From Candidatus Bathyarchaeia archaeon (GTDB lineage Archaea > Thermoproteota > Bathyarchaeia > Bathyarchaeales > Bathycorpusculaceae): a stretch of 64,000 nucleotides of DNA. Each line of letters begins with the position of its first letter. Position 1 is the stretch's first letter. A program made the translations under genes and the position numbers. A model generated the notes under the pieces. It was not told the DNA's origin and ran no database searches. It saw only the letters and a list, made by a program, of their open reading frames with translations. Shown here piece by piece: positions 1 through 64,000 of the stretch. The stretch spans positions 1,876,519-1,940,518 of the forward strand of contig CP166960.1 in assembly GCA_041447175.1 (NCBI GenBank). The letters are read 5' to 3'.

Positions 1-144
1 CCGAGATTTGTTGCCTTCCAGCCACAGCTTTTTGGCATCCGCCACGACCTGTTTAGTGCCCCTTACCGCAAAGAAGAGGTCTTTTCCGCTTTCGCTTAAC
101 TCGTTTGCAGCTTGTACGGTAGTTTTGGCTTGTTCCATGCTCAT
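1..144 (-). CDS. Partial hypothetical protein (N-terminal part only)
   Basis: An open minus-strand frame runs off the left edge of the window. The first 48 residues are visible, starting MSMEQAKTTVQAANELSESG. They read as one soluble, charged helical stretch with no signal peptide or membrane segment. An in-frame upstream ATG at 159 would add five residues (MDGYF). I do not recognise the family from this fragment. The gene faces away from the decayed surface-protein gene to its right. Confidence 0.5.
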   Translation of the reverse strand, partial: MSMEQAKTTVQAANELSESGKDLFFAVRGTKQVVADAKKLWLEGNKSR

Positions 145-415
145 AAAATAACCATCCATGTTTAGAAGGGGGTTTGGGTGAAAAATACTTTCTCAGAATA
201 AAGAGCACCAGCTCGGGGTTATTGCCAAAAAAGAAACGACAAAATTAGGTCAGAACTCGAAACTTCGTCGCACTGGATAGAGCCAGCTTGAAACGTATTT
301 GTCAATTACTCAGCCCCTAAACAGGAACAAAAAACGCGGAACAGAATTCTTGTCAAAAAAATATTCATCAAAAAACCCTTAAAGGATACAAAGCTCAACC
401 TTCACGGGGTACGAA

Positions 416-882
416 ATGCAAAAAAAGGGTGCATAGGCGCTCCTTGCGGCTCTGGCTTTTTCGTTGCTGGTGCGTGTTTTGCCCAGTGACAATTAACATG
501 CAGATTACGTCAACTTAGGGACAACAAACTTTGCTCCCTTCTTAGGTGAGCCAAACGTCCAAGCCGAACCTGACAACACAAAGCCAACAATCAATGCATC
601 ATCAACTCCGTCGCCCACGCAATCACCATCCGACTCTTCCCCTACACCAAACGCACCTGCGGAGTCATCAGCACCGCCAACCTTGACTCCACCGACCTCA
701 ACCACAGAACAACAACAATCCACCGTCCCTACCCAAACACCAGAATTTATCCCCGCCGTAACTGCCACCCCAAACCCAACGCGGGATTTGTACCTGAAGA
801 AATCTTCGCCGTAATCGCAGGTTTCGCCGTGTTAATCGCCACTTTATCCGCTGTTGTGGTTGTACTGCTGCGAAAAAAATAG
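416..882 (+). pseudogene. Decayed gene for a secreted Pro/Thr-rich surface protein
   Basis: Read in one frame from the ATG at 416, this gives MQKKGA, a TAG (434-436), a hydrophobic signal-peptide core (ALLAALAFSLLV), a TAA (494-496), and then a mature part rich in Pro, Thr, Ser and Gln. That frame closes after about 800. The true C-terminus lies in the +2 frame from about 770-777: PNAGFVPEEIFAVIAGF, then a transmembrane anchor ending in LLRKK and a TAG at 880-882. Signal peptide, PT-rich stalk and basic-tailed anchor together make a typical archaeal surface protein, but two nonsense codons and one frameshift have broken it. The stop abuts the stop of the convergent Fe-S protein gene. Function is unknown. 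Confidence 0.7.
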
Positions 883-2112
883 TTATCTTTCGGGGTTTGC
901 AGGCTCCAGCCAGTTCCGCGACTTGAAAACATCTTTGCCCCCCACCTGAAGCGTCAAAGCATCTTTTTGCGGGCACATCTCTACACAACGCAGGCAAAGC
1001 ATGCAGCGGGATTCCGTTACGTCGCCACCCTTCTTTTCATACATTTGGGTGGCTTGGGTGGGACAGACACGTTTGCATATGCCGCATTTGGTGCATTTTT
1101 CTTCGTTTTTGTGCAGTTTGGTTAGGGCAATTTGCTTAAACGGCGTAAACGTACTAAAAAGCGCTGTCAAGGCGCCTAAGGGGCAGATGCGGCACCAGAA
1201 CCGCCGGTACGCCAAGGACAAGATGGTTACGATTATGAGGACGGCTAGGTTTATGGAGGTTATGTAAAAGCCGCTTATCCAGAAGGGACCATAGGTTATT
1301 TGGGAAACGTAGTCAAAGTTCATGCTGCCCACGGCGCATTCCGCCAGCACACATAGGGGACGCATGGGGCAAACCAAGCAGAAGGGCTCGTTGATTCTGC
1401 CCACGATGCCTGCTTCGGTGCCTAAAGGTCCGCCCGGCGTGGTTCCGGGGATGAGCTGGGTGCCGAAGATGGCTTGGGAGCCGAAAATGACGCTTAAAAT
1501 CAGAAAAACAGCGATGATGATGTATCGGAGTTGCCCAAGTTGCGTGTTGTTTTTCTCCGAGAGGGTCAGGTGTCGGCGGCGGAAGAGTTTTCGAACATGA
1601 GTAAGCAGGTCCATGTATAAACCGAAGGGACACAGCCACCCACAGAAGAACCGCCCCAACACAAGCGACATGACTATGAGCAAGCCGAAAACGATGGCTA
1701 ATTTCTCCAAACCCGACGTAGAGTAAAACACCGCATAGCCACGTTGGAAATCCCAGAACGGGAAAATATAGGCTTGAATTTGCCAGAGAGGGCAGGTTAC
1801 GGTTCGCCCGTTAGAGTAGTAGCATGCAAGGATGGGAACGGAGAGCCCGTCGGGAAACTGGTTGCCAAAGAATTCTGTGCCGATTAAGCGGTCGCGCGGT
1901 GAAGGACCCAGAGGCGCCCAAAGGGGCATATTGAAGGGACCTAAAAGCAACCCCATGAAAACTGCAATGACTGCAGCGGTTTGGATGAAGAGGCGAAGGT
2001 TGCTGACGTTTTTGGTTTTGTTTTTTGTCAGCCGTAAAATACCAACAACGCCAATGACCACTACTGCCACAAAGGCAAGCACGATGATGATGTCAGAGGT
2101 TGCAGGGGGCAT
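883..2112 (-). CDS. NapH/CcoG-like membrane protein with 4Fe-4S clusters
   Basis: A 409-residue polytopic membrane protein. It has about five hydrophobic segments: residues 8-25, 43-60, 137-153, 198-216 and 285-303. Two membrane-proximal Cys motifs (FCGWLCPFG and WCRICPLGA) are typical of NapH/MauN/NosR-type electron-transfer proteins. Two classical ferredoxin motifs follow near the C-terminus (CTKCGICKRVCP and CMLCLRCVEMCP), enough for two 4Fe-4S clusters. Family members pass electrons between the quinone or ferredoxin pool and an extracytoplasmic partner. The upstream gene (2161-2868), on the same strand with a 48-base gap, encodes a secreted membrane-anchored protein that may be that partner; this is inference. 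The electron acceptor cannot be told from the sequence. Confidence 0.85.
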   Translation of the reverse strand: MPPATSDIIIVLAFVAVVVIGVVGILRLTKNKTKNVSNLRLFIQTAAVIAVFMGLLLGPFNMPLWAPLGPSPRDRLIGTEFFGNQFPDGLSVPILACYYSNGRTVTCPLWQIQAYIFPFWDFQRGYAVFYSTSGLEKLAIVFGLLIVMSLVLGRFFCGWLCPFGLYMDLLTHVRKLFRRRHLTLSEKNNTQLGQLRYIIIAVFLILSVIFGSQAIFGTQLIPGTTPGGPLGTEAGIVGRINEPFCLVCPMRPLCVLAECAVGSMNFDYVSQITYGPFWISGFYITSINLAVLIIVTILSLAYRRFWCRICPLGALTALFSTFTPFKQIALTKLHKNEEKCTKCGICKRVCPTQATQMYEKKGGDVTESRCMLCLRCVEMCPQKDALTLQVGGKDVFKSRNWLEPANPER

Positions 2113-2160
2113 GTTGGTTTTTCCTTAGCGGTATGAATTGGAGAATGTTGGTTTATTAGC

Positions 2161-2868
2161 TTATCCAATAGCCACCTCAGCGGGCTGCTTTTTCCAAGGA
2201 CGGTATACCGCGACACCTAAAACCACCACCACCGCAACCAGAACTGCCGTTGTTATGGCTACAGAATGTTGCTGGTAAAACGGTTGGTCTGAAGCGTCGG
2301 CGTTGCCAAATGAGGATGGTAAACGGAAACAGATTACGCTGACAGCACAGTTGCTGGGTGCGTCGGTTACGGTTACAGTTTGGTCAGGCGAAAGTGTCCA
2401 GCCTTCGTTTTCGCCAAAAAAGTCTTCGTTGAAGGTGACGCCCCATTCGCCGCCCGTGAGGTCCAAACCGAAGTTAAAAGTTTGAGTGCCCTGCCCAGTA
2501 ACCGTATAGGTTAAAGATGCACCTCTAAGGGTGGAGTCTGAGGATGCCGTGTCGAAAGTTTCGCATGTTAAAATTGTGACCTCAGAATTAACAGCAGAGA
2601 CTTTTAGTTGTTCGACAATTCGGGAACTGTTTAAGCTCAGGTTTGTAAAAAGCCAAACGCCGTTTTCCAAGGTTGCTTGCGTGTAGGTGCCGTTTGTACC
2701 AAAGCGGATGGCTCCGTTTTGCTGGGGTATGCCGAAATTGTCTGCGGTTGTGAGGTTTTTTGGTGTTTGTGCAGAAGCAGGGGTACATGTGCATGCCAAG
2801 AGAACCGTGAGGATTAGTAAGAGGGGGGTGATGCTGGATGAGAGGTAAGGGTTGTTGGGTGCCATCAA
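2161..2868 (-). CDS. Secreted protein with signal peptide and C-terminal membrane anchor
   Basis: A 235-residue protein with an N-terminal signal peptide (hydrophobic run at residues 15-27, cleavage probably after ASA near residue 33). A beta-rich, N-glycosylation-sequon-rich domain follows (NLT, NGT, NLS, NSS). One transmembrane helix at about 206-222 precedes a basic tail (RPWKK). The extracellular part holds four Cys residues, which could form disulfides. No catalytic motif is recognised. It lies just upstream of, and is probably co-transcribed with, the NapH-like Fe-S protein, so it may be an exported partner in electron transfer or an adhesin. The second Met (2865) is an equally good start. 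Confidence 0.75.
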   Translation of the reverse strand: MMAPNNPYLSSSITPLLLILTVLLACTCTPASAQTPKNLTTADNFGIPQQNGAIRFGTNGTYTQATLENGVWLFTNLSLNSSRIVEQLKVSAVNSEVTILTCETFDTASSDSTLRGASLTYTVTGQGTQTFNFGLDLTGGEWGVTFNEDFFGENEGWTLSPDQTVTVTDAPSNCAVSVICFRLPSSFGNADASDQPFYQQHSVAITTAVLVAVVVVLGVAVYRPWKKQPAEVAIG

Positions 2869-2946
2869 ATTTAGCCAACGTCTCGCTAGAACCTATAAGC
2901 AGTCAAGCTTTAACCTTTTTGTAATTCCAATTTTCAAGGACGCCAA

Positions 2947-3594
2947 ATGCCTTCAGGGTTGATTGACAAGGCTTTTAAGGGATTGCGGCAGTTGAAGAAA
3001 CATCCTGAGGAACTAACTGTGAAGATGCGCATACTGAAGTTAACTCCTGAATTTCTCATGGAAAGGCTGCAAGGAAAAAACATAGCCTTAACTGCTAACA
3101 TTCCAAGCGATACAGAACTGTTAGACATAAAATATGACCTCTTCACAAAACAAGTCACAGCAGTAATCAGAAGCGACAGCTTTGAAGACACCCCAGAAGC
3201 CTACCCGATTCCTGAATTTAACTTGACGTATTCAGCAAGCCCTCAACAATCACCGTCGTCTCCGCCTGCACCTTCACCTCAACCAGCACTGACTCCAAAA
3301 CCCTTAGTGCCCGAGACAAAAACAGCACCGGCAGTAAAACCGGAACCTGAGCCTGAACCAGCCCCTCAAAAACGCGCCGCGCCCCCCGCGCTGGATACCA
3401 GCATGACCGAAGAGGAATTTACCGATGAGCAGCGAAAGTTGTTGAACTTTTCAGTTGATGGAGACTTTGTGGTTGTAAAGCCAGTCAGGTTCTTGAAGGG
3501 AGAATGGGAAGACATTAACGATGTGGTGCGCAGTTTGGGCGGCAGATGGGTGAAAGGCGACATCATCAGCTACTGGGAAATCCCCAAACTCTAA
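2947..3594 (+). CDS. Uncharacterised two-domain protein with Pro-rich linker
   Basis: A 215-residue soluble protein in three parts. An N-terminal alpha/beta part (about 1-95) includes the strand DIKYDLFTKQVTAVI. A Pro/Ala/Glu linker follows (about 96-148, with EPEPEPEPAP-like runs). A compact C-terminal domain of about 50 residues ends in LGGRWVKGDIISYWEIP. That C-terminal block has the look of a small nucleic-acid- or ligand-binding module, but I cannot name it. The gene is divergent from the secreted protein at 2161-2868, with a 78-base shared promoter region. It has no clear functional context. Confidence 0.7.
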   Translation: MPSGLIDKAFKGLRQLKKHPEELTVKMRILKLTPEFLMERLQGKNIALTANIPSDTELLDIKYDLFTKQVTAVIRSDSFEDTPEAYPIPEFNLTYSASPQQSPSSPPAPSPQPALTPKPLVPETKTAPAVKPEPEPEPAPQKRAAPPALDTSMTEEEFTDEQRKLLNFSVDGDFVVVKPVRFLKGEWEDINDVVRSLGGRWVKGDIISYWEIPKL

Positions 3595-3907
3595 CATCGA
3601 CGCCTATTTTTTGAGCATTTTAAAGAATGAAAAGCTGTAGGGTGTCAAGGCTCCTTGGGGGAAGTGTTGCATTCGGGGCAGAGGTTTAACCGTGACACCC
3701 TAAGCTGAACTTACATGGGGTTCCTGCTTACATAATGATTGTTGCGAAGGGCGATTCGCATATTTGCAAAATCCAGTTAAACACCCAAAACAGAAGATAG
3801 GACAACAAGGGTTTGGATTTCACACTAAATCTGGCAAAACATGAATCGCGATGCTTCACAGGTTATCTCAAAACAAAAGTTTCAAACGTTTCCAATAAAA
3901 CAGTCCC
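3595..3907. other. Gene-free stretch with a long-range inverted repeat
   Basis: No convincing protein gene is seen in these 313 bases. The notable element is an inverted repeat. AGCTGTAGGGTGTCA (about 3634-3647) pairs with TGACACCCTAAGCT (about 3693-3706), giving a stem of about 14 bp with one bulge around a loop of about 45 bases. This could be a structured RNA, a terminator region for the gene ending at 3594, or part of a small untranslated RNA. A short minus-strand frame inside the loop reads LCPECN but stops quickly. Confidence 0.4.
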
Positions 3908-4189
3908 TCAGTTTTCTTCGTTTAGAATAAGCTCAGCCTCGGGCTGAGAGTTCGTGCAACTGGTTTGGGCGATTTCAGCTTGTTCCTCATCAGCGTAGTA
4001 TTTTTTGAGCCACCGATAGACGCTGTCCAGAATCAGCAACGCAACATTTGCCACTGCCACACCAATCAACGCGAAAACTGCCAAGAAAACAAAATAGTTG
4101 TTCAGGGGGTTAGTTAATGACCCATAGTATACACCTGCAGCGGCACCTACTAAGGAAAACATGAACATCCACGTTTTAGGGTTCTCCAA
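3908..4189 (-). CDS. Small membrane protein with two transmembrane helices
   Basis: A 93-residue protein with two hydrophobic helices (about 8-24 and 32-55), a basic stretch (RWLKKYY) and an acidic, Gln/Glu-rich tail. The start codon is TTG. I do not recognise the family. It lies 67 bases downstream of the RNA methyltransferase gene on the same strand and could be read through from it. Confidence 0.6.
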   Translation of the reverse strand: MENPKTWMFMFSLVGAAAGVYYGSLTNPLNNYFVFLAVFALIGVAVANVALLILDSVYRWLKKYYADEEQAEIAQTSCTNSQPEAELILNEEN

Positions 4190-4256
4190 ACCAATCGCCT
4201 CTACCGCATAGATAGCACGCAGCTACTTTTCTGTTTCTCATAAATCGACTCGGCAC

Positions 4257-5603
4257 TTATTTCTTCTGCATCTTTGCAATAAAGAACCCATTGCTGTGGT
4301 GAATATGGGGGTAAAGCCGCTGGCACCTGTCAAAACCTCGCAAGCCAGGCAACCCCATCTTTGGCGTTATCTCCACTAACTCAAAGTTGGGGTATCGTTG
4401 CAGAAAACGCTCTACGATTTCCTCGTTTTCTTCCACAGTTACGCTGCAGGTGGAGTACATCAAAAATCCACCTTGCCTGACTTTGGAGGCGCAGTTGTTA
4501 ATCATCATCCACTGGATATCCGCCATTTTTTGGATGCTTTTTGGAGAAAGCCGCCATTTAGCTGCGGGAAGCTTGGCAAAAACGCCTGTGCTGGAGCAAG
4601 GCGGGTCTAAAACCACAACGTCGGCTTCAACCTCCAAAGGCAACGGGGAACGCGCATCCGCCATTATGGGCTGAGCAATGTTTACCCACATCCGCCCCAC
4701 TTCTTGCCGCCAAGTCTTAATCCGCCGCTTTGAATAATCAACCGAGTAGATGGTGCCTTGGTTTTGCATGATTTGAGCCAGATAGGTAGTCTTTGCTCCA
4801 GGAGCAGCGCAGACATCCAGCACGGTGTCGTTGGGTTTGGGGTTAGCGGCTTCGGTGGCAAAGCAACTGGCTTTGTCTTGGATGTAAAAGAACCCCAACC
4901 GGTAACTGTCCAACCGGTTAAGCGGACGCTTAGAACTTTGCACCCTGTAGGTGTGGGTTAAAGGTTCCACTTTCTTTAGCTTGACACCTTCTGCTTCGAG
5001 TTTCTGCACGATTTCCTCTTGAGTGGCACGTAGAGTGCTGAGGCGTATGCAAGTTTCAGGAGGCGAAAGGTTCCCGTCTAAAAACGCCTTGGCTTCGGTT
5101 TTGCCAAAGAGGTCAAAGCAGTACTTGACAAACCAAGTCGGATGAAAAGTTTGCAAGGCAACTTTCTCTTCGTCTTCCGCTGCTTCGAAGAGAGGCTCTA
5201 TTTTCTGGGTCAAGAGAAAACCAAGGTAGAGTTCAACTTCACGCAGGGTTTCCCACCCCAAAATGGCGCGTCCCAGCTTGGCGATGTGTTCGGCTTCTTT
5301 GAGGTCAAAGCCGCCCCAGTTTCGGGCGACGCGGGTCTGGTAAACGTACAGCCTGAGAAATGCGTGGATGCCAACGGTGAATTCGTCAAGGGTTTTTGGT
5401 TTTAGGGTGTTGTTGAGGAATTTGTCGATGAGGTTTCGGCGACGTTCGGTTTCCACCACCAAGCCGTAGCCTAAACGGACTGCGTCGGGGTCGCGGATGC
5501 CCAGTTGTTTCACAGTTGTGGCTAGAGCCATGTGTTCGCTGAGTTTTTTGAGTTCTATCCAGCTGAGGGTTTCGATGGCGATGGACCAAGCGTCTTTTAG
5601 CAA
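4257..5603 (-). CDS. RsmB/NOP2/Sun-family RNA (cytosine-C5)-methyltransferase
   Basis: A 448-residue enzyme that transfers a methyl group from S-adenosylmethionine to C5 of cytosine in tRNA or rRNA. The N-terminal half (1-170) is a helical NusB-like or RNA-binding extension. The catalytic half holds the SAM motif DVCAAPGAKT (263-272) and the two family cysteines: DPPCSS (Cys336), which aids product release, and STCS (Cys386), the usual nucleophile region. Later conserved segments such as EENEEIVERFL are also present. Length and motif order suit the archaeal/eukaryotic NOP-type subgroup. The start is TTG at 5603. Whether it modifies tRNA or rRNA cannot be decided here. Confidence 0.9.
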   Translation of the reverse strand: MLKDAWSIAIETLSWIELKKLSEHMALATTVKQLGIRDPDAVRLGYGLVVETERRRNLIDKFLNNTLKPKTLDEFTVGIHAFLRLYVYQTRVARNWGGFDLKEAEHIAKLGRAILGWETLREVELYLGFLLTQKIEPLFEAAEDEEKVALQTFHPTWFVKYCFDLFGKTEAKAFLDGNLSPPETCIRLSTLRATQEEIVQKLEAEGVKLKKVEPLTHTYRVQSSKRPLNRLDSYRLGFFYIQDKASCFATEAANPKPNDTVLDVCAAPGAKTTYLAQIMQNQGTIYSVDYSKRRIKTWRQEVGRMWVNIAQPIMADARSPLPLEVEADVVVLDPPCSSTGVFAKLPAAKWRLSPKSIQKMADIQWMMINNCASKVRQGGFLMYSTCSVTVEENEEIVERFLQRYPNFELVEITPKMGLPGLRGFDRCQRLYPHIHHSNGFFIAKMQKK

Positions 5604-5763
5604 GTTAATACACGCAGGTTAGAGACGCGGTGCCCCTAATAAGAATATGACGCTGCAAACTGTTTCGTTTAGAGGACCGATTATGCTCGGCAGAAAACTA
5701 TTCCAGCAGGATTCACCATAATTAATACATTAAACTCAAAAGCCGATTTGGCGGTTTTAATCG

Positions 5764-6576
5764 ATGCAAAGAAGCAAAAACAAAGAACGGATGCCTTTGG
5801 CAAAGCTGGTTTCACTGTCGGGAAAAACAGCGCTGATTACGGGAGCAGCTTCAGGCATAGGGAAAGCAATAGCCTACAGGTTTGCGGAGGCAGGCGCAGA
5901 CTTGCAGCTTGTCGACGTTAACGAAGAGAAACTGCAGGCTTGCTGTGGGGAGCTTTCGAAATTTAACGTGAAAATAAACGCACACAATGTTGACCTCTGC
6001 AAAAAATCAGATATAGAACGGTTATGGAGGCACCTTGCGGGAAAGGAACCAGACATTCTGGTTAACAATGCGGGAATTTATCCAATGAAGGATTTTTTGG
6101 AGCTTGACGAAGCCTTTGTGAAGAAGGTGATGGACATTAACTTGAACTCGGTTTTGTGGATGTGCCAATGCATGATTAAGACGCGGATGAAACGCGGGGG
6201 AGTAATAGTCAACGTAGCCTCGGTTGAGGCAGTTATGCCGTTCAAAGAAGACCTGGTGCCATACGGCTTAAGCAAAGTCGGCGTCATAACCCTCACCAGA
6301 GCGCTGGCTGCAGAGTATGGCAGAAAAGGGTTCAGGATAAACGTTTTAGTGCCAGGCGGAATTCTGACGCCGGGAACAAAAAATGTTGCCAAGGAAATTC
6401 TCAAATTTAATGTTGGCATAATCCAGTCAGGGTTAGAGTACCGACAAAGATTGCCTATGGGAAGACTTGGCGACCCGGATGAGATAGCGCGTGTGGCTCT
6501 GGTTTTGGCATGTGACTTGTCAAGTTATATGCAGGGAGCGCTTGTTGCGGTTGACGGTGGATTCCTCTCTGCGTAG
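5764..6576 (+). CDS. Short-chain dehydrogenase/reductase (SDR)
   Basis: A classical SDR oxidoreductase of about 260-270 residues. It has the nucleotide-binding TGAASGIG motif, an Asp at the end of beta2 (LVDVN) that favours NAD over NADP, the structural NNAG motif, and a catalytic tetrad in NVAS and YGLSK (Ser, Tyr, Lys). The C-terminal VDGGF segment is standard. The in-frame ATG at 5791 (MPLAKLVSL) is an alternative start because the first nine residues are highly charged and unlike the family. A TATA-like sequence lies about 45 bases upstream. The substrate is unknown and the neighbours give no clue. Confidence 0.85.
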   Translation: MQRSKNKERMPLAKLVSLSGKTALITGAASGIGKAIAYRFAEAGADLQLVDVNEEKLQACCGELSKFNVKINAHNVDLCKKSDIERLWRHLAGKEPDILVNNAGIYPMKDFLELDEAFVKKVMDINLNSVLWMCQCMIKTRMKRGGVIVNVASVEAVMPFKEDLVPYGLSKVGVITLTRALAAEYGRKGFRINVLVPGGILTPGTKNVAKEILKFNVGIIQSGLEYRQRLPMGRLGDPDEIARVALVLACDLSSYMQGALVAVDGGFLSA

Positions 6577-6636
6577 GTACTCGTACAGAAAAGTTCAGTC
6601 GAAATGGATAAAGAAAATTGAGGGAAGGTTGCCTGC

Positions 6637-8352
6637 TTAGGCAAGCAGGTCAATTACTTCTTGTGGGATGAAGAACTCATCTATCTGTGAAGAGTAGACG
6701 ACGAGTCCGTCAAGGTTGTAGGTTTGCACTTGGTTTCCGTGTGAAACCGTCATGATGTCTTTGCTTGCAGGCAGAGTTGCGGTGACGCCGCCGTTTGTTC
6801 GGATTTCAAGAACGGGGTTTGCTGGGTCGTTCATATTGAAGGTCAGTTGAGATGCGGAGTAGACGTCAGAGGCTTTAACGTATAGAGTTTCCTGTGCCGC
6901 GGTGAAGTCCAGACCAAGAGCGTCAGAGGCAAGGTATGCTAGTTCGGTGTTGTCGAAGTGCCCAACTGGGGTGTTGCCGTCTGTTGAGTAAGCCCAGAGA
7001 GGAACGTCAGAGCCGTCGTGTCCGTGGGTGGTCCAGCCGAAGGCTGTGTAGGCTTCGCAGATGTATTCTGAAATTGAGTAGTAGTCAGTCAGGTCCATGG
7101 CTGCGATGTCGTCGTCGGTTATTTCAAGACCCCACCATTCTTGGAAGATTGCCTTGATTTCTGCGTTGTCAGTTACGCCGTCGAGTTTGGTTACTAAGCC
7201 TTGAGAGGTAATTTGCATGCCTTTGAGGGGGTTTACGACGTCTTCAACGGTTAGTTTGGTGTAGCTGTGGCCGATTGCGTTGGTGTCTTGGTAGTAGCTG
7301 CCTATGGTCATGCCGCCAGTGTTGTGGTCGGGGAATGCCAGGACAAGTGTGTTTCCATCTTGCAGGGCAAAGTTAAGGGCAACGCCGACTGCATCGTCAA
7401 AGGCGAGGAAGTCAGTTGCAGCATAAATTGGGTCGTTTGCGTGGTTTGCCCAGTCAACTTGGCTGCCTTCAACCATCAGGAAGAAACCGTTTCTGTTTGC
7501 GGACAACAGTTGGATTGCTTGCGAGGTCATTTCGGCTAGTGAAGGTTCTGTTGGAGCGAATTCTGCGCGGTCAATGTCCGGCTGCATGGCATCTGAAGCG
7601 AACATGCCCCAGGCTCTTCCGCTGATTAGAGATGTCATGGTTTCTTTGCTGTCCACGAACATGTAACCGCGGTCCATGAGTGTCTGGTAAAGGTTGTCGC
7701 CGTCAGTGCGTGAGCCAGTCCAGGTGTCTCCAAAGCTTGTGGTGTAAGTTGTACCTGATGGGAATAGTTTGCTAGCGCCTCCACCGAAGACCACGTCGAC
7801 TTCGTTGTAGACCATCTGTTCGATGATGTCGTTTTCGTCGCCTCGGTTATAGTTGTGAGATGCGTAAGCGGCGGGGGTTGCGTGGCTTATTGTGCTTGTG
7901 GCAATTAAGCCAGTGGATTTACCAGCCAGTTTTGCTGCCTCTAGGATTGTGGCTAAAGGCGCATAGGGGTCCGCGTCAGGGGTGTATCCTGTGAGAAGGT
8001 CATTTGTTTTTGGTCCTACGCCAATGAATTTGTCACTTGACTTGTGACCTGACGAAAAGGCTGTGGCTGCTGGCGCGGAGTCAGTAATTACGGAGTCAGT
8101 CATGAATGTGGAAACGGAGCCAGTGGCTATTCCATCAACATTCAACGCTGAACCTTTGTACCAGCGTGCAACGGTCTGAGTGCCCAAAGAGCAACCGTCA
8201 GGAACCAAAACGATTACGTTCTTGATGGATTGGTCAGGTGTAGTTTGGGTTGTTGAAAAAGCTGGAAGTGCAAGTGATGAAACGGTCATAACTGCAACCA
8301 GCATAGCAACAATCACGATTTTGTGTTTATTTTCCATTAAATTTTTCCCCAC
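6637..8352 (-). CDS. Secreted alkaline phosphatase (PhoA family)
   Basis: A 571-residue phosphomonoesterase. The N-terminus has a signal peptide (basic start, hydrophobic 11-30). The family motifs are all visible: the metal-binding Asp in LVPDG (Asp52), the nucleophile motif TDSAPAATAF (Ser92), the metal ligands in VEGSQVDWANHAND, the PDHNTGG motif, and the His motif THGHDGSDVP near residue 445. A beta-rich C-terminal extension of about 75 residues follows the catalytic domain. No membrane anchor is seen, so the enzyme is probably released or held at the cell wall. It is transcribed divergently from the PRC-barrel gene, from a TATA box near 8468-8480. Such enzymes are commonly induced by phosphate starvation, but no regulatory site was identified. 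Confidence 0.92.
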   Translation of the reverse strand: MGKNLMENKHKIVIVAMLVAVMTVSSLALPAFSTTQTTPDQSIKNVIVLVPDGCSLGTQTVARWYKGSALNVDGIATGSVSTFMTDSVITDSAPAATAFSSGHKSSDKFIGVGPKTNDLLTGYTPDADPYAPLATILEAAKLAGKSTGLIATSTISHATPAAYASHNYNRGDENDIIEQMVYNEVDVVFGGGASKLFPSGTTYTTSFGDTWTGSRTDGDNLYQTLMDRGYMFVDSKETMTSLISGRAWGMFASDAMQPDIDRAEFAPTEPSLAEMTSQAIQLLSANRNGFFLMVEGSQVDWANHANDPIYAATDFLAFDDAVGVALNFALQDGNTLVLAFPDHNTGGMTIGSYYQDTNAIGHSYTKLTVEDVVNPLKGMQITSQGLVTKLDGVTDNAEIKAIFQEWWGLEITDDDIAAMDLTDYYSISEYICEAYTAFGWTTHGHDGSDVPLWAYSTDGNTPVGHFDNTELAYLASDALGLDFTAAQETLYVKASDVYSASQLTFNMNDPANPVLEIRTNGGVTATLPASKDIMTVSHGNQVQTYNLDGLVVYSSQIDEFFIPQEVIDLLA

Positions 8353-8465
8353 TTCTGTTGACTTAGAATCTCAAGACCCAAGTCAAATCAAAAGTCGGCT
8401 GAAAAGCGAATTATAAGTTCTCGACATAGACTATAGGGGGACAAAATAGTTACGAAACAGTATAT

Positions 8466-8480
8466 TGTTTATATAGAAAA
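8466..8480 (-). promoter_or_regulatory. TATA box of the alkaline phosphatase gene
   Basis: Read on the minus strand, the TTCTATATAAAC stretch is a strong archaeal TATA element. It would place transcription start near 8440 and leave an untranslated leader of about 90 bases before the ATG at 8352. Confidence 0.5.
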
Positions 8481-8553
8481 AGCAAAAAACGAGCCGCCAT
8501 AACCCACGAAACAGCCGGGACACGCATTGTTGTTTCCATTCAGAAACAAGGAA

Positions 8554-8563
8554 CATATTTATG
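8554..8563 (+). promoter_or_regulatory. TATA box of the PRC-barrel gene
   Basis: CATATTTATG lies 34-43 bases upstream of the ATG at 8597, the right distance for a start site near 8580-8588 and a very short leader. It stands about 80 bases from the opposing TATA box, so the two divergent promoters are separate. Confidence 0.5.
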
Positions 8564-8596
8564 TAAGCCCAAAGTTAACTAAATAACAGTGTTTAA

Positions 8597-8884
8597 ATGA
8601 TAAATTTTGAAAGCCTAATGGGACTAAAAGTCATCACTTCACAAGCTTTTACGTTGGGCGTTGTTAAAGGAGCGCAAGTTGACAAGGAAACTTGGAAAAT
8701 AACTCACCTCAAAGTGAAACTGGAGGAGGAAGCGGCAAACAAGTTGGGAGTGAAGAAAAGATTCCGAAGCTCCATCGTCTGCCTAGCGGTTGAGAGTGTT
8801 AAAGCAGTAGGGGATTTTATATCCATAGGCAAGTCTCTTGACGAATTGAAGGCATCAAACGAAATCATCGAGTGTGAAGAGTAA
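8597..8884 (+). CDS. PRC-barrel domain protein
   Basis: A 95-residue protein that is essentially a single PRC-barrel: GLKVITSQAFTLGVVKGAQVD at the N-terminus, then alternating strands ending IECEE. In archaea such stand-alone PRC-barrel proteins are abundant and have been linked to RNA metabolism and to cell division (CdpB family). Which role applies here is not shown by the sequence. It lies 125 bases upstream of the DNA polymerase gene but probably has its own transcript. Confidence 0.8.
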   Translation: MINFESLMGLKVITSQAFTLGVVKGAQVDKETWKITHLKVKLEEEAANKLGVKKRFRSSIVCLAVESVKAVGDFISIGKSLDELKASNEIIECEE

Positions 8885-9009
8885 CAAGACTCCGTAGGAA
8901 GCCCCCTTTTAGCCTAAATGGCGAGCGCAGTATATCTTTACGGAAGCTTATTAATGAGCCATTAAGGATTATAGGTTAATTGTCTCTTACAAAATTCAAG
9001 GTTAATTAG

Positions 9010-11685
9010 ATGCCCCAGAAAAACCTCTTTGACTTCAGTCCACCACCAAAAAAGCCTGTTGCTCAACCCCAGAAAGCGGAAGCCCCGCCGCCTCAACCAA
9101 AAGAACATGAGAAAAAACAACACACGCCCCATGTTTATCCTCCTGTAGCCCCCCAAGACCTGCCAGCGTCCTATTTTGTTTCGGCAACCTATGATGGGCG
9201 ACAAAAAAAGGCGGTCATCAAGCTTTACGAGCCAGAGTCAGGTAAAATCTACTTTTGGTATGACAACACGGGGCATAAGCCGTACTGCCTCACTAACCTG
9301 TCGCAAGCTGAACTGCAGAAAATGCCGCGGGTTGTAAAACATGAAGGCTTTGACCACAGCGAATCCATTGAGCTTTTTGACCCGTTGGCTGATAAGAAAA
9401 CGGTTGTCACTAAAATAGTCACCAACGACCCTTTAGCTGTCGGAGGCAAACCTCAAGGCAGCATACGCGACATCATACCCGAAGACTACCCCAAAAACGC
9501 ACCCATAGAACCCAAAGTCTGGGAAGCAAAAATAAAGTACTACCAAAGCTACATCTACGACACCCGATATTTACCAGGCATGATTTTTGAAGTCAAAAAC
9601 GGCAACTTGGTTCCGTGTGTTTTAGATGAAGCGGAGAAAACCATCAGCAACCTCAAGGCGCTCTTCAAAAACGCAACGGATGAGGAATTGGAGTTTGTCG
9701 AGGAGTGGGCAAGGCTTATCGAGTATCCTGCCCCCAAGTTTAGGCGGGCAGCCATCGACATCGAAGTGTACGCGCCCTTAAGCACCAGAGTACCTGACTC
9801 GCGGGAAGCTGTTTATCCTGTGGTTTGCTGCAGCATCTACAGCTCCGACGGCCAAGAAAAGGTGTTGGTTCTCAGACGCCAAGGGGTAGAAGAAGGCAGC
9901 TACCCGATGCCAGAGGGGTCAATTGAGTATTTTGATACTGAAAAAGACTTGCTTACTGCGGTTTTTGACATCTTGTGGGATTACCCGTTTGTGCTAACGT
10001 TTAACGGGGACGACTTTGACCTCCGTTATCTGTCGCATCGAGCCGCTAACCTTGGCTTCAGAAAACAAGATGTTCCGATAGAAATCGGCAGACGCGTATG
10101 CCTACTCAGAACCGGCATTCACATAGACCTCTACAAGTTCTTCTTCAACCGAGCCATCCAAATTTACGCTTTTGGCAACCGTTACCGCGACGTAACCCTC
10201 AACGACGTCGGCAAAGGCGTCTTGGGTCTGGAAAAAATCAAAAACGAGAAAACCATCGGCGAGCTCAGCTACACGGAGTTAGCGGGGTATTGTCTGCGGG
10301 ACAGCGAAATCACCTACAAACTAACCAGTTTCGAAGACGAACTTGCCATGAAGCTTATCCTGGTGCTCACCCGCATCAGCAGCATGCCCATGGAAGACGT
10401 CAGCCGCCAGGGGGTTTCGCGTTGGATTCGCAACTTCATGCACCGCGAACATCGCCACCGAAAAATGCTCATCCCCAACTCGGAAGACATCCTCGCCAAG
10501 AAAGGCAAAACCTCCACCACCGCAGTAATTAAAGGCAAGAAATACCAAGGCGCCATAGTTGTTGAGCCCGTGCCTGGAGTGCACTTTAACGTTGCGGTTA
10601 TGGACTTTCCCAGCCTGTACCCTTCCATCATGAAGGTCTGGAATCTGGGGTACCAGTCAATTCTGTGTCCGCATCCTGAATGCAAAACCAACATGGTGCC
10701 CAACACGCCGCATTGGGTCTGCACCAAAGAACGCGCACTTGAAAGCCTGCTTATAGGTAGCCTGCGAGACCTAAGGGTCAGCTGGTACAAGTCCCGAGCT
10801 AAAGACAAAACGCTTCCTCCAGAGCAGCGGAACTGGTATGGTGTCGCTCAAGGCGCCCTCAAAGTCATTCTAAACGCCAGCTATGGCGTTTTCGGAGCGG
10901 AAAGCTTTGACCTTTACTGCCCACCCGTCGCGGAAGCCACCGCAGCAATCGGCAGACACAGCATCAACCAAATCCTTGACCACGCAAAACAAGTAGGCAT
11001 CCAAGTGCTCTACGGAGACACCGACAGCGTTTTCCTCAAAAACCCCACAAAAGAGCAGATTGAAGACGTGGTGCACTTCACCGAGCATGAGCTGAAAATG
11101 GGTATAGACGTAGACAAAACCTACCGCTACGCAGTTTTCAGCAGCCGTAAGAAAAACTATTTGGGCGTGTTGGAAGATGGCACCGTGGATGTAAAGGGCT
11201 TAACGGGCAAAAAGAAACACATCCCAATTTTCATTAAAGACGCGTTTAACCAGATGAAGGCACGCCTCGCACAAGTCAAAAACCCCGCCGACTTCGAGCG
11301 CGCCAAAAAAGACATCACCGACATCGTTCGCAACCGATACATGACCCTAAAACGGCGCGAATGGAAAGACATGAACGACCTCGCGTTCAACGTGGTTCTG
11401 GGCGAAGAGCTACATCACTATACCAAAACGACGCCTCAACATGTGAAGGCGGCAAAGGTCCTGCAGGCAAGCGGAGTGGAACTTCGAGCGGGAGACCTCA
11501 TAAGCTTCGTGAAAACCGTCCGCGGCGATCACGTCAAACCCATACAGTTGGCAACCCGAAACGAAGTGGACGTTGAAAAGTACGTTGCGTATTTACACAA
11601 CACGTTTGACCAAGTTTTGGATGCATTGGGTTTAAACTTCGACGAAATCATTGGACTGACAAAGTTGGAGAGGTTCCTTGCATAA
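9010..11685 (+). CDS. Family B DNA polymerase with 3'-5' exonuclease
   Basis: An 891-residue replicative-type archaeal PolB. All catalytic motifs are intact: ExoI DIE (Asp250, Glu252), ExoII FNGDDFD (332-337), ExoIII YCLRD (427-431), polymerase motif A DFPSLYPS (532-539), motif B KVILNASYG (618-626) and motif C YGDTDS (668-673). The first 45 residues are a Pro/Lys-rich tail that begins QKNLFDF, resembling a PCNA-binding PIP box. The C-terminus ends KLERFL, also like a weak PIP motif. Between motifs A and B, a CPHPEC...HWVC segment (553-571) could bind zinc or form disulfides. No intein interrupts the motifs. It stands alone between the PRC-barrel gene and a convergent surface-protein gene. 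Confidence 0.95.
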   Translation: MPQKNLFDFSPPPKKPVAQPQKAEAPPPQPKEHEKKQHTPHVYPPVAPQDLPASYFVSATYDGRQKKAVIKLYEPESGKIYFWYDNTGHKPYCLTNLSQAELQKMPRVVKHEGFDHSESIELFDPLADKKTVVTKIVTNDPLAVGGKPQGSIRDIIPEDYPKNAPIEPKVWEAKIKYYQSYIYDTRYLPGMIFEVKNGNLVPCVLDEAEKTISNLKALFKNATDEELEFVEEWARLIEYPAPKFRRAAIDIEVYAPLSTRVPDSREAVYPVVCCSIYSSDGQEKVLVLRRQGVEEGSYPMPEGSIEYFDTEKDLLTAVFDILWDYPFVLTFNGDDFDLRYLSHRAANLGFRKQDVPIEIGRRVCLLRTGIHIDLYKFFFNRAIQIYAFGNRYRDVTLNDVGKGVLGLEKIKNEKTIGELSYTELAGYCLRDSEITYKLTSFEDELAMKLILVLTRISSMPMEDVSRQGVSRWIRNFMHREHRHRKMLIPNSEDILAKKGKTSTTAVIKGKKYQGAIVVEPVPGVHFNVAVMDFPSLYPSIMKVWNLGYQSILCPHPECKTNMVPNTPHWVCTKERALESLLIGSLRDLRVSWYKSRAKDKTLPPEQRNWYGVAQGALKVILNASYGVFGAESFDLYCPPVAEATAAIGRHSINQILDHAKQVGIQVLYGDTDSVFLKNPTKEQIEDVVHFTEHELKMGIDVDKTYRYAVFSSRKKNYLGVLEDGTVDVKGLTGKKKHIPIFIKDAFNQMKARLAQVKNPADFERAKKDITDIVRNRYMTLKRREWKDMNDLAFNVVLGEELHHYTKTTPQHVKAAKVLQASGVELRAGDLISFVKTVRGDHVKPIQLATRNEVDVEKYVAYLHNTFDQVLDALGLNFDEIIGLTKLERFLA

Positions 11686-11698
11686 CGCTCCGGATGTT

Positions 11699-14275
11699 TC
11701 ACGGCAACCAGTTCCCGTTGTTTGGTCCTCCATATGCACCAATATCACCTCTTATGTTCCCCTTGCCAGGTGGAAGCTGGGCATCGTTTAATTGTGGTGA
11801 GGGGTCGCCTCCGTCGATCGCTTGTGAGCCAGTTTGCAAGTGAAAGTCCTCTGATGCTGAGTTTGTAAACTGCGGGTCCGAGTTGCTACAATTTTGCATA
11901 GAAAGATTGGCGTTACCATTGCCTATTACTCCAACAATCGAATACGCAATTGTGGCGTTTAGTGGGTTATGTGATGATGTTGAGAACAACGTGACGTCTG
12001 CCAGTTGTCCGGCGGCCATGTTTCCGTATGCAATATCATTTCTCAGGGTTATTGACGTGCTGGAAAAGTCAGTTGCGGGATTCGGATACCTTTCGTCTCC
12101 CCCACCAGCAGTAACAAAAACTGCGCCAGCATTGAAACTCGCATTGTTGTATGCAACCACGTTGTTTCTCAAGTTAATTATAGTTGTTCCGTTAGTGCTT
12201 GCTTGGAAGCCCATTGCGGGGAACAGGGTTGCATTGTTGTTGGAAACGATGTTGTTTGTCAGGGTGGCGTTCATTAGACTTTGGTTGCCCCATGCGTAGA
12301 GATAAATTGCGCCGCCTCCTAAGCCACTGTTGTGCTGCAATCTGTTACCCTCCAAAAAGATTGTAGTTTGGGAGCCTACGTCTGAGGAGTAGGCTGATAG
12401 ACCGCCTGCGTCATTAGACAAAGCGGTGTTGTATGAGATGTTGCTTCGGGTCATGTACAGGTATGTTTGGGCGAAATTAGTGTTCAGCCAAATCCCGCCG
12501 CCTTCTTCTAGTGAAGTGTTGTTTGTGATTGAACTATTTATGATAGACACCGTTAGATTTGAGCCTGAACTGGACCTGACAGAAATTCCGCCGCCCTTAC
12601 GTCTGCAGTAATTGTCTGATACGACACAGTTTTCCAGCGTCAAGTGTAGATTTGAAGAATCACCACTTGCGTTGACAGTTACTCCTGCCCCATCAAGTGA
12701 ACTTCCGTTGGTTAGTGTTAGACATTGAAGCCACACGTTTGCCACACCGAAGGATAGTTGGTTCGAAAACACGCTACTTTGCCGACCACCGTTAATAACG
12801 GTGAGGGAACTGTTGTTCTGTTGCGCTGTGAAGTTTTCGTTCCATCCCCCTTGAATCGTTATTGACAAGGCGGTTGTGATAGCAATGTTTTCATTATAGG
12901 TACCATTAGCTACACGTATAGTATCCCCATTTTGAGCGGATTGTATGGCTTCTTGGATTGATACATATCCACCGATTCCGCCTACGTTTAAAAATGGTGG
13001 TCGGGGAGTGGGAACGGGGCAAGGCTGTAGAGTGAGACTTGGCGAAGGCGTTTGGGTAGGATGTGATGTTGGTTGGCTATTGGAGGGCAGTGAAGATGTA
13101 GGTATAGTTATAATTGGTTCGGGTGTCGGTGTAAAAATGTGGGTTGGCTGTGCTGTGGGCGAAGAGACTGTTATTGCTGTCGAAGGCTCAGACTGACTAG
13201 GAGAAACTGTTGTATTAGATGGGTCTGAGAAAGAAACGTGAGGTGATGGAGTTGTGCTAGACAAGGCGTTTACATTTGGATATGAAGACTGCTCGCCGTT
13301 GTTTAATCCAGTGAAGCCTTGCCAACTTAACACGGCTACAACCGAAGCACAAACAAATACCAAAGTTATAATTACACCAAGGAAGTTGCGATTTCTGGAC
13401 CCATTTTTAGGGCGTAATCTTAATGCAGCAATTATTCCAGCAACCGCAATACAGCTAATGACACCCAGTGCCAAAGTGAGATGCACGTTATCTAATGATC
13501 GTTTGATTGTTTGCGGGGCAGTTGGGGGCGACCAAGGTGGGTACGTCTCGACAGGGGTTTGGCTGATTGTAGGCGAAGGAGTGTTTGTCGGGGTCGGAGT
13601 TTGGATTGGTTCAGGTGAAAGCATTGATGTTGTAGATGAAGGTGCCAAGGGACTTTGAATTGGCGTAGAGAAAGTTGTCGTTGGAGTTGTTGATGCTTGA
13701 GCGGATGTTGGTGATGTAGATATTGAAGCTGTTTGTGGGGGCACTGGTGTAGGCGCAATCACCGTGGTAGGAGTAACTTTAGGCGTTGCTGATGTTATAG
13801 TACTTGGTGGAGCCAGCGTAGGAGTTATGCTTGTATGGGGAGTGGGACCCCCAGTTGGTCGTGGGGTTTCGGCTGCCGTTATCGAAAAGATTACGAAGCA
13901 ATTAGCTACAATGCCAGTTGAGAGAACCGAAATTGTGGCGTTCCAGTTTCCGGCACTAAAGTCAGAGCTAGCTAAAAACTGGAAAGTAAATTGCCCAGAT
14001 GAATTTGTGAACATGCCAGATGTTCGAACCAAATCAAAAGGGTCGTACACGAGGATAGTTAACCAAGTGTAATTTTGTGGTTGACCCCCATAGGTAACAA
14101 CCCCTGTGAGTGTTATTGTGTCTCCGAATTGATAGCTTGCGTTGTCAGATGACGCTGTAACGCCCCATTCAACATCTGCAAAAACGGGAGATACAGCGAC
14201 AAGAAGAATAAACGAAATAGTGAACACGGTAACAGTATTTCGCTTTAAGTTTGTTAGCAAGCTGTAACGGAACAT
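11699..14275 (-). CDS. Large two-part surface protein with C-terminal parallel beta-helix
   Basis: About 858 residues from the ATG at 14275. I prefer that start because it opens directly into a signal peptide (LLTNLKRN then a hydrophobic core ending SPVFA) and avoids overlap with queT; the open frame extends to 14380. Order of parts: signal peptide; an Ig-like beta domain of about 100 residues; a Thr/Pro/Ser stalk; a transmembrane helix (LGVISCIAVAGIIAAL) followed by basic RLRPKNGSRNR; a second helix (FLGVIITLVFVCASVVAVL); a second Pro/Thr stalk; and a C-terminal right-handed beta-helix of about 400 residues with NGDTIRVANGTYNENI and many NN/SN turns. It is rich in N-glycosylation sequons. 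Both ends should be extracellular with a short cytoplasmic loop. Probably an adhesin or polysaccharide-binding protein. Confidence 0.85.
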   Translation of the reverse strand: MFRYSLLTNLKRNTVTVFTISFILLVAVSPVFADVEWGVTASSDNASYQFGDTITLTGVVTYGGQPQNYTWLTILVYDPFDLVRTSGMFTNSSGQFTFQFLASSDFSAGNWNATISVLSTGIVANCFVIFSITAAETPRPTGGPTPHTSITPTLAPPSTITSATPKVTPTTVIAPTPVPPQTASISTSPTSAQASTTPTTTFSTPIQSPLAPSSTTSMLSPEPIQTPTPTNTPSPTISQTPVETYPPWSPPTAPQTIKRSLDNVHLTLALGVISCIAVAGIIAALRLRPKNGSRNRNFLGVIITLVFVCASVVAVLSWQGFTGLNNGEQSSYPNVNALSSTTPSPHVSFSDPSNTTVSPSQSEPSTAITVSSPTAQPTHIFTPTPEPIITIPTSSLPSNSQPTSHPTQTPSPSLTLQPCPVPTPRPPFLNVGGIGGYVSIQEAIQSAQNGDTIRVANGTYNENIAITTALSITIQGGWNENFTAQQNNSSLTVINGGRQSSVFSNQLSFGVANVWLQCLTLTNGSSLDGAGVTVNASGDSSNLHLTLENCVVSDNYCRRKGGGISVRSSSGSNLTVSIINSSITNNTSLEEGGGIWLNTNFAQTYLYMTRSNISYNTALSNDAGGLSAYSSDVGSQTTIFLEGNRLQHNSGLGGGAIYLYAWGNQSLMNATLTNNIVSNNNATLFPAMGFQASTNGTTIINLRNNVVAYNNASFNAGAVFVTAGGGDERYPNPATDFSSTSITLRNDIAYGNMAAGQLADVTLFSTSSHNPLNATIAYSIVGVIGNGNANLSMQNCSNSDPQFTNSASEDFHLQTGSQAIDGGDPSPQLNDAQLPPGKGNIRGDIGAYGGPNNGNWLP

Positions 14276-14358
14276 AAGATATAATTTAGCAATCGTGTTA
14301 TTAGTTTTATGTACATCAAAGCTGGAAAGGCTCGTGGCATAAAAGAAAAGGAAGAGAG

Positions 14359-14862
14359 TTAGGGTTGTGTGCCTAACCAACGTTGGATGACGCCCAGTTT
14401 CTTAACTGCCCTATACAGAGGGTAACCGATGCCAGTTGCCGCGATAGCGATACCGACAAACACGTACAGGATAGTTGCTAGTTTGGGCAGCTCATACAGG
14501 TAGCTTAACATGGCGCCCACAGTGACACCCAAGACTGCTGAGTAAAGCAACGTGCCAGCGATGACGCTACGGTTTCTCAGCTTCCAGATAACCACCGTCA
14601 TGGCAAAACTGGGAATCGTATTGAGCAAGTCCAGCGGTCCAGCCGTGCTGAAGATGTTTGCTATGAAAACCCCCACCGTGTGCCCAAGAATGCCTGCCCA
14701 CCCAAAAAGCGGAATCAAGGCAACCATTGCATCGGCAACGCGCACCTGCACCGCACCATAACTTACGGGTGCCAGCGCCACAACCAAGGCAACGTAAACA
14801 GCGGCGTAAATTATGGCTAAAGCTAAACTCTTCGTGCTAAATCTGGTGTTCAACGTGCTCAC
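14359..14862 (-). CDS. queT: QueT-family ECF transporter S component (queuosine/deazaguanine precursor)
   Basis: A 167-residue membrane protein with five or six helices. The N-terminal region carries VRVADAMVALIPLFGWAGI, characteristic of the QueT family of substrate-binding S components. Family members import 7-deazaguanine precursors together with a shared ECF energising module, which is not in this window. The gene starts at GTG, whose GTGA overlaps the TGA of queC, so the two are translationally coupled. That pairing strengthens the assignment: synthesis and salvage of the archaeosine or queuosine precursor are kept together. Confidence 0.85.
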   Translation of the reverse strand: MSTLNTRFSTKSLALAIIYAAVYVALVVALAPVSYGAVQVRVADAMVALIPLFGWAGILGHTVGVFIANIFSTAGPLDLLNTIPSFAMTVVIWKLRNRSVIAGTLLYSAVLGVTVGAMLSYLYELPKLATILYVFVGIAIAATGIGYPLYRAVKKLGVIQRWLGTQP

Positions 14863-15620
14863 CTGGCGTATTTGCTTGGGTCAGCTACACCTGCGAGTTC
14901 GAAGGCTTCTTTACGGCGGCGGCAGTTGCTGCAGAATCCACAGTGGATGGGCTCGCCTTTTTCGGTCCAGTCCCACCCTTGATAGCAGCTGTAGGTGTAG
15001 AGGAAGTTGACGCCTAACCCGATGCCTAAAGCCACAACACCATCCTTGTCTACGTCTATCAGGGGAGCAGAGATTTTGTAGCCGCCAAAATGCGTCGCAT
15101 GCTCAACAAGGCGGTTCATTTCTGCAACAAATTCAGGCGTGTTATCCTTCATCATGACAGGGCCCTCACGGCGGATGCCTATGTACACGTCGTAGATGTC
15201 GCGTTGCTGGGTTTTGATGTAGCTGTCTAAGTCAAAGTGTTCTGCATGAGCCAAGCCGATAGTAAGCAGCATCGTATTACGAACCACATCCCACCAGCGG
15301 AGAATACGCATCTTCGCTTTCTCAGCATCCCATATGTCCTCTTTGGGGGTCTCAGGCACAGGCGTGTCGTCTTTTACGAGCAGGCTGGTGGAGAGGCTTT
15401 TCATCCACGAAATATCAATTTCTTTGTAGGCTACGTTGAAGCCTTTTGACACTAAATCTTCAACGGCTTTCTTGACGCACCAACGTTCCTCTTTGACCAT
15501 GCGTTGCCCGTAGTCAGCGTTTATGACTAAAATGGGGCTGGCACGGATGACTTTAGCCACGTAATAAAGGGTGGTGACGGAGTCGACCCCGCCGCTGCAC
15601 ATGACTACGGCTTTCCTCAT
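14859..15620 (-). CDS. queC: 7-cyano-7-deazaguanine synthase (QueC)
   Basis: A 253-residue ATP-dependent enzyme that converts 7-carboxy-7-deazaguanine to preQ0, the precursor of archaeosine in tRNA. The N-terminus has the PP-loop CSGGVDSVT. The C-terminus has the zinc ligands in YSCYQGW and CGFCSNCRRRKEAF. The middle region after residue 80 is somewhat longer than in bacterial QueC, with a WDAEKAKMRILRWWDVVRNT segment. The start at 15620 is chosen because it overlaps (ATGA) the stop of a short upstream ORF and is preceded by GGGGTGA; the longer open frame upstream lacks family similarity. QueT follows directly. See the leader element at 15737-15799 for possible regulation. Confidence 0.9.
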   Translation of the reverse strand: MRKAVVMCSGGVDSVTTLYYVAKVIRASPILVINADYGQRMVKEERWCVKKAVEDLVSKGFNVAYKEIDISWMKSLSTSLLVKDDTPVPETPKEDIWDAEKAKMRILRWWDVVRNTMLLTIGLAHAEHFDLDSYIKTQQRDIYDVYIGIRREGPVMMKDNTPEFVAEMNRLVEHATHFGGYKISAPLIDVDKDGVVALGIGLGVNFLYTYSCYQGWDWTEKGEPIHCGFCSNCRRRKEAFELAGVADPSKYAR

Positions 15621-15736
15621 GCGTTCACCCCACCAAAAACGCTGATGAAACAAAGATTCGTTGGATTGAAAACAGTTAGGATAGAAAGCAGAGCCGAAAT
15701 GCCCTGCTGGATAGGTTGGTTGGTTTGTTTTCGCAT
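15617..15736 (-). CDS. Short leader ORF coupled to queC
   Basis: A 39-codon frame (MRKQTNQPIQQGISALLSIL... ending GGVNA) preceded at 5 bases by the strong Shine-Dalgarno GGAGGAG (15742-15748). Its TGA overlaps the queC ATG as ATGA, the normal signature of translational coupling. The peptide is not recognised. It may serve only to deliver ribosomes to queC, so that control of its Shine-Dalgarno controls the operon. It could also be a chance frame; codon content gives little help at this length. Confidence 0.45.
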   Translation of the reverse strand: MRKQTNQPIQQGISALLSILTVFNPTNLCFISVFGGVNA

Positions 15737-15799
15737 TTTTTCTCCTCCGACACCGGGGTTTATTCGCAGCGGAACGGGTGGAGGCCCACTTACCCGCTG
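15737..15799 (-). promoter_or_regulatory. Structured 5' leader of the queC-queT operon, possible riboswitch
   Basis: On the transcript strand, CAGCGG (15799-15794) pairs perfectly with CCGCTG (15772-15767), enclosing an inner GTGG/CCAC stem. The loop and inner stem contain CCTCC (15784-15780), exactly complementary to the Shine-Dalgarno GGAGG (15748-15742) of the leader ORF. The hairpin and the anti-Shine-Dalgarno pairing are mutually exclusive, which is the layout of a translational switch. A TATA-like TTTTAATACG (15830-15821) would place the transcript 5' end near 15800, right at the hairpin. Ligand binding is pure inference. Confidence 0.35.
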
Positions 15800-15896
15800 A
15801 CACGTAAGCACGCGCAGGCACGTATTAAAACCTATTGCGGGTAACTCACCAGAAAAAGAGAGTAACAGCCGTTTTAGGGCAAATGTCACGGTTGAG

Positions 15897-16790
15897 TTAG
15901 TAGAAGTATTGGTAGAGAACGCCTATAAAGGTGAAAACAGCAACAATCGCTGAGATTATTGCAACCACTTGCCGCTCTGTCATGGGTCGCTTGTAGGTTA
16001 TCAACGTGACTAGGCTACGTCGATGGTCTGCCACAAGTCTTTTACCATCGAAGGTCACGTTGGCTTTCTTTCGAACAAAGAACACAGTCAGCAAAATGAA
16101 AACCGAGTTGAACACGTAGGGCAAGATAGAAATCAGGAGGCTGGATTTTAGGTCGGTTATGACGGCAAAGGAAGCCACGGTTAAGCCTATAGCGAAAGAG
16201 CCTGTGTTGCCGACAAAAATTTTCCCTTGAACATTAAAATATGCAAGGATTAACCAGAAAATTAGTGGACCAACCATAAGTATCTGTGCGGATAGGGGAG
16301 AAAGCGTGGTTAAACCAATCAGGATTATGGCGGGGCAGACGGTTTCTAAGCCGTTTAATCCGCCGAGCATGTTTATGGTGTTGGTTATTATCATGACGAT
16401 TAAGGGAATGATAAGAAAGTAGTAGAAACCGTCAAAGTTGATCAAGCCGATAATGGGAAGCGAGATTGAGGTTCGCACGACTGAGGAATTGGCGATGGCG
16501 TAGTACATGAGGGGCAAAGCGGCAATGAGGGGCATGAAGGCTTTGTAGCGCCATTTCAGGTCAATCCAGTCATCCAGCAGCCCCATGAAGCCACCGAACA
16601 AGACACAGATAGCTAAAGTTAGGGCAGCTGAGACGCCGTTTGCTGTGGCGCCGACATTGATGCTGTAGACCTCGCTTAGGAAGTATATGGCGAAAAGGTA
16701 GACTGTGGTGAATAAAACGTAGGTGACGCCTAAGCCCCAAGGAACAAGCGGTTTGCCAGGCTTGTGTTGGTCGGGGACTTTGGGCCACAA
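15897..16790 (-). CDS. Glycosyltransferase 4 / GlcNAc-1-phosphate transferase-like (AglH/MraY family)
   Basis: A 297-residue polytopic membrane enzyme of the family that moves a sugar-1-phosphate from UDP-sugar to a polyprenyl phosphate, the first step of lipid-linked glycan assembly. Motifs: GLLDDWIDL (Mg-binding Asp pair), NTINMLGGLNGLE, and the loop Asn in IFVGNTGS. The C-terminal ADHRRSLV loop and last helix are present. The N-terminus is short: the protein starts (TTG at 16790) at WPKVPDQHKPGKPLVPWG, which in relatives follows a first transmembrane helix. The only in-frame codons upstream are five residues after the AglB stop. It lies 15 bases downstream of aglB, so the two probably act in the same N-glycosylation pathway. 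Confidence 0.85.
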   Translation of the reverse strand: MWPKVPDQHKPGKPLVPWGLGVTYVLFTTVYLFAIYFLSEVYSINVGATANGVSAALTLAICVLFGGFMGLLDDWIDLKWRYKAFMPLIAALPLMYYAIANSSVVRTSISLPIIGLINFDGFYYFLIIPLIVMIITNTINMLGGLNGLETVCPAIILIGLTTLSPLSAQILMVGPLIFWLILAYFNVQGKIFVGNTGSFAIGLTVASFAVITDLKSSLLISILPYVFNSVFILLTVFFVRKKANVTFDGKRLVADHRRSLVTLITYKRPMTERQVVAIISAIVAVFTFIGVLYQYFY

Positions 16791-16805
16791 GGTTACTGCG
16801 TCACC

Positions 16806-19145
16806 TTAAGGTGGGGCGGTTGAGTTGGTTGCTGCGTAGTAAGCGTCCCAGTCAATCTGGTAGAGTGCCACCAACGGAACCAAACCGCCGTATTGGTATG
16901 CTACGGTTTGGGGGTCTGCCTCCAAACCCGAGATGTATGCGGGCGTAAAGAAGCTTGGCAACTCACCCGTTTGGTCAGACACTGTAACACCGTATTTGTT
17001 TGCCCACTGCTGCTCAGCGTTACTCATCAGCTTAAATATTGTTGAGTTTTGCCCCATTAAATTAGGGAATGTTTCACCTTGGTCGGCTTGCCCATTTCCG
17101 TTAAGATCAGCCCAATCGGTTCCCAGAGTGTAGTTACCGAAAGTAGTTTCATTTGTCCAGCGGTAATCATTGGTCATCCATTGTGTTCCGAACGTTTCAT
17201 TACTTAAGAATCGGCTTTCTGCTTCACCTGAAATTCTTGCCATCCAGTACCATTTGCCTTCGTCGCCGTAGCCTCCGAATTGGACGCCAGAGAGGGTTCC
17301 AGTGTCGGAAATAAGCATCTGCAGCGTGACAAACACCAAGACGTAGTCGGCGTCGTAGTGTTCAAGCATCTTTAGAGATTGTGTTTCGTTAGCCATCATG
17401 CTGTAGGCGACGTTTTCTATCTGCGTGGTATTTGTGGTGGTGTTATCGCAGAGGGTGGTTACGTTGCCAAACATGCCAAGCCAGTCACCATAGTCCCACC
17501 AGCTGCTGACGACAGTAGTTGATTCAAGGTTGTTTCGGGTGTAGCTGAGCATATTGCGCCATTCAGGGATAGGCTCGTAGGGCGTAACGGGCAAGCTTGC
17601 TGAACTAATTGTTATGGGGTTGTAAACGGCGCCGTAAACACGCGGATACAACGCTGGAAGATTAGTAGCCTGTGTTGTTTGAGGGGTAAACGCATACGTT
17701 GACACAAGCAAAGTAAAGATTATCAAGATTGCAATCAAACTGTATTCTTTACCTACCCGCTTAAGCCCACGTTTGGACTTCACAACAGTTTTCGTTCGCG
17801 ATTCTCTAAGCAGAGCAAAGAAGGGTTTGAGCAAAGTCATAATGCCGATTGCTGCTAAGAGGGCAAAAGCAGGCGCTAACAGAACCAGCAGACGCACCAT
17901 TGACCCAGCAAAGTATAGGGTAGTTAAGCCGAACACAGCCAAAAACACGTTTCGGTTGGTTGGGTTCTTCACTGCAAAGTATAGCCCTGTTAAGAAGAAC
18001 AAGACTGATATACCTAACTCGTAGTAGATGGAGCCCCACGCGGTTATGCGGTGCTCAGCAACTGACTCGATGATTGGCAGGGCAGCGCGTTCGAAGGGGT
18101 CAAGAACCGAACCGAACTTTGCGGCGATGTTAGATAAGTCGCCAAAGCCAACTAAAGCAACAAAGCCGCCTACAAGAACTACCAGGAAAGCCGCGGTGAT
18201 GAGGGTTTTTGTTCGAGTGGGCAATTGGGCATTGAAGACCTCAGCGATACACAACAGAACAAAAACGCCAGCAACGGGCAGCACGACTCCTGTTGTGAGA
18301 TAGCTTGGGGAAAGGAAAGGCACCATAGTGGCTAGGAAAAGCCCCAAACCAAAGGTTATGCTGTAGGATATCAGAAGTCGTTGGCTGTAACGTTTCATTA
18401 AAACCAACGCGACCACAAACAAGGCTGCGAGCCCAATCAAGTAGTAGGCAGCACCCCAACCGCCGCTAAAGTAAGCTAATGCTCCTGCGGCTCCTAAGGA
18501 GTACAGGACCATTGAGCTGAAGGAACGATTCTTGTCGATGGCACGCAAGAACAAGAAGATAAACAGTAAAAGCGAAATGACACCCACTGTTTCGGTGTCA
18601 AAGAAGCCAAGAGAGGAACGTTGGATAACTGCGGGGCTTAAAGCCATAATTAATGCGGCTATTAAACCGACGGATTTGCCGCCCATGTCTTTTCCAACAA
18701 AGTAAAGTATGAAAACAGCCACTACACCCAAGATTGGCGCCATAAGGGAGCAGAAGGACATGAGGTCTATGTTTACGCCTAGAAAAGAGACTACGTTATA
18801 CAAAGCTGCTGCCGTCAGCGGCAACGAAGGCAAAGACATTCCCATATCTATGCCTGCAGGGTAGAACTGTTGAGTGTCTATCCAGTGAGTAGGATAGTAG
18901 GGAGACAGCAAGCCATTTTGGACCATATGGTTTGTGATGGTGTACTGGTAGTAGGGGTCAAACTCGTTGAGACCCAACGTGCCTAAGGGAATTTCCCATC
19001 GAATAGGTAAAACGCGCACGGTAAACGCGATAACAAGAATCAGAATCAACGCCGTGTAAGTTAGAATTGCTCCGTGACTAACTTGAAATCTGCCGAACCC
19101 TTTGAAACCTTTTGACAGTCTCTGTTTAAACCCCATTTGAGCCAT
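16806..19145 (-). CDS. aglB: Oligosaccharyltransferase AglB/STT3
   Basis: A 779-residue membrane enzyme that transfers the lipid-linked glycan to Asn in Asn-X-Ser/Thr sequons on the outer face of the membrane. About a dozen hydrophobic helices fill residues 25-480, followed by a soluble C-terminal domain. Diagnostic residues: Asp63 in EFDPYY (first loop metal site), Asp183-Glu185 in FFDTET, SVAE (361-364, the SVSE motif of the mobile loop), an Arg in SMVRLL, and the sequon-binding WWDYG (549-553). Length is within the archaeal range. The GlcNAc-1-P transferase-like gene follows directly, and an Ost3/6-like gene lies 4 kb away. Confidence 0.93.
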   Translation of the reverse strand: MAQMGFKQRLSKGFKGFGRFQVSHGAILTYTALILILVIAFTVRVLPIRWEIPLGTLGLNEFDPYYQYTITNHMVQNGLLSPYYPTHWIDTQQFYPAGIDMGMSLPSLPLTAAALYNVVSFLGVNIDLMSFCSLMAPILGVVAVFILYFVGKDMGGKSVGLIAALIMALSPAVIQRSSLGFFDTETVGVISLLLFIFLFLRAIDKNRSFSSMVLYSLGAAGALAYFSGGWGAAYYLIGLAALFVVALVLMKRYSQRLLISYSITFGLGLFLATMVPFLSPSYLTTGVVLPVAGVFVLLCIAEVFNAQLPTRTKTLITAAFLVVLVGGFVALVGFGDLSNIAAKFGSVLDPFERAALPIIESVAEHRITAWGSIYYELGISVLFFLTGLYFAVKNPTNRNVFLAVFGLTTLYFAGSMVRLLVLLAPAFALLAAIGIMTLLKPFFALLRESRTKTVVKSKRGLKRVGKEYSLIAILIIFTLLVSTYAFTPQTTQATNLPALYPRVYGAVYNPITISSASLPVTPYEPIPEWRNMLSYTRNNLESTTVVSSWWDYGDWLGMFGNVTTLCDNTTTNTTQIENVAYSMMANETQSLKMLEHYDADYVLVFVTLQMLISDTGTLSGVQFGGYGDEGKWYWMARISGEAESRFLSNETFGTQWMTNDYRWTNETTFGNYTLGTDWADLNGNGQADQGETFPNLMGQNSTIFKLMSNAEQQWANKYGVTVSDQTGELPSFFTPAYISGLEADPQTVAYQYGGLVPLVALYQIDWDAYYAATNSTAPP

Positions 19146-19254
19146 CTCTTCACTCAGATTATTTGCGCTGTTTATTATTTTTGTGGTTAGCTTGTGTATA
19201 TCACCGCGTCATTCATATATGCCTTTCCAAGAACTACCCGCTTAAGCAGCTGCT

Positions 19255-19947
19255 TCAACTAAGAGGACTTCTTGCACACAAAATGACCCAAGGGCTCCAA
19301 CGGGGAACTTTACGAAGGCCCAGTAACTTTTCGACAGAGGCAAAAAAGGGCACCAAACGGTTTTCTGAAACCCTTCCAAAAGGCACCCAACTGTACCCTG
19401 TTGCTGCAGTTATTGTAAACTCTGCTTGCAACAGACAACTCCTGATGGCAGAGTAGGAATGCTGATAAGTTTTTCCGCGAAGGCTTTTGAGTTTAGCTTT
19501 GAGGCTGGATTGATTTCCGAAAGACAGGATAAAGGGAGAGCAGGGTTTTAGGATTCGGGAGCATTCACGGACGGCTTCAAGAGATTCAGGGATGTAGTCT
19601 AGAACTTCAACCATGAATACAGCGTCAACTGTGTGGGCATTGAGCGGAATTTTTCGTGCATCCGCCAAAATAACGTCGATGTTTTTGTGTTTGTGGTTTA
19701 AACGACGTAAGCTTTGCGGGTCAATGTCTATGCTGACAACAGTTATGTCTTTGTTTGCGGCTGGTAAAGAGAAACGCCCGGTTTCAGCTCCGACATCAAC
19801 AATAAGACCTGAAGAGGCATCAACAAAACTGGATATGAAATCGGTTTCTACATGGGTTAAATATTGCCCCATACGGGTTTTTGCTGCTTTTTCCCAATGC
19901 GTCTCGTCGAATAATAAATCAGCTGAGTCAGAGGGAGAAAAACCCAA
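19255..19947 (-). CDS. Class I SAM-dependent methyltransferase
   Basis: A 230-residue methyltransferase with the SAM-binding motif I VDVGAETGRFS, an acidic residue at the end of beta2 (SIDID), motif II LADARKIPL, and the motif III/post strand AVFMVEVLDYI. This is a UbiE/Methyltransf_11-type fold. The C-terminal 60 residues may supply substrate specificity. It lies 110 bases upstream of aglB on the same strand. Whether it modifies a lipid, quinone or small molecule cannot be said. Confidence 0.8.
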   Translation of the reverse strand: MGFSPSDSADLLFDETHWEKAAKTRMGQYLTHVETDFISSFVDASSGLIVDVGAETGRFSLPAANKDITVVSIDIDPQSLRRLNHKHKNIDVILADARKIPLNAHTVDAVFMVEVLDYIPESLEAVRECSRILKPCSPFILSFGNQSSLKAKLKSLRGKTYQHSYSAIRSCLLQAEFTITAATGYSWVPFGRVSENRLVPFFASVEKLLGLRKVPRWSPWVILCARSPLS

Positions 19948-20130
19948 AAAGTCAACTCCGCTTGCTTAAACATCAGCAGAGCCGCAAAGAACAACTGCTT
20001 AGCCAGGTGCCAGCAGAGAACCAAACGTCGAAAATCAGTTCAGAAGAAGCCTATGCCAACGCACAGTAACCAGTTGCAAAAGCGCGCTACTGTTCAATAT
20101 AATTTTCTGGAAAGAAATATTTGAATCTGC

Positions 20131-20295
20131 CTATCTTACAGGTTTTACCTCAACATCCAAAGGCAGCAACGACAGCTTTTTGCCGCAATTAGGGCATTTC
20201 CCTTCGTGCATGTGGATGATTTCATCAGGAGGTTTAAGCTCGGCACCTTCATACAAAATATGTTTACAACCATGACAAATAACACGTTGCGGCAT
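20131..20295 (-). CDS. Small zinc-ribbon protein
   Basis: A 54-residue protein with two CxxC pairs (CHGC near the N-terminus and CPNC near residue 36), a classic zinc ribbon. The sequence between them is acidic and contains HMHEG. Ending in LDVEVKPVR, it has no extra domain. Such proteins act as RNA polymerase- or ribosome-associated factors or as partners in larger complexes; nothing here decides among these. Start ATG at 20295, stop TAG at 20131-20133. Confidence 0.7.
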   Translation of the reverse strand: MPQRVICHGCKHILYEGAELKPPDEIIHMHEGKCPNCGKKLSLLPLDVEVKPVR

Positions 20296-20527
20296 TACAG
20301 TCCCCTCTTAAGGTACAAGGAATACATCGGGCATATTTATCGATTGCTACCTTTTTAACTGCAGGCTTTGCATCCTCACACATCAGCTTTGTCAGCTTGC
20401 TACGGCTTGATTAAAGAGAACAAGCTGGAAAACGGCAGGTTCGGGTGCCCCTAGATGCGTAGAGGTGAAAACAATAAAGTGGGTTAACTGGCAACATTTA
20501 TTTTCTTGAAGACTAATCAGAGCGTGA

Positions 20528-22624
20528 GTGCCCTACTTGGATAAGTACACGCTTATTGTGACTGAGAAACCTGATGCTGCCTTCCGAATAGCTACCGCTC
20601 TTGATGCAAACGGAAACGCCAAAAGAGCATTGAAAAACGGCGTTCCATACTACCAAGCGTACAGAAACGGGGAGATTCTGGTTGTTCCAGCATTGGGGCA
20701 CTTGTACACGGTTGCGGCCGCCAAAAAAAAGGGAAAAAGGGGCTACCCAATTTTTGATTATGAATGGGTTCCGCGATATGAAGCGGAGAAAGGCGCAAAT
20801 CGGATTCGGGTTTGGCTGAAAACCATTACGCAGTTGGCGGAGGGCGCTGAGGTTTTGGTTGACGGTTGTGACTACGACTTGGAAGGCAGCTTGATCGGCT
20901 ACTGCATCATCAAATACGCTTGCGGGGGCAGGGAACGGGAGGCTAAACGCATGAAGTACTCCACGTTAACCAAAGAGGAACTGGAAGAAGCTTACAGGTC
21001 GCTTATGCCACAGTTGGATTTTACTTTAATAGATGCAGGGTTAGCGCGGCACGAAGTGGATTGGTTGTATGGCATAAACCTTTCTCGCGCATTAACCCAA
21101 GCCGCAAAAAAAAGCAGCAACCAATACACCATCTTAAGCACGGGACGTGTTCAAGGACCCACATTAAAGTTTCTTGCAGCACGAGAAAAAAGCATAGCAA
21201 AGTTTGTTTCCACACCCTACTGGATGGTTAGAGCAAAAATCAGAATCGACGAGGCAGTTTTTGAGGCGGAACATGAAACAAAAACAATTGAACAAAAAGA
21301 CGCTGCCAAAACAATAATGCAAAACTGCAAAGACGCAAAAAAAGGCTCAATAGAAAATGCCCAAACTGAAACGTTTACACAATTGCCGCCGCCACCCTTT
21401 GACTTAGGAGCGCTTCAATGGGGAGCTTACCGATTGTTTGGCTACACACCCATGTGCACATTAAAAGCGGCACAACGGCTGTATTTGGATGCGTTGATTT
21501 CGTATCCGCGAACCAGCAGCCAGAAACTTCCCCGCAGCATAGGCTACCAAAAAATCTTGGGAAATCTTGCTCGAAACCCCGAATTCACCAAACTGGCGGG
21601 CGAACTGCTTGCCAAAAGCCAACTGGTGCCGTTTGAGGGAAAAAAGGTTGACCCTGCACACCCCGCCATTTACCCAACAGGAAAACAACCAAAAAAGATG
21701 CCTGCCGCGGAAAAAAACATCTATGGCTTGGTTGTGCGAAGGTTTCTGGCGGTTTTTGGGGAGCCTGCTTTGCGGCAAACGGTTACCGCAACGGTCAATA
21801 TAAATGGGGAAAAGTTCCTTGTTGAGGGTAAGCAGACGCTAAAAGAGGGATGGCTGCACTTTTTTGAAGGCTACAGGCGAATGCGGGACGCTCCTTTGCC
21901 AACTTTAACCAAGGGGCAAGAAGTGTTGGTGAAGAAAGTTGTCTTAGAGGAGAAGGCGACGCTGCCGCCTTCAAGATACAATCCAGGCAGCCTTTTGAGA
22001 AAGATGGAGCAGTGCAACATTGGAACCAAAGCGACCCGCGCAGGCATCACCCAAACGTTGTATGACCGCAAGTATGTTCAGGAGGAGAAAATGGTGGTTA
22101 CGGATTTGGGGCTGCAGGTTACAGAGGTTTTGAGCAAATATTGCCCTAGTGTAGTGTCAGTGGATTTTACGCGTAAGCTGGAAGAAGAAATGGAGCTTGT
22201 TCGAAGCGGAGCAGAAAGCAAGCAGAAGGTAGTTTCGGAGGCTGTTGAAGTTCTCAAACAGGTGATGGCAAATTTGTGGGAGAATGAACAGGCCGTGGGA
22301 GAACAGTTAAGCAAGGCGGTTTTTCAGGCGAAACAGGAGGAGAGAATCATAGGTACCTGCCCTACGTGTAAGGTGGGGAAGCTGATTGTTCAGTATTCGA
22401 AGAAGTCGGGTAAACGGTTTGTAGGCTGCACCAACTTTTTTGAGGGGGCGTGTAAAACTACGTTTCCGCTGCCTCAGAGTGGAACAGTGAAGCCTTCGGG
22501 CAAAACCTGCAGAAAGTGCGGTTGGCCTACGGTGTATGTTTGGCTGAAGAGGAAGCAGCCGTGGAATTTATGCCTTAATCCGCAATGTCCGACCAAGAGC
22601 AAGCAGAAAAAGGCTACAAAGTGA
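20528..22624 (+). CDS. topA: DNA topoisomerase I (type IA)
   Basis: A 698-residue type IA topoisomerase that relaxes negatively supercoiled DNA through a 5'-phosphotyrosine link. The N-terminal Toprim domain has the catalytic Glu13 (VTEKP) and acidic residues Asp115, Asp117 and Glu119 in CDYDLEG. The conserved TGRVQGPTL and the active-site Tyr326 in ISYPRTSS follow. The C-terminus carries two four-Cys zinc modules (CPTC...C..C and CRKC...CLNPQC) for DNA binding. It has no helicase domain, so it is not a reverse gyrase. The start is GTG at 20528. Confidence 0.94.
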   Translation: MPYLDKYTLIVTEKPDAAFRIATALDANGNAKRALKNGVPYYQAYRNGEILVVPALGHLYTVAAAKKKGKRGYPIFDYEWVPRYEAEKGANRIRVWLKTITQLAEGAEVLVDGCDYDLEGSLIGYCIIKYACGGREREAKRMKYSTLTKEELEEAYRSLMPQLDFTLIDAGLARHEVDWLYGINLSRALTQAAKKSSNQYTILSTGRVQGPTLKFLAAREKSIAKFVSTPYWMVRAKIRIDEAVFEAEHETKTIEQKDAAKTIMQNCKDAKKGSIENAQTETFTQLPPPPFDLGALQWGAYRLFGYTPMCTLKAAQRLYLDALISYPRTSSQKLPRSIGYQKILGNLARNPEFTKLAGELLAKSQLVPFEGKKVDPAHPAIYPTGKQPKKMPAAEKNIYGLVVRRFLAVFGEPALRQTVTATVNINGEKFLVEGKQTLKEGWLHFFEGYRRMRDAPLPTLTKGQEVLVKKVVLEEKATLPPSRYNPGSLLRKMEQCNIGTKATRAGITQTLYDRKYVQEEKMVVTDLGLQVTEVLSKYCPSVVSVDFTRKLEEEMELVRSGAESKQKVVSEAVEVLKQVMANLWENEQAVGEQLSKAVFQAKQEERIIGTCPTCKVGKLIVQYSKKSGKRFVGCTNFFEGACKTTFPLPQSGTVKPSGKTCRKCGWPTVYVWLKRKQPWNLCLNPQCPTKSKQKKATK

Positions 22625-22699
22625 ATGAGGGCTCCTCGTAGGGACTGTTTACTCTTTGTTAACAATAACGCATATTTCTGTTTAACATACTGTTAACAT

Positions 22700-22935
22700 A
22701 TGAGTGAAGTCATTGGGGTAAGGGTCCCAAAAAAACTCAAAGAAGAACTTCAAGAACTAAACCGTGATTACGCGGACGAGGTCAAAGCCTGCCTTGAGAA
22801 AATGGTGAAGAAAAAGAAATTAAACAAGCTTTGGAAGAGGCAGACAGGTTTAGAGAAAAACTACAAAAGAAGACAGGACTGACGCCATACTCAGCAGAAT
22901 TCATAAAAGAGGACCGCACCCATGGTCACACGTAA
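22700..22935 (+). pseudogene. Frameshifted VapB-type antitoxin
   Basis: The first 44 codons read MSEVIGVRVPKKLKEELQEL..., a ribbon-helix-helix-like antitoxin N-terminus. The frame then ends early at 22882. The expected C-terminus, EEADRFREKLQKKTGLTPYS..., lies in the neighbouring frame from about 22831 and ends with TAA at 22933-22935, overlapping the toxin start as in normal vapBC operons. A single indel near 22825-22835 therefore broke the gene. The partner toxin is also broken. Confidence 0.75.
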
Positions 22936-23356
22936 CGAAACAGTTGTCGACCCGTCGGTAATAGTTGCTCTTTATGCTCCTGAAAGACAATCGGGGTGGG
23001 CAAAGCAGAAAATGGCTGAACTAAACTATTTTCATGCCCTATACTTGAACCACTCGAGGCTGCAAATGTACTAAAGCACAAGTCGACGGAGATTTTGTCA
23101 TCAAAAAATGCGGGGTACGCTTTCTCAGAGGCGGCGAAGTTGATGAAATTGTTTGCGCTTCACAACTTCTCGGAGGTAATTGATGACGCATTTAAATAGG
23201 CACAGATTTTGACATAACCGTTTATGATGCTGCTTTTATTGCCCTTGCCTATAGATTGAACATTTGGTTTTTGACCGTGGATCAAAGGCTCACTAAAAAA
23301 TCAAAGATACAAAATATTTCAAGCTCGTAGAGTGCCCCGAAGAAGAGGCACTATAA
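22922..23356 (+). pseudogene. Multiply broken VapC-type PIN toxin
   Basis: PIN-domain RNase sequence is scattered over several frames. VVDPSVIVALYAPE (first catalytic Asp) is in the frame of the ATG at 22922. EPLEAANVLKHK (catalytic Glu) is in the next frame from about 23041, which ends at a TAG (23197-23199) after DDAFK. FDITVYDAAFIALAYRLN and FLTVDQRLTKK (remaining acidic residues) are in the third frame from about 23208. The C-terminus KYFKLVECPEEEAL ends with TAA at 23354-23356 in yet another shift. Three frameshifts and one nonsense codon make this a dead toxin gene. Confidence 0.8.
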
Positions 23357-23509
23357 CGCAGACAAGCAAGCTTGTGGGCAGGTGTAAGCCTGTTGGGTGG
23401 ATGTTTTTGGAGTTCTTGGAAAGACTATTTAAGTCAGGTTGTAGAGAATTCATCAGCAGAAAACTGGATTAAAGAGGCAATCAGCATCTGTTTAAACGGT
23501 GAAAAATGA

Positions 23510-23932
23510 ATGTCAGATAAAGCAAAGAAACAGGCGTCGGAGCTTTCGTTTTCAATCAGCAAGTGGTTCAGCAAAATCTCCACCATGAAACCTTCCTCGG
23601 TGCTGATGACGGTACTTGTGATGGGCGTTGCTTTGTTTCTTTTGGGCGGAGGAGTCTATGACATTATTAATCAGCCGTATCCGGCAATTTACTACAATTC
23701 AAGATTCTATTTCTTGTACCCCTCACTCGGCGAGCAGTTCTTGTTTGACACCGTGATATCTGTAATTCTTTACTTACTTGGAGCCGTCGGGTTGTTAGTA
23801 ATCTACCAAAGCTCCAAGCAAGCACACAATCCACGCCAAGCATACATGACTATGCTAATCGGAATCGCTCTGGTCACTTTGGCGTACATATTCATAGAGT
23901 ACTTCATCCACTTAAAACTCACAGGTGGATAA
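23510..23932 (+). CDS. Three-helix membrane protein resembling the Ost3/Ost6 (MagT1) membrane domain
   Basis: A 140-residue protein with three clear helices (about 32-50, 81-101 and 113-133). The order of features matches the membrane part of eukaryotic Ost3/Ost6/TUSC3: a helix ending in GGGVYDIINQPYP, a short lumenal loop rich in Tyr/Phe, then QFLFDTVISVILYLLGAV and a third helix running into HLK. The thioredoxin domain of the eukaryotic proteins is absent. If correct, it would be an accessory subunit of AglB, encoded 4 kb upstream. The match is by eye and could be chance among small membrane proteins. Confidence 0.5.
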   Translation: MSDKAKKQASELSFSISKWFSKISTMKPSSVLMTVLVMGVALFLLGGGVYDIINQPYPAIYYNSRFYFLYPSLGEQFLFDTVISVILYLLGAVGLLVIYQSSKQAHNPRQAYMTMLIGIALVTLAYIFIEYFIHLKLTGG

Positions 23933-23935
23933 ACC

Positions 23936-23967
23936 ACAAAATTTTTTAAAAAATTTTTTGGTTCTGT
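23936..23967. terminator. AT-rich palindrome between convergent genes
   Basis: A near-perfect palindrome of A and T runs (AATTTTTTAAAAAATTTT core) lies in the 37-base gap between the Ost3/6-like gene and carS, whose stops face each other. It gives a T-run on each strand and so probably ends transcription in both directions. Confidence 0.5.
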
Positions 23968-23969
23968 TT

Positions 23970-24473
23970 TTACCACGGGTTCTTTTTTAGTTTCAGCTTG
24001 TACGCGACAAAGTTTGTGCCCAAGTGAATTGGCGGCGTGATAAGCAGAACGGTCAAAGCTAACTGCCAGCTTATCGGCATAACGGGCAACGCGAAGACCA
24101 GTGCACCCACAACAAAGTCAATTTGGTCCACCACAGGAAGCAGAGCGCCAGGAGCAAGGTTTAGCCGTCTTTTGCAGAATGCTCCCGCTAAGTCGCCCAG
24201 AAGGGCACCTAAAGGCGTTAAGAAGGCAAACAGCCAAGGAAAACCGAAAACAAGGCATTCCACCACGCCAACAACGGTGCCTAAGGCTAAGCCGACAAAG
24301 AAGCCACGGAAAGTTTTGTGAGCGCCAAAGAGGCGTTTGCCGTCGAAAAAGTTTCTCCCAAAGTCCATGGTTTTTCCGCCGCCGCCAAGAACGGGTGCGG
24401 CGTTTGCACAGTAGGCTGGGAAGATGAATTTTAGGGCTTCAATTATTAAGAGGGCTATGTCCATGGCGTACAC
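23970..24473 (-). CDS. carS: CDP-archaeol synthase (CarS)
   Basis: A 167-residue membrane enzyme that activates 2,3-di-O-geranylgeranylglyceryl phosphate with CTP to give CDP-archaeol, the branch point to archaeal polar lipid head groups. It carries the family signature: FPAYCANAAPV near the N-terminus, DGKRLFGAHKTFRG on the first cytoplasmic loop, and GDLAGAFCKRRL...LPVVDQIDFVVG (catalytic Asp residues). Five hydrophobic helices are visible and the length is normal. It begins one base after radB ends, so the two share a transcript. Confidence 0.93.
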   Translation of the reverse strand: MYAMDIALLIIEALKFIFPAYCANAAPVLGGGGKTMDFGRNFFDGKRLFGAHKTFRGFFVGLALGTVVGVVECLVFGFPWLFAFLTPLGALLGDLAGAFCKRRLNLAPGALLPVVDQIDFVVGALVFALPVMPISWQLALTVLLITPPIHLGTNFVAYKLKLKKNPW

Positions 24474-24474
24474 A

Positions 24475-25179
24475 TCAGGCTATTTGATGGTCATGTATTC
24501 CTGTTTGTGTTATTCGTAAAGTACATGTTACTTCTTGAGGGTTGCGGTTTTTGAGGGTTGCCGTGATGATTTGTGGGGTTTCGGTGGGTTTGAGAGCGAT
24601 TGTGGTGTCTGCCCAGAACTGCACGACGCGCGTGGCTACTGGCGCAACGGCGACGTAGGGGTCGTCGAATTTGGCTCGAACTTGACTGGTTACGATTATG
24701 GGTATGTGCTGGGTCTTAGCGGTCTGTGCCAGCAACGCCATTTGGCGGTTGAGTTCACGGTTGACGGAGAAGGATGCTTTAGGTTTGGAGGCAGTTTCGG
24801 CCATCCTTGCGCGGTACAGCGAGTTGAAGGTGTCGATGACGACTAAGCCGAAGCTTTGGTTGACGCAGTCGGCGAGGTTGTCAACTGCGGCGGTTTGCTC
24901 GGCGAAGTCATTGGGACGCATAAGCAGGATTTGTTCGGCAGCTTGGCTGAAGTGATGCTGGGTGATTTGGCTGAGGCGTTCGGGGGCGAAGGTGTGGTCG
25001 CAGTCGATGTAGAGGGTTTTGAGGTGAAGCTGAAGGGCGCAGTGTGCAGCGCATTGGAGGGCGAGGGTAGATTTGCCTGTTTCAGGTTCCCCGTAAATCA
25101 GCGTTAAGGTTTCGGGGGCTACGCCGCCTTGAAGGAAACTGTCTATGCAGCTGCAGCCTGTGGGTACCTTGTTCATCAC
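24475..25179 (-). CDS. radB: RadB-like RecA-family ATPase
   Basis: A 234-residue core RecA domain without the N-terminal DNA-binding domain of RadA, as in archaeal RadB, a recombination mediator or regulator. Walker A is GEPETGKST, Walker B is LVVIDTF, and the SQVRAKFDD region matches the RadB/RadA ATPase. It starts at MNKVPTGCSCID, typical for the family. It is co-transcribed with carS, an apparently unrelated function. Confidence 0.85.
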   Translation of the reverse strand: MMNKVPTGCSCIDSFLQGGVAPETLTLIYGEPETGKSTLALQCAAHCALQLHLKTLYIDCDHTFAPERLSQITQHHFSQAAEQILLMRPNDFAEQTAAVDNLADCVNQSFGLVVIDTFNSLYRARMAETASKPKASFSVNRELNRQMALLAQTAKTQHIPIIVTSQVRAKFDDPYVAVAPVATRVVQFWADTTIALKPTETPQIITATLKNRNPQEVTCTLRITQTGIHDHQIA

Positions 25180-25346
25180 GTCACATGCACGCAGAAAAGT
25201 ACGCGAACGAAACTAATAACCTGTTTTGCTCTGGTTGAGATTGGTCTGGATTTTCTGCTGAGCTTAGGAGGAAAGGAGTCGCGATGATTTTTCTGTTTTT
25301 GTTCGCTGAAGCTTTAAGCATAAGCAACCGCTTTCTTATCATTTAG

Positions 25347-25997
25347 ATGAGAGCAAAAGTTGCCGTCGCCACAGTTCAAGGAAAAGCCTACTTCCTTATA
25401 GTGAACCAGCTCAAACAGCGCAGCATCTCCTTTGTAAGCCTCCTCCCCGGCGAATCCGTCCCCGCCCAAATCCGCGTCGTCGTAACCACCCCCCAAGAGC
25501 AGCCTCTCATAAACCACCCCCGCACCGTGAGTTACAGCCCCGAAACTGACCCCGACATAATGGGCAGCGAAGTTGTAAAGAGGCTGCAGGGCAAAGAAAC
25601 CTACGACGTGGTCATCATAGGCGTGGACCCAGGCGAAGTTGTTGGAGTAGCGGCAGTGGCGGACGGCGCCATCATTGAAACCGAAAACTGCATTGGCACC
25701 CAACAAACCTTAAACAGCATAAAAAACATCCTCAAAACCCTAAACACCCAAAAAAGTGCTGTAACCATAAAAATCGGAAACGGCGTGCCCGTTTACAGGG
25801 AGCTTTTGGGTGCATTGGATAGGTCTCTTCCGCGTCAGGTTACGTTGGAGGTCGTGGAGGAAGCAGGAACCAACAAACGCAGTCACGGCTTCAAGAACGG
25901 GCGGACGCTGCGGCATGTGGTTTCAGCCCTGCGCATCGCGGAGAGAAAAGGATACATTTACTCGCGGAGAAAACCCACTCTTGAACTTGACAGTTAA
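25347..25997 (+). CDS. Putative RuvC/RNase H-fold protein
   Basis: A 216-residue archaeal protein. The first 90 residues form a beta-rich domain. Residues from about 92 on look like an RNase H/RuvC-type fold: GVDPGEVVGVAAV is the first strand with its Asp-Pro-Gly, a Glu-rich strand (VEEAGT) follows, and RHVVSALRIAERKG is the C-terminal helix that in resolvases carries a catalytic residue. Whether it keeps nuclease activity is unclear because the later acidic residues are not certain. Its last 17 bases overlap the Clp1-type kinase gene, a tight coupling that hints at a joint nucleic-acid function. Confidence 0.6.
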   Translation: MRAKVAVATVQGKAYFLIVNQLKQRSISFVSLLPGESVPAQIRVVVTTPQEQPLINHPRTVSYSPETDPDIMGSEVVKRLQGKETYDVVIIGVDPGEVVGVAAVADGAIIETENCIGTQQTLNSIKNILKTLNTQKSAVTIKIGNGVPVYRELLGALDRSLPRQVTLEVVEEAGTNKRSHGFKNGRTLRHVVSALRIAERKGYIYSRRKPTLELDS

Positions 25998-27111
25998 AAA
26001 AGGCAACACGCTACTGCTGGATGGCCCAGCCTCGGTGGCGCTTACCGCTGGGAAAGCTGAGGTTTTTGGGGTGCAAATCAGAACCGCCCAACGGCTGATA
26101 ATCCGCGAAGGCAAACGCCTACCACTTAACGTCCAAGAAACCGCAAGCTTTGACGTTTCACTGGGAGCAGAAGCAAAAGCCCAAGAAGCCGAAGGCAACA
26201 CGATTCCGCCGTCGTGGGAAGACGCATATCAAACGCTTCGGCAACTCCAAAAGAAACCCGCCGTCACGATGGTGATGGGCAGGGCAGACTCGGGCAAATC
26301 AAGCTTTTGCACCTACCTCATAAACAGGCTACTCACCAAAAAATGCACCGTGGCACTTCTGGATGAGGATTTGGGGCAATCCGACGTGGGTCCCCCATGC
26401 ACCATCGCCTACACAAAAATAACCCAACCCGTAACCGACCACTTCGAGCTTGAAGCGGAAAAAGTCTTCTTTGTTGGTACCAACTCGCCCCGATTCGAAG
26501 CGGAAAAAACGCTCAGGGGCGTCACCGTCTTGATGGAGGAAATGTTGGCGGACCAAAACATTGATTTCGTTATCGTCAACACGGATGGCTGGGCGACAGG
26601 GGAAGATGCTGTACAGTTCAAGACACGTTTAGCAGACGCGGTTAAGCCTGACATTGTTTTCTGCCTGCAAAGCGAAGAAGAAATACCTTCGTTCTGTGCA
26701 TCCGTGGGTGATGCCTTAGCGAAGTATAGGCAGGAACGCGCCCAATCCCCCGCCGTAGTGCGGGAGCGGAGTCGAGAAAAACGTCGCAGCCTACGCGAGT
26801 TAGGATACGCAAAATACTTAGAAAACGGCAAAGTCAAAGTTTATCCCCTAAACCACATTACCGTCAGCAGGGAGGAAAACGCCTTGATTTGGGAACACCG
26901 CGCCGAAAAACTGCTGCTCGCCCTCTATGATGCACATGGGCAATTCAGGGGGATAGGCGTACTGCGCAACGTTGACTATGTCAGAAAAGCTCTCAAAATT
27001 TTCACTGCAATAGCCGAAAAACCTGCCAGTCTCGGGTTTGGGCGAATTCGGTTGGACGAGAACCTGCACGAAATCCCCGAAAACACACTGTCAAACTGGG
27101 TTAGCGGTTGA
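25981..27111 (+). CDS. Clp1/Grc3-type polynucleotide 5'-hydroxyl kinase
   Basis: About 376 residues. A beta-rich N-terminal domain (LNLTVKKGNTLLLDGPAS) is followed by a P-loop kinase domain with Walker A MGRADSGKSS, the LDEDLGQSDVGPP motif unique to Clp1/Grc3 kinases, and VNTDGW. A C-terminal beta domain follows. Archaeal members phosphorylate 5'-OH ends of RNA and DNA and are linked to RNA processing or repair. The start is TTG at 25981, inside the end of the upstream gene; the open frame reaches further upstream (25810) but only as an antiparallel-frame shadow of that gene. Confidence 0.88.
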   Translation: MNLTVKKGNTLLLDGPASVALTAGKAEVFGVQIRTAQRLIIREGKRLPLNVQETASFDVSLGAEAKAQEAEGNTIPPSWEDAYQTLRQLQKKPAVTMVMGRADSGKSSFCTYLINRLLTKKCTVALLDEDLGQSDVGPPCTIAYTKITQPVTDHFELEAEKVFFVGTNSPRFEAEKTLRGVTVLMEEMLADQNIDFVIVNTDGWATGEDAVQFKTRLADAVKPDIVFCLQSEEEIPSFCASVGDALAKYRQERAQSPAVVRERSREKRRSLRELGYAKYLENGKVKVYPLNHITVSREENALIWEHRAEKLLLALYDAHGQFRGIGVLRNVDYVRKALKIFTAIAEKPASLGFGRIRLDENLHEIPENTLSNWVSG

Positions 27112-29032
27112 AGAAAGCCTGAATTTCTTTAGCAAGCGCACCGTCACGGGCGGGCAGAACCTTCATGTCCCGCAGCACCCATGAAGGCAAAAACGTTTTG
27201 CAGTAGCCACTGGCGAAGCGGTTGTCCAAAAACACGATTGCACCTTTGTCCTCTAAGGTTCGGACGGGGCGTCCTGCGCATTGGGAAGATTTCTTTAGGG
27301 CGGGCAGAACATAGCCGTATTCACGTCCATGCGTGGGGAACTGTTTTTCGAAGTAGTCAATTTGCGCCTTTACCCGCGGCGTGGGCTCCGCATATGGCAC
27401 CCCTATAACGACGACACTGTTCATCTGGTTGCCCGGAAAATCCACCCCCTCCGAAGTTCTGCCACCCTGCACCCCCAAAAACACCGCGCCCCCAGTTAAG
27501 GCGCAGTCTTTAAAGTCGGAGACGAGTTTTTCGTTGGCTTTGCTGGTCATGCCTTGGCGCTCATAAAACAGCGGCTTCTCCAACGCATCCTGCAAACCTT
27601 CCGCCAGAAGGCTTCGGGTGACTTGGTAGGAGGCGGTGAAGATGCCAGTGTTGACGGGCGTGTTGCGGACGACTTCTTGGATGCGGCGGATGAAGGTTTG
27701 GTACATGGCGCTGGTTCGGCTCTCCATGGCGGTGGTGACGCCGCAGCTGACCACGGAGAGGATGTGTTCGCGGGGGAAGGGGCTGCAGGCGATGTGCTCC
27801 ACGGTGTTTTCGGGCATTTTGGCGATTTTGGCGTAGGCATCCAGAGGTTGCAGCGTGCCTGACATGACCACGTTGGCGTAGGTTGAGGAAAACACGGGCA
27901 CCGTTATCTTCGAAGGGTCCAAGGCAACGATTTCCAGCCTTGCCGTCTGCGAGTTGTCCCGCGTAAAATACTTGCTGATTACGTTGATGTAGGCTTCATC
28001 GTTTGCCGTTTCAGACCAACGCAGCAAAAACTCGCTGAGGCTGTGGATGTAGCTACGCGGATGCTTGCCCTCGGACAGCAGGTTTTTTTTGACGCTGCTG
28101 CCGATTTCGTTAAGATGCTGGTAGAAACTTCGCGGCGCAATAATCCCGGCTTTCTCGCGGACTTGGTCCAGAAACTGCGCCGAAATCTGCTCCTCCTTGC
28201 GCACGTTGGCGGCGCGTTTCTCGGTTTCCAGGTAGAGGAGTTTAGCGAAGGCTTCAGCGTCTTCGTAGCCGTACTTTTTGGCTTCCAACTCCGCCTGATG
28301 CATCATAAACAGGGAGAGGTTGCTGCTGGAAATGTCCACCGCTGTGTCAGGCAGGTTATGCGCTTCATCCACGATGAGTATGATTTTGTTCATTTGCACG
28401 CCCAAGTTTTTCAGAAAAGCATTGCGTATATCGGGGTCAAACACATACAGGTAACTCAGAGCCACAACGGTAACGTCGGAGAGGGCAGCTTTTACCAGCT
28501 CGTAGGGGCACAGGTTGCGTTTTTTGCAGAGGCGCATGATTTCGGATGCTTTGTAGCTGCGCGCACCTATTTGCTGTTGCAGTGAGAGGTAGTCGTAGCT
28601 TTGTTTTTCGGCGCTTTTGTAGTAGGGGCAGGTGCCTTTGGCTTTCATGAGGTCGCAGACTTCCATCAGCGACTTGGCATCGTAATGCTGGTTGGAGTCG
28701 AAGCGGTAGAGGCACATCTCGTTGCGTCCACGCAGCGAAACCCCCGCCACCGGATGCGTTTTGCTAACGGCTTTGAGCTCTTCAATGACCCGTTCATGCT
28801 GCCGATGCGTCCTTGCCACGTACAGAATTTTGAGTTTCTTCTCGACCGCAATGGGCAAAACGGCTGAAAGCGACGAGATGGTTTTTCCCAGCCCGTTGCT
28901 GCCTTCGATGAGGACGCTGCGGCGCTCTTTTACGGCGGAGTATATGGTGTTGATGTATTGGTCTTGGTAGGGGCGAACCACTGCGTAGGGGAAATACTCG
29001 GCGACGTCTGAGGGCAATGCGGCTACGGTCAT
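27101..29032 (-). CDS. XPD/Rad3-like Fe-S DNA helicase
   Basis: About 643 residues of a superfamily 2 5'-3' helicase. Motifs: Walker A EGSNGLGKT, DEAH box (VDEAHNLPDTA), GRTSEGVDFPG (motif V region) and QCAGRPVR (motif VI). Cys residues in NEMCLYR, MEVCDLM, KGTCPYY and RNLCPYE lie where XPD binds its 4Fe-4S cluster. I choose the ATG at 29032 because its ATGA overlaps the endonuclease III stop; the ATG at 29062 would overlap by 34 bases. The coupling with endonuclease III suggests a DNA-repair operon. Confidence 0.9.
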   Translation of the reverse strand: MTVAALPSDVAEYFPYAVVRPYQDQYINTIYSAVKERRSVLIEGSNGLGKTISSLSAVLPIAVEKKLKILYVARTHRQHERVIEELKAVSKTHPVAGVSLRGRNEMCLYRFDSNQHYDAKSLMEVCDLMKAKGTCPYYKSAEKQSYDYLSLQQQIGARSYKASEIMRLCKKRNLCPYELVKAALSDVTVVALSYLYVFDPDIRNAFLKNLGVQMNKIILIVDEAHNLPDTAVDISSSNLSLFMMHQAELEAKKYGYEDAEAFAKLLYLETEKRAANVRKEEQISAQFLDQVREKAGIIAPRSFYQHLNEIGSSVKKNLLSEGKHPRSYIHSLSEFLLRWSETANDEAYINVISKYFTRDNSQTARLEIVALDPSKITVPVFSSTYANVVMSGTLQPLDAYAKIAKMPENTVEHIACSPFPREHILSVVSCGVTTAMESRTSAMYQTFIRRIQEVVRNTPVNTGIFTASYQVTRSLLAEGLQDALEKPLFYERQGMTSKANEKLVSDFKDCALTGGAVFLGVQGGRTSEGVDFPGNQMNSVVVIGVPYAEPTPRVKAQIDYFEKQFPTHGREYGYVLPALKKSSQCAGRPVRTLEDKGAIVFLDNRFASGYCKTFLPSWVLRDMKVLPARDGALAKEIQAFFNR

Positions 29033-29697
29033 GGTTTGCTCCACTTTCCATTTGAGGGACAATAAACGTTAACTGGGCACTCTGAGCAGAGGGAACGTTG
29101 TGCTTTGCAGGTCTTTCTGCCGTGAGCAATTAGCAGCAGGTGAACCGCCAAATAATCTTTGGGGTCAAAAAGCTCCTGCAGGGCTGCCCGAACCGCCTCA
29201 TAGCCTGCGTTTTCTGGTGCAAAGCCCAGCCGTTTTGACACGCGGTTTACATGCGTATCCACAGGCACCGTTGGCTGCTGGGCGCTGAAAAGCAGAACCA
29301 CATCTGCCGTTTTTGGCCCCACCCCCGGAAACTGCATAAGGGCACTTCGGGCTTCTTCCAGCGGTAACTGTAGGATGGGCTGCATTGACCCATTGTACGT
29401 TTCAAGGATGCCTTGGGCGGCTTGTTTGATGGTTTTTGCTTTGGCTTTGTAGAGCCCCGCGGGGTTGATGGCAGCTTCGATTTCGCGAACCTCTGCTTCC
29501 GCGAGGGCTTTTGGGGTGATTTGGAAGCGTTTTGAGAGGGCTTTGAAGGCGCGTGCGGTGTTGGTGTCAGCGGTGTTTTGGGAAATTATGGTGGTGATGA
29601 GGGTTTGGAAAGGGTCTTGGCGTGCTTTGGTCCAGTTGGGCATTGCTAGGGTTTGTTTAAGTATCTGCAAGACCGTTGCTGCGTGTTGGTTTGTCAT
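29029..29697 (-). CDS. nth: Endonuclease III (base-excision DNA glycosylase/AP lyase)
   Basis: A 222-residue HhH-GPD glycosylase that removes oxidised pyrimidines. The helix-hairpin-helix FPGVGPKTADVVL holds the catalytic Lys, the catalytic Asp is in VPVDTHVNR, and the C-terminal 4Fe-4S loop is C-X6-C-X2-C-X5-C (CKAQRSLCSECPVNVYC). Length and motif spacing are normal. It is the first gene of a two-gene transcript with the XPD-like helicase. Confidence 0.94.
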   Translation of the reverse strand: MTNQHAATVLQILKQTLAMPNWTKARQDPFQTLITTIISQNTADTNTARAFKALSKRFQITPKALAEAEVREIEAAINPAGLYKAKAKTIKQAAQGILETYNGSMQPILQLPLEEARSALMQFPGVGPKTADVVLLFSAQQPTVPVDTHVNRVSKRLGFAPENAGYEAVRAALQELFDPKDYLAVHLLLIAHGRKTCKAQRSLCSECPVNVYCPSNGKWSKP

Positions 29698-29737
29698 GGT
29701 CGTCCCTGCGCCTTGATTAATGCACAGTGTTGTCTAT

Positions 29738-29751
29738 GAGGTTATAAATAC
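29738..29751 (-). promoter_or_regulatory. TATA box of the nth-helicase operon
   Basis: GGTATTTATAACC on the minus strand lies about 40-54 bases upstream of the nth ATG (29697), placing transcription start near 29715. It separates this operon from the decayed gene upstream. Confidence 0.5.
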
Positions 29752-29816
29752 CATGGGGCAAAACGTCGAAAACGTAGGACAGAAAAATCGAAAGCAAGAT
29801 TAAAATGAAGGGCTCA

Positions 29817-30171
29817 TCACCACGCAGCCAGCCCAGAAGTGATTCCCTGCTTAAGCGTGCCGGCGATGTCGTTCTTAAGGTCTTCAAAGCATAAGCTTAG
29901 GCGTTGGGCGTCTTTTTTGACATGCCTTGTTGTATGAGTTCCGCTTCGAAGGCGTTGCGTGTCTTGCGTACGCGCTTCTTTGAGGCGGGCAGCGATTTTG
30001 AGAGGTTCCTCATACATGCTTATGCCGACACGGGTCAACCTTAAGGCGGTTGAGATACCTTCGTATCTGGCTTTTTGAGAATCGACTCCTCCAAAAGGTC
30101 GAAGCGACGCAGAATCTGGTTAGCTTTTTTCCCAGAGCCTCCATGTTGTCGGCTGTATCTTTGCCGCTCAT
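29817..30171 (-). pseudogene. Multiply frameshifted gene for a small helical protein
   Basis: Pieces of one helical, charged protein appear in successive frames. MSGKDTADNMEALGKK is at the start (ATG 30171). ANQILRRFDLLEESILKK is in the next frame, then ARYEGISTALRLTRVGISMYEEPLKIAARLKEA in the third. A short piece RVRKTRNAFEAELIQQG follows in another frame. The end, KKDAQRLSLCFEDLKNDIAGTLKQGI, closes at 29817-29819. Reading them in order gives a plausible coiled-coil protein of about 115 residues, so at least three or four indels have broken it. The family is not recognised. Confidence 0.55.
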
Positions 30172-30316
30172 CTAAGCTTCCTACGCGCTGGGCTGAAATG
30201 GGAGGTTTGAGTATTTAAGCTGTCAAGATGTTGAAGCTACAAAATTTAGATAGAGCTCTGAAGGCTTCTTGGTTGCTATCGGCGATTTGATGCCTACCCA
30301 GAAGAAGAAAAGGTGG

Positions 30317-31567
30317 CTATGGCCACAGTCCCAGCGTTTTTATGGCGTCCGCGACCCTTCCCACCCCCAACATCAAGGCGCCCGTACGCATGTCGCTTTC
30401 TTCCTTCTGACTAAGTGCATACACGTCGTTGAAGGCTTGGGTCATTTTCGTTTCAAGCTTGCGGTTCACCTGCTCCAACGACCAGCGTTCCCGCGTTAGA
30501 TTCTGCACCCACTCAAAGTAGCTGACCGTGACGCCGCCGCTGTTAGCCAAAATATCAGGAATCAAACAAACACCCCTTTCGTAGAGGGCTTTGTCAGCTT
30601 CAGGCGTGGTGGGTCCGTTGGCTGCTTCCGCAACCATACGCGCCTTGATTTTGTCGGCATTTCTGCAGGTTATTTGGTTCTCCAACGCGGCGGGAATAAG
30701 CACATCACAAGGCACCTCGATGAGTTCCTCGTTGGTCAGACTCTTGGAGCCCTCAAACCCCTGCACAGAACCCGCTGTCTCCTTGTAGGCGAGGACTGCA
30801 GCGGGGTTTAATCCGTCGGCGTTATAGATTGCGCCCGTAGAATCGCTGACTGCGACGACTTTACAGCCGATTTCGGCGGCTGCTTGCGCGGCGTGGTAGC
30901 CAACGTTGCCAAACCCTTGGACAGCTACCGAGGCGCCGTTAAGTTTAAGACCGATGTTTTGTGACGCCTGCTTGACACAGTGTATTACGCCTCTACCAGT
31001 TGCTTCAGTTCGACCTTCGGAGCCTCCGATTGCAACGGGTTTGCCGGTAACGCATTCAGGAACCATGTAACCTTTGAGTTGGCTGTAGGTGTCCATTATC
31101 CAAGCCATAGTCTGCTCGTCCGTGTACATGTCAGGCGCGGGTATGTCCCTGTGCGGACCCAGATAGTCAACGATGAGGCTGACGTAGCGGCGGGTTAAAC
31201 GTTCCAATTCGCGCTTGCTGAGTTTCTTGGAGTCGACACATACGCCGCCTTTGGCGCCCCCATAAGGAATATCGGCTATGGCGCATTTCCAAGTCATCAA
31301 CATCGACAAAGCCGCCACCTCATCCAAGGTTATATTGGGGTAATACCGAATACCGCCTTTGAATGGCCCCAGAACATCCCAGTGTTGCACCCGCACACCC
31401 TTGTAGACGCCGATGGCTCCGTTGTCAAGGTGGATGTCGATGCTAACTAGAATGCTGCGTTTGGGTTGGCTGAGCATCTTGTAGATTCCCGAGTTTAACT
31501 GAAGCTTTTGGGCTGCCAGCTTTAGCTGCGCCAAAGCAACCGTTAGGGGTGTGTGTTCTTGCGCCAT
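30317..31567 (-). CDS. gdhA: Glutamate dehydrogenase
   Basis: A Glu/Leu/Phe/Val-dehydrogenase-family enzyme of about 416 residues that interconverts glutamate and 2-oxoglutarate plus ammonia. Substrate-site lysines lie in PFKGGIRY and YGGAKGG, the catalytic Asp in PAPDMYT, and the dinucleotide fold in GFGNVGYHAA. The C-terminal ILANSGGVTVSYFEW is diagnostic. I prefer the ATG at 31567 because an AT-rich TATA-like ATTCTTAAAT ends about 45 bases upstream; the frame also opens at 31612. It links nitrogen assimilation to the 2-oxoacid metabolism encoded further on. Confidence 0.92.
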   Translation of the reverse strand: MAQEHTPLTVALAQLKLAAQKLQLNSGIYKMLSQPKRSILVSIDIHLDNGAIGVYKGVRVQHWDVLGPFKGGIRYYPNITLDEVAALSMLMTWKCAIADIPYGGAKGGVCVDSKKLSKRELERLTRRYVSLIVDYLGPHRDIPAPDMYTDEQTMAWIMDTYSQLKGYMVPECVTGKPVAIGGSEGRTEATGRGVIHCVKQASQNIGLKLNGASVAVQGFGNVGYHAAQAAAEIGCKVVAVSDSTGAIYNADGLNPAAVLAYKETAGSVQGFEGSKSLTNEELIEVPCDVLIPAALENQITCRNADKIKARMVAEAANGPTTPEADKALYERGVCLIPDILANSGGVTVSYFEWVQNLTRERWSLEQVNRKLETKMTQAFNDVYALSQKEESDMRTGALMLGVGRVADAIKTLGLWP

Positions 31568-31715
31568 TGGTATCCATCCAAAAACTTGTTTTATTAGGCG
31601 TGGCATGGGCATTTAAGAATTGCCCCATCCAAGACAAAACAGCCAAAACGTCCCCTGAAAACAGCAAAGGTAAAAAATGCGTGAATCTTGGTAAAGGTTA
31701 AGAGAACAAGGGGGT

Positions 31716-32504
31716 TTAGGGAGATTTTTGCTCATCCGCCTCGTCGGAGAGGATGTTGTCTTTTCGCCAAAGCCAATTTGTGTCCTTTAACGCCTTCAAA
31801 AGCGGAACCGCAATGACCATCACCAAAAGGGCCTCCACCAGCCTCACCGCGGGGTAAAGGAATGGACTTGCAAGAAACGCTATGCGCACCAAGTCCGCGT
31901 TCATGCCGTATATGCCGTTGTAAACGGTGGGGATAGCGAAAACAAAGGAGCCCCACATGTTGTCGGCTTGGTTGCCTATGAAACCCAACAGAAAGAAGAA
32001 GAGGGCGCCGTGGGCAACGGAGATTTTCTTGCCAAACAGAGCCACAGGAATAATCAGGGCCATTGTGATGAGTTTATCAAACAGAACCGCAAGCGCGACA
32101 AACCAGTTCTCGCTTAAGGGCTGCAAAGGCGGCGTGAACAGGAAAGCAACTGCTAAAACGCCAAATACAAGCATGCTCCATTTCCATTTTTTGTAGAATA
32201 TCATGCCAGTGACAAAGGCGTTAAGCACGGGCGCAAGCAGGAAGGGTAAGCCGTAGGGGGTCATACCGGTGAGTGCCCAACTGACTGAGGCGCCTAAGAG
32301 GGCAGCTGCGGAGCCCAGGTAGGGTCCTAAAATGATGCCAAACATGGTTGCTATGAGGGCGGCGAAGCTGATTTCCAGTGTTCCTATGGTTGGGGCGGGG
32401 ATGCGGATGGGGGCGATGAGGGAGAGGACGTAGTAGAGGGCTGCGAAGATTGCCATGAGGGCGATTTGGCGGGTTGTTACCTTAAACTCCATGGACGCAC
32501 GCAT
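31716..32504 (-). CDS. ECF transporter S component (vitamin/cofactor uptake), copy 1
   Basis: A 262-residue integral membrane protein with six helices and the S-component look: ALMAIFAALYYVLSL in helix 1, then FGIILGPYLGSAAALLGA. S components bind one vitamin or cofactor precursor and dock on a common ECF module, absent here. Substrate is not recognisable. It shares with the second S component (35884-36645) a palindromic operator next to its TATA box, and the two bracket three H4MPT-biosynthesis genes, so a pterin-, folate- or B-vitamin-related substrate is possible but unproven. Confidence 0.8.
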   Translation of the reverse strand: MRASMEFKVTTRQIALMAIFAALYYVLSLIAPIRIPAPTIGTLEISFAALIATMFGIILGPYLGSAAALLGASVSWALTGMTPYGLPFLLAPVLNAFVTGMIFYKKWKWSMLVFGVLAVAFLFTPPLQPLSENWFVALAVLFDKLITMALIIPVALFGKKISVAHGALFFFLLGFIGNQADNMWGSFVFAIPTVYNGIYGMNADLVRIAFLASPFLYPAVRLVEALLVMVIAVPLLKALKDTNWLWRKDNILSDEADEQKSP

Positions 32505-32523
32505 CTTGTGTATTCGCTTGCAA

Positions 32524-32557
32524 TGCTGTGTAGAATCTTACACACGACATAAAAATA
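32524..32557 (-). promoter_or_regulatory. Promoter with palindromic operator, shared with 36675-36709
   Basis: On the minus strand a TATA element (TATTTTTAT, 32557-32549) is followed after a few bases by TGTGTAAGATTCTACACA (32544-32527), a palindrome with 6-bp arms, then GCA. It sits between the TATA box and the expected start site, so a bound protein would block transcription. The same layout recurs upstream of the second ECF gene. Confidence 0.6.
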
Positions 32558-32649
32558 TTTCCCAAGCCAAGAAAAACTTTATTATCCATGTCAAAACCTA
32601 CATTCGACTGGAATCCGCTCGTTTCCAGCTCCCTTGGTTGAGGTAACGC

Positions 32650-33300
32650 ATGGTAAACCTGACAGACTTAGGCTTCTCCAAAAACACAATTGCCGAAACC
32701 ATCCTCTCCACCTACAACAAAAACAGCGAACCAAACGCCGCCCCCATGGGTGCCACCCAAGAAAAAGAAAAACAGCTTATGCTCAAAGTTTTCAACTCTT
32801 CCAGCACTCTCCAAAACCTGAAGCAGAACAAGGCAGCCGTGGTTAACCTAACCTCCGACGTAACCCTGTTCTACAGAACCACCTTCAAAGAAACCAACCC
32901 TCAGGGAACCCTGCCGCCTGAATGGTTCCAAAAAGCCCAAACCGTAAATGCACCCCGACTGCTCAGGGCAGACGCCACCATAGAAATCACAATCAAAGAT
33001 ATATCACCTATTGACGCCCAACGAACCAAGGTCCTCTGTAATGCGGAGCATATAGACGCCAAAACGGCGTTTCCCAAGGCATACTGCAGGGCTTTTGGCG
33101 CCACATTGGACGCCATAATCCACGCCACGCGGGTGAAAGCCTTCGCAAAAGACCCCAACGAACAGCTAAAGGTTGCCAAACTTTTAGAGCGCATCGCGGA
33201 TTGTGACGATGTTGTGGGTCGGACAGCACCAAACTCCCAGTACGCGGAAATCATGCGGGACCTAAACCAGAAAATCCAGACATGGAGAGCCCACCCATGA
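32650..33300 (+). CDS. DUF447-family protein (H4MPT biosynthesis cluster)
   Basis: A 216-residue archaeal protein of the DUF447 type, with a flavin-reductase-like split barrel (AAVVNLTSDVTLFYRT) and a C-terminal helical part with CDDVVGRTAP. Its genes commonly sit beside that for beta-ribofuranosylaminobenzene 5'-phosphate synthase, which holds here: its TGA overlaps the ATG of that gene (ATGA). The exact step it performs in tetrahydromethanopterin synthesis is not known to me. Confidence 0.75.
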   Translation: MVNLTDLGFSKNTIAETILSTYNKNSEPNAAPMGATQEKEKQLMLKVFNSSSTLQNLKQNKAAVVNLTSDVTLFYRTTFKETNPQGTLPPEWFQKAQTVNAPRLLRADATIEITIKDISPIDAQRTKVLCNAEHIDAKTAFPKAYCRAFGATLDAIIHATRVKAFAKDPNEQLKVAKLLERIADCDDVVGRTAPNSQYAEIMRDLNQKIQTWRAHP

Positions 33301-34262
33301 AAGTTTACGTAAAAACCCCCGCCAGACTCCACTTGGGTTTAATTGACATGAACGGCGATTTAGGGCGAATGTTTGGCGGGTTAGGTGTAGGCATAAATTG
33401 CCCAAATGTGATTTTGGAGGCTGAGCCCGCTGCAGAATTCTTTGTCTCGGGGCAGGATTCCGAGTTAACGGCTGCGATGGCAAAACGGTTCTTTGACGCT
33501 TACCAAACAAGAACCAACGTCCACTTACATGTTAAACAAGCAATTCCCTCCCACATCGGGCTGGGCTCAGGAACCCAACTGTCCCTTGCCGTAGCCATTG
33601 CCCTTGCAAAAGTGTTAGGTCTCAAAAAGTCAACCCAAGAACTCGCTTTAGCTATGGGGCGATGCCGCAGAACAGGCGTAGGTACAGCGATTTTTGACCA
33701 AGGCGGCTTAGTAGTTGACAGCGGAAAACGCACCCAAAACGGTGCCTGCATCGCGGAGAATTTTCCGCCTCTGCTTTTCCGTCAGCCGTTTCCTTTCGAG
33801 TGGCGTTTTGTGGTGGCGATTCCAGAGGTGAAGAAGGGTTTAGCTAGCGAGAAAGAAACCGCAGCTTTTAGCAAGGTGCCGCCGATGCCGACGGCGGAGG
33901 TTGGCAGAATGTGCCGTTTAATTATGCTCAGGCTCCTGCCTGCCTTGGCAGAGAAGGATATAGAAAACTTTGGGGACGCCTTAACTCAGATTCAAGTCAT
34001 CAGCGGAAATGCGTTTGCAGAGGCTCAAGGAGGCACCTATGGCAGCGACGCCTCAGCCCGATGCATAAGGTTCATGCAGGAGCTTGGCGTTTACGGTGTA
34101 GGTCAGAGCTCTTGGGGACCAACACTTTACGGCGTGGTCAAAGCGCAAGAAGCCAAACCGATTTGCAGCAAAGTCCACGCTTACCTGAAACGAACCGTGG
34201 GCGGACAAGTCTTCACTGCAAAAGCCAACAACAGGGGCGCAACAATCAAAGTCACGAAGTAG
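33297..34262 (+). CDS. Beta-ribofuranosylaminobenzene 5'-phosphate synthase
   Basis: A 321-residue GHMP-fold enzyme that condenses 4-hydroxybenzoate (or aminobenzoate) with PRPP, the committed step of methanopterin synthesis. Evidence: VKTPARLHLGLIDMNGDLGR at the N-terminus, the ATP/phosphate loop IGLGSGTQLSLAVAIAL, RRTGVGTAIFDQGGLVVD, and GQSSWGPTLYGV near the end. The start at 33297 overlaps the previous stop as ATGA. Its presence shows that this organism makes an H4MPT-type C1 carrier. Confidence 0.9.
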   Translation: MKVYVKTPARLHLGLIDMNGDLGRMFGGLGVGINCPNVILEAEPAAEFFVSGQDSELTAAMAKRFFDAYQTRTNVHLHVKQAIPSHIGLGSGTQLSLAVAIALAKVLGLKKSTQELALAMGRCRRTGVGTAIFDQGGLVVDSGKRTQNGACIAENFPPLLFRQPFPFEWRFVVAIPEVKKGLASEKETAAFSKVPPMPTAEVGRMCRLIMLRLLPALAEKDIENFGDALTQIQVISGNAFAEAQGGTYGSDASARCIRFMQELGVYGVGQSSWGPTLYGVVKAQEAKPICSKVHAYLKRTVGGQVFTAKANNRGATIKVTK

Positions 34263-34273
34263 GATGGAAAAAT

Positions 34274-35839
34274 TTGAAGGTACTACTAATCACAGGAATC
34301 CTCGCTGAGGAAATCATCAAACAATTCGCCAAACAAAGCAGTGTCGAAACTGAGGTGCTTGCCCTCAAAGTGCCTGTGGCAGCATTTTTAACTCCCCAAA
34401 CTATCAATCAAGCTCTCAAACAAACCAGCCTTGAAGGGGTTGATATGGTTTTGGTTCCCGGGTTGATGCGGGGTGACGCTGCAGAAATCACCAAGGAGGT
34501 TGGGGTGGCAGCGTTTAAGGGTCCAAAGTACGCTGCGGATTTGCCGACGGTGTTGGATTTGTTGGAGGAAGTTACCCTTTCAACCGTGACGCCTGCATGC
34601 AAACTGTTAAGGGAGCGGATTAAGCAAAAGGCATTGGAGGAGTTGGCAAAGGTTGAAGAAAACAGAGACCAACTGCTCAAGAACCCCGCCAACATGGTCA
34701 TCAATGATTTGGCGGTGGGCAAAGATTTTCCCATGCGGGTTCTGGCAGAAGTTGTAGATGCTGCTCTTATGTCTGATGAAGAAATTCAGAGTCTTGCTAA
34801 GAAGTATGTGCAGAATGGAGCGGACCTTATTGATGTGGGGATGGTTGCGGGAGAAAGCCGCCCTGCCGACGCTGCACGCGTGGTTAAAGCCGTGAAAGAA
34901 GCCGTAAAGGTACCCGTGAGTATCGACACATTGGACCCCGCAGAGATAGAAGTTGCAGTTTCTGCAGGCGCGGACTTAGTTTTGAGTGTGGATGCGGGAA
35001 ACCTTGAAGCAGTCGCGCCGTTCGCCAAAAAAGCCGCGGTGGTTGCTATTCCAACTAACCAGCGGGAAGGGTTCTTCCCGAAAAGCGCTCAAGAGCGGGT
35101 CGCGTTGCTTGAAGAAATCGTTACCAAAGCCAAGAAACTGGGAGTCACCAGAATTATGGGGGATTTGATTTTGGAGCCTTCAAACATTTTGGAGTCATTC
35201 ATGGCGTACCGCGAGTTTGCCCGCCGAAACCCAGAGGTACCCATTTTTGTTGGGGTTTCCAACGTGACGGAGTTGATGGATGCGGATTCAGTGGGCGTAA
35301 ATGCGCTGCTTGCCCGTTTATCCTCCGAAGTGGACGGCTGCATGCTTTTAGCAACCGAGAAAAGCAACAAAGCCAAAGGAACCGTAGTCGAAGAGGCTGC
35401 CGCCTGCAAGATGATGTTTCTTGCCAAAAAACGAGGCTCGGTGCCTAAAGACCTTGGAGTAACCCTGTTAATGCTTAAGGATAAGCATAGACGCGAAGAA
35501 CCCTACAACCGAGAAACAGAAAACCAAGCATCAGTGATTGAAGCAACGGAAAATGGGGGACAGTTTTTGGTGGATACTAAAGGGGCGTTTCGGGTTTCCG
35601 TGGACCGACAGGAAGAAGCCATTGTTGCGGTGCATTATTCGTCGCTGGACATGGAGAAACCCGACGCGGTAATCAAGGGCAAGAGCGCTGAGGCTGTTTA
35701 TAGGCAGATTGTGGAGAGGGAACTAGTTGGCAAGGTTGACCACGCGGCTTATGTGGGCGCGGAGTTGGCTAAAGCTGAAATTGCTCTGAAAACGGGGAAG
35801 GGCTACATTCAGGATGCTGCTCTGTTTGAGCAGCAATAG
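34274..35839 (+). CDS. Dihydropteroate synthase-like protein (archaeal, H4MPT pathway)
   Basis: About 521 residues. The N-terminal domain (1-130) is the archaeal extension beginning MKVLLITGILAEE. A TIM barrel like dihydropteroate synthase follows: GADLIDVGMVAGESRP, VPVSIDTLDPAEIEVAV, DLVLSVDAGN, IMGDLILEP. The C-terminal part (about 390-521) is a separate beta-rich domain. It is thought to join the pterin to the ribofuranosylaminobenzene unit. The TTG at 34274, 11 bases after the previous stop, is the sensible start; the frame is open much further upstream only as a shadow of the RFAP synthase gene. Confidence 0.88.
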   Translation: MKVLLITGILAEEIIKQFAKQSSVETEVLALKVPVAAFLTPQTINQALKQTSLEGVDMVLVPGLMRGDAAEITKEVGVAAFKGPKYAADLPTVLDLLEEVTLSTVTPACKLLRERIKQKALEELAKVEENRDQLLKNPANMVINDLAVGKDFPMRVLAEVVDAALMSDEEIQSLAKKYVQNGADLIDVGMVAGESRPADAARVVKAVKEAVKVPVSIDTLDPAEIEVAVSAGADLVLSVDAGNLEAVAPFAKKAAVVAIPTNQREGFFPKSAQERVALLEEIVTKAKKLGVTRIMGDLILEPSNILESFMAYREFARRNPEVPIFVGVSNVTELMDADSVGVNALLARLSSEVDGCMLLATEKSNKAKGTVVEEAAACKMMFLAKKRGSVPKDLGVTLLMLKDKHRREEPYNRETENQASVIEATENGGQFLVDTKGAFRVSVDRQEEAIVAVHYSSLDMEKPDAVIKGKSAEAVYRQIVERELVGKVDHAAYVGAELAKAEIALKTGKGYIQDAALFEQQ

Positions 35840-35883
35840 TTATCTAAGTTAACGGTTGTGATTAAGAAAATAAAAGGGGACGG

Positions 35884-36645
35884 TTATGTGTCCCTAAAGA
35901 GGGATTTTTTGAGCACTCTTATCAAGGGTGCCCCAATCACTACCGCCAACAGAATTAGCGCAAGCCGCTCGAAGGGATACACCAAGAATATACCTGTCCA
36001 AATTCCATTAAAAGCAGCAGGTTCAATGTAACCAAGCGGCTGAGCAAGTACGGTTTCGAAGAGTATGTTCCCCATCAGGTGCTGCATCATTGTTCCTATG
36101 AACACCAAAATTGTCAGTCCAGCGGTGAGTCTTCCAGGTTTCAGTGAGTTAACCCATGGACCTGCTTTGCGGCCCAAGGGGGAAATAAGCACACCCAAAG
36201 CCACTATGTGTAGCCAGACAAACGGGAACAGGAAGCTTGTTTCGCCGATGTTGATGCTGATTAAAATGCTTGTTAGAGGATACGCCAAAAACGCCACTAA
36301 TAGGGCAACGTTGAGAAGTACAACGGGCGCCCATTTGCGTCGAATAAGAAGCCCCACGGCAACTGCGTTTACTAGTGCGGGAAGAAAGTCTAAACCTAAG
36401 AAAATCACGGGTTTTCCCATCGCCATAGCCAGAAACGTGCCTATTACTACGCTTGCGCCACCTCCGAAGGGACCGAGAATTATGCCGTACAGGGGAGCTA
36501 GTACGTCTGATAAGGAGAAGCTGGCGCCTTGCGCTCCTATCATGGGGATTGTTTGCATGATTCTGAGGACAGCGTAGAGGGCGGAAAATACCGCGATGGA
36601 TGCAATCATTTTTGTTCGGTTGTTAATTTTTTTTGTGTTGCTCAA
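35884..36645 (-). CDS. ECF transporter S component, copy 2
   Basis: A 253-residue membrane protein with six or seven helices. It has an S-component signature: MIASIAVFSALYAVLRIM, then FSLSDVLAPLYGIILGPFGG, which is near-identical in placement to copy 1. Copies 1 and 2 are clearly different genes, so they may carry different substrates under the same repressor. It converges on the H4MPT gene cluster with a 44-base gap. Confidence 0.8.
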   Translation of the reverse strand: MSNTKKINNRTKMIASIAVFSALYAVLRIMQTIPMIGAQGASFSLSDVLAPLYGIILGPFGGGASVVIGTFLAMAMGKPVIFLGLDFLPALVNAVAVGLLIRRKWAPVVLLNVALLVAFLAYPLTSILISINIGETSFLFPFVWLHIVALGVLISPLGRKAGPWVNSLKPGRLTAGLTILVFIGTMMQHLMGNILFETVLAQPLGYIEPAAFNGIWTGIFLVYPFERLALILLAVVIGAPLIRVLKKSLFRDT

Positions 36646-36674
36646 CTACGGGCGCTCCAAGGAATTTTTTTCAC

Positions 36675-36709
36675 TGCTGTGTAGTTTTTTACACTACTCT
36701 ATAAAAAAG
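36675..36709 (-). promoter_or_regulatory. Promoter with palindromic operator, shared with 32524-32557
   Basis: On the minus strand a TATA element (CTTTTTTATAG) is followed by AGTGTAAAAAACTACACA (36695-36678), then GCA. The arms GTGTA/TACAC, the trailing CTACACAGCA and the distance from the TATA box match the element upstream of the other ECF gene. The ATG is 33 bases further on. Confidence 0.6.
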
Positions 36710-36946
36710 TTCCGCATCCACGCAGTCAGCGACAGCCTAAACACGCAACCCAAACAAGCCTTGCGGCTGCTTCCCGAGGCTTTGAAAGGGAAATTTAAGG
36801 TTCAAACACGAATTAGGATTTAAAATTTGGCTTATTAATGTACAGAGCCAGTTTTCACAGGGTTTCACGCTGTATAGCCGATAAGACGGGGTTTTAGCAA
36901 ATTTTAAATATGAAATGCGTGCAAATTAAAAAATGAGGTTGAAATC

Positions 36947-37000
36947 GTGGCCAAAAAAGCAGCAAAGAAAACTACCAAAAAAACCACCAAGAAAAAATGA
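36947..37000 (+). CDS. Tiny Lys/Thr-rich basic protein (17 residues)
   Basis: GTG start, then AKKAAKKTTKKTTKKK and TGA. It is preceded by a TATA-like TTTTAAATATG (36902-36912), the right distance for a start near 36930, and by a GAGGTTGA Shine-Dalgarno. A T-rich run (37025-37040) after the stop could end the transcript. The repeat resembles the tails of H1-like DNA-binding proteins. It stands alone with its own signals, so it is probably a real small gene; a role in binding DNA or RNA is inference. Confidence 0.5.
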   Translation: MAKKAAKKTTKKTTKKK

Positions 37001-37104
37001 ATTGCTAACAACAACTTCTATCCCTAATTTTTCTTTTTCTGTGTCAGGTTGAATTTGGAAATCGTGAAAAATGTTGCAGTTTTAGGGTGACGTAAAACAA
37101 CAAA

Positions 37105-37114
37105 TCTTTTATAC
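37105..37114 (+). promoter_or_regulatory. TATA box of the tandem ferritin-like gene
   Basis: TCTTTTATAC lies 39-48 bases before the ATG at 37153, giving a start near 37137 and a leader of about 16 bases. Confidence 0.5.
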
Positions 37115-37152
37115 CTTTTCAGTACAACCTCCTAGTAGAGTTGTGATTTGTT

Positions 37153-38133
37153 ATGGCAGTTAAACCTAGCCCCGAATATTTCACTCTTTTAAATCAAGCA
37201 GTTGCACGCGAAATACAAGTTTCTATCCAATATCTGCTTCAGCACACAAAAATGGAAAAACTCACCCGTAAAGTCATCCCTGAAAACATTTTGCTGGACA
37301 AAACCACCTACGAAGCCGTCGGCAAGTTCCTCAAAGACTTCGCCATCGTCGAAATGAAGCATGCCGCAGACATCATGGAGCGCATCTACTACCTTGGCGG
37401 GTCCGCCACCACCAAATCAGACCAAGTCTACGTTGGCAACAGCCTAAGTGAATTCGCCAAAAACGGCGTAAAAGCCGAAGAAGAAGCATTAACGCTCTAC
37501 CGCCAAATCATCAAAGAAGCATGCGCAATTGGAGACCGAGAAACTCTTCGGATGTTTGAAAGAATCTACAAAGAGGAAGAGGAGCACCTGTTCAAATTCC
37601 AAGAATACGCAAACTTCCAAGGTGAACCCCAAGAAACAGAGCAAGCCCCCGTGTCTGAGTGGCGAAAAATCTTCACCCCCGACTACTTTGACCTTCTAAA
37701 CAAAGCGGTTGCCTCCGAAATCTCCGCCATCATTCAATACACAAACCAGCATGAAAAAGCCAGCGCCCTGCCCCTGAGGACGAAAAACACCGCATTAGAA
37801 GCCATCCAAGACAGCAACAAAGCCAAAGTCATCAGTGACCTGCTCAAAACCGTTTTCATGGCAGAAATGGACCACCTTGAAAAAATCACTGAGCGCATTT
37901 ACCTGCTGGAAGGCGAAGCCACATATACCCCTGACCCTCTGCCTCAAGTAGGCGAAACCGTAGGAGACTTCCTCAAATTGGATCAGGAAGCTGAAAACTA
38001 TGCATTGGTGCTGTACCGCCAAATCATAGAGGAAGCCAGAAAACGCGGCGACAACAAAACAAGGATGATGTTTGAAGAAATCATCAGCCAGGAAGAAGAC
38101 CACTACTGGATGTTTGACGACTACGTGAAATAA
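37153..38133 (+). CDS. Tandem ferritin-like (bacterioferritin/rubrerythrin-type) protein
   Basis: A 326-residue protein made of two ferritin-like four-helix bundles in one chain. Repeat 1 (about 8-155): REIQVSIQYLLQH, VEMKHAADIMERIYYLGG, EEEALTLYRQIIKEA, EEEEHLFKF. Repeat 2 (about 175-326): SEISAIIQYTNQH, AEMDHLEKITERIYLLEG, QEAENYALVLYRQIIEEA, SQEEDHYWMF. Each has the paired Glu and ExxH ligands of a di-iron site. Single-domain relatives are about 150 residues, so this is a gene duplication and fusion. Iron storage or peroxide detoxification are the likely roles. Confidence 0.85.
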   Translation: MAVKPSPEYFTLLNQAVAREIQVSIQYLLQHTKMEKLTRKVIPENILLDKTTYEAVGKFLKDFAIVEMKHAADIMERIYYLGGSATTKSDQVYVGNSLSEFAKNGVKAEEEALTLYRQIIKEACAIGDRETLRMFERIYKEEEEHLFKFQEYANFQGEPQETEQAPVSEWRKIFTPDYFDLLNKAVASEISAIIQYTNQHEKASALPLRTKNTALEAIQDSNKAKVISDLLKTVFMAEMDHLEKITERIYLLEGEATYTPDPLPQVGETVGDFLKLDQEAENYALVLYRQIIEEARKRGDNKTRMMFEEIISQEEDHYWMFDDYVK

Positions 38134-38236
38134 CTTTTCACTTTTTCTTCGTTTTTCTTTAGCTGCGTTGTGGTTTACTGTTTTTGTGGTAGGTCAGCTA
38201 CTTCTCTGAGCCCCTTCCCATCTAACGTTTCGAGGG

Positions 38237-38953
38237 CTAATTGGCTTCCGTCAGCATCAGGGTTTCAGTCACCAAGGGCAAACTTGCTTGCGAGAGGGTG
38301 TAGGTTACGTTCAAGCCGTCGCGGCTTTCGTTGATGAAACCTGTTTCGCGCAGACGCTTCATCTGCCAAGTCAGCCCTTGGGAAGAAATCCGCACCCGCA
38401 CCGCTAACTCATGATGCGACAGCCGTTTCCCCAACAACAACGCCTTCAGTATGCTTCGGACAGTGCCCAGCCGCGCGGAAGCAATCGCCTCCATTTCCTC
38501 ACATGAGAACCTGCGCGCCGACGCAAAAAACCGTTTGTATCTGCCCTTTCGAAAACTCGTAATCAAACCACTTCTCTGCAACTGCGCAAGATGAAACTGC
38601 ACCACCCCAATGGACAAGCCCAAGCCGCCGCAGATTGCACGAAACTGGACGCCAGGGTTGCCTTGGATGAAATTGAAAATTTCTGTACGGTTGATGTTTT
38701 GGGGCAGTGTTGCCTTCTCCGCAAAAAATGGTTGAGGCAAAACGCTTGGTGCCAAGCAGGCGAAGGCGTCGCAGTTGGGGACGGGGCTATTTCGCAGCAG
38801 ACTCAGGACGCGGGCAGTTAGTTTTTGGTTGAGAGCTGTTTGGGTGGTTTGGACCCACGCATCAACTTCTTGTTGCCGCTGCATCAATGCGATCAAGGAA
38901 AAAGCCATGATGAGAACTAAACAGGCTGTTACCAAGCTTTTGTTCAGTTTCAC
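38237..38953 (-). CDS. Membrane-anchored winged-helix regulator with two HTH domains
   Basis: A 238-residue protein. An N-terminal transmembrane helix or uncleaved signal (about 7-25) is followed by a linker with two Cys. Two winged-helix domains follow (about 88-150 and 155-225), the first with LSIGVVQFHLAQLQRSGLI and the second with RISSQGLTWQMKRLRETGFI. Tandem wHTH with a membrane anchor is a recurrent archaeal design for sensing envelope signals. It ends near the ferritin-like gene (convergent) and is the next gene after the injection-system remnant, so it could have regulated that locus; this is a guess. Confidence 0.75.
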   Translation of the reverse strand: MKLNKSLVTACLVLIMAFSLIALMQRQQEVDAWVQTTQTALNQKLTARVLSLLRNSPVPNCDAFACLAPSVLPQPFFAEKATLPQNINRTEIFNFIQGNPGVQFRAICGGLGLSIGVVQFHLAQLQRSGLITSFRKGRYKRFFASARRFSCEEMEAIASARLGTVRSILKALLLGKRLSHHELAVRVRISSQGLTWQMKRLRETGFINESRDGLNVTYTLSQASLPLVTETLMLTEAN

Positions 38954-39086
38954 CGTGCGTCTCCCACATCTACCATTATTGGGGAAGCATTTTTAGTTTT
39001 TTCTGTAAACAAACGTACTATTGTCAGTTGCCTTGGAAAAAACTAAGGAAAAAAGGGTTATTTTTTTGGTTTTGTATTTAAAGTTT

Positions 39087-39868
39087 TCACGGTTTTTGCG
39101 GTACTGACTTTTTTGCTGCCGAAAGCGTTGAAACACGTGCCGCTGAACTTACCACTCTGGAACGTGCACCTACGCCTGCCGCCGATGAAGAAGATGAAGG
39201 CGTAGAGGATGAGGTTGTGGAGGCAGCTTGGTTTGTTGCGGCGATTTGGCTTGCTACGTGCCCAAGAACGGTTGAGCCTATGGCATCCTTGTAGAGATAA
39301 GCGAGTTTGGTGTCAAGTTAAAGCTGATTGTGGCAGACGGTGTAGCCTAAGGAGCCGCTTTTGAGCTCGCCCAGACCCAAAACTCTCAGGCACATGTCGA
39401 TGCTTGCACGGATGGGGTTAAGTTCCAAATCGAAAGCCAGCTCAACAACTTAAGGCTAACTAAACGTGTCGGCAGCAACCGATTAGGTCCCCACCAGAAC
39501 AGAACCACTTTCGCCGTGGATTCAGCCGAAGAGGTAATCATGGATTGCAAAGTTGCCAAAGCAGGGGTCAAACCGTTTTGTGCTACGCTTGAGTTTTGTT
39601 CGGGGTGTTCCAGTTGGTCGGCGGCGTCAAGTTCCAACATCAAATTAAAGAATTCAACAGGTGAACCCTGAGCGGGGGACGCTTTCGCTTCGGGCATTGG
39701 AGTGCCGTCAGCGTTAAAGTAAGACAAACTTCGCTTAAGCTGCTCAGGATTATATTGGAAAGCAAAAACGGTAGCTGCATTTGTCAGGGTTTTTGCCGAG
39801 GGTTCAACAGCGATTAAAGCCGCCTTGATTGCGTTAGACCTTACGAGGGAACTTGACATGTGTTGCAC
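39087..39868 (-). pseudogene. Broken contractile-injection-system hub/tube-cap protein (Pvc7/Afp7-like)
   Basis: The N-terminal 140 codons from 39868 contain FAFQYNPEQLKRSLSYF, SPVEFFNLMLELDAADQLE, LTPALATLQSM and VLFWWGPNRLLPTRLVSL, the conserved string of the eCIS protein that caps the tube or forms the hub. A one-base loss near 39449-39454 then shifts the frame. The continuation VVELAFDLELNPIRASIDMCLRVLGLGEL lies in the next frame, ends at a TAA (39318-39320), and resumes as LDTKLAYLYKDAIGSTVLGH with a Ser/Ala-rich tail to the TGA at 39087-39089. No LysM domain is seen. The gene starts three bases after the tube gene. Confidence 0.75.
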
Positions 39869-39871
39869 CTA

Positions 39872-40393
39872 TTACTTGGCTGGATTGGAGGGCTCAGCGG
39901 GTTCAGTTACGGCTGTGTCGCGTTCCCAGCCTTCGTTCTCCAGCTTAATCATCTGAATGGCAACGGCACTTCCGTTGGCGTCAAGCTCAGGCAAGGCTTG
40001 GTACTCTGAAACCCAACATCGATACACGCGGTAGGCTAAGGCGAGTTGTCCTGCTTCATTGTAGAATTCGAGGGTTATGTCTTTGCGGAAGTCCTTCAGC
40101 GACGCTTCGCTGCCGTATCCTGAACCAAAGTTCCAAACTTTGTTTGCCCACTGCTCAAACGCGGGGTCGTGGGTTACGCCGCGCTCCAGAATCAAGGGTT
40201 CATAGTGTGTTCTGCCGGGGGATTTGCGCACAGTGTTGGGGTCGCCGCCTTCCCTGTGCGTCACAACCTCGGTGACTCGTCTGATGGGCCCGATTTTTGA
40301 GACGCCAGCAACGTATCTGCCGTCCCATTTGATTCGGAATTTGAAATTCTTGTAGGGGTCAAAACGGTGGGGGTTTACTGTGAATTGAGGCAT
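39872..40393 (-). CDS. Contractile injection system tail-tube protein (gp19/Pvc1-5 family)
   Basis: A 173-residue protein matching the inner-tube protein of phage tails and extracellular contractile injection systems. It reads YKNFKFRIKWDGRYVAGVSKIG, TEVVTHREGGDPNTVRKSPGRT, LERGVTHDPAFEQWANKVWN, LKDFRKDITLEFYNEAGQLA and YRVYRCWVSEYQALPELDANG. The frame is intact and a Shine-Dalgarno AGGTGAT precedes the ATG. A TATA-like GGAATATACC lies near 40465. The next gene is the broken hub protein, the order seen in eCIS loci, but no sheath, spike, baseplate or AAA+ ATPase gene is present in the window, so this is an orphan. Confidence 0.85.
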   Translation of the reverse strand: MPQFTVNPHRFDPYKNFKFRIKWDGRYVAGVSKIGPIRRVTEVVTHREGGDPNTVRKSPGRTHYEPLILERGVTHDPAFEQWANKVWNFGSGYGSEASLKDFRKDITLEFYNEAGQLALAYRVYRCWVSEYQALPELDANGSAVAIQMIKLENEGWERDTAVTEPAEPSNPAK

Positions 40394-40517
40394 GAAATCA
40401 CCTGCTTTCCTATCATGGTTCGGCTTTTTTTCAGAGTCAAAAGTCTGTTGAGGGGAAGGAGGTATATTCCGAAACCTTAATTTCGATAGAGCAACCCTCT
40501 ACAATAGAGGCGATTGA

Positions 40518-40661
40518 GTGAAAGAAGACAGCCAAGAAATGCCTCGTTGCGAAAAATGCAAAGAGCCCATAGACCAATGCAAATGCGCTTGTCCCTATTG
40601 CGGCGAAACTTCTGGATGCGACTGCTGCACCGGCTACGGCAGAGCAACAGGCGGCGGATAA
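40518..40661 (+). CDS. Cys-rich mini-protein upstream of the 2-oxoacid oxidoreductase
   Basis: A 47-residue frame (GTG at 40518; ATG at 40539 gives 40 residues) with nine Cys: CEKC, CKCACPYC, CDCC. That is enough for two zinc or Fe-S sites. It ends 46 bases before the alpha subunit of the 2-oxoacid:ferredoxin oxidoreductase and points the same way, so it may be a small redox or zinc accessory of that enzyme. No named family is recognised. Confidence 0.55.
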   Translation: MKEDSQEMPRCEKCKEPIDQCKCACPYCGETSGCDCCTGYGRATGGG

Positions 40662-40707
40662 ACAGGACAGTTCTCGTTCGCTTCTTCTTATCAAAGGTGA
40701 AAAACAA

Positions 40708-42633
40708 ATGGCAATTAAAAGTGTAAACTGGATGGCAGGCGGACCACAGGGAAGCGGCGTGGACACGGCAGCAAACATTTTTGGGCGCGCATGCGGCTAC
40801 GGTGGGCTCTACGTGTTTGGCAGACGAGAGTACCACAGCAACATCAAAGGATTGCACAGCTACTTCCATCTGCGCATGTCCAAAGACGAAATTTTGGCAA
40901 ACATTAACGATGTGGATTTGCTTGCAGCGTTTGATGCGGAAACGGTTGTTAGGCACCTAACTGAGGTGGTTCCTCAGGGCGGAATCATCGTTGACTCCAA
41001 AGAAATGACAAACAAAGTGCTGGATATAGCAACGTTACCACCCGAATTTAAGGCAAAAATGCGCGAGTTCATGCAGGAAAACGGCGTAGGCGAAACCCTC
41101 AAGGATTGGCTGGACTACGCCCAGAAAAAGCAAGTCCAAGTTTTCCCCGTGCCCTACTTGGAATTGCTCAACCAGATTGGGACAAAGCTGGGCATAGCGC
41201 AAATTAGCAAAATCACACGCATGATAAACGTCCTAACCATCGGCATCTCGTTGGCGCTGTTCAAGTTTGACCCTGAACTGGCCGAGAAGACGGTACGGGC
41301 AACCTTTGCCGGGAAGGGCAAAGTTGCAGACATGAACGTAACCGCCCTTAACCTCGCCTACGAATACGCCGAGCAGCACTTCAAAGACAACTTTAAACAC
41401 AGGCTGGAAAAGGTTCCGATAACGGAGGAGAGGGTTTTCCTTACAGGAAACCAAGCTGTCGCCATGGGGAAAGTGTTGGGCGGATGCAGAGTCCAAACAT
41501 ACTACCCAATCACCCCAGCGGCAGACGAAAGCGAATACTTGGAAGCCCACGAGATTTTGAAAACCAGCGAAGAAGACGAGTCGGTTCTTGTTATTCAAAC
41601 GGAAGATGAAATCGCCGCCATAAACTCCGCTTCGGGAGCCGCCTTAGCAGGGGCGCGGGCTGCAACTTCAACCTCAGGACCTGGATTCTCGCTTATGGCG
41701 GAGGGGCTCAGCTGGGCAGGCAACAACGAAGTCCCCGTCGTCGTCACCTACTATCAGCGGGGTGCACCCGCCACGGGGTTGCCTACAAGAAATGGGCAAG
41801 GAGATTTGCGGTTTGCGATGCATGCAGGACACGGCGAGTTCCCACGCATAATCCTCGCGTCAGGAGACATCAAAGAATGCTTCTACGACGCAGCCAAAGT
41901 GTTCAACCTCGCCGAAAAATACCAAACCCCCACCATTCACCTGATGGATAAAGCCATGGCAAACTGCAGCCAAACCTTCCCCGTTTTCGACTACAGCAAA
42001 TTCAAAATTGACCGCGGACAACTCCTCACCGAAAAAGACGTGAAAGGCAAAGACTACCGCCGCTTCCAATTCACGGAAAGCGGGGTTTCGCCTCGAGTGC
42101 CGTTGGGAACTAAAGGCGCTTTGGCGTGGTATACGGGTGATGAACATAACGAGACAGGGCATATCAGCGAGGAGCCGTTTAACCGAATTTTAATGATGGA
42201 GAAGCGTATGAAGAAACTGGATTTAGTGGAAAAAGAGACTCCCCTTGAGGATAAACTGGCTTTCTTTGGAGACCAAACCAGCGAAAACATCATAGTCAGC
42301 TGGGGTTCGCCAAAAGGCGCCATAATCGAGGCGCTGGACATGCTCAAGGAGGAGGGGTTGATGGCAGGTTTTGTGCAGGTGCGCATGGTTGTGCCGTTTC
42401 CTACTGAACTCATGAAAAAAGCCTTGACGGGCAAAAAACGCATAATCGACATCGAGGACAACTATCTGGGGCAACTGGGTGAAGTGGTGAAAGAGAAAAC
42501 AGGCATCGCACCCAACTACCATGTGCTCAAGTACACGGGCAGACCCATGACCACCACCGAAATCCACGGCGCCCTCAAGCATATCTTAATAGGACAAGCA
42601 GCCGAAAGGCAGGTGTTAGACTTTGGTTCTTAA
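40708..42633 (+). CDS. 2-oxoacid:ferredoxin oxidoreductase, fused gamma-alpha subunit
   Basis: A 641-residue subunit. The N-terminal third (about 1-200) is the gamma domain (WMAGGPQGSGVDTAANIF). The rest is the alpha domain with the archaeal YYPITPA motif near residue 268 and the C-terminal TPP-partner segments. With the beta subunit it oxidatively decarboxylates a 2-oxoacid (2-oxoglutarate or a broad range) to acyl-CoA and reduces ferredoxin. The gamma-alpha fusion is the form found in Thermoproteota. The beta gene overlaps its last 11 bases. Confidence 0.92.
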   Translation: MAIKSVNWMAGGPQGSGVDTAANIFGRACGYGGLYVFGRREYHSNIKGLHSYFHLRMSKDEILANINDVDLLAAFDAETVVRHLTEVVPQGGIIVDSKEMTNKVLDIATLPPEFKAKMREFMQENGVGETLKDWLDYAQKKQVQVFPVPYLELLNQIGTKLGIAQISKITRMINVLTIGISLALFKFDPELAEKTVRATFAGKGKVADMNVTALNLAYEYAEQHFKDNFKHRLEKVPITEERVFLTGNQAVAMGKVLGGCRVQTYYPITPAADESEYLEAHEILKTSEEDESVLVIQTEDEIAAINSASGAALAGARAATSTSGPGFSLMAEGLSWAGNNEVPVVVTYYQRGAPATGLPTRNGQGDLRFAMHAGHGEFPRIILASGDIKECFYDAAKVFNLAEKYQTPTIHLMDKAMANCSQTFPVFDYSKFKIDRGQLLTEKDVKGKDYRRFQFTESGVSPRVPLGTKGALAWYTGDEHNETGHISEEPFNRILMMEKRMKKLDLVEKETPLEDKLAFFGDQTSENIIVSWGSPKGAIIEALDMLKEEGLMAGFVQVRMVVPFPTELMKKALTGKKRIIDIEDNYLGQLGEVVKEKTGIAPNYHVLKYTGRPMTTTEIHGALKHILIGQAAERQVLDFGS

Positions 42634-43588
42634 ACCTTCAGACTTTAAAGTGCCAGACGTTTACGCGGACTGGTGCCCTGGATGCGGCGACTTCGGCATC
42701 ATGAACGGCGTCCAAATGGCACTCGCAGAGCTTGGCTTGGAGCCTCACCAGATTGTGCTGGTTTCAGGCATCGGCTGCTCAGGCAAAGAAGCCCACAACG
42801 TCAAATGCTACGGCGTCCACACCCTCCACGGACGGACGTTGCCGTTTGCCATGGGCATCAAAGCCGCCAACCCAAACCTTGAAGTGGTTGCGATAGGTGG
42901 CGACGGCGACGGGTTAGGCATCGGCGCAGGACACTTCGTGAACGCAGGCAGACGCGACATAGACATGACCTACATCATCCACAACAACGGCGTTTACGGC
43001 TTAACCAAAGGACAAGCCTCTCCAACCCTGCACCGAGGCGAACAAACCAAATCCCTGCCACGCCCCAACATAAACGAACCCGTAAACCCCATCGGGTTGG
43101 CGTTGATTTCGGGCTTCACGTTCGCAGCGCGCTCTTACGCTTATGATGTGAGACATCTGCGGGACATGATTAAGCTTGGGGTTCAGCATAAAGGCATGGC
43201 GTTCATCGAGTGCCTTCAACCCTGCACCACCTACAACAACATCAACACCAAAGCGTGGTACTCAGGGGAAGACCGCAAAGACGCCCAAGGCAAACCGCAG
43301 AGCAGACTCTATAAGCTGGACGAGGAAGGCTTTGACCCTGTGGTGAAGGCCTGGAATGAGGACTTCCAGAAAAAGATGGCAGCGTTAGAGAAGACGCAGC
43401 AGTGGGACGACCACATCCCGCTGGGCGTGTTCTACAAGAACGAGTTGGAGCCGACATTTCAGGAACGCTACAGCAAACGAGTCCCCTTCTACATGAATAA
43501 CCCGCCTGCGAAGCAAAAGCTGGCAGACAAAGACGGACACAGCCACGTAGACCTCACCGAATTCTTAAACGAACTCAAAACAAGCTAA
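42623..43588 (+). CDS. 2-oxoacid:ferredoxin oxidoreductase, beta subunit
   Basis: A 321-residue thiamine-diphosphate and 4Fe-4S subunit. It has the Cys pair in DWCPGCGDFG, further Cys in GIGCSGKEAH and the C-terminal half, and the TPP/Mg motif GGDGDGLGIGAGHFVNAGRR...HNNGVYGLTKGQ. The start is TTG at 42623, inside the end of the alpha gene (translational coupling). Substrate specificity between pyruvate and 2-oxoglutarate is not settled by sequence reading alone. Confidence 0.92.
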   Translation: MVLKPSDFKVPDVYADWCPGCGDFGIMNGVQMALAELGLEPHQIVLVSGIGCSGKEAHNVKCYGVHTLHGRTLPFAMGIKAANPNLEVVAIGGDGDGLGIGAGHFVNAGRRDIDMTYIIHNNGVYGLTKGQASPTLHRGEQTKSLPRPNINEPVNPIGLALISGFTFAARSYAYDVRHLRDMIKLGVQHKGMAFIECLQPCTTYNNINTKAWYSGEDRKDAQGKPQSRLYKLDEEGFDPVVKAWNEDFQKKMAALEKTQQWDDHIPLGVFYKNELEPTFQERYSKRVPFYMNNPPAKQKLADKDGHSHVDLTEFLNELKTS

Positions 43589-43658
43589 GCATCAAGCAAC
43601 GAACAGAAGCTGCATAGAAATACGATTCCTTTCTTCAGGGCCGGTTTCTTTCGGCATT

Positions 43659-43907
43659 TTATTTTTCTATTGTTTCGGCTTCGGCGAATTTGCGGCTTAT
43701 CCGCGTAATCCGTATCCGCAGGTGGTCGCCGACTCTTGCGGTTGGAACAAAAACAACCAACCCTTCAATTCGGGCTATCCCATCGCCACGTTGACTTTTT
43801 TCTTTAATGTCAACTTCGTATTCTTCGCCGACTTTCACAGGTTTGGGAGGAATTCTGCCTGCTGCTCGATAGCCGCCTTGGTTGTTTCGGCTAAAAGTTT
43901 TTTCCAT
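43659..43907 (-). CDS. TRAM-domain RNA-binding protein
   Basis: An 82-residue protein. After a short glycine/arginine-containing N-terminus (SRNNQGGYRAAGR) comes a single TRAM domain (VGEEYEVDIKEKSQRGDGIARIEGLVVFVPTARVGD...), which binds RNA. Stand-alone TRAM proteins act as cold-shock-like RNA chaperones in archaea. The ATG at 43907 follows a GAGGTGAT Shine-Dalgarno; the frame is open to 43997 but lacks similarity. It lies 58 bases downstream of the OB-fold gene on the same strand, so the two may form a nucleic-acid-binding operon. Confidence 0.85.
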   Translation of the reverse strand: MEKTFSRNNQGGYRAAGRIPPKPVKVGEEYEVDIKEKSQRGDGIARIEGLVVFVPTARVGDHLRIRITRISRKFAEAETIEK

Positions 43908-43965
43908 GATGTTATCACCTCGCATGCAAGAATAAAATGAAACCGCGTAAAGCGGTTGAAGCGGT

Positions 43966-44256
43966 TTAAAGGATTGAGAGTTTGCCGTATTTTCCAACGT
44001 TCAGTTGGATTTCGCTCTTAAAACTGGTTACGTAGCCGTTTTCGATTTTGATGTTGTCGCCCACGTTAACCATGTCGATTTGTTCATTCCATAACGTCAG
44101 CTTTATGGTTCCAGTTTCATCTTGAACCATGGCGTCGGCGACGTTGTACATTTCATCTTTATATCTGGATTGGACTTGGCGGGTGTCGCCTTTGTCAACA
44201 ACGCTGGCTTCAACTTCAACCCGTTTCATCCCGTTTTGTAGTTCTTTAATTTTCAA
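43966..44256 (-). CDS. OB-fold single-stranded nucleic-acid-binding protein
   Basis: A 96-residue single OB-fold (VEVEASVVDKGDTRQVQSR, DETGTIKLTLWNEQIDMVNVGDNIKIENGYV, LNVGKYGKLSIL), the form of the short SSB proteins of Thermoproteota, though it lacks their acidic tail. The start is TTG at 44256, eight bases after an AAGGAG Shine-Dalgarno. It could coat ssDNA or RNA. The TRAM gene follows on the same strand. Confidence 0.8.
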   Translation of the reverse strand: MKIKELQNGMKRVEVEASVVDKGDTRQVQSRYKDEMYNVADAMVQDETGTIKLTLWNEQIDMVNVGDNIKIENGYVTSFKSEIQLNVGKYGKLSIL

Positions 44257-44447
44257 GTCAAATTCTCCTTCAGTGCGTCTGTCCTTTGAGAACCCGATGA
44301 TGTTCTGCGGGAGACTTTACTTGCAGAAAAGCTTGCCAACCATATAAATCTTGCTAACCCGAATTTGGAAGAAAAAAACGTAAAGAAAAGAGACGGAAGC
44401 CCAGGTTTGGGCTGGTTTGGAGGGGGTGTGTTTGCCCTTTTTTCTTA

Positions 44448-45623
44448 TCAGATGCCTAGCAGTATGGCGGTGATGAGGATTGTAACGACTAGGGCGGCGA
44501 CGCAGGTTAGAATGCTCTTGATGGCGGTGAATTCGGGCACTAGTATCCGAGTTATGACGGCAGTTAAGGCGACCGTCCAAGCGTAGGTGGCTATCTGCAT
44601 GATGCTTGTTATGAGTGAGAAGGTTTCGGTTTGTGCCGCGATAGCGGTTGTGACCACTGTGGCTTCGACGAGGAGACCGGCATACCATTCAACAGGGTAG
44701 TACAGAACAGGCAAAGTTGAGGTTACAGCAATGTTAACAAGGGCTTGGACAACCATAACCACCAAAGCAAAGCCGACGCTCACAAACAATGGTTTCCAGA
44801 CGACGTTGCCTTTCATTCCCTTTATGAGGATGTAAAGGACGCCTGTTAAGACCAGCCATTGGGAGGCAAACTGCAACAGGGACAACTGCAAGGCGTTAAT
44901 TACAAACCCTGTCAGGGTCATTTCGGTGTATGTTTGGTAGGTTCCGCGGAAGAAGAGCCCTTCAACACGCAAAGTTATGTTGGATTCAGAAGAAGGATAG
45001 CTGAAGTCAACGCGCAAACCAGTGATGTTTTCCCACTGGGGGTTGCCGTTGCTGCTCCAGTTCGGCGCATCGTCCCCAACGGGGATTGTGATGTTGTTCC
45101 ACACATTGATAAGGGAGGCGTTGGAGAATTCGGAGGTTAAGTCGTATTCGAAGGTGTTTGAGGAACTAAGCGAATACAACGTTAAAGTCACAGTTTCGGG
45201 AACCACTTGAGGGTCAATTTGTTTGACGCGTATGGAAAAGTTTTCAGACCCCGACGGCCCGCAATCGACATTCTCGAAACTCGCCATCTCTAGGTACAGG
45301 CTACTGCTGTCCGCAACCGAGAATTGCAGACTGCTATTTCCGTATAGGCTGCTGTTCAGGTAGTCTTGGTAGTTGCTGGTTATGTCTGCCCCTGAAGTTG
45401 TTGTCCAAAGCCCAGGGTCTTCGGTCCAGGCTCCTAGGTTTTCAAAGTTTGGCGAGGTTTGCTCGTAGTAAGTTTTCAAGTTTGTGCTGTAATAGAATGC
45501 AGACTGGGATGCAATAAAAAGAATTATTACAAGCAGGGGACCCCAATATTTTGGGTCTTGCGTTATCTTTTTGAACACCTTGTGAGGGGCATACAATACT
45601 TTGAGGACATCAGTAGCGAACAA
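44448..45623 (-). CDS. Yip1-like membrane protein with large extracellular insertion
   Basis: A 391-residue protein. It opens with VLYAPHKVFKKITQDPKYWGPL, typical of Yip1-domain proteins, and a first helix (about 29-43). A long beta-rich extracellular domain follows (about 50-235) with many sequons (NSS, NFS, NAS, NIT). Five further helices make up the C-terminal Yip1 part. The start is TTG at 45623. The beta domain looks like a carbohydrate-binding jelly roll inserted between helices 1 and 2. Function unknown. Confidence 0.7.
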   Translation of the reverse strand: MFATDVLKVLYAPHKVFKKITQDPKYWGPLLVIILFIASQSAFYYSTNLKTYYEQTSPNFENLGAWTEDPGLWTTTSGADITSNYQDYLNSSLYGNSSLQFSVADSSSLYLEMASFENVDCGPSGSENFSIRVKQIDPQVVPETVTLTLYSLSSSNTFEYDLTSEFSNASLINVWNNITIPVGDDAPNWSSNGNPQWENITGLRVDFSYPSSESNITLRVEGLFFRGTYQTYTEMTLTGFVINALQLSLLQFASQWLVLTGVLYILIKGMKGNVVWKPLFVSVGFALVVMVVQALVNIAVTSTLPVLYYPVEWYAGLLVEATVVTTAIAAQTETFSLITSIMQIATYAWTVALTAVITRILVPEFTAIKSILTCVAALVVTILITAILLGI

Positions 45624-45673
45624 TGGTTTAGGCTCCGCTTACCACTTTTGCAGAGGGCTCTAATAAGTATTTA

Positions 45674-47182
45674 TCACATGCCCATTTTAAGCCGCCGATA
45701 AGTGGTATAATCCACGTACTCCACAAACGGATTATCAGTTAAATATTTAGTGGTGATTTTCTGTCGGCACCTCTTGTCCAGCAACTGACTGGTTGTTCGG
45801 AAAAGGTAAGCATCACTACCCGCACCCGAACCATAACTCACCAACAATACACGCTCATCAGGCTTAGCTAAATCTAAAACCGCAGCCAAACCCACTGGAG
45901 AGCAACCGCTGTAGGTGTTGCCAAAATTGTTAACCTGCAAAGAACACTCATACTGCTCCTCTTTAAAGCCCAAATCACGCGCGACCTTAACAGGAAATGC
46001 AGGGTTAGGCTGATGAGGAACAAAATAATCCACATCTTGAGGCTTCAAACCAAACCTATCCATCAGCTTATTGGCGGCTTTTTTAACGTGCTTGAAATAT
46101 GCAGGGTCACCTGTGAATCTGCCTCCATGCATAGGGTAAGGTTCACCGTCGCGCCTCCAGAAGTCAGGCGTATCTGAAGTGACCGAGCACCAGCCTTCAA
46201 TTTCGGCCACCACGTCATGCTTGCCGAAAATAAAGGCAGCTCCACCATAACCCACGAACAGGTCCAACTCGCCGCCGGGGCAGCCTCGAGGGGCAGCTTG
46301 GCTGTTGTCAGCGCCGATAACCATGGTGTTTTTCATGCCTGAGTTAGGGTAATTTACAAGAGCCGCAGCGTCTTTGAACATGCTAGTGGCGGCTTTGCAG
46401 GCAAATTCAGTATCCACGGCATCCACGGCTTGCACATCGTCGTCTTCTTGGCCCAGCTTTAGAACCTGAGCCACTTTGGACGCGATAGGTTTGACCGCGT
46501 AAGGGTTGGATTCAGAACCCACATAGACTTTTCCTACAGATGCACTGTCTATGCCTGAATGAATAAGCGCAATTTTACCTGCTTCTACAGCTGCCGTGAT
46601 GGAGTCTTCATCCATAAAGGGCACAGCGCGTTCGATGCCACGTTCTTTTATTCTGAAACGTGACGTGTAAACGCCATAGCCAACTATGCCGGGCAAGGAA
46701 TACTCTTTGTTTTGCCCTGAAACCACGTACTCCTGATGGGGGTAGTATTCATCTGCTAAAGTGAACGACAACGAAATTGTTGGAACGACATCACTTCGGT
46801 TTACGCTGTAGCGTCGCCTAAATCGGGGAACAACTTCCCTACCCTCTAACGCGGGGAGGTCAACGGTTTCACCCGGCTTAATGACCTGGTCCGTTAATCT
46901 GCCGGGGACACGGATTTTTCCGTTGTGAAAAGATATGATGCCGTAAACATAGCTTTCCAGTTTGGTAAATTTGTTTGTGGGTTCTGTGACCAGCGTGCAA
47001 AGTTCCAGTTTGCCTTTGTCGTAGAAGAGGTCAACAGAATCCATTTTCATGTAGCTTTTGCGACCACAGTTGCTGCAGTAATCGCGCACTTCAAAGTATT
47101 CCTTACCGCAGATTTGGCATCGGCTGGCTTTCAACCTGTCGCCAAGGTAGGAGACTCTGCGTTCAATTGGTTCACTGCTCAT
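45674..47182 (-). CDS. Hydroxymethylglutaryl-CoA synthase with fused N-terminal DUF35 (Zn-ribbon/OB) domain
   Basis: A 502-residue fusion. Residues 1-160 are a DUF35 domain: a zinc ribbon with Cys22, Cys25, Cys36 and Cys39, then an OB-fold (YVYGIISFHNGKIRVPGRL). From about 165 (GIVGYGVYTSRFRIK) it is archaeal HMG-CoA synthase with its catalytic Glu224 (GSES), Cys262 (EFACKA) and His390 (VPHQPN), and GNTYSGCSPVGLAA near the end. It condenses acetyl-CoA with acetoacetyl-CoA for mevalonate and thus archaeal lipids. In most archaea DUF35 is a separate protein bridging this enzyme and a thiolase. The thiolase-like gene ends one base upstream. An AGGGAGG Shine-Dalgarno precedes the ATG. Confidence 0.9.
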   Translation of the reverse strand: MSSEPIERRVSYLGDRLKASRCQICGKEYFEVRDYCSNCGRKSYMKMDSVDLFYDKGKLELCTLVTEPTNKFTKLESYVYGIISFHNGKIRVPGRLTDQVIKPGETVDLPALEGREVVPRFRRRYSVNRSDVVPTISLSFTLADEYYPHQEYVVSGQNKEYSLPGIVGYGVYTSRFRIKERGIERAVPFMDEDSITAAVEAGKIALIHSGIDSASVGKVYVGSESNPYAVKPIASKVAQVLKLGQEDDDVQAVDAVDTEFACKAATSMFKDAAALVNYPNSGMKNTMVIGADNSQAAPRGCPGGELDLFVGYGGAAFIFGKHDVVAEIEGWCSVTSDTPDFWRRDGEPYPMHGGRFTGDPAYFKHVKKAANKLMDRFGLKPQDVDYFVPHQPNPAFPVKVARDLGFKEEQYECSLQVNNFGNTYSGCSPVGLAAVLDLAKPDERVLLVSYGSGAGSDAYLFRTTSQLLDKRCRQKITTKYLTDNPFVEYVDYTTYRRLKMGM

Positions 47183-47183
47183 T

Positions 47184-48377
47184 TTAGTTCCTCCCTAAGA
47201 TGCAAACAAAGCTTTTGGTGCCAAACCCTTCACACTCGTTTGTTAAACCAAACCGAGGTGAGGCATCAGCGACTTGTCGGGGTCCAGCTTCACCACGTAG
47301 CTGCCTGAAAATCTCGTACAGTTGAGCCCCGCCAGTAGCTCCGAGGGGGTTGCCGTCTGCTTTTAAGCCGCCATTGAGGTTTATGAAAAGTTTTTTACCG
47401 TTAACATCCAAGTAACCCTGATAGTCTTTGTAGCTATCATAGATGTATTTCCAAGCGGTTCCATAGTCGCAGAAACCCAAATCTTCTAGCGAAACCATCT
47501 CCATCATTGTGGATTGGTCATTAAGCTCCAAAACCCCAATATCCTTTTGATTTACACCAGCCATCTTTATGGCGTTTGCCATTGCAAGTTTAGTTGCAAC
47601 AAAATGATCCAAATCATCCCTAGCTGAAAAGTTCAGGTAGTCAGTTGCGGATGCGGCACCTAAAACACAAACAGGGTTATCCGTTAGCGTTTTGGCTTTG
47701 TCGGCGCTGGTTAAAATCAACGCAGAAGCCCCATCAGATATGGGTGCAAAATCGTAGAGCCCCATTGATTTGCGTGCCGCTTTCCGCGCGTTCAAGACTT
47801 GCTCCACAGTTATTTTTCTTCGATACTGAGCGTACTCGTTTTTAGTAGCGTTCGCATGGTTTTTCACGGATATCTGCGCGAGGGCGATGTTGAGTTTTTC
47901 AAGGTTTTCGCCCGTGATGCCGTGTTTCTTGATGTACGCTCGAAGCATTAACTCATGATTGGATTCAGGGGTGCATCCTGCGAAGTAGCTCCAAGGGTCT
48001 TCAAGAAGCATAAGGTCGTCGCGGATTTTATCCCAGCGGTCGGTCATTTTTTCGATGCCTCCCACCAGTACGGTGTCATAGATGCCTGCACGGATGGAGT
48101 TGCATGCAGTTAGGAGGGCGGCGCTGACAGAGCGGGTAATTTCCATGGGCACGTGAAGTTCAGTGAGTTCAGAGAGGAAGCCTTCTTCCAAACCGAGCTT
48201 GTTTGTTATGGGCAAAAAGCAGTCAGACATGTAGCAGGCTTGAAGGTCTTTGCGTTCTATGCCGCATTCATGCGACGCTGTAAGCCATGCTTCTTCGATT
48301 AGTTTTTCGGGTTCTTTCCCATAATGTTCGCCGAACTTGGTTCGACCTACAGCCACTATAGCTGGACAATTTTGCAT
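47184..48377 (-). CDS. Thiolase-family protein lacking the usual catalytic residues
   Basis: A 397-residue protein with the thiolase fold: AIVAVGRTKFGEHYGK, GIYDTVLVGGIEKMTDR, APISDGASALIL, NLNGGLKADGNPLGATGGAQ. The family's active-site residues are replaced. The nucleophile Cys position (in CASGSAAL of relatives) reads TRSVSAAL (Thr81). The His of the NxHxAF motif reads ELNDQS (Asn286). The GHPxGAT His reads GNPLGAT (Asn343), and the C-terminal GGTG loop reads ECEGFGT. By eye this is a catalytically dead or re-purposed thiolase. It sits directly upstream of the DUF35-HMGS fusion, where relatives channel acetoacetyl-CoA, so a structural role in that complex is likely. Confidence 0.8.
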   Translation of the reverse strand: MQNCPAIVAVGRTKFGEHYGKEPEKLIEEAWLTASHECGIERKDLQACYMSDCFLPITNKLGLEEGFLSELTELHVPMEITRSVSAALLTACNSIRAGIYDTVLVGGIEKMTDRWDKIRDDLMLLEDPWSYFAGCTPESNHELMLRAYIKKHGITGENLEKLNIALAQISVKNHANATKNEYAQYRRKITVEQVLNARKAARKSMGLYDFAPISDGASALILTSADKAKTLTDNPVCVLGAASATDYLNFSARDDLDHFVATKLAMANAIKMAGVNQKDIGVLELNDQSTMMEMVSLEDLGFCDYGTAWKYIYDSYKDYQGYLDVNGKKLFINLNGGLKADGNPLGATGGAQLYEIFRQLRGEAGPRQVADASPRFGLTNECEGFGTKSFVCILGRN

Positions 48378-48510
48378 AAGATATATTTCCCCGATGCAAT
48401 TACCCCATTTCCGAAAACCCTTTTAAGTGTTTGCCAACTCAACAACAGTTCCGCATTTAAGCTTTGGAAACAAACAAACCATCACGAACGTGACTTCGCA
48501 GGGGTATAAC

Positions 48511-49923
48511 TTAAAGGCGGGGAACCACGCCGTTGAGGATTTCTTGTTCCTTGATTTTTTCTTTCAACTGCTCCATCAAAACCTTCAACGCAGGCGTCAA
48601 CTCAACAGGATACGTAGTGGCATCGGTTAGCTTGTGGTATTTTTGGGGGAACTTGGAGAGGTTTTCTTGGGCTTCCACGCGGATTTCATTAAGTGAAGGC
48701 AAGACACAGCAAAGTTTGCCGCTCTCCATAACTTTCCTGAGCAACGGTTCCCCACCAACCTCGGGAAATTCGTCAGCTAAGGCAATGACGTCTTTACGGC
48801 ACATGCCCTCTTCATCGGTGAACCGGTAAACCTGCTTTCGCCCAGGCAGGGTAAGTTTGTTTTCGCTCAACTTCATTATTGGAGAAAACACACCCTTGTC
48901 GTCGCTGGTTTCACACAGCTTGTAAATCACGTCCAGATACGGATAATCCGCGGAGGTGCCCATTTTTGTGCCTACGCCGAAAGCGTCAATTTTTGCGTCT
49001 TTTTCAAGCAACTCAGTTATTTTGTATTCGTCCAAGTCGCCGCTGGCAAAAATGCTCACCTGCTCCAAGCCGTTCTGGTCCAACAGCGCCCGCACCTTCT
49101 TGCTTATCGCCGCCAAGTCGCCGCTGTCTAAGCGTACTCCACCCAGCTTAAACCCATGCCGCGTCAGCTCTTTAGCAACCACGATGGCTTTTTCTGCGCC
49201 CGCCAAGTCGTCGTAGGTGTCGATGAGCAGGGTGGATTTGGTGGGGAAAGTTTTGGCGAAAGCGCGAAAAGCTTCAATTTCCCGCTCGTAAGACATGATA
49301 AAGGAGTGCGCCATGGTTCCAAAAACGGGGATACCGTATTCTAAGCCAGCCAGCACGTTGGAGGTTCCTTGGCAGCCCGCGAGGTAGCTGCTTCGGGCAA
49401 CCTTCATACCCGCGTCGACGCCGTGTTCTCGGCGCAGCCCAAACTCGATGACTGCTTTGCCCTTTGCTGCTTGCACGACGCGGCTGGCTTTGGTTGCCAT
49501 CATGGTCTGCAGGTTAATGGTGTTAAGCAGGAAAGTTTCCACCAGCTGCGCTTCAATTATGGGGGCAGTTACGCGAATAAGCGGCTCATTAGGAAAGCAA
49601 ACAGTACCTTCGGGAACAGCCCAAACATCGCCAGTAAACTTAAAGTCCCGTAAATAAGCCAGAAAATCGTCATCAAAACCCTGCTTCCGTAAGTAGGTGA
49701 TGTGCTCATCGGTGAAGTGCACGTTTTCCAAGTAGAGCAGCACCTGTTCGAGCCCTGCAAACAGAAAATAGGAACGATTCGGAGGCAACCTGCGTATGAA
49801 TAAATCGAAAGTGGCGGGTTCAAATTTGTTGTTGTCGAAATAGCTTGCGCACATGGTTAATTCATAAAAATCTGTAAACAAGCTCAGGTTCTCTGGGCTG
49901 GGGAAATCAAAGGGAAGCTTCAT
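48511..49923 (-). CDS. pncB: Nicotinate phosphoribosyltransferase
   Basis: A 470-residue enzyme that makes nicotinate mononucleotide from nicotinate and PRPP in NAD salvage. Signatures: LFTDFYELTMCASYF at the N-terminus, FGLRREHGVDAGM, FGTMAHSFIMS (the phosphorylated His region), LLIDTYDD, GVRLDSGDL and FGVGTKMGTS. It has a C-terminal extension of about 100 residues, as in many archaeal and bacterial members. It appears to be a single-gene transcript. Confidence 0.93.
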   Translation of the reverse strand: MKLPFDFPSPENLSLFTDFYELTMCASYFDNNKFEPATFDLFIRRLPPNRSYFLFAGLEQVLLYLENVHFTDEHITYLRKQGFDDDFLAYLRDFKFTGDVWAVPEGTVCFPNEPLIRVTAPIIEAQLVETFLLNTINLQTMMATKASRVVQAAKGKAVIEFGLRREHGVDAGMKVARSSYLAGCQGTSNVLAGLEYGIPVFGTMAHSFIMSYEREIEAFRAFAKTFPTKSTLLIDTYDDLAGAEKAIVVAKELTRHGFKLGGVRLDSGDLAAISKKVRALLDQNGLEQVSIFASGDLDEYKITELLEKDAKIDAFGVGTKMGTSADYPYLDVIYKLCETSDDKGVFSPIMKLSENKLTLPGRKQVYRFTDEEGMCRKDVIALADEFPEVGGEPLLRKVMESGKLCCVLPSLNEIRVEAQENLSKFPQKYHKLTDATTYPVELTPALKVLMEQLKEKIKEQEILNGVVPRL

Positions 49924-50083
49924 GGCTAAACCTTATCGTTAAACAAATTTAATCATTTGTGTCAATGAAGGGAGGCAGTAACTTTTTGTTCGCAACAGAA
50001 GGGAACTAAAACATAATTTAACAAACGGCAGGCAGGTTAATGGATCTTCTATCATGTACTTAACCGTGGGTGAGGCTTGAAAC

Positions 50084-50094
50084 TCTTATATACT
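50084..50094 (+). promoter_or_regulatory. TATA box of the aIF1 gene
   Basis: CTTATATACT lies 30-40 bases upstream of the ATG at 50124. Transcription would start close to the AGGAG Shine-Dalgarno at 50113-50117, a very short leader. Confidence 0.5.
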
Positions 50095-50123
50095 GCCCTA
50101 AACAATCCTATCAGGAGAAAGTC

Positions 50124-50432
50124 ATGGCTGAAGTTTGTACAACCTGTGGACTACCTAAAGACCTCTGTGTTTGTGGAGAAATAGAAAAAGAGCAACAGCG
50201 AATTCGCATTCGCCTTGAAACCCGAAAATTCGGCAGACCCACCACCGTCATTGACGGAATGGACGAAAAAACGACTGACCTGCAAGACATGGCGCATAAA
50301 CTCAAAGCTTTTTGTGCATGCGGCGGAACAAGCAAAGCAGGGCTAATTATGTTGCAAGGTGACCATCGTGACAGGGTCCGCGAATACCTCATAAAAATCG
50401 GCTACCCCGCAGAAAACATCGAACGTCAATAA
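50124..50432 (+). CDS. Translation initiation factor aIF1 (SUI1 family)
   Basis: A 102-residue SUI1/eIF1-fold protein that secures start-codon selection on the small ribosomal subunit. It has a CxxC-X6-CxC zinc-like N-terminus (CTTCGLPKDLCVCG), the RLETRKFGRPTTVIDG strand, LKAFCACGGTSKAG, and LQGDHRDRVREYLIKIGY at the end. The N-terminal Cys cluster is common in the Thermoproteota form. The start at 50124 has a good AGGAG site; an upstream in-frame Met (50070) is outside the domain. Confidence 0.93.
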   Translation: MAEVCTTCGLPKDLCVCGEIEKEQQRIRIRLETRKFGRPTTVIDGMDEKTTDLQDMAHKLKAFCACGGTSKAGLIMLQGDHRDRVREYLIKIGYPAENIERQ

Positions 50433-50464
50433 CTTGCGTAACCTCCAGAAAATGAGTTCGTAAC

Positions 50465-50683
50465 ATGAAAAAGTTAAGCAACATACGGGATGTATTTAGG
50501 GCTATAAAGCATAAAAAGCCTACTCAAATTTTCTGTCCTCGATGCGGCAGCCCCAAACTCCGCTTATCCAGCAGTTTTGACTACTGGCTGCTACCTCAAA
50601 GATACGTGTGTAGTGAATGCGGCTACGTTGGCACGGTTTTTATGGAATTGGAAAAAGAGGAAACAGCAGAAAAAAGCTGTTAA
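50465..50683 (+). CDS. Small zinc-ribbon protein
   Basis: A 72-residue protein with CPRC near residue 24 and CSEC near residue 49, a treble-clef or ribbon motif as in archaeal rubredoxin-like or ribosome-associated proteins. It lies 32 bases after aIF1 on the same strand, probably co-transcribed. Its last four bases overlap the stop of the convergent TFB gene. Confidence 0.7.
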   Translation: MKKLSNIRDVFRAIKHKKPTQIFCPRCGSPKLRLSSSFDYWLLPQRYVCSECGYVGTVFMELEKEETAEKSC

Positions 50684-51621
50684 TCGGGCAGCTCTAGATT
50701 GAGTTGCTTTTTGAGGGTCTTGTAGCGATTTCGCACTGTGACTTCGGTTACGCCAGCAGCTTCAGCGATGTCTTTTTGGGTCTTCTTCTCGTTATTCTGC
50801 AGACAAGCAATGTAGAGTGCGGCAGCAGCTAAACCCATGGGGTCTTTTCCGGCAGCAGCACGTCTTCGTCGAGCGTCCCGTAGGATGGAGATGGCTGCGC
50901 CCTGAGTTTTTCCGGAGATGCCGGTTTTCTCTGCAATTTTGGAAACATAGGTTAGGGGGTCAGCAATGGGCATGTGTACGTCGAGTTCGCGCAGCAAGAG
51001 TCTGTAGCAGCGGGCGACATCTTTTTTGTCTACTAAGCTGGCTTCTGCAATTTCCCGAAGGGTTCGGGGAGTTCCGCTTCCGCGGCATGCAGCATACAAG
51101 GCGGCAGCGGCGATGGCAGCGATGGATCTGCCTCGGACTAAGCCTTTGTCAAGAGCTTTACGGTAGATAACCGCGGCTTTTTCTTTAATTGGTGGGGGAA
51201 TGTAGACTTTGTCCGAGAGCCTATCCAGCTCAGCCATGGCTTGAGCCAAGTTACGGTCAATGGAGGAGTGAACACGACTGCGGATTTGCCATTTTCTCAG
51301 ACGCCACATCTGGAGTCGAGTGGACAGGGGGAGTTTTCGGCCGAAGGCGTCGCGGTCAACTTGGCTGATAGCAGTGGATAAACCTTTGTCGTGCACTGAG
51401 TAGGAGGTGGGGACACCGACGCGGCTTCGGGAAGCTTTTTCTTCTTGGGTGAAAGCGCGCCATTCAGGTCCTTTATCAAGCATCTGTTCGTATAATACTA
51501 GACCACAGTCTCCGCATACTGTTTCGCCTGTATCGTAATCGTGAACAAGATTCTGGCTGCCACATTCGGGGCATTTATCAACTAAACGCTGATGTGTGGT
51601 GGTTGCTTCTTTTTTGCTCAT
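50680..51621 (-). CDS. tfb: Transcription initiation factor TFB
   Basis: A 313-residue TFIIB homologue. It has an N-terminal zinc ribbon (CPECGSQNLVHDYDTGETVCGDCG), the B-finger/reader region (WRAFTQEEKASRSRVG), and two cyclin-like repeats (about 110-205 and 206-300). The recognition helix KDIAEAAGVTEVTVRNRYKTL contacts the BRE. The ATG at 51621 (MSKKE) is the better start; the frame opens at 51636. It recruits RNA polymerase to TATA boxes like those annotated in this window. Confidence 0.95.
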   Translation of the reverse strand: MSKKEATTTHQRLVDKCPECGSQNLVHDYDTGETVCGDCGLVLYEQMLDKGPEWRAFTQEEKASRSRVGVPTSYSVHDKGLSTAISQVDRDAFGRKLPLSTRLQMWRLRKWQIRSRVHSSIDRNLAQAMAELDRLSDKVYIPPPIKEKAAVIYRKALDKGLVRGRSIAAIAAAALYAACRGSGTPRTLREIAEASLVDKKDVARCYRLLLRELDVHMPIADPLTYVSKIAEKTGISGKTQGAAISILRDARRRRAAAGKDPMGLAAAALYIACLQNNEKKTQKDIAEAAGVTEVTVRNRYKTLKKQLNLELPD

Positions 51622-51734
51622 GGTTTTCGACTCCATTCACACTAACGGCGAGCCGTCACAGCGTCGTCGGTTGCCCATTTTTGGGCTGATAAAAGTGCAC
51701 ATTCGGCCCGCGCATTCTTAGCAAAGGAAGAGAC

Positions 51735-51750
51735 CTTGTATATAAGATTT
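51735..51750 (-). promoter_or_regulatory. TATA box of the TFB gene
   Basis: AATCTTATATACAAGG on the minus strand. Transcription would start near 51710, leaving a leader of about 90 bases before the TFB start. Confidence 0.5.
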
Positions 51751-51924
51751 GTGGTTGTTAGAAGAAGATTCGGTGTCACAACTCCCGAACAAACATACAT
51801 AACACGCACAAACTTAAAAACCTTCTCGAATACGTTAATATCTAAGTTTTGTTTGAGCGGTGAAAGGCTTATTAGGAAAAAAAGGCATGGTTAGAACCTC
51901 GAACGCCACATCAGGCACCCATGC

Positions 51925-51997
51925 AGCCCGTTGGTGTAGTGGTCAAGCATAGTGGCCTTTGGAGCCATTGACGAGAGTTCGAATCTCTCACGGGCTA
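51925..51997 (+). tRNA. tRNA-Gln (anticodon TTG)
   Basis: A complete 73-base cloverleaf without intron. The acceptor AGCCCGT pairs with ACGGGCT. The anticodon stem GTGGC/GCCAT holds the loop CTTTGGA, which gives anticodon TTG (Gln, CAA codons). The T arm is GAGAGTTCGAATCTCTC. The discriminator base is A and CCA is not encoded. It ends five bases before the stop of the convergent aldo-keto reductase gene. Confidence 0.93.
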
Positions 51998-52001
51998 CTT
52001 C

Positions 52002-53231
52002 TCAGTCTTCCAGTTGCGGGTCTTGTTTGGGTTTAAGCGGATTAAGCCGTTTAATTATAGGCATCATCAGTTTTGTTCTCAACCCACCCAAGTCACTTTT
52101 CACCGCTGCAAGCTCTTTGGGAATATCGATGTGTTGAGGACACTTTTGTGCGCAGACGCCACAGTTTCTGCAAAGCGACGCGTCCGAGGCTTCCCCCGTT
52201 AAGCCCATCAGCAAAACGGCGTATGAGCCTCTAATGTAGAATTTATTGCTAAACATACTATACTGATTGTAAGTGTTAAAGTTGCTTGGGATGTTAACGC
52301 CGTTGGGGCAGGGCATGCAGTAGCCGCATCCAGTGCAGGGCACCTTCATTAAACGCTTATACGACCGCGCAACTTTGTCAACGACTGTTAGCTCCTCTTG
52401 GGTGAGCGTGTTTGGCAGGGCAGTTTCGCATGCGGCAATGTTTTCTTCAATATGCTTCTCGTCATTCATGCCTGACAGAACAACGGTTACTTCAGGGTGA
52501 TTCCAAACCCACCGCAGTCCCCACTCAGCCGCAGACCATTGTGTTCCCGCCTGAGCGTAGGCTTGTTTAACTTCCCGTGGGAGTTTGCCTGCTAACATTC
52601 CTCCTCGTAGCGGCTCCATAACCATAACCGCGAGGTTTTGTGAAGCAGCATACCGTAACCCTTCGGTTCCCGCCTGCAAGGTTTCATCCAAAAAATTGTA
52701 CTGAATCTGGCACATTGCCCAGTCGTTGGATTGAATAATTTCTTTAAACGCCCGTGGTGAACCATGAAAAGAGAAGCCCGCGTTAACTATTTTCCCGTCT
52801 GCCTTGGCTTTTTCAAGGAATTTTAAAACGTTAAAGCTCTGCATTTTTTTCCATAATTTAGCTTCCAACGCATGAAGCAGGTAGTAATCGATGTGGTCCG
52901 TTTGAAGTTTTTTCAACTGGACGTTGAGGATTTTGTTCATTTCTTCTTCTTTGGTTAACAGGAAGGTGGGAAGTTTGGTGGCGATTTTCACTTTGTCTCG
53001 GTAGCCGTCTTGCAGGGCTTTTCCCAGAAGGGTTTCGCTTTCGCCACTGTGGTAGGGGAAGGCGGTGTCCAAATAGTTGACGCCGTGGTCAACTGCGTAG
53101 CGGATTTGTTTGATGGCGCGTGCTTCGTCTATACTGCCGCGTCCTTTTTGAGGCAGCCGCATCGTTCCAAAGCCCAACGCAGATAATTTATCCCCGTTTT
53201 TCGGAACCACTCTATACTGCAAAACAATCAC
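52002..53231 (-). CDS. Aldo-keto reductase with C-terminal 4Fe-4S domain
   Basis: A 409-residue member of the aldo-keto reductase family with an added ferredoxin-like tail. The TIM barrel shows LGFGTMRLP, the catalytic Asp and Tyr in NYLDTAFPYHSGESE and Lys in KIATKLP, and YYLLHALEA. The C-terminus has CTGCGYCMPCPNGVNIP and CRNCGVCAQKCPQHIDIP, two Cys clusters that bind Fe-S. Similar enzymes are common in anaerobes and probably couple ferredoxin to a carbonyl substrate. The substrate is unknown. Confidence 0.88.
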   Translation of the reverse strand: MIVLQYRVVPKNGDKLSALGFGTMRLPQKGRGSIDEARAIKQIRYAVDHGVNYLDTAFPYHSGESETLLGKALQDGYRDKVKIATKLPTFLLTKEEEMNKILNVQLKKLQTDHIDYYLLHALEAKLWKKMQSFNVLKFLEKAKADGKIVNAGFSFHGSPRAFKEIIQSNDWAMCQIQYNFLDETLQAGTEGLRYAASQNLAVMVMEPLRGGMLAGKLPREVKQAYAQAGTQWSAAEWGLRWVWNHPEVTVVLSGMNDEKHIEENIAACETALPNTLTQEELTVVDKVARSYKRLMKVPCTGCGYCMPCPNGVNIPSNFNTYNQYSMFSNKFYIRGSYAVLLMGLTGEASDASLCRNCGVCAQKCPQHIDIPKELAAVKSDLGGLRTKLMMPIIKRLNPLKPKQDPQLED

Positions 53232-53349
53232 GCTCTAAGCTGCACAACACTGCATACTATATTAAGAGATGTTGCAACTAAAAGGTTAACTCCTTTTAAG
53301 AACAGCACATGAAAAAGATGTTCTGCGTTACGTTAATGTGCAGATTCAG

Positions 53350-53763
53350 TTATGTTGAAGTGGGCTTCACCTGCAACACAGCCAAGTTCGACGTTACGGA
53401 GGAGACCTTGATTTCTAAGCCCAAATCGTGGTAAACTGCGCCTGCAGTCGCGGGGTATGAGCGTGTTTGATGTGAATCCATAACTACATAAAACAGCCCC
53501 GTGGTGTCTGCCGACGACAATTCATAGCTGAAAACGTATGTGCTGTTGCCCTGCGCGTACTGGACATACTGCCCTGCAGCCAAATTTAACTGGGTATACT
53601 CACCCGAGCCTCCTGAGGCACCAAAAAATGAGCCAATGGCGGGTGCCTGCCACGCAACCAAAACCCCCACCAACACAACCGCCAGTACGCCTACTGCGAT
53701 TTTGTAGAAGGACAGTTTGTCTTTGCCTGAAGCAATCCGAATTGGAGCGTGTGGGTTACGCAT
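53350..53763 (-). CDS. Small exported protein with N-terminal membrane anchor
   Basis: A 137-residue protein. A cytoplasmic N-terminus (about 1-21) is followed by one transmembrane helix (about 22-41) and a beta-rich outer domain with a Gly/Ser linker (FFGASGGSGEY) and two or three sequons. Family not recognised. It may be a redox or adhesion accessory protein of the cell surface. Confidence 0.6.
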   Translation of the reverse strand: MRNPHAPIRIASGKDKLSFYKIAVGVLAVVLVGVLVAWQAPAIGSFFGASGGSGEYTQLNLAAGQYVQYAQGNSTYVFSYELSSADTTGLFYVVMDSHQTRSYPATAGAVYHDLGLEIKVSSVTSNLAVLQVKPTST

Positions 53764-53879
53764 TGTTGCATCAAGATTACTTTGAGGTTAACGGCTAAAA
53801 ACATTTTCGCACAAGCAGCCGAATCCAAAGCTGGTTATGTCACAAACTATTTATTTCCACAGGGAACAATTTGGGTTCA

Positions 53880-54635
53880 ATGAATCCAGCATCTTTAACA
53901 CAAAAAACTCGCCTGTTTAGGGGCGTTTCAGGGGAGCATCTGCTTGTCTGTGCAATCGCAACTGTCGTGTGCACTGTTCTGGCGATTTGGGCAGTGATTT
54001 CAGCGCCCGTTTCGGTCCCCGGAGTTTCGGGGCTTTACATTGCGGCAGCGGTTTATGTGCCGTTGGCGTTGTGGTTTGGCATGTGGGGATGCATTGCTGG
54101 CTACTTGAGCTGCATCTTCATGGGGCTCTATTTGGGTTACTCGTTGGATTTTGTGTTGGTTTGGGCGTTGGCGGACTTTTTTGAAGGCTTCGTCGTGCTG
54201 GTAGCGTACCGCCAGCTCAAGCTGAAACGCTCAAACCTGAAAAAACCAACCCTAACTTACGCGTTGACAGGAACACTTGTAGCAGACATTGTAATTGCCG
54301 CGTTTGCCGCTGTAAACGCGTTCACCGAGATTTTCGTGCTGACCTTCATCGTCGCCATAGCCATCCTTAGCTTGCAAGCACTTGTGGAAAACCGCAAAAC
54401 CTGGGGAACCTGGCTGGTTGTGGGGGTTTTTGCCGCCAGCCTCGTTTCAGGAGCCTTCGGGGTGGGTGCGCTTTGGGCGTTTGGTTTTGTTCCTACGGAT
54501 GCGTTTTCGACGGCTTTCTTTGGCTGGGTTTTCGGCGACATTATGGTTTTGGCAACCATCGGCACCGTGATGGCAATCACTATTACGCCGTATGTTATGA
54601 AGACGCGGGTGTATGTCCGCAACTACTTCACCTAA
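53880..54635 (+). CDS. Polytopic membrane protein, ECF S-component-like
   Basis: A 251-residue protein with six or seven helices. An early segment, VYVPLALWFGMWGCIAGYLSCIFMGLYLG, resembles the glycine-rich helices of ECF S components. Later segments repeat hydrophobic helices with an Arg/Lys loop. No ECF energising genes are near. The ATG at 53880 follows a TTG (53871) in the same frame. A transporter role is inferred from topology. Confidence 0.6.
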   Translation: MNPASLTQKTRLFRGVSGEHLLVCAIATVVCTVLAIWAVISAPVSVPGVSGLYIAAAVYVPLALWFGMWGCIAGYLSCIFMGLYLGYSLDFVLVWALADFFEGFVVLVAYRQLKLKRSNLKKPTLTYALTGTLVADIVIAAFAAVNAFTEIFVLTFIVAIAILSLQALVENRKTWGTWLVVGVFAASLVSGAFGVGALWAFGFVPTDAFSTAFFGWVFGDIMVLATIGTVMAITITPYVMKTRVYVRNYFT

Positions 54636-54644
54636 CAGTACGGG

Positions 54645-55010
54645 CTATTCTGTGGTGGTTAGCTTAAGGGCTTCTTCCAAAAGGTGACGCAGGGCGGGGT
54701 TTTGGGTTTGGGCTTCAGATTTGATTTTAAGGTGCCGTGCTTGCTTGCCTGTGCCCGCCAGCAGTCCATCTGGGTCTGGGAGGTCGGCGCCTTTGCTGAA
54801 GAGCAAGTTTACGTGTTTCATGTGGGGCACAAGGGCAAAAACAAACTCCTCAGACGCTTTTGGCAGGCTGAAGGTCATTATTCCCGTTTTCGCGTCAATC
54901 TGCTCAACCGCGGAAGGAAACACCTCCAGCAAAAGATTTCGCAAGCACAACACGTTTTCCCGTGTTTCCCGACTGTAAAAAGCAAGAAAGGCATCCAGTT
55001 GGCGGCTCAA
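54645..55010 (-). CDS. DUF1801/YdhG-like protein
   Basis: A 121-residue protein with the family pattern: ENVLCLRNLLLEVFPSAVEQID near the N-terminus, FVFALVPHMKHVNLLFSKGADLPDPDGLLAGTGKQARHLKI in the middle, and a helical C-terminus. Proteins of this small alpha/beta fold are widespread but their activity is unknown. Confidence 0.75.
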   Translation of the reverse strand: MSRQLDAFLAFYSRETRENVLCLRNLLLEVFPSAVEQIDAKTGIMTFSLPKASEEFVFALVPHMKHVNLLFSKGADLPDPDGLLAGTGKQARHLKIKSEAQTQNPALRHLLEEALKLTTTE

Positions 55011-55315
55011 ACACTCACCTCGGTCATGCGAGTTGGCTCATTGCGGATGGATTATTTATGCAGAGCAGTTTTAACATGTTTCGGAATGGAATTCCGTTAA
55101 TGCTACCGCCTCTATGTTTCTACGCTGAAAACACTCTGCACCTACCCCCCTCTATAGGTTCTGCAATGAATTGCTATTAGCATCCTAATAGACGGCAAAT
55201 AGCGGGTCGAGGAGCGGTTCAGCAATAAGCAGCTTTAGGGTATGACACAGTTTTTCTCTACACAAGAAATCTTTACAAACAGGCTTTTAGGGCAAGTTGA
55301 ACCTATAATTAACTG
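55011..55315. other. Gene-free stretch between divergent genes
   Basis: No protein gene or RNA is recognised in these 305 bases. The left end probably holds the promoter of the DUF1801 gene (TATA-like AATAATCC near 55047-55056 on the minus strand). The right end carries the upstream region of the surface-protein gene with AT-rich stretches (near 55263-55310). Confidence 0.4.
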
Positions 55316-56236
55316 ATGGTGGCTATGGGTAACAAAGCAATCATAGCTGTACTATTGGTGTCTGTGAGTACGGTCTCTTTTTTGTCTGGAATGCAAGCTG
55401 TTGAAGTAGTTAAGGCTAATCCTAGTTGGGGAACTCCTGCAACTCCAATACCTCCAATAACTGACCCCCCTCAAATAATCATAACCTCCCCCAGCTCAGA
55501 AGAATACAGTAATCCAGTTCCCTTAAACATAACAATAATTCAACCTGACTCGTGGGTATCAAAATACAACATGACTTTACCAAAACCATGGGTAGACACT
55601 TCAGATGATGTAGTTGTTGGTCAAAATACGTTAAGGTCAATAACTTGCATTATTGATGGTCAATCAGTTACCCTCTGGAATGGCACATATTTTGGTTTTG
55701 GAGTTACCTATTATTTGCCTAGAGTAACACAGTTTTCTGCATTAATGTCGGTGAGCAAGGGGCAACACAACTTGCAGGTTAATGTTTCTGCAATATCAGA
55801 GTATGCTGTAGACGGCATCATCCCTTTTGCAGAAAGGACGTACAATATTACAGCAAGCCAAACAACCCAATTCAATACCAATAACGACTCGGGTCTTCTT
55901 TCGCCTCCAACACTGTATGATATAAAAAGCTCTTATGAAATTCGGCAACCCTACTCAGACTCAACAACTTCAACTCCAACTTCAGATAGTTCAATGCAGG
56001 CGCCAAGTCCAACTCCAAGCTTAACACCATCAACTCCAAGTCCGCCACCTACACCCCCTCCAACTCTAACCATAAGTCCAACACCCACCCCTAAACCAAC
56101 AGAATCTCCAACGACATCAACTAATCCTCCAACATCCTCACCTTCAGCCCCAGAGTTTCCAGCTTGGATACTTCTGCCCTTAATTCTGGCTACCACACTC
56201 ATAATAGCATACAAGAGAAAGGGAACTAAACGATGA
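55316..56236 (+). CDS. Secreted surface protein with Pro/Thr stalk and C-terminal anchor
   Basis: About 303-306 residues. Signal peptide (hydrophobic 6-22 from the second Met at 55325), a beta-rich domain with several sequons (NIT, NGT, NVS), a Ser/Pro/Thr stalk (about 215-275, TPSLTPSTPSPPPT-like), then APEFPAW and a transmembrane helix ending in YKRKGTKR. The PEF-helix-basic order resembles archaeal sorted surface proteins. A 36-residue gene overlaps its stop. Confidence 0.75.
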   Translation: MVAMGNKAIIAVLLVSVSTVSFLSGMQAVEVVKANPSWGTPATPIPPITDPPQIIITSPSSEEYSNPVPLNITIIQPDSWVSKYNMTLPKPWVDTSDDVVVGQNTLRSITCIIDGQSVTLWNGTYFGFGVTYYLPRVTQFSALMSVSKGQHNLQVNVSAISEYAVDGIIPFAERTYNITASQTTQFNTNNDSGLLSPPTLYDIKSSYEIRQPYSDSTTSTPTSDSSMQAPSPTPSLTPSTPSPPPTPPPTLTISPTPTPKPTESPTTSTNPPTSSPSAPEFPAWILLPLILATTLIIAYKRKGTKR

Positions 56237-56343
56237 AAAGGAAAACCATCTTGGCGGCAATTATTCTATCTGTGCTGATGGTTTCATTGGCAACTGTCAA
56301 CGTAGGGTTGTACATGAAGAAAAAACAAATCAAGCAGCCGTAA
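56233..56343 (+). CDS. 36-residue single-helix membrane peptide
   Basis: MKRKTILAAIILSVLMVSLA... then a basic KKKQIKQP tail. The ATG overlaps the TGA of the upstream surface protein (ATGA), so it is translationally coupled. One transmembrane helix fills most of it. It may assist export or anchoring of the surface protein. Family not recognised. Confidence 0.55.
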   Translation: MKRKTILAAIILSVLMVSLATVNVGLYMKKKQIKQP

Positions 56344-56442
56344 CATTTTTTCTGGAAGCTGTTTGGGGCGGTTTGAGTTACCTGCGCCATAAGCCTTATC
56401 TTCAAACGCGCACATCATCCCCCGTTCACAGGAGACCATGTT

Positions 56443-57399
56443 ATGGGTAACTTGATGGTTGCAGTCGTTGGCGCGCAGGGTTTCAGCAGCGCCATAGCCA
56501 AGAAAGGCACCTCCACAGACATCACACTATACAACTTGAAGAAAGGCGAAGACACCCTCACGCTTGTTGAGCCTAACCGTTACCCCGAACGGCTGGCACC
56601 CCTGTTCTTCGCGGCTTCAGAAGTGCAAAAAGCCGTCGTCGTGGTGAACGAGTTAACCGCAACTCTGGGCGAGAGTCTTGTGATGTTGCAGTGCTGCGGC
56701 ATAAACAGCGGCTACTTCATACTCCGAAACTATATCCCCAAAGAAAAAATCCAGCCTCTCATCAAAGGCACAAGCTTAGAAAACTTTGAGTTCCTCCCCG
56801 ACGACGCCAACGTTTTGCGGGAAAAACTGTTCAATAACGCTGCCCAACAGAAACCCGCCGAAGCACCCACAGGAAGCGTACCCGTAGACCACGCATTCAA
56901 CGTGAAAGGCGTAGGCGTGGTGGTTTTGGGCGTAGTCATAAACGGGGGCGTCGCCAAACATGCAGCGTTGAAGGCGTTGCCGGGAACGAAAACGGCGCAG
57001 GTGCGGTCAATTCAGAAACACGACGACGACTTTGACGCAGCCGTTGAGGGCGACCGCGTGGGGTTGGCGGTCAAAAACGTGGACGTTTCAGATGTGGATA
57101 GGGGCGTGGTTTTGACAAATGACCCCGCAATCAAAACCTCAAAAACTCTCAAAACCAAGGCGTCGCTGGTGAAGTATTGGCAGACGCCGCTGAAGGCGGG
57201 TATGGTGATGCATGTGGGGCACTGGATGCAGTTCCTCAACGGCAAGGTGGAGGAGGTCAGCGAGGAGGGCGACTGGCATAAACCCGACGTCACCATCAGC
57301 TTGGAGAAGGACCTGGTTTACCGTTCAGGCGACCGTGCGGTTTTGATGTATTTGGAGGGCGGCAAGCTCCGCGTCGCAGGAACCATCGAGCTGCCTTAA
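56443..57399 (+). CDS. SelB/EF-Tu-like pseudo-GTPase
   Basis: A 318-residue protein. The N-terminal domain begins VAVVGAQGFSSAIAKKGTSTDITLYN, the layout of a translational GTPase. The P-loop GxxxxGK[ST] is lost, and no NKxD is found. From about 145 it has an EF-Tu domain 2-type barrel (HAFNVKGVGVVVLGVVINGGVAKHAAL, ...VRSIQKHDDDFDAAVEGDRVGLAVKNVDVSDVDRG), then a third beta-domain. It resembles elongation-factor relatives of SelB that have lost GTP binding. A role in translation regulation or an RNA-bound scaffold is inferred. Confidence 0.75.
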   Translation: MGNLMVAVVGAQGFSSAIAKKGTSTDITLYNLKKGEDTLTLVEPNRYPERLAPLFFAASEVQKAVVVVNELTATLGESLVMLQCCGINSGYFILRNYIPKEKIQPLIKGTSLENFEFLPDDANVLREKLFNNAAQQKPAEAPTGSVPVDHAFNVKGVGVVVLGVVINGGVAKHAALKALPGTKTAQVRSIQKHDDDFDAAVEGDRVGLAVKNVDVSDVDRGVVLTNDPAIKTSKTLKTKASLVKYWQTPLKAGMVMHVGHWMQFLNGKVEEVSEEGDWHKPDVTISLEKDLVYRSGDRAVLMYLEGGKLRVAGTIELP

Positions 57400-57494
57400 C
57401 TGGTGGCTGACTAATTTTTGACAAGCCTATTAGTCAAATACGCTTAAATGACGCCTAACCAACCCATAGTACTGGCAGGACAGGATGTGGGTTA

Positions 57495-58283
57495 ATGGGC
57501 ACAGATTTCGAATCATTCCATGACATATTCAAGCATCCCATCCGCCGCAAAATCATTCAAACATTAAACGAAAAACAAGCGCTTTCGTATATGGAGTTAA
57601 TGACTGCGGTTGACGCGGCAAACACGGGCAAGTTCAACTACCACCTTAAAGTCCTCGCTGACCTCATCCAGAAAGACCCCAACGGCAAATACGAGCTGAC
57701 ACCCAAAGGACAGCTAGCAGTGCAGTTTCTGCAGACGTTTAACGAAAAAAAGGCGAAGCCATCGCGACTGCGCATTATGGATGCGTTTCTGATTGGTGTG
57801 GCGGGGTTTGTTTTGACGCTTGTGAACCCCGGTTTTTGGGGGTTTATGTTGGCTGCAGCTTGGAATGTTCAGTCAGTTGCAGTTTATTCAGCGCTAAGCG
57901 CCCTAACGACTGCCTTCATGATTGCTGTGCCTAGTCCAGTTATGTGGCTGTTGTCGACTAGGCGGTCGCATTCTCACAGCGCCTACAACCTTTACATGGC
58001 GCCCGTTCTAACCGTCGTTATGCTGGTTTTGTTGCTGGTCGTTATGTTTGTGTCCAACATTAACATAGGAACAGAAGTCGCCATTCAAGTCGGTGAAACC
58101 GTGAGCTCAGGAAACATACAGGTGCCCGGCGGCCCAACTGTTTCCTCTTCACACACAACCTACTCAATGATGGTTACCTCGTTGTCCTCTGTTATGGCGT
58201 TTGGCATGGTTTGTGCGTTTGTGGGGGTAGCTTTGGCAGAGCTTGTCAGCCTACTAAAAAAGAAACTTGCAGGCAGGCTATAG
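57495..58283 (+). CDS. ArsR-type winged-helix regulator fused to four membrane helices
   Basis: A 262-residue protein. Residues 1-75 form a wHTH domain (HDIFKHPIRRKIIQTLNE, NTGKFNYHLKVLADLI). From about 92 there are four or five transmembrane helices, with an outside loop between about 188 and 220. One-component regulators with membrane sensors of this build are common in archaea. Its target is unknown, though the divergent and neighbouring membrane-protein genes are candidates. Confidence 0.75.
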   Translation: MGTDFESFHDIFKHPIRRKIIQTLNEKQALSYMELMTAVDAANTGKFNYHLKVLADLIQKDPNGKYELTPKGQLAVQFLQTFNEKKAKPSRLRIMDAFLIGVAGFVLTLVNPGFWGFMLAAAWNVQSVAVYSALSALTTAFMIAVPSPVMWLLSTRRSHSHSAYNLYMAPVLTVVMLVLLLVVMFVSNINIGTEVAIQVGETVSSGNIQVPGGPTVSSSHTTYSMMVTSLSSVMAFGMVCAFVGVALAELVSLLKKKLAGRL

Positions 58284-59222
58284 CGGCTTTTGCGTTTTCT
58301 GTTTTTTGAACATCAGAGGCAAACCCACCAGCGGAAGCGCCAACACCCACAAGTCCATGTTATGCCCAAGGAACCACGCGTACCAGTCACTCCAAAGCTG
58401 GTCGCCGCCAAAGTAAATCCACGTCAGGTAATTCCAAAGGAAATACAGTCCCACCAGCGTAATTATGGCTCCGACGGTTTTCAGGTTCAACTCCTCCACG
58501 GTTTCTGCGCCGATGGATTTCTTGGTGAAGTACGCCGTGTAGATGCCTAATGCGAGCATGCCAACGGTGGTTAACAAGAAGCTGAACAGGTTTTCAGGGT
58601 ATGCTGTCAGGTACGTGGTGCCTTTGGCGATGACTGTGTATATCCAGTTGCCTGTGTTTTCCAGCCAAAACACAAACACGTAAACCGTGCCCGTGATTGA
58701 TCCCCACTTCACCGCGTCTTTTGGGGGCTTGTTGGGGCGCAACGTGGAAGCCAGTTTAAAGAGGGCGAGGGGTAGGGCTATGGAGGAGAATAGGCATGGG
58801 ATGCCTGTTTCAAGAAGAAAAGGCACATTAAAGCCCACTCCGCTGCCGCCAAAGCCCGCCACGTTTGCGGGAAGAACGCCCCAGATTCCTGAGAGCAAAA
58901 GCGACAGCCAGTAAACTGCCTCGATGACCAAAATCCACTGGATAATCTTGCGGGTTCTTTGGGAAGAAAACCCTCTGTGGACGAGGTACATGATGATGGC
59001 GACGACAGCAATGAGCCCCGCGAGGGTTCTTGCGACTAAGCCGACGGCGCCTGAAGCGTCGGTTATTAGAATCCAAGTGGAGGTTGGACCGGTGAAGAAG
59101 GCGAATTCGCCGATGTTCACCATGCCCTTGAACAGTTCATGGAAGCTGAACAGGAACCACGCCGACGCGGCAACCAGAAGCCCGAACTGCAGAGGCGAAA
59201 GCGACTTAGAGGGGGCAGACAT
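58278..59222 (-). CDS. Polytopic membrane protein, family not recognised
   Basis: A 314-residue protein with eight or nine helices. Features include FLFSFHELFKGMVN, WLENTGNWIYTVIAKG and a C-terminal WYAWFLGHNMDLW. The ATG at 59222 is preferred: a TATA-like AAATAATATAG lies about 30-40 bases upstream (59255-59265 on the minus strand), which suits a leaderless transcript. The frame is open to 59387 but the extra 55 residues are charged and unlike the rest. Its stop overlaps that of the wHTH-membrane gene by six bases. Confidence 0.65.
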   Translation of the reverse strand: MSAPSKSLSPLQFGLLVAASAWFLFSFHELFKGMVNIGEFAFFTGPTSTWILITDASGAVGLVARTLAGLIAVVAIIMYLVHRGFSSQRTRKIIQWILVIEAVYWLSLLLSGIWGVLPANVAGFGGSGVGFNVPFLLETGIPCLFSSIALPLALFKLASTLRPNKPPKDAVKWGSITGTVYVFVFWLENTGNWIYTVIAKGTTYLTAYPENLFSFLLTTVGMLALGIYTAYFTKKSIGAETVEELNLKTVGAIITLVGLYFLWNYLTWIYFGGDQLWSDWYAWFLGHNMDLWVLALPLVGLPLMFKKQKTQKPL

Positions 59223-59372
59223 AAGAGAATACCACAAAACCATTTGTTGGTTGACTATATTATTTTTGCGTGTTTCCCTCCAAAGCAGAAGGCGAGGTTC
59301 AATTTTAAACCGTGGAGTTGAGCTAATTTTAAATGTCTGCCGCCTCAGAATATATCCAAGTGAGGAAGCATC

Positions 59373-59594
59373 ATGAACCTCAACCAAAGACAGGTGACTC
59401 GGTTTCTTTTTGCCGCTGAAGGCGTAGGCGCCGCGTTTGTCGGAGTCTTCTTGGCGGCTTACTTGAGTGGGTTACCTTCCACTGCGGTTTTACATTCTGA
59501 ACCAGCCTTCAGAGTCCCCTTGGCGATTCTGGGGGGATTGTTTTTGCTGTTTGTTGCCGTTGCAGGGGTTTTGGCTGCCCGTTCCCCCAAGTAG
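59373..59594 (+). CDS. Small two-helix membrane protein
   Basis: A 73-residue protein with two hydrophobic helices (about 11-31 and 47-68) and a short basic end. Family not recognised. It is followed by the GT39-type glycosyltransferase gene 107 bases on, in the same direction. Confidence 0.5.
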   Translation: MNLNQRQVTRFLFAAEGVGAAFVGVFLAAYLSGLPSTAVLHSEPAFRVPLAILGGLFLLFVAVAGVLAARSPK

Positions 59595-59701
59595 CCCGCG
59601 CCTCAGCTTCTGTGTTCCTGCTTTTGCCGAGCGTCAGTTTAGATTGTTTTATATTGGGTATTCTGCTTTATAGACTGCAAAACAGGCTGCAATAGCGGCA
59701 A

Positions 59702-61384
59702 ATGGAGGGAAAAGCTGAGGTGAACGTGGATTCCATGGCGGCGTGGCTGAAGGGAGGCATCAAAAACAAGTGGCGACTAGCTTTCTTGGTGTTTGCCGTT
59801 GCGTACGGCACGTTTTTGCTTTTTAACCTCTCGTACATGTCGATTCAGTGGGATGAAGTCACGCACCTTAACGGCGGCATGCTTCTGCTACGAGGCGACT
59901 ATTCGACGTACTTTAGCTTCATTTTTTATCCGCCCATGTATGACCTCTTCACGGCTGGGTTCTACGCAGTCGGGGGCATAAGCGTATTCACAGGCAGGTT
60001 GGTCACGGTTGCGTTTTCGCTGTTGTCGCTGTGGGCGGTGTTTGAGTTTGCTTCCCGCATGTATGACGCCAAAACTGCCCTGCTGGGCGTAGTTCTGTTG
60101 GCTTTGATGCCCGGCTACGTGTGGTTGAGCCGCATGGCTATGATTGAAACCATGCTGGTTTTCTTCTTCACTGTTTCGACGCTGTCCTTTTTTGGGTGGC
60201 TGCGGCTACACCAGAACAAGTTCCTGATCATCAGCGGCGTTATGCTTGGACTGGGCATCTTGGTGAAGTACCAGACGGTCATTGTAGGCGCCATCATGCT
60301 TACAGCGCTAGTGGTGTTGGGCAGAGGCTACTTGAAACAGAAACTCACCCGCTTCCCCCTGCTCATACTCACCGTTGTGGCGGTGGTTATCCCTTGGATT
60401 CTGGTTTCATACCAAATTTACGCTTCAGGCCTGCTGGACACATGGCTGTACGCAATCAGCATGGGCAACCCCGAGAAATCGCTCTATAGCACGGGGCTTA
60501 ATCGGTTTCCAGCGCCATTCACCGCACTGCCCAGTTGGTTGCAGACGCCCGTGTTTTACCTGTTTGAAATGACGGTGCCTTACTCGGATGTGCATCCAGT
60601 TTCGTTTTTCCTGTACCTTTTGGGTTTAGCTGGGTTGGGGTGGTTTGCGCTTCGCCGAAAAGCCTCCGACAAGTATCTGCTCATCTGGTTTGTTGTGGTT
60701 TACATTTTCTTCACCGTAATTCCCAACAAGCAGTGGCGCTACGTAGTGCCAGCGTTTCCTGTGCTTGCGTTAGCAGCAGCTAGCCTGATCACGTCGGCGT
60801 GGAGCAAAGCCCAAACCCGTTGGCAAAACAAGCAACTGCCCATAAACAAGCGGCGGTTAGCGCAGGTCGCCGCAGGGGGTCTGATAGCTTTCACGTTGGT
60901 TGGTGCGGCTTTTAGCGTTTCTGATGCTTACAGTTGGGTTGCCAAAGACCAAATTCACATTCCCATTGAAGAAGCCGCCAATTATGTCGCGCCACGTTTA
61001 GGACCTGACGAGTCAATCATGGTGTTGTGCGCACAGAACCTTTACAGCCAAGACATGGTGCGCTTCTACCTAAACGCGCAGGGTAAAACTAACGCGGTTT
61101 TGCAGTACCCCGCGTTGCCTGTGGATACGTACCGCCCTGACTTCAACGTAACCGAGCTAATCAGCCAGTGTCAACATAACAATGTGAAGTATGTGTTTAT
61201 GTACGAGTTTGGCGGCGACGTGCCCTACTTTGACACGGATTTGCGTCTTATGGATGTTTACATGATGCTTGCAGAGTCAGGCAAATTCGGCAACATCCCC
61301 ACCCTAGAAGAAGACGGCACCGTAACGGGAACGTATTTTGGGACCAGCCCCCGCCAAATCTACATCTTAACTTTCTTGGGTTGA
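59702..61384 (+). CDS. Membrane glycosyltransferase (GT39/PMT-like)
   Basis: A 560-residue protein with about twelve helices. The first outer loop carries QWDEVTHLNGG, the Asp-Glu of GT-C glycosyltransferases of the PMT/ArnT type, which use a lipid-linked sugar on the outer face. The second loop has FYPPMYDLF. The C-terminus (about 410-560) is a soluble domain. It could glycosylate the surface proteins nearby or a lipid. It overlaps the end of the convergent PPC-domain gene by 18 bases. Confidence 0.85.
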   Translation: MEGKAEVNVDSMAAWLKGGIKNKWRLAFLVFAVAYGTFLLFNLSYMSIQWDEVTHLNGGMLLLRGDYSTYFSFIFYPPMYDLFTAGFYAVGGISVFTGRLVTVAFSLLSLWAVFEFASRMYDAKTALLGVVLLALMPGYVWLSRMAMIETMLVFFFTVSTLSFFGWLRLHQNKFLIISGVMLGLGILVKYQTVIVGAIMLTALVVLGRGYLKQKLTRFPLLILTVVAVVIPWILVSYQIYASGLLDTWLYAISMGNPEKSLYSTGLNRFPAPFTALPSWLQTPVFYLFEMTVPYSDVHPVSFFLYLLGLAGLGWFALRRKASDKYLLIWFVVVYIFFTVIPNKQWRYVVPAFPVLALAAASLITSAWSKAQTRWQNKQLPINKRRLAQVAAGGLIAFTLVGAAFSVSDAYSWVAKDQIHIPIEEAANYVAPRLGPDESIMVLCAQNLYSQDMVRFYLNAQGKTNAVLQYPALPVDTYRPDFNVTELISQCQHNNVKYVFMYEFGGDVPYFDTDLRLMDVYMMLAESGKFGNIPTLEEDGTVTGTYFGTSPRQIYILTFLG

Positions 61385-61810
61385 CTGGGAAAGCTCCAGC
61401 AACTCAAAACCCGTCTGCTTATCCATCACGCGTTTTGCCTCAGCGTCGGCAAGCTCCAACACGATGACTTCGCCGATTGTCCACACATCAATGCCCCTGC
61501 GGACGCATCCTGTGATGACTTTTTCGCCTCTGCCAAAGCTGGCGTGCATGTGCAGTTTAGGTTCGCCTGCCTCGTTGCGGAACAGGGTGCCTACGCCTAC
61601 GACTTCACTGACCCCTGAAAGAAGCGTCACAACAGGCTCTATGGGTAGGGCGTAGCCGTCTTTGGGTCCCACCACAACGCGTCCCTGCTCTTTGATGCCG
61701 CCGACCAAGAAGCACAGGGCGCTGGTTAGGTTCTGCTGTTTGGCGAATTGTTCCAGCACATCTGGGATGTGGTCGTTGTCGTGTAATCGGAGTATGAATA
61801 TTCTGCCCAT
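61367..61810 (-). CDS. PPC-domain (DUF296) protein
   Basis: A 147-residue single PPC/DUF296 domain: MGRIFILRLHDNDHIPDVLEQF, SALCFLVGGIKEQGRVVV, LSGVSEVVGVGTLFR, KLHMHASFGRGEKVITG. The HMHASFGRG loop is the conserved metal or ligand site. The ATG at 61810 is preferred, as a TATA-like CTAAATACG lies 20-30 bases upstream. In plants the domain accompanies AT-hooks; in prokaryotes its role is unclear. Confidence 0.85.
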   Translation of the reverse strand: MGRIFILRLHDNDHIPDVLEQFAKQQNLTSALCFLVGGIKEQGRVVVGPKDGYALPIEPVVTLLSGVSEVVGVGTLFRNEAGEPKLHMHASFGRGEKVITGCVRRGIDVWTIGEVIVLELADAEAKRVMDKQTGFELLELSQSTQES

Positions 61811-61953
61811 TTTGGCTTGTGTAAACTGCACGTATTTAGCCTCAACCCTAAGTGCGGGGTGGGAAATAAAAAAGGTTTTCAGAAAGAAAAGAAACAGACA
61901 TAAAACTACCTAAAACTCAAGAAGGTTCACGGGGAGCCTGCTGTTACTGCTGT

Positions 61954-62112
61954 TTAGAGCCTGTAAAGGTATAAGGGTTCTTCTGCTTGTTGCTTCTTTT
62001 TCTCCGCAGATTTTCTGCGGGACGCGCTGTCTTTTTCGTCAGCATCGCCGGGAATCAGTTGAGCACATCTTGAAGTGCAAACGTCAACTTCTGATTCTGA
62101 TTCTTGCGCCAA
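61954..62112 (-). CDS. Small charged protein (52 residues) with strong Shine-Dalgarno
   Basis: TTG start at 62112, preceded eight bases upstream by GGAGG. The protein begins MAQESESEVDVCTSRCAQLI, has a Lys/Arg/Ser-rich middle (KDSASRRKSAEKKK), and ends EEPLYLYRL. It has two Cys (CTSRC). No family is recognised, but frame, ribosome site and composition suggest a real gene. Confidence 0.45.
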   Translation of the reverse strand: MAQESESEVDVCTSRCAQLIPGDADEKDSASRRKSAEKKKQQAEEPLYLYRL

Positions 62113-62227
62113 TTATTCATCCTCCAATTTTTCTAAGGAACAAATCGGTTAATAAATTCAGCTAATAAAGGTTTCGCACGTCTTGTTCAACTATGCACAA
62201 CACATAACACAAGAAACAGGACAGCCG

Positions 62228-62821
62228 TTAGCGGAAACGGTCGTTCTTCCAAACATCCGCCGAGTCACTGTAGCCACGGCGCTCCCAAAACCCCAACTCT
62301 TTGCCCCGCGTAAACCGCACACGAACCACCCACAAGGCGCTCTTGTACGCGTACTTGCCGGGCACTATGAGACGCACAGGAAAACCCAGCCCCTCCTCAA
62401 GCAGTTCGCCGTCAAGCTTGTAAGCCAAAACCACATCCGCGGCAGCAAGTTCTCCACGATAAAGCGAAGTGGTGTAGGCGTCGGCGCACTCAAAAGTTAC
62501 CGCTTTAGCCGCCTCTTTTGGTTTAACCAGCTGCTCAATTTCACTAAATCGCACGCCCTCCCAGTGGCAGTCCCGCACGCTCCAGCCTTCCACGCAGTGA
62601 AAATCACTCACCGAAGCCACCGACGGCAACGCAGCAAACTCTGCCCAAGTCAGCTTTGCAGGTTTCTCCACTTCCCCGTCAATGACTAACGTGTATGTTT
62701 CTTGTTTCAGGTGAGGGTTATCTGAAGTTATCCCCGGATGGTCAATCCCCCACCGCAAAATCCGCTTGGTCTCCGACTGGCCCGGAGGAAGAATTTTCTG
62801 GCTTGCTTTTTGAGAAAACAA
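62228..62821 (-). CDS. YedY/sulfite-oxidase-like molybdopterin oxidoreductase
   Basis: A 197-residue molybdenum-cofactor-binding domain of the sulfite oxidase superfamily. It has the Mo-binding Cys in SDFHCVEGWS, GVRFSEIEQLV, and a C-terminal LIVPGKYAYKSALWVVRVRF. It is shorter than sulfite oxidase and lacks the dimer domain, similar to YedY/MsrP. No Tat signal peptide is seen. The substrate is unknown; family members reduce sulfoxides or oxidise small molecules. Confidence 0.88.
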   Translation of the reverse strand: MFSQKASQKILPPGQSETKRILRWGIDHPGITSDNPHLKQETYTLVIDGEVEKPAKLTWAEFAALPSVASVSDFHCVEGWSVRDCHWEGVRFSEIEQLVKPKEAAKAVTFECADAYTTSLYRGELAAADVVLAYKLDGELLEEGLGFPVRLIVPGKYAYKSALWVVRVRFTRGKELGFWERRGYSDSADVWKNDRFR

Positions 62822-62933
62822 AAGAAACCCTACTAAAACAGGGTGCTAAGGGAAAATAAAGGTTGCTGGCTAACTCATTTTTCTATTCGCGCCAAAGTTG
62901 AGCAGACATTGATTCTGGACAGTTGTACGTTTT

Positions 62934-64000
62934 TTATGGCTGAAAGAAGCTTGTTAACTGCTGCTGCCGCCGCTCCTCCTTGCTTAAATGCGCAACCCGC
63001 ACGCCAACCCGCCTAATTTCTAACTCGGTCTCGTTAAGGAGCCTTTCGAAGAGTTCCCGCGCGGCTATTTGGAGGGTTTCTTTGTCTTTAGCGGGTTTCT
63101 CCAGCGTTTTAGAGCGGCTCTTTGCGCTTAAATCCGTCATGATGGCGACAACGCCGACCAAGCGGTAGCTCAGCTTCTTCTGGGTGAACTCCGCGTAAAC
63201 CTCCTCGATTTGCGTGCCTATCTTCTGCATGAGAAACTCCAAGTCGCGGCTATCCTCCTTGAGGGTGCCCATCCTGCCGATGGATTCCGCTTCCCCTGCC
63301 TCTTGCACAGGGTCATTGTCCACGCCGTTGGCTGCGTTGTGGAAGTACACGCCCAAAGTTTTGCCGAAAACCTCCACCAACCGTTGCACATCAAACCCTG
63401 CAAGGTCGCCGACGGTTTTGATGCCCAAATCCGACATTTTGGCAACGGTTTTCTTGCCCACACCCAACAACGCGTCTACAGGCATCGGCGAAAGAAATCC
63501 TTCCACCTTTTCAGGCTCGACAACGGTGACGCCGTCGGGTTTATGACTGTCGGAAGCAATTTTTGCGACGAGCTTGTTGGGGGCAATTCCGACAGAGAAA
63601 GTAACGCCCACCTCCTGTTTAACGGCGGCTTTCATCTGCTGAACCAGCCCCTCTGCCGTCGTATAGCTGCCTTTTGCTTTCTCGGTGACATCGAGGTAGG
63701 CTTCGTCGATGCCTGCCTGCTCTAAAACGTCGGAGTATTCCCGAAGAATCGCCATTATTTTGTCGGAAATCTGCTGGTAATAATCGTAGTCCACGGGCAG
63801 AAAAACCGCGTCAACACCTTCAAGGCGTTTTTTCGCCAAAAACAAGGGTATGCCTGACTTTACGTCGTATTTACGTGCCAAGTAGTTACTAGTGCTGACG
63901 GCGCCGCTGGTTTCGGTTCGCCCACTGTACATGCCCACCACCACAGGTTTGCCTTTGAGGGCGGGGTTGCGTAGCTCTTCACATTGGGCAAAAAAGTAGT
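62934..64000 (-). CDS. dinB: DNA polymerase IV (Y-family), N-terminus beyond the window
   Basis: At least 355 residues of a Y-family translesion polymerase. The frame continues past the right edge, so the first residues are missing, but YFFAQCEELRNP, KGKPVVVG and YSGR in the palm are inside. Catalytic residues lie in the DEAYLDVT motif. FSVGIAPNKLVAKIASDSHKPDG and VGKKTVAKM (helix-hairpin-helix) follow. The C-terminus ends QQQLTSFFQP, a textbook PCNA-binding PIP box (QxxLxxFF). Confidence 0.94.
   Translation of the reverse strand, partial: YFFAQCEELRNPALKGKPVVVGMYSGRTETSGAVSTSNYLARKYDVKSGIPLFLAKKRLEGVDAVFLPVDYDYYQQISDKIMAILREYSDVLEQAGIDEAYLDVTEKAKGSYTTAEGLVQQMKAAVKQEVGVTFSVGIAPNKLVAKIASDSHKPDGVTVVEPEKVEGFLSPMPVDALLGVGKKTVAKMSDLGIKTVGDLAGFDVQRLVEVFGKTLGVYFHNAANGVDNDPVQEAGEAESIGRMGTLKEDSRDLEFLMQKIGTQIEEVYAEFTQKKLSYRLVGVVAIMTDLSAKSRSKTLEKPAKDKETLQIAARELFERLLNETELEIRRVGVRVAHLSKEERRQQQLTSFFQP

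Follow-up and report, generated by a model that had tools for sequence, protein, structure and literature searches.

A thiolase-fold protein lacking its catalytic residues, encoded beside a DUF35–HMG-CoA synthase fusion in Bathyarchaeia

Described complexes and the locus in the window

For the channelling of a thermodynamically uphill step into a downhill one, the model case is the archaeal thiolase/HMG-CoA synthase complex. In the solved structure (6ESQ), the thiolase, the DUF35 protein and the HMG-CoA synthase all contribute residues to the interface that binds CoA, and the thiolase is active, with Cys85 (PMC6392133). PhlABC of Pseudomonas has the same architecture with one of its two catalytic subunits dead but required (PMC6392133, PMC2954200): the complex does not function without the HMG-CoA synthase-like PhlA, although this subunit lacks the key Cys and Glu (PMC6392133), and the thiolase-like PhlC acts via Cys88. 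Among other thiolase-fold proteins, the aldolases Ltp2 and Sal carry a Tyr in place of the thiolase HDCF His (PMC12329534), and in type II polyketide synthases a dead ketosynthase partner, the chain length factor, is obligate to the active ketosynthase (PMC12664062).

Here we analyse a window, that is, a stretch of 64,000 nucleotides from a Candidatus Bathyarchaeia archaeon (contig CP166960.1, positions 1,876,519 to 1,940,518), in which a thiolase-like protein of 397 aa (hereafter the pseudothiolase) is encoded directly upstream of an HMG-CoA synthase. The genes and the synthase features are as follows, in window positions:

48377 to 47184, minus strand: thiolase-like gene, 397 aa (open reading frame and translation)
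47190..47195, minus strand: GGGAGG, ribosome-binding-site-like, within the 3′ end of the pseudothiolase gene and 7 nt ahead of the fusion ATG (read from the sequence)
47182 to 45674, minus strand: DUF35–HMG-CoA synthase fusion, 502 aa, 1 bp downstream of the pseudothiolase (PRK04262, 371 bits, cut-off 244)
46718..47182, minus strand: DUF35 part of the fusion, residues 1 to ~155, with zinc-ribbon Cys 22, 25, 36 and 39
46511..46513, minus strand: Glu224 of the HMG-CoA synthase, catalytic acid/base position (conserved in 78/78)
46397..46399, minus strand: Cys262 of the HMG-CoA synthase, nucleophile (conserved in 78/78)
46013..46015, minus strand: His390 of the HMG-CoA synthase (conserved in 78/78)

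The preliminary description of this DNA had reported a thiolase without catalytic residues that keeps the thiolase fold, an observation that is confirmed and that proves broader than first described; the points beyond it are a fourth lost residue, a deletion, the fusion of DUF35 to the synthase, an intact sister clade that polarises the change, and a wide recurrence of the loss. The fold itself is evident from Thiolase_N (44 bits) and Thiolase_C_1 (109 bits), each above its Pfam cut-off, from 6ESQ_A as the best solved relative by sequence (E 1.1e-47), and from an AlphaFold2 model (mean pLDDT 82, pTM 0.87) whose best PDB fold match is again 6ESQ_A, the thiolase of the archaeal thiolase/HMG-CoA synthase complex (E 2.6e-31, TM 0.81). 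The protein shares this fold and both its N- and C-terminal domains with SCP2-type archaeal acetoacetyl-CoA thiolases, and it lacks their nucleophile Cys (EAACASG), the His and Cys of HDCF, and the GHP His. For the fusion, the best PDB fold match of the model is 6ESQ_J, the HMG-CoA synthase chain of the same complex, and we count it in favour of a complex partner that the two models best match the two 6ESQ subunits. Within the DUF35 part the four zinc-ribbon Cys are kept in 78/78, the zf-ChsH2 score (22.2 bits) lies just below the Pfam cut-off of 23.2, and identity to the separate DUF35 next to the intact thiolase of the same genome is 32%.

The tight coupling to an apparently active HMG-CoA synthase, also claimed at the outset, is borne out by the 1 bp gap and the intact Glu-Cys-His triad, and it extends across the family. 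Eighty of the 121 class genomes carry the pseudothiolase, and the fusion lies beside it in 80/80 (in one genome this spans two contigs, and one fusion is truncated at the end of its contig). In related loci not cut by a contig end the pseudothiolase is directly upstream of the fusion with an overlap or gap of −11 to +3 bp; only two loci lack the synthase, in both of which the contig ends at the pseudothiolase gene, and a few have an incomplete synthase frame. The window locus thus has the same three protein parts as the 6ESQ complex, which is the best sequence and fold match for its thiolase-like subunit and the best fold match for its synthase; it differs in that the 6ESQ thiolase is active, whereas here the thiolase-like protein has lost all four catalytic residues and the synthase has DUF35 fused at its N terminus. 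With linked genes and an intact synthase triad and no competent thiolase subunit, the locus is therefore classed as a variant of the thiolase/DUF35/HMG-CoA synthase complex, not as a standard member.

HMG-CoA reductase is present in the same genome, and the fused synthase gives the single full-length HMG-CoA synthase match there, so that the pathway is needed. A second HMG-CoA synthase that would free the fused one for other work was considered and rejected, as none was found in this genome. Elsewhere, two outgroup genomes (G043 and G003) hold a second gene of HMG-CoA synthase type besides the fused one, and one Bathyarchaeota chromosome (CP070835.1) carries two family copies (L020 and L070), with only a short part of a synthase frame beside L020, due either to a broken frame or to an assembly problem.

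Catalytic positions, pocket and selection

Active-site positions were assigned by alignment to the thiolases of Methanothermococcus thermolithotrophicus (6ESQ) and Pyrococcus furiosus (7YVY), and to the intact thiolase encoded elsewhere in this genome. The positions concerned are:

48129..48137, minus strand: codons of Thr81-Arg82-Ser83, the former nucleophile elbow, with ~4 residues (AACA with the Cys) deleted relative to the intact sister clade
48102..48104, minus strand: Cys92, a helix Cys also found in intact sister thiolases, not the nucleophile
47511..47522, minus strand: Asn286-Asp287-Gln288-Ser289, replacing His-Asp-Cys-Phe (286 is Tyr in 75/88 family members)
47346..47357, minus strand: Asp341-Gly-Asn343-Pro, replacing (K/D)-Gly-His-Pro
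47214..47237, minus strand: ExEGFGTK (381–388), replacing the NxGGxGAT loop; Glu381, Glu383 and Lys388 nearly invariant

Thr81, Asn286 and Asn343 had been proposed to stand at the sites of the nucleophile Cys and the two catalytic His. Residues 81, 286 and 343 are indeed Thr, Asn and Asn, with Asn286 aligned to the HDCF (NxHxAF) His and Asn343 to the GHP His. Where the intact thiolase of the same genome reads EAACASSG, EVHDCF and KGHPVG, the pseudothiolase reads TR----SVS, ELNDQS and DGNPLG. The fourth catalytic residue is gone as well, since the HDCF Cys is Gln288, which is invariant in the family. Judged by alignment, all four catalytic positions of an SCP2-type archaeal thiolase are lost in the 397-aa protein.

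The role given to Thr81 stands only in part: the Cys is absent, but Thr81 is more likely a neighbour of the lost Cys than its substitute. In the nucleophile region the simplest alignment, of TEAACASGGSAL in the intact sister clade with TR----SVSAAL in the pseudothiolase, implies a 4-residue deletion of AACA including the Cys, under which Thr81 is the Thr three residues ahead of the lost Cys and not a direct substitute. An ungapped count from the downstream helix instead sets Thr81 at the Cys position, so that the register is uncertain by a few residues, and no alignment yields a Cys there. The AlphaFold2 model has a strand at 78–81 and a helix at 84–96, and residues 81–83 thus sit in the nucleophile elbow. 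Placement of Cys92 in the active site, on which the first claim might have fallen, is excluded, and Cys92 is likewise rejected as a substitute nucleophile, because it aligns with the second Cys of the intact sister thiolases (TEAACASGGSALYNAC), which carry this helix Cys in addition to the catalytic Cys.

The altered positions are strongly conserved. In one scan of GTDB contigs the family was found in 80 Bathyarchaeota species-level contigs at 59–87% identity, and across 88 family sequences Gln288, Ser289 and Asn343 are invariant, Arg82, Glu138, His141, Glu142, Asp287, Asp341, Glu381, Glu383 and Lys388 are nearly so, and at position 286 Tyr occurs in 75 sequences, Asn in 12 and Cys in 1. The nucleophile Cys is missing, by deletion or replacement, throughout the family. 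Intact thiolases have 58 columns with a conservation of at least 95%; in the family 40 of these are the same, 8 have become fixed for a different residue, 8 vary and 2 have been deleted, and the eight fixed replacements, often charged residues, are concentrated at the former active-site motifs. Against its nearest relative the pseudothiolase has a dN/dS of ~0.05 (0.068/1.32), similar to that of an intact thiolase pair (0.076/1.65). By this measure the pseudothiolase is under strong purifying selection, and has therefore been retained for some function.

Descent of the loss and the remaining thiolases

Five outgroup operons contain the same gene pair, including the DUF35–HMG-CoA synthase fusion, together with a fully intact thiolase; three belong to family f15 of the class (L118–L120) and two lie outside the class (L139 and L140). 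In a tree from which the active-site columns had been left out, these loci fall in the sister clade of the pseudothiolase family, and the family, the sister clade and their union each have 100% bootstrap support. Because this sister clade combines the same operon with an intact thiolase, the simplest reading is that thiolase catalysis was lost in the pseudothiolase lineage from an active ancestor in the same operon. The family also reaches beyond the class, into six other genomes of the phylum (L141–L146). Inside the intact sister clade, one thiolase (L121:5900-7084) has its own loss of the Cys and of the HDCF Cys with both His kept, possibly an intermediate state.

Thiolases that lack the Cys and are linked to an HMG-CoA synthase have arisen several times in related archaea. 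Across Thermoproteota triplets of HMG-CoA synthase, thiolase and DUF35, 23 of the 34 sampled are without the nucleophile Cys, and these comprise several independent types (L123–L125, L132, L135, L136, L153, L156, L157, L159, L161–L164, L169–L171, L173–L178). At the nucleophile position they carry Ser (7), Asp (6), Gly (3), Glu (3), Gln (2) or Ala (2); the HDCF Cys is absent from all 23, and the GHP His has become Asn in 13. On the tree of HMG-CoA synthase-linked thiolases the state of the Cys has changed at least six times, some long branches leaving the exact number unsure. The synthase triad is kept in every operon with a Cys-less linked thiolase (34 sampled triplets). The mirror case also exists: in L122:4494-7169 and L134:2936-5582 the thiolase is intact and the HMG-CoA synthase-like partner lacks Glu, Cys and His, as in PhlABC, and the L134 partner has a DUF35-like part fused at its C terminus. 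No sampled operon has lost the active sites of both thiolase and synthase.

Sulfolobus tokodaii ST0096 (4YZO) has the archaeal SCP2-type thiolase fold without a nucleophile Cys (TSGSGG) and HDMAT for HDCF, but keeps the HD His and the GHP His; it resembles another Cys-less type (L203) and is 28% identical to the pseudothiolase by fold alignment. Some Bathyarchaeia families (L128–L130, L133, L148–L150) carry a different type of HMG-CoA synthase with an ACNAG/ACNSG motif, mostly in frames of 508–559 aa, with no thiolase or DUF35 detected alongside. A separate thiolase-like family (L221, L227, L228, L272), mostly in adjacent gene pairs, has degenerate active sites reading GGxTG, YDPF and GNPI.

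The preliminary description had suggested looking for a second, complete thiolase as a source of acetoacetyl-CoA, and two Pfam searches found exactly one other thiolase in the genome, which is complete and could fill this role. A DUF35 gene starts at its stop codon (locus L085:9013-10724), and its orthologues keep all four catalytic residues in 30/30 of the relatives read. Another thiolase is present in 77/80 family genomes, the exceptions (G014, G073 and G120) being drafts 91–97% complete. Genomes with Cys-less linked thiolases likewise have, where tested, an intact thiolase elsewhere, with one closed-genome exception, G160, which lies outside the family: in this 99% complete genome no Cys-containing thiolase was detected and the linked thiolase is Cys-less. 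The thiolases found in G160 are L170 (QSDY, linked) and L203 (SHMH, unlinked, the type resembling ST0096), neither with the Cys; acetoacetyl-CoA may there come from elsewhere, or a Cys-less thiolase may be active. In another genome (G121), L165:3792-5315 has an HMG-CoA synthase and a DUF35-like part in one frame with no linked thiolase, and an intact thiolase (L237) lies elsewhere.

Proposed role, alternatives and significance

We think it probable that the pseudothiolase belongs to the archaeal thiolase/DUF35/HMG-CoA synthase complex as a thiolase subunit without catalytic activity, one that the synthase needs for the start of membrane lipid synthesis. It probably still forms the thiolase dimer core and docks the DUF35–HMG-CoA synthase fusion, and it would supply its share of the CoA site between all three proteins, such that the synthase can hold acyl-CoA. 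The supply of acetoacetyl-CoA would fall to the other thiolase of the genome, which has a DUF35 partner gene to itself. With the two steps uncoupled in this manner, the HMG-CoA synthase would be the sole chemistry in the complex, and thiolysis of its substrate there would be prevented. The new pocket residues, in turn, might plug the old pocket and keep it closed, bind CoA, or carry out a new reaction.

The closest precedent is PhlABC, in which a dead catalytic subunit is required within the same architecture; at the window locus the role is deduced from the genes, and the arrangement is the mirror image, since in PhlABC it is the HMG-CoA synthase-like PhlA that is dead and the thiolase-like PhlC that acts, whereas here the thiolase appears dead and the synthase is intact. 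The ketosynthase and chain length factor offer a further parallel of a dead thiolase-fold subunit as the obligate partner of an active one, although they form a heterodimer of ketosynthases, whereas the pair described here consists of two different enzymes with DUF35 as the proposed bridge. Three points weigh against a scaffold. Its weak point is that 11 pocket residues are near-invariant across the 88 sequences (Arg82, Glu138, His141, Glu142, Asp287, Gln288, Ser289, Asn343, Glu381, Glu383 and Lys388), which a passive scaffold would not obviously need; the three draft family genomes without another thiolase and the closed G160 without any Cys thiolase also count against it. Our survey of the open literature, with subscription journals mostly outside its reach, turned up no account of an inactive thiolase in an archaeal HMG-CoA synthase operon; on this weak evidence the inactive thiolase in such an operon appears new, the thiolase/DUF35/HMG-CoA synthase complex itself being known.

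The preliminary description had left the choice between a scaffold of a substrate-channelling complex and a new chemistry; the former is best supported by the comparisons above, and we keep the latter as a rival in view of the new, near-invariant polar set in the pocket. Specifically, it is possible, if doubtful, that the pocket has been rebuilt as a new Cys-independent active site acting on a CoA thioester, for example in an aldol or retro-aldol reaction as in Ltp2 and Sal. Like the pseudothiolase, Ltp2 (with ChsH2, a DUF35 protein) and Sal (with Shy, also DUF35) combine a thiolase fold, a lost nucleophile and a DUF35 partner, and the Tyr at 286 in most family members, absent from the 397-aa protein, has its equivalents in Tyr294 of Ltp2 (YDHF) and Tyr302 of Sal (YDCY), where the same His has been replaced; the fixed and often charged replacements clustered at the former active-site motifs point in the same direction. 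However, Tyr286 has given way to Asn or Cys, with at least six changes of state in the family tree including one in the window lineage, and therefore cannot be an indispensable base; of the residues that act as second catalytic acid, Tyr344 in Ltp2 and Cys304 in Sal, the latter is replaced by Gln288 in the family; Asn343 stands at the GHP His; and the sole linked gene is an HMG-CoA synthase, which does not suggest a steroid or other aldol substrate. We have accordingly not adopted an Ltp2/Sal-type aldolase identity from the YD motif of the relatives, a motif whose Tyr base is repeatedly lost and is Asn in the protein itself. A related reading, which we hold to be unlikely, takes the conserved polar residues themselves (Arg82, Glu138, His141, Glu142, Asp287, Gln288, Asn343, Glu381, Glu383 and Lys388) as the Cys-free site of a new CoA-dependent enzyme that would feed or edit the substrate or product of the adjoining synthase, and that would represent a different entry into isoprenoid synthesis in Bathyarchaeia.

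To a regulator or gate of the synthase, with acetoacetyl-CoA, CoA or HMG-CoA as an effector in the old pocket, we give little credence. Conservation of pocket residues in the absence of thiolase chemistry would fit such a site, as would the change of the GHP His to Asn both in the family and in 13 of the 23 other Cys-less triplets, which might preserve a hydrogen bond to a ligand; the ligand binding is nevertheless putative, and by sequence an effector site is hard to tell from a scaffold. Continued acetoacetyl-CoA thiolase activity through other residues is very improbable: the closed G160, with its different Cys-less linked thiolase, suggests that some Cys-less members elsewhere might be active, but here nothing is left of the nucleophile, the two His or the second Cys, intact relatives have Cys92 besides their nucleophile, and an intact thiolase is present in the same genome. 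Finally, a sequencing error, pseudogene or assembly artefact is rejected as next to impossible, given the open frame, the low dN/dS and the same changes in ~80 independent assemblies.

Together with PhlABC as the mirror image, the Cys-less family and the sister operon with its intact thiolase make a set in which the change from catalytic to structural subunit could be tested. If these thiolases are dead, it would be an error in many Thermoproteota to annotate their genes as acetyl-CoA acetyltransferase, the enzyme with which archaeal lipid synthesis begins. If the thiolase of the complex is dead in whole orders of archaea, channelling would not be the general function of the complex, and the shared CoA site and the scaffold may be what selection keeps.
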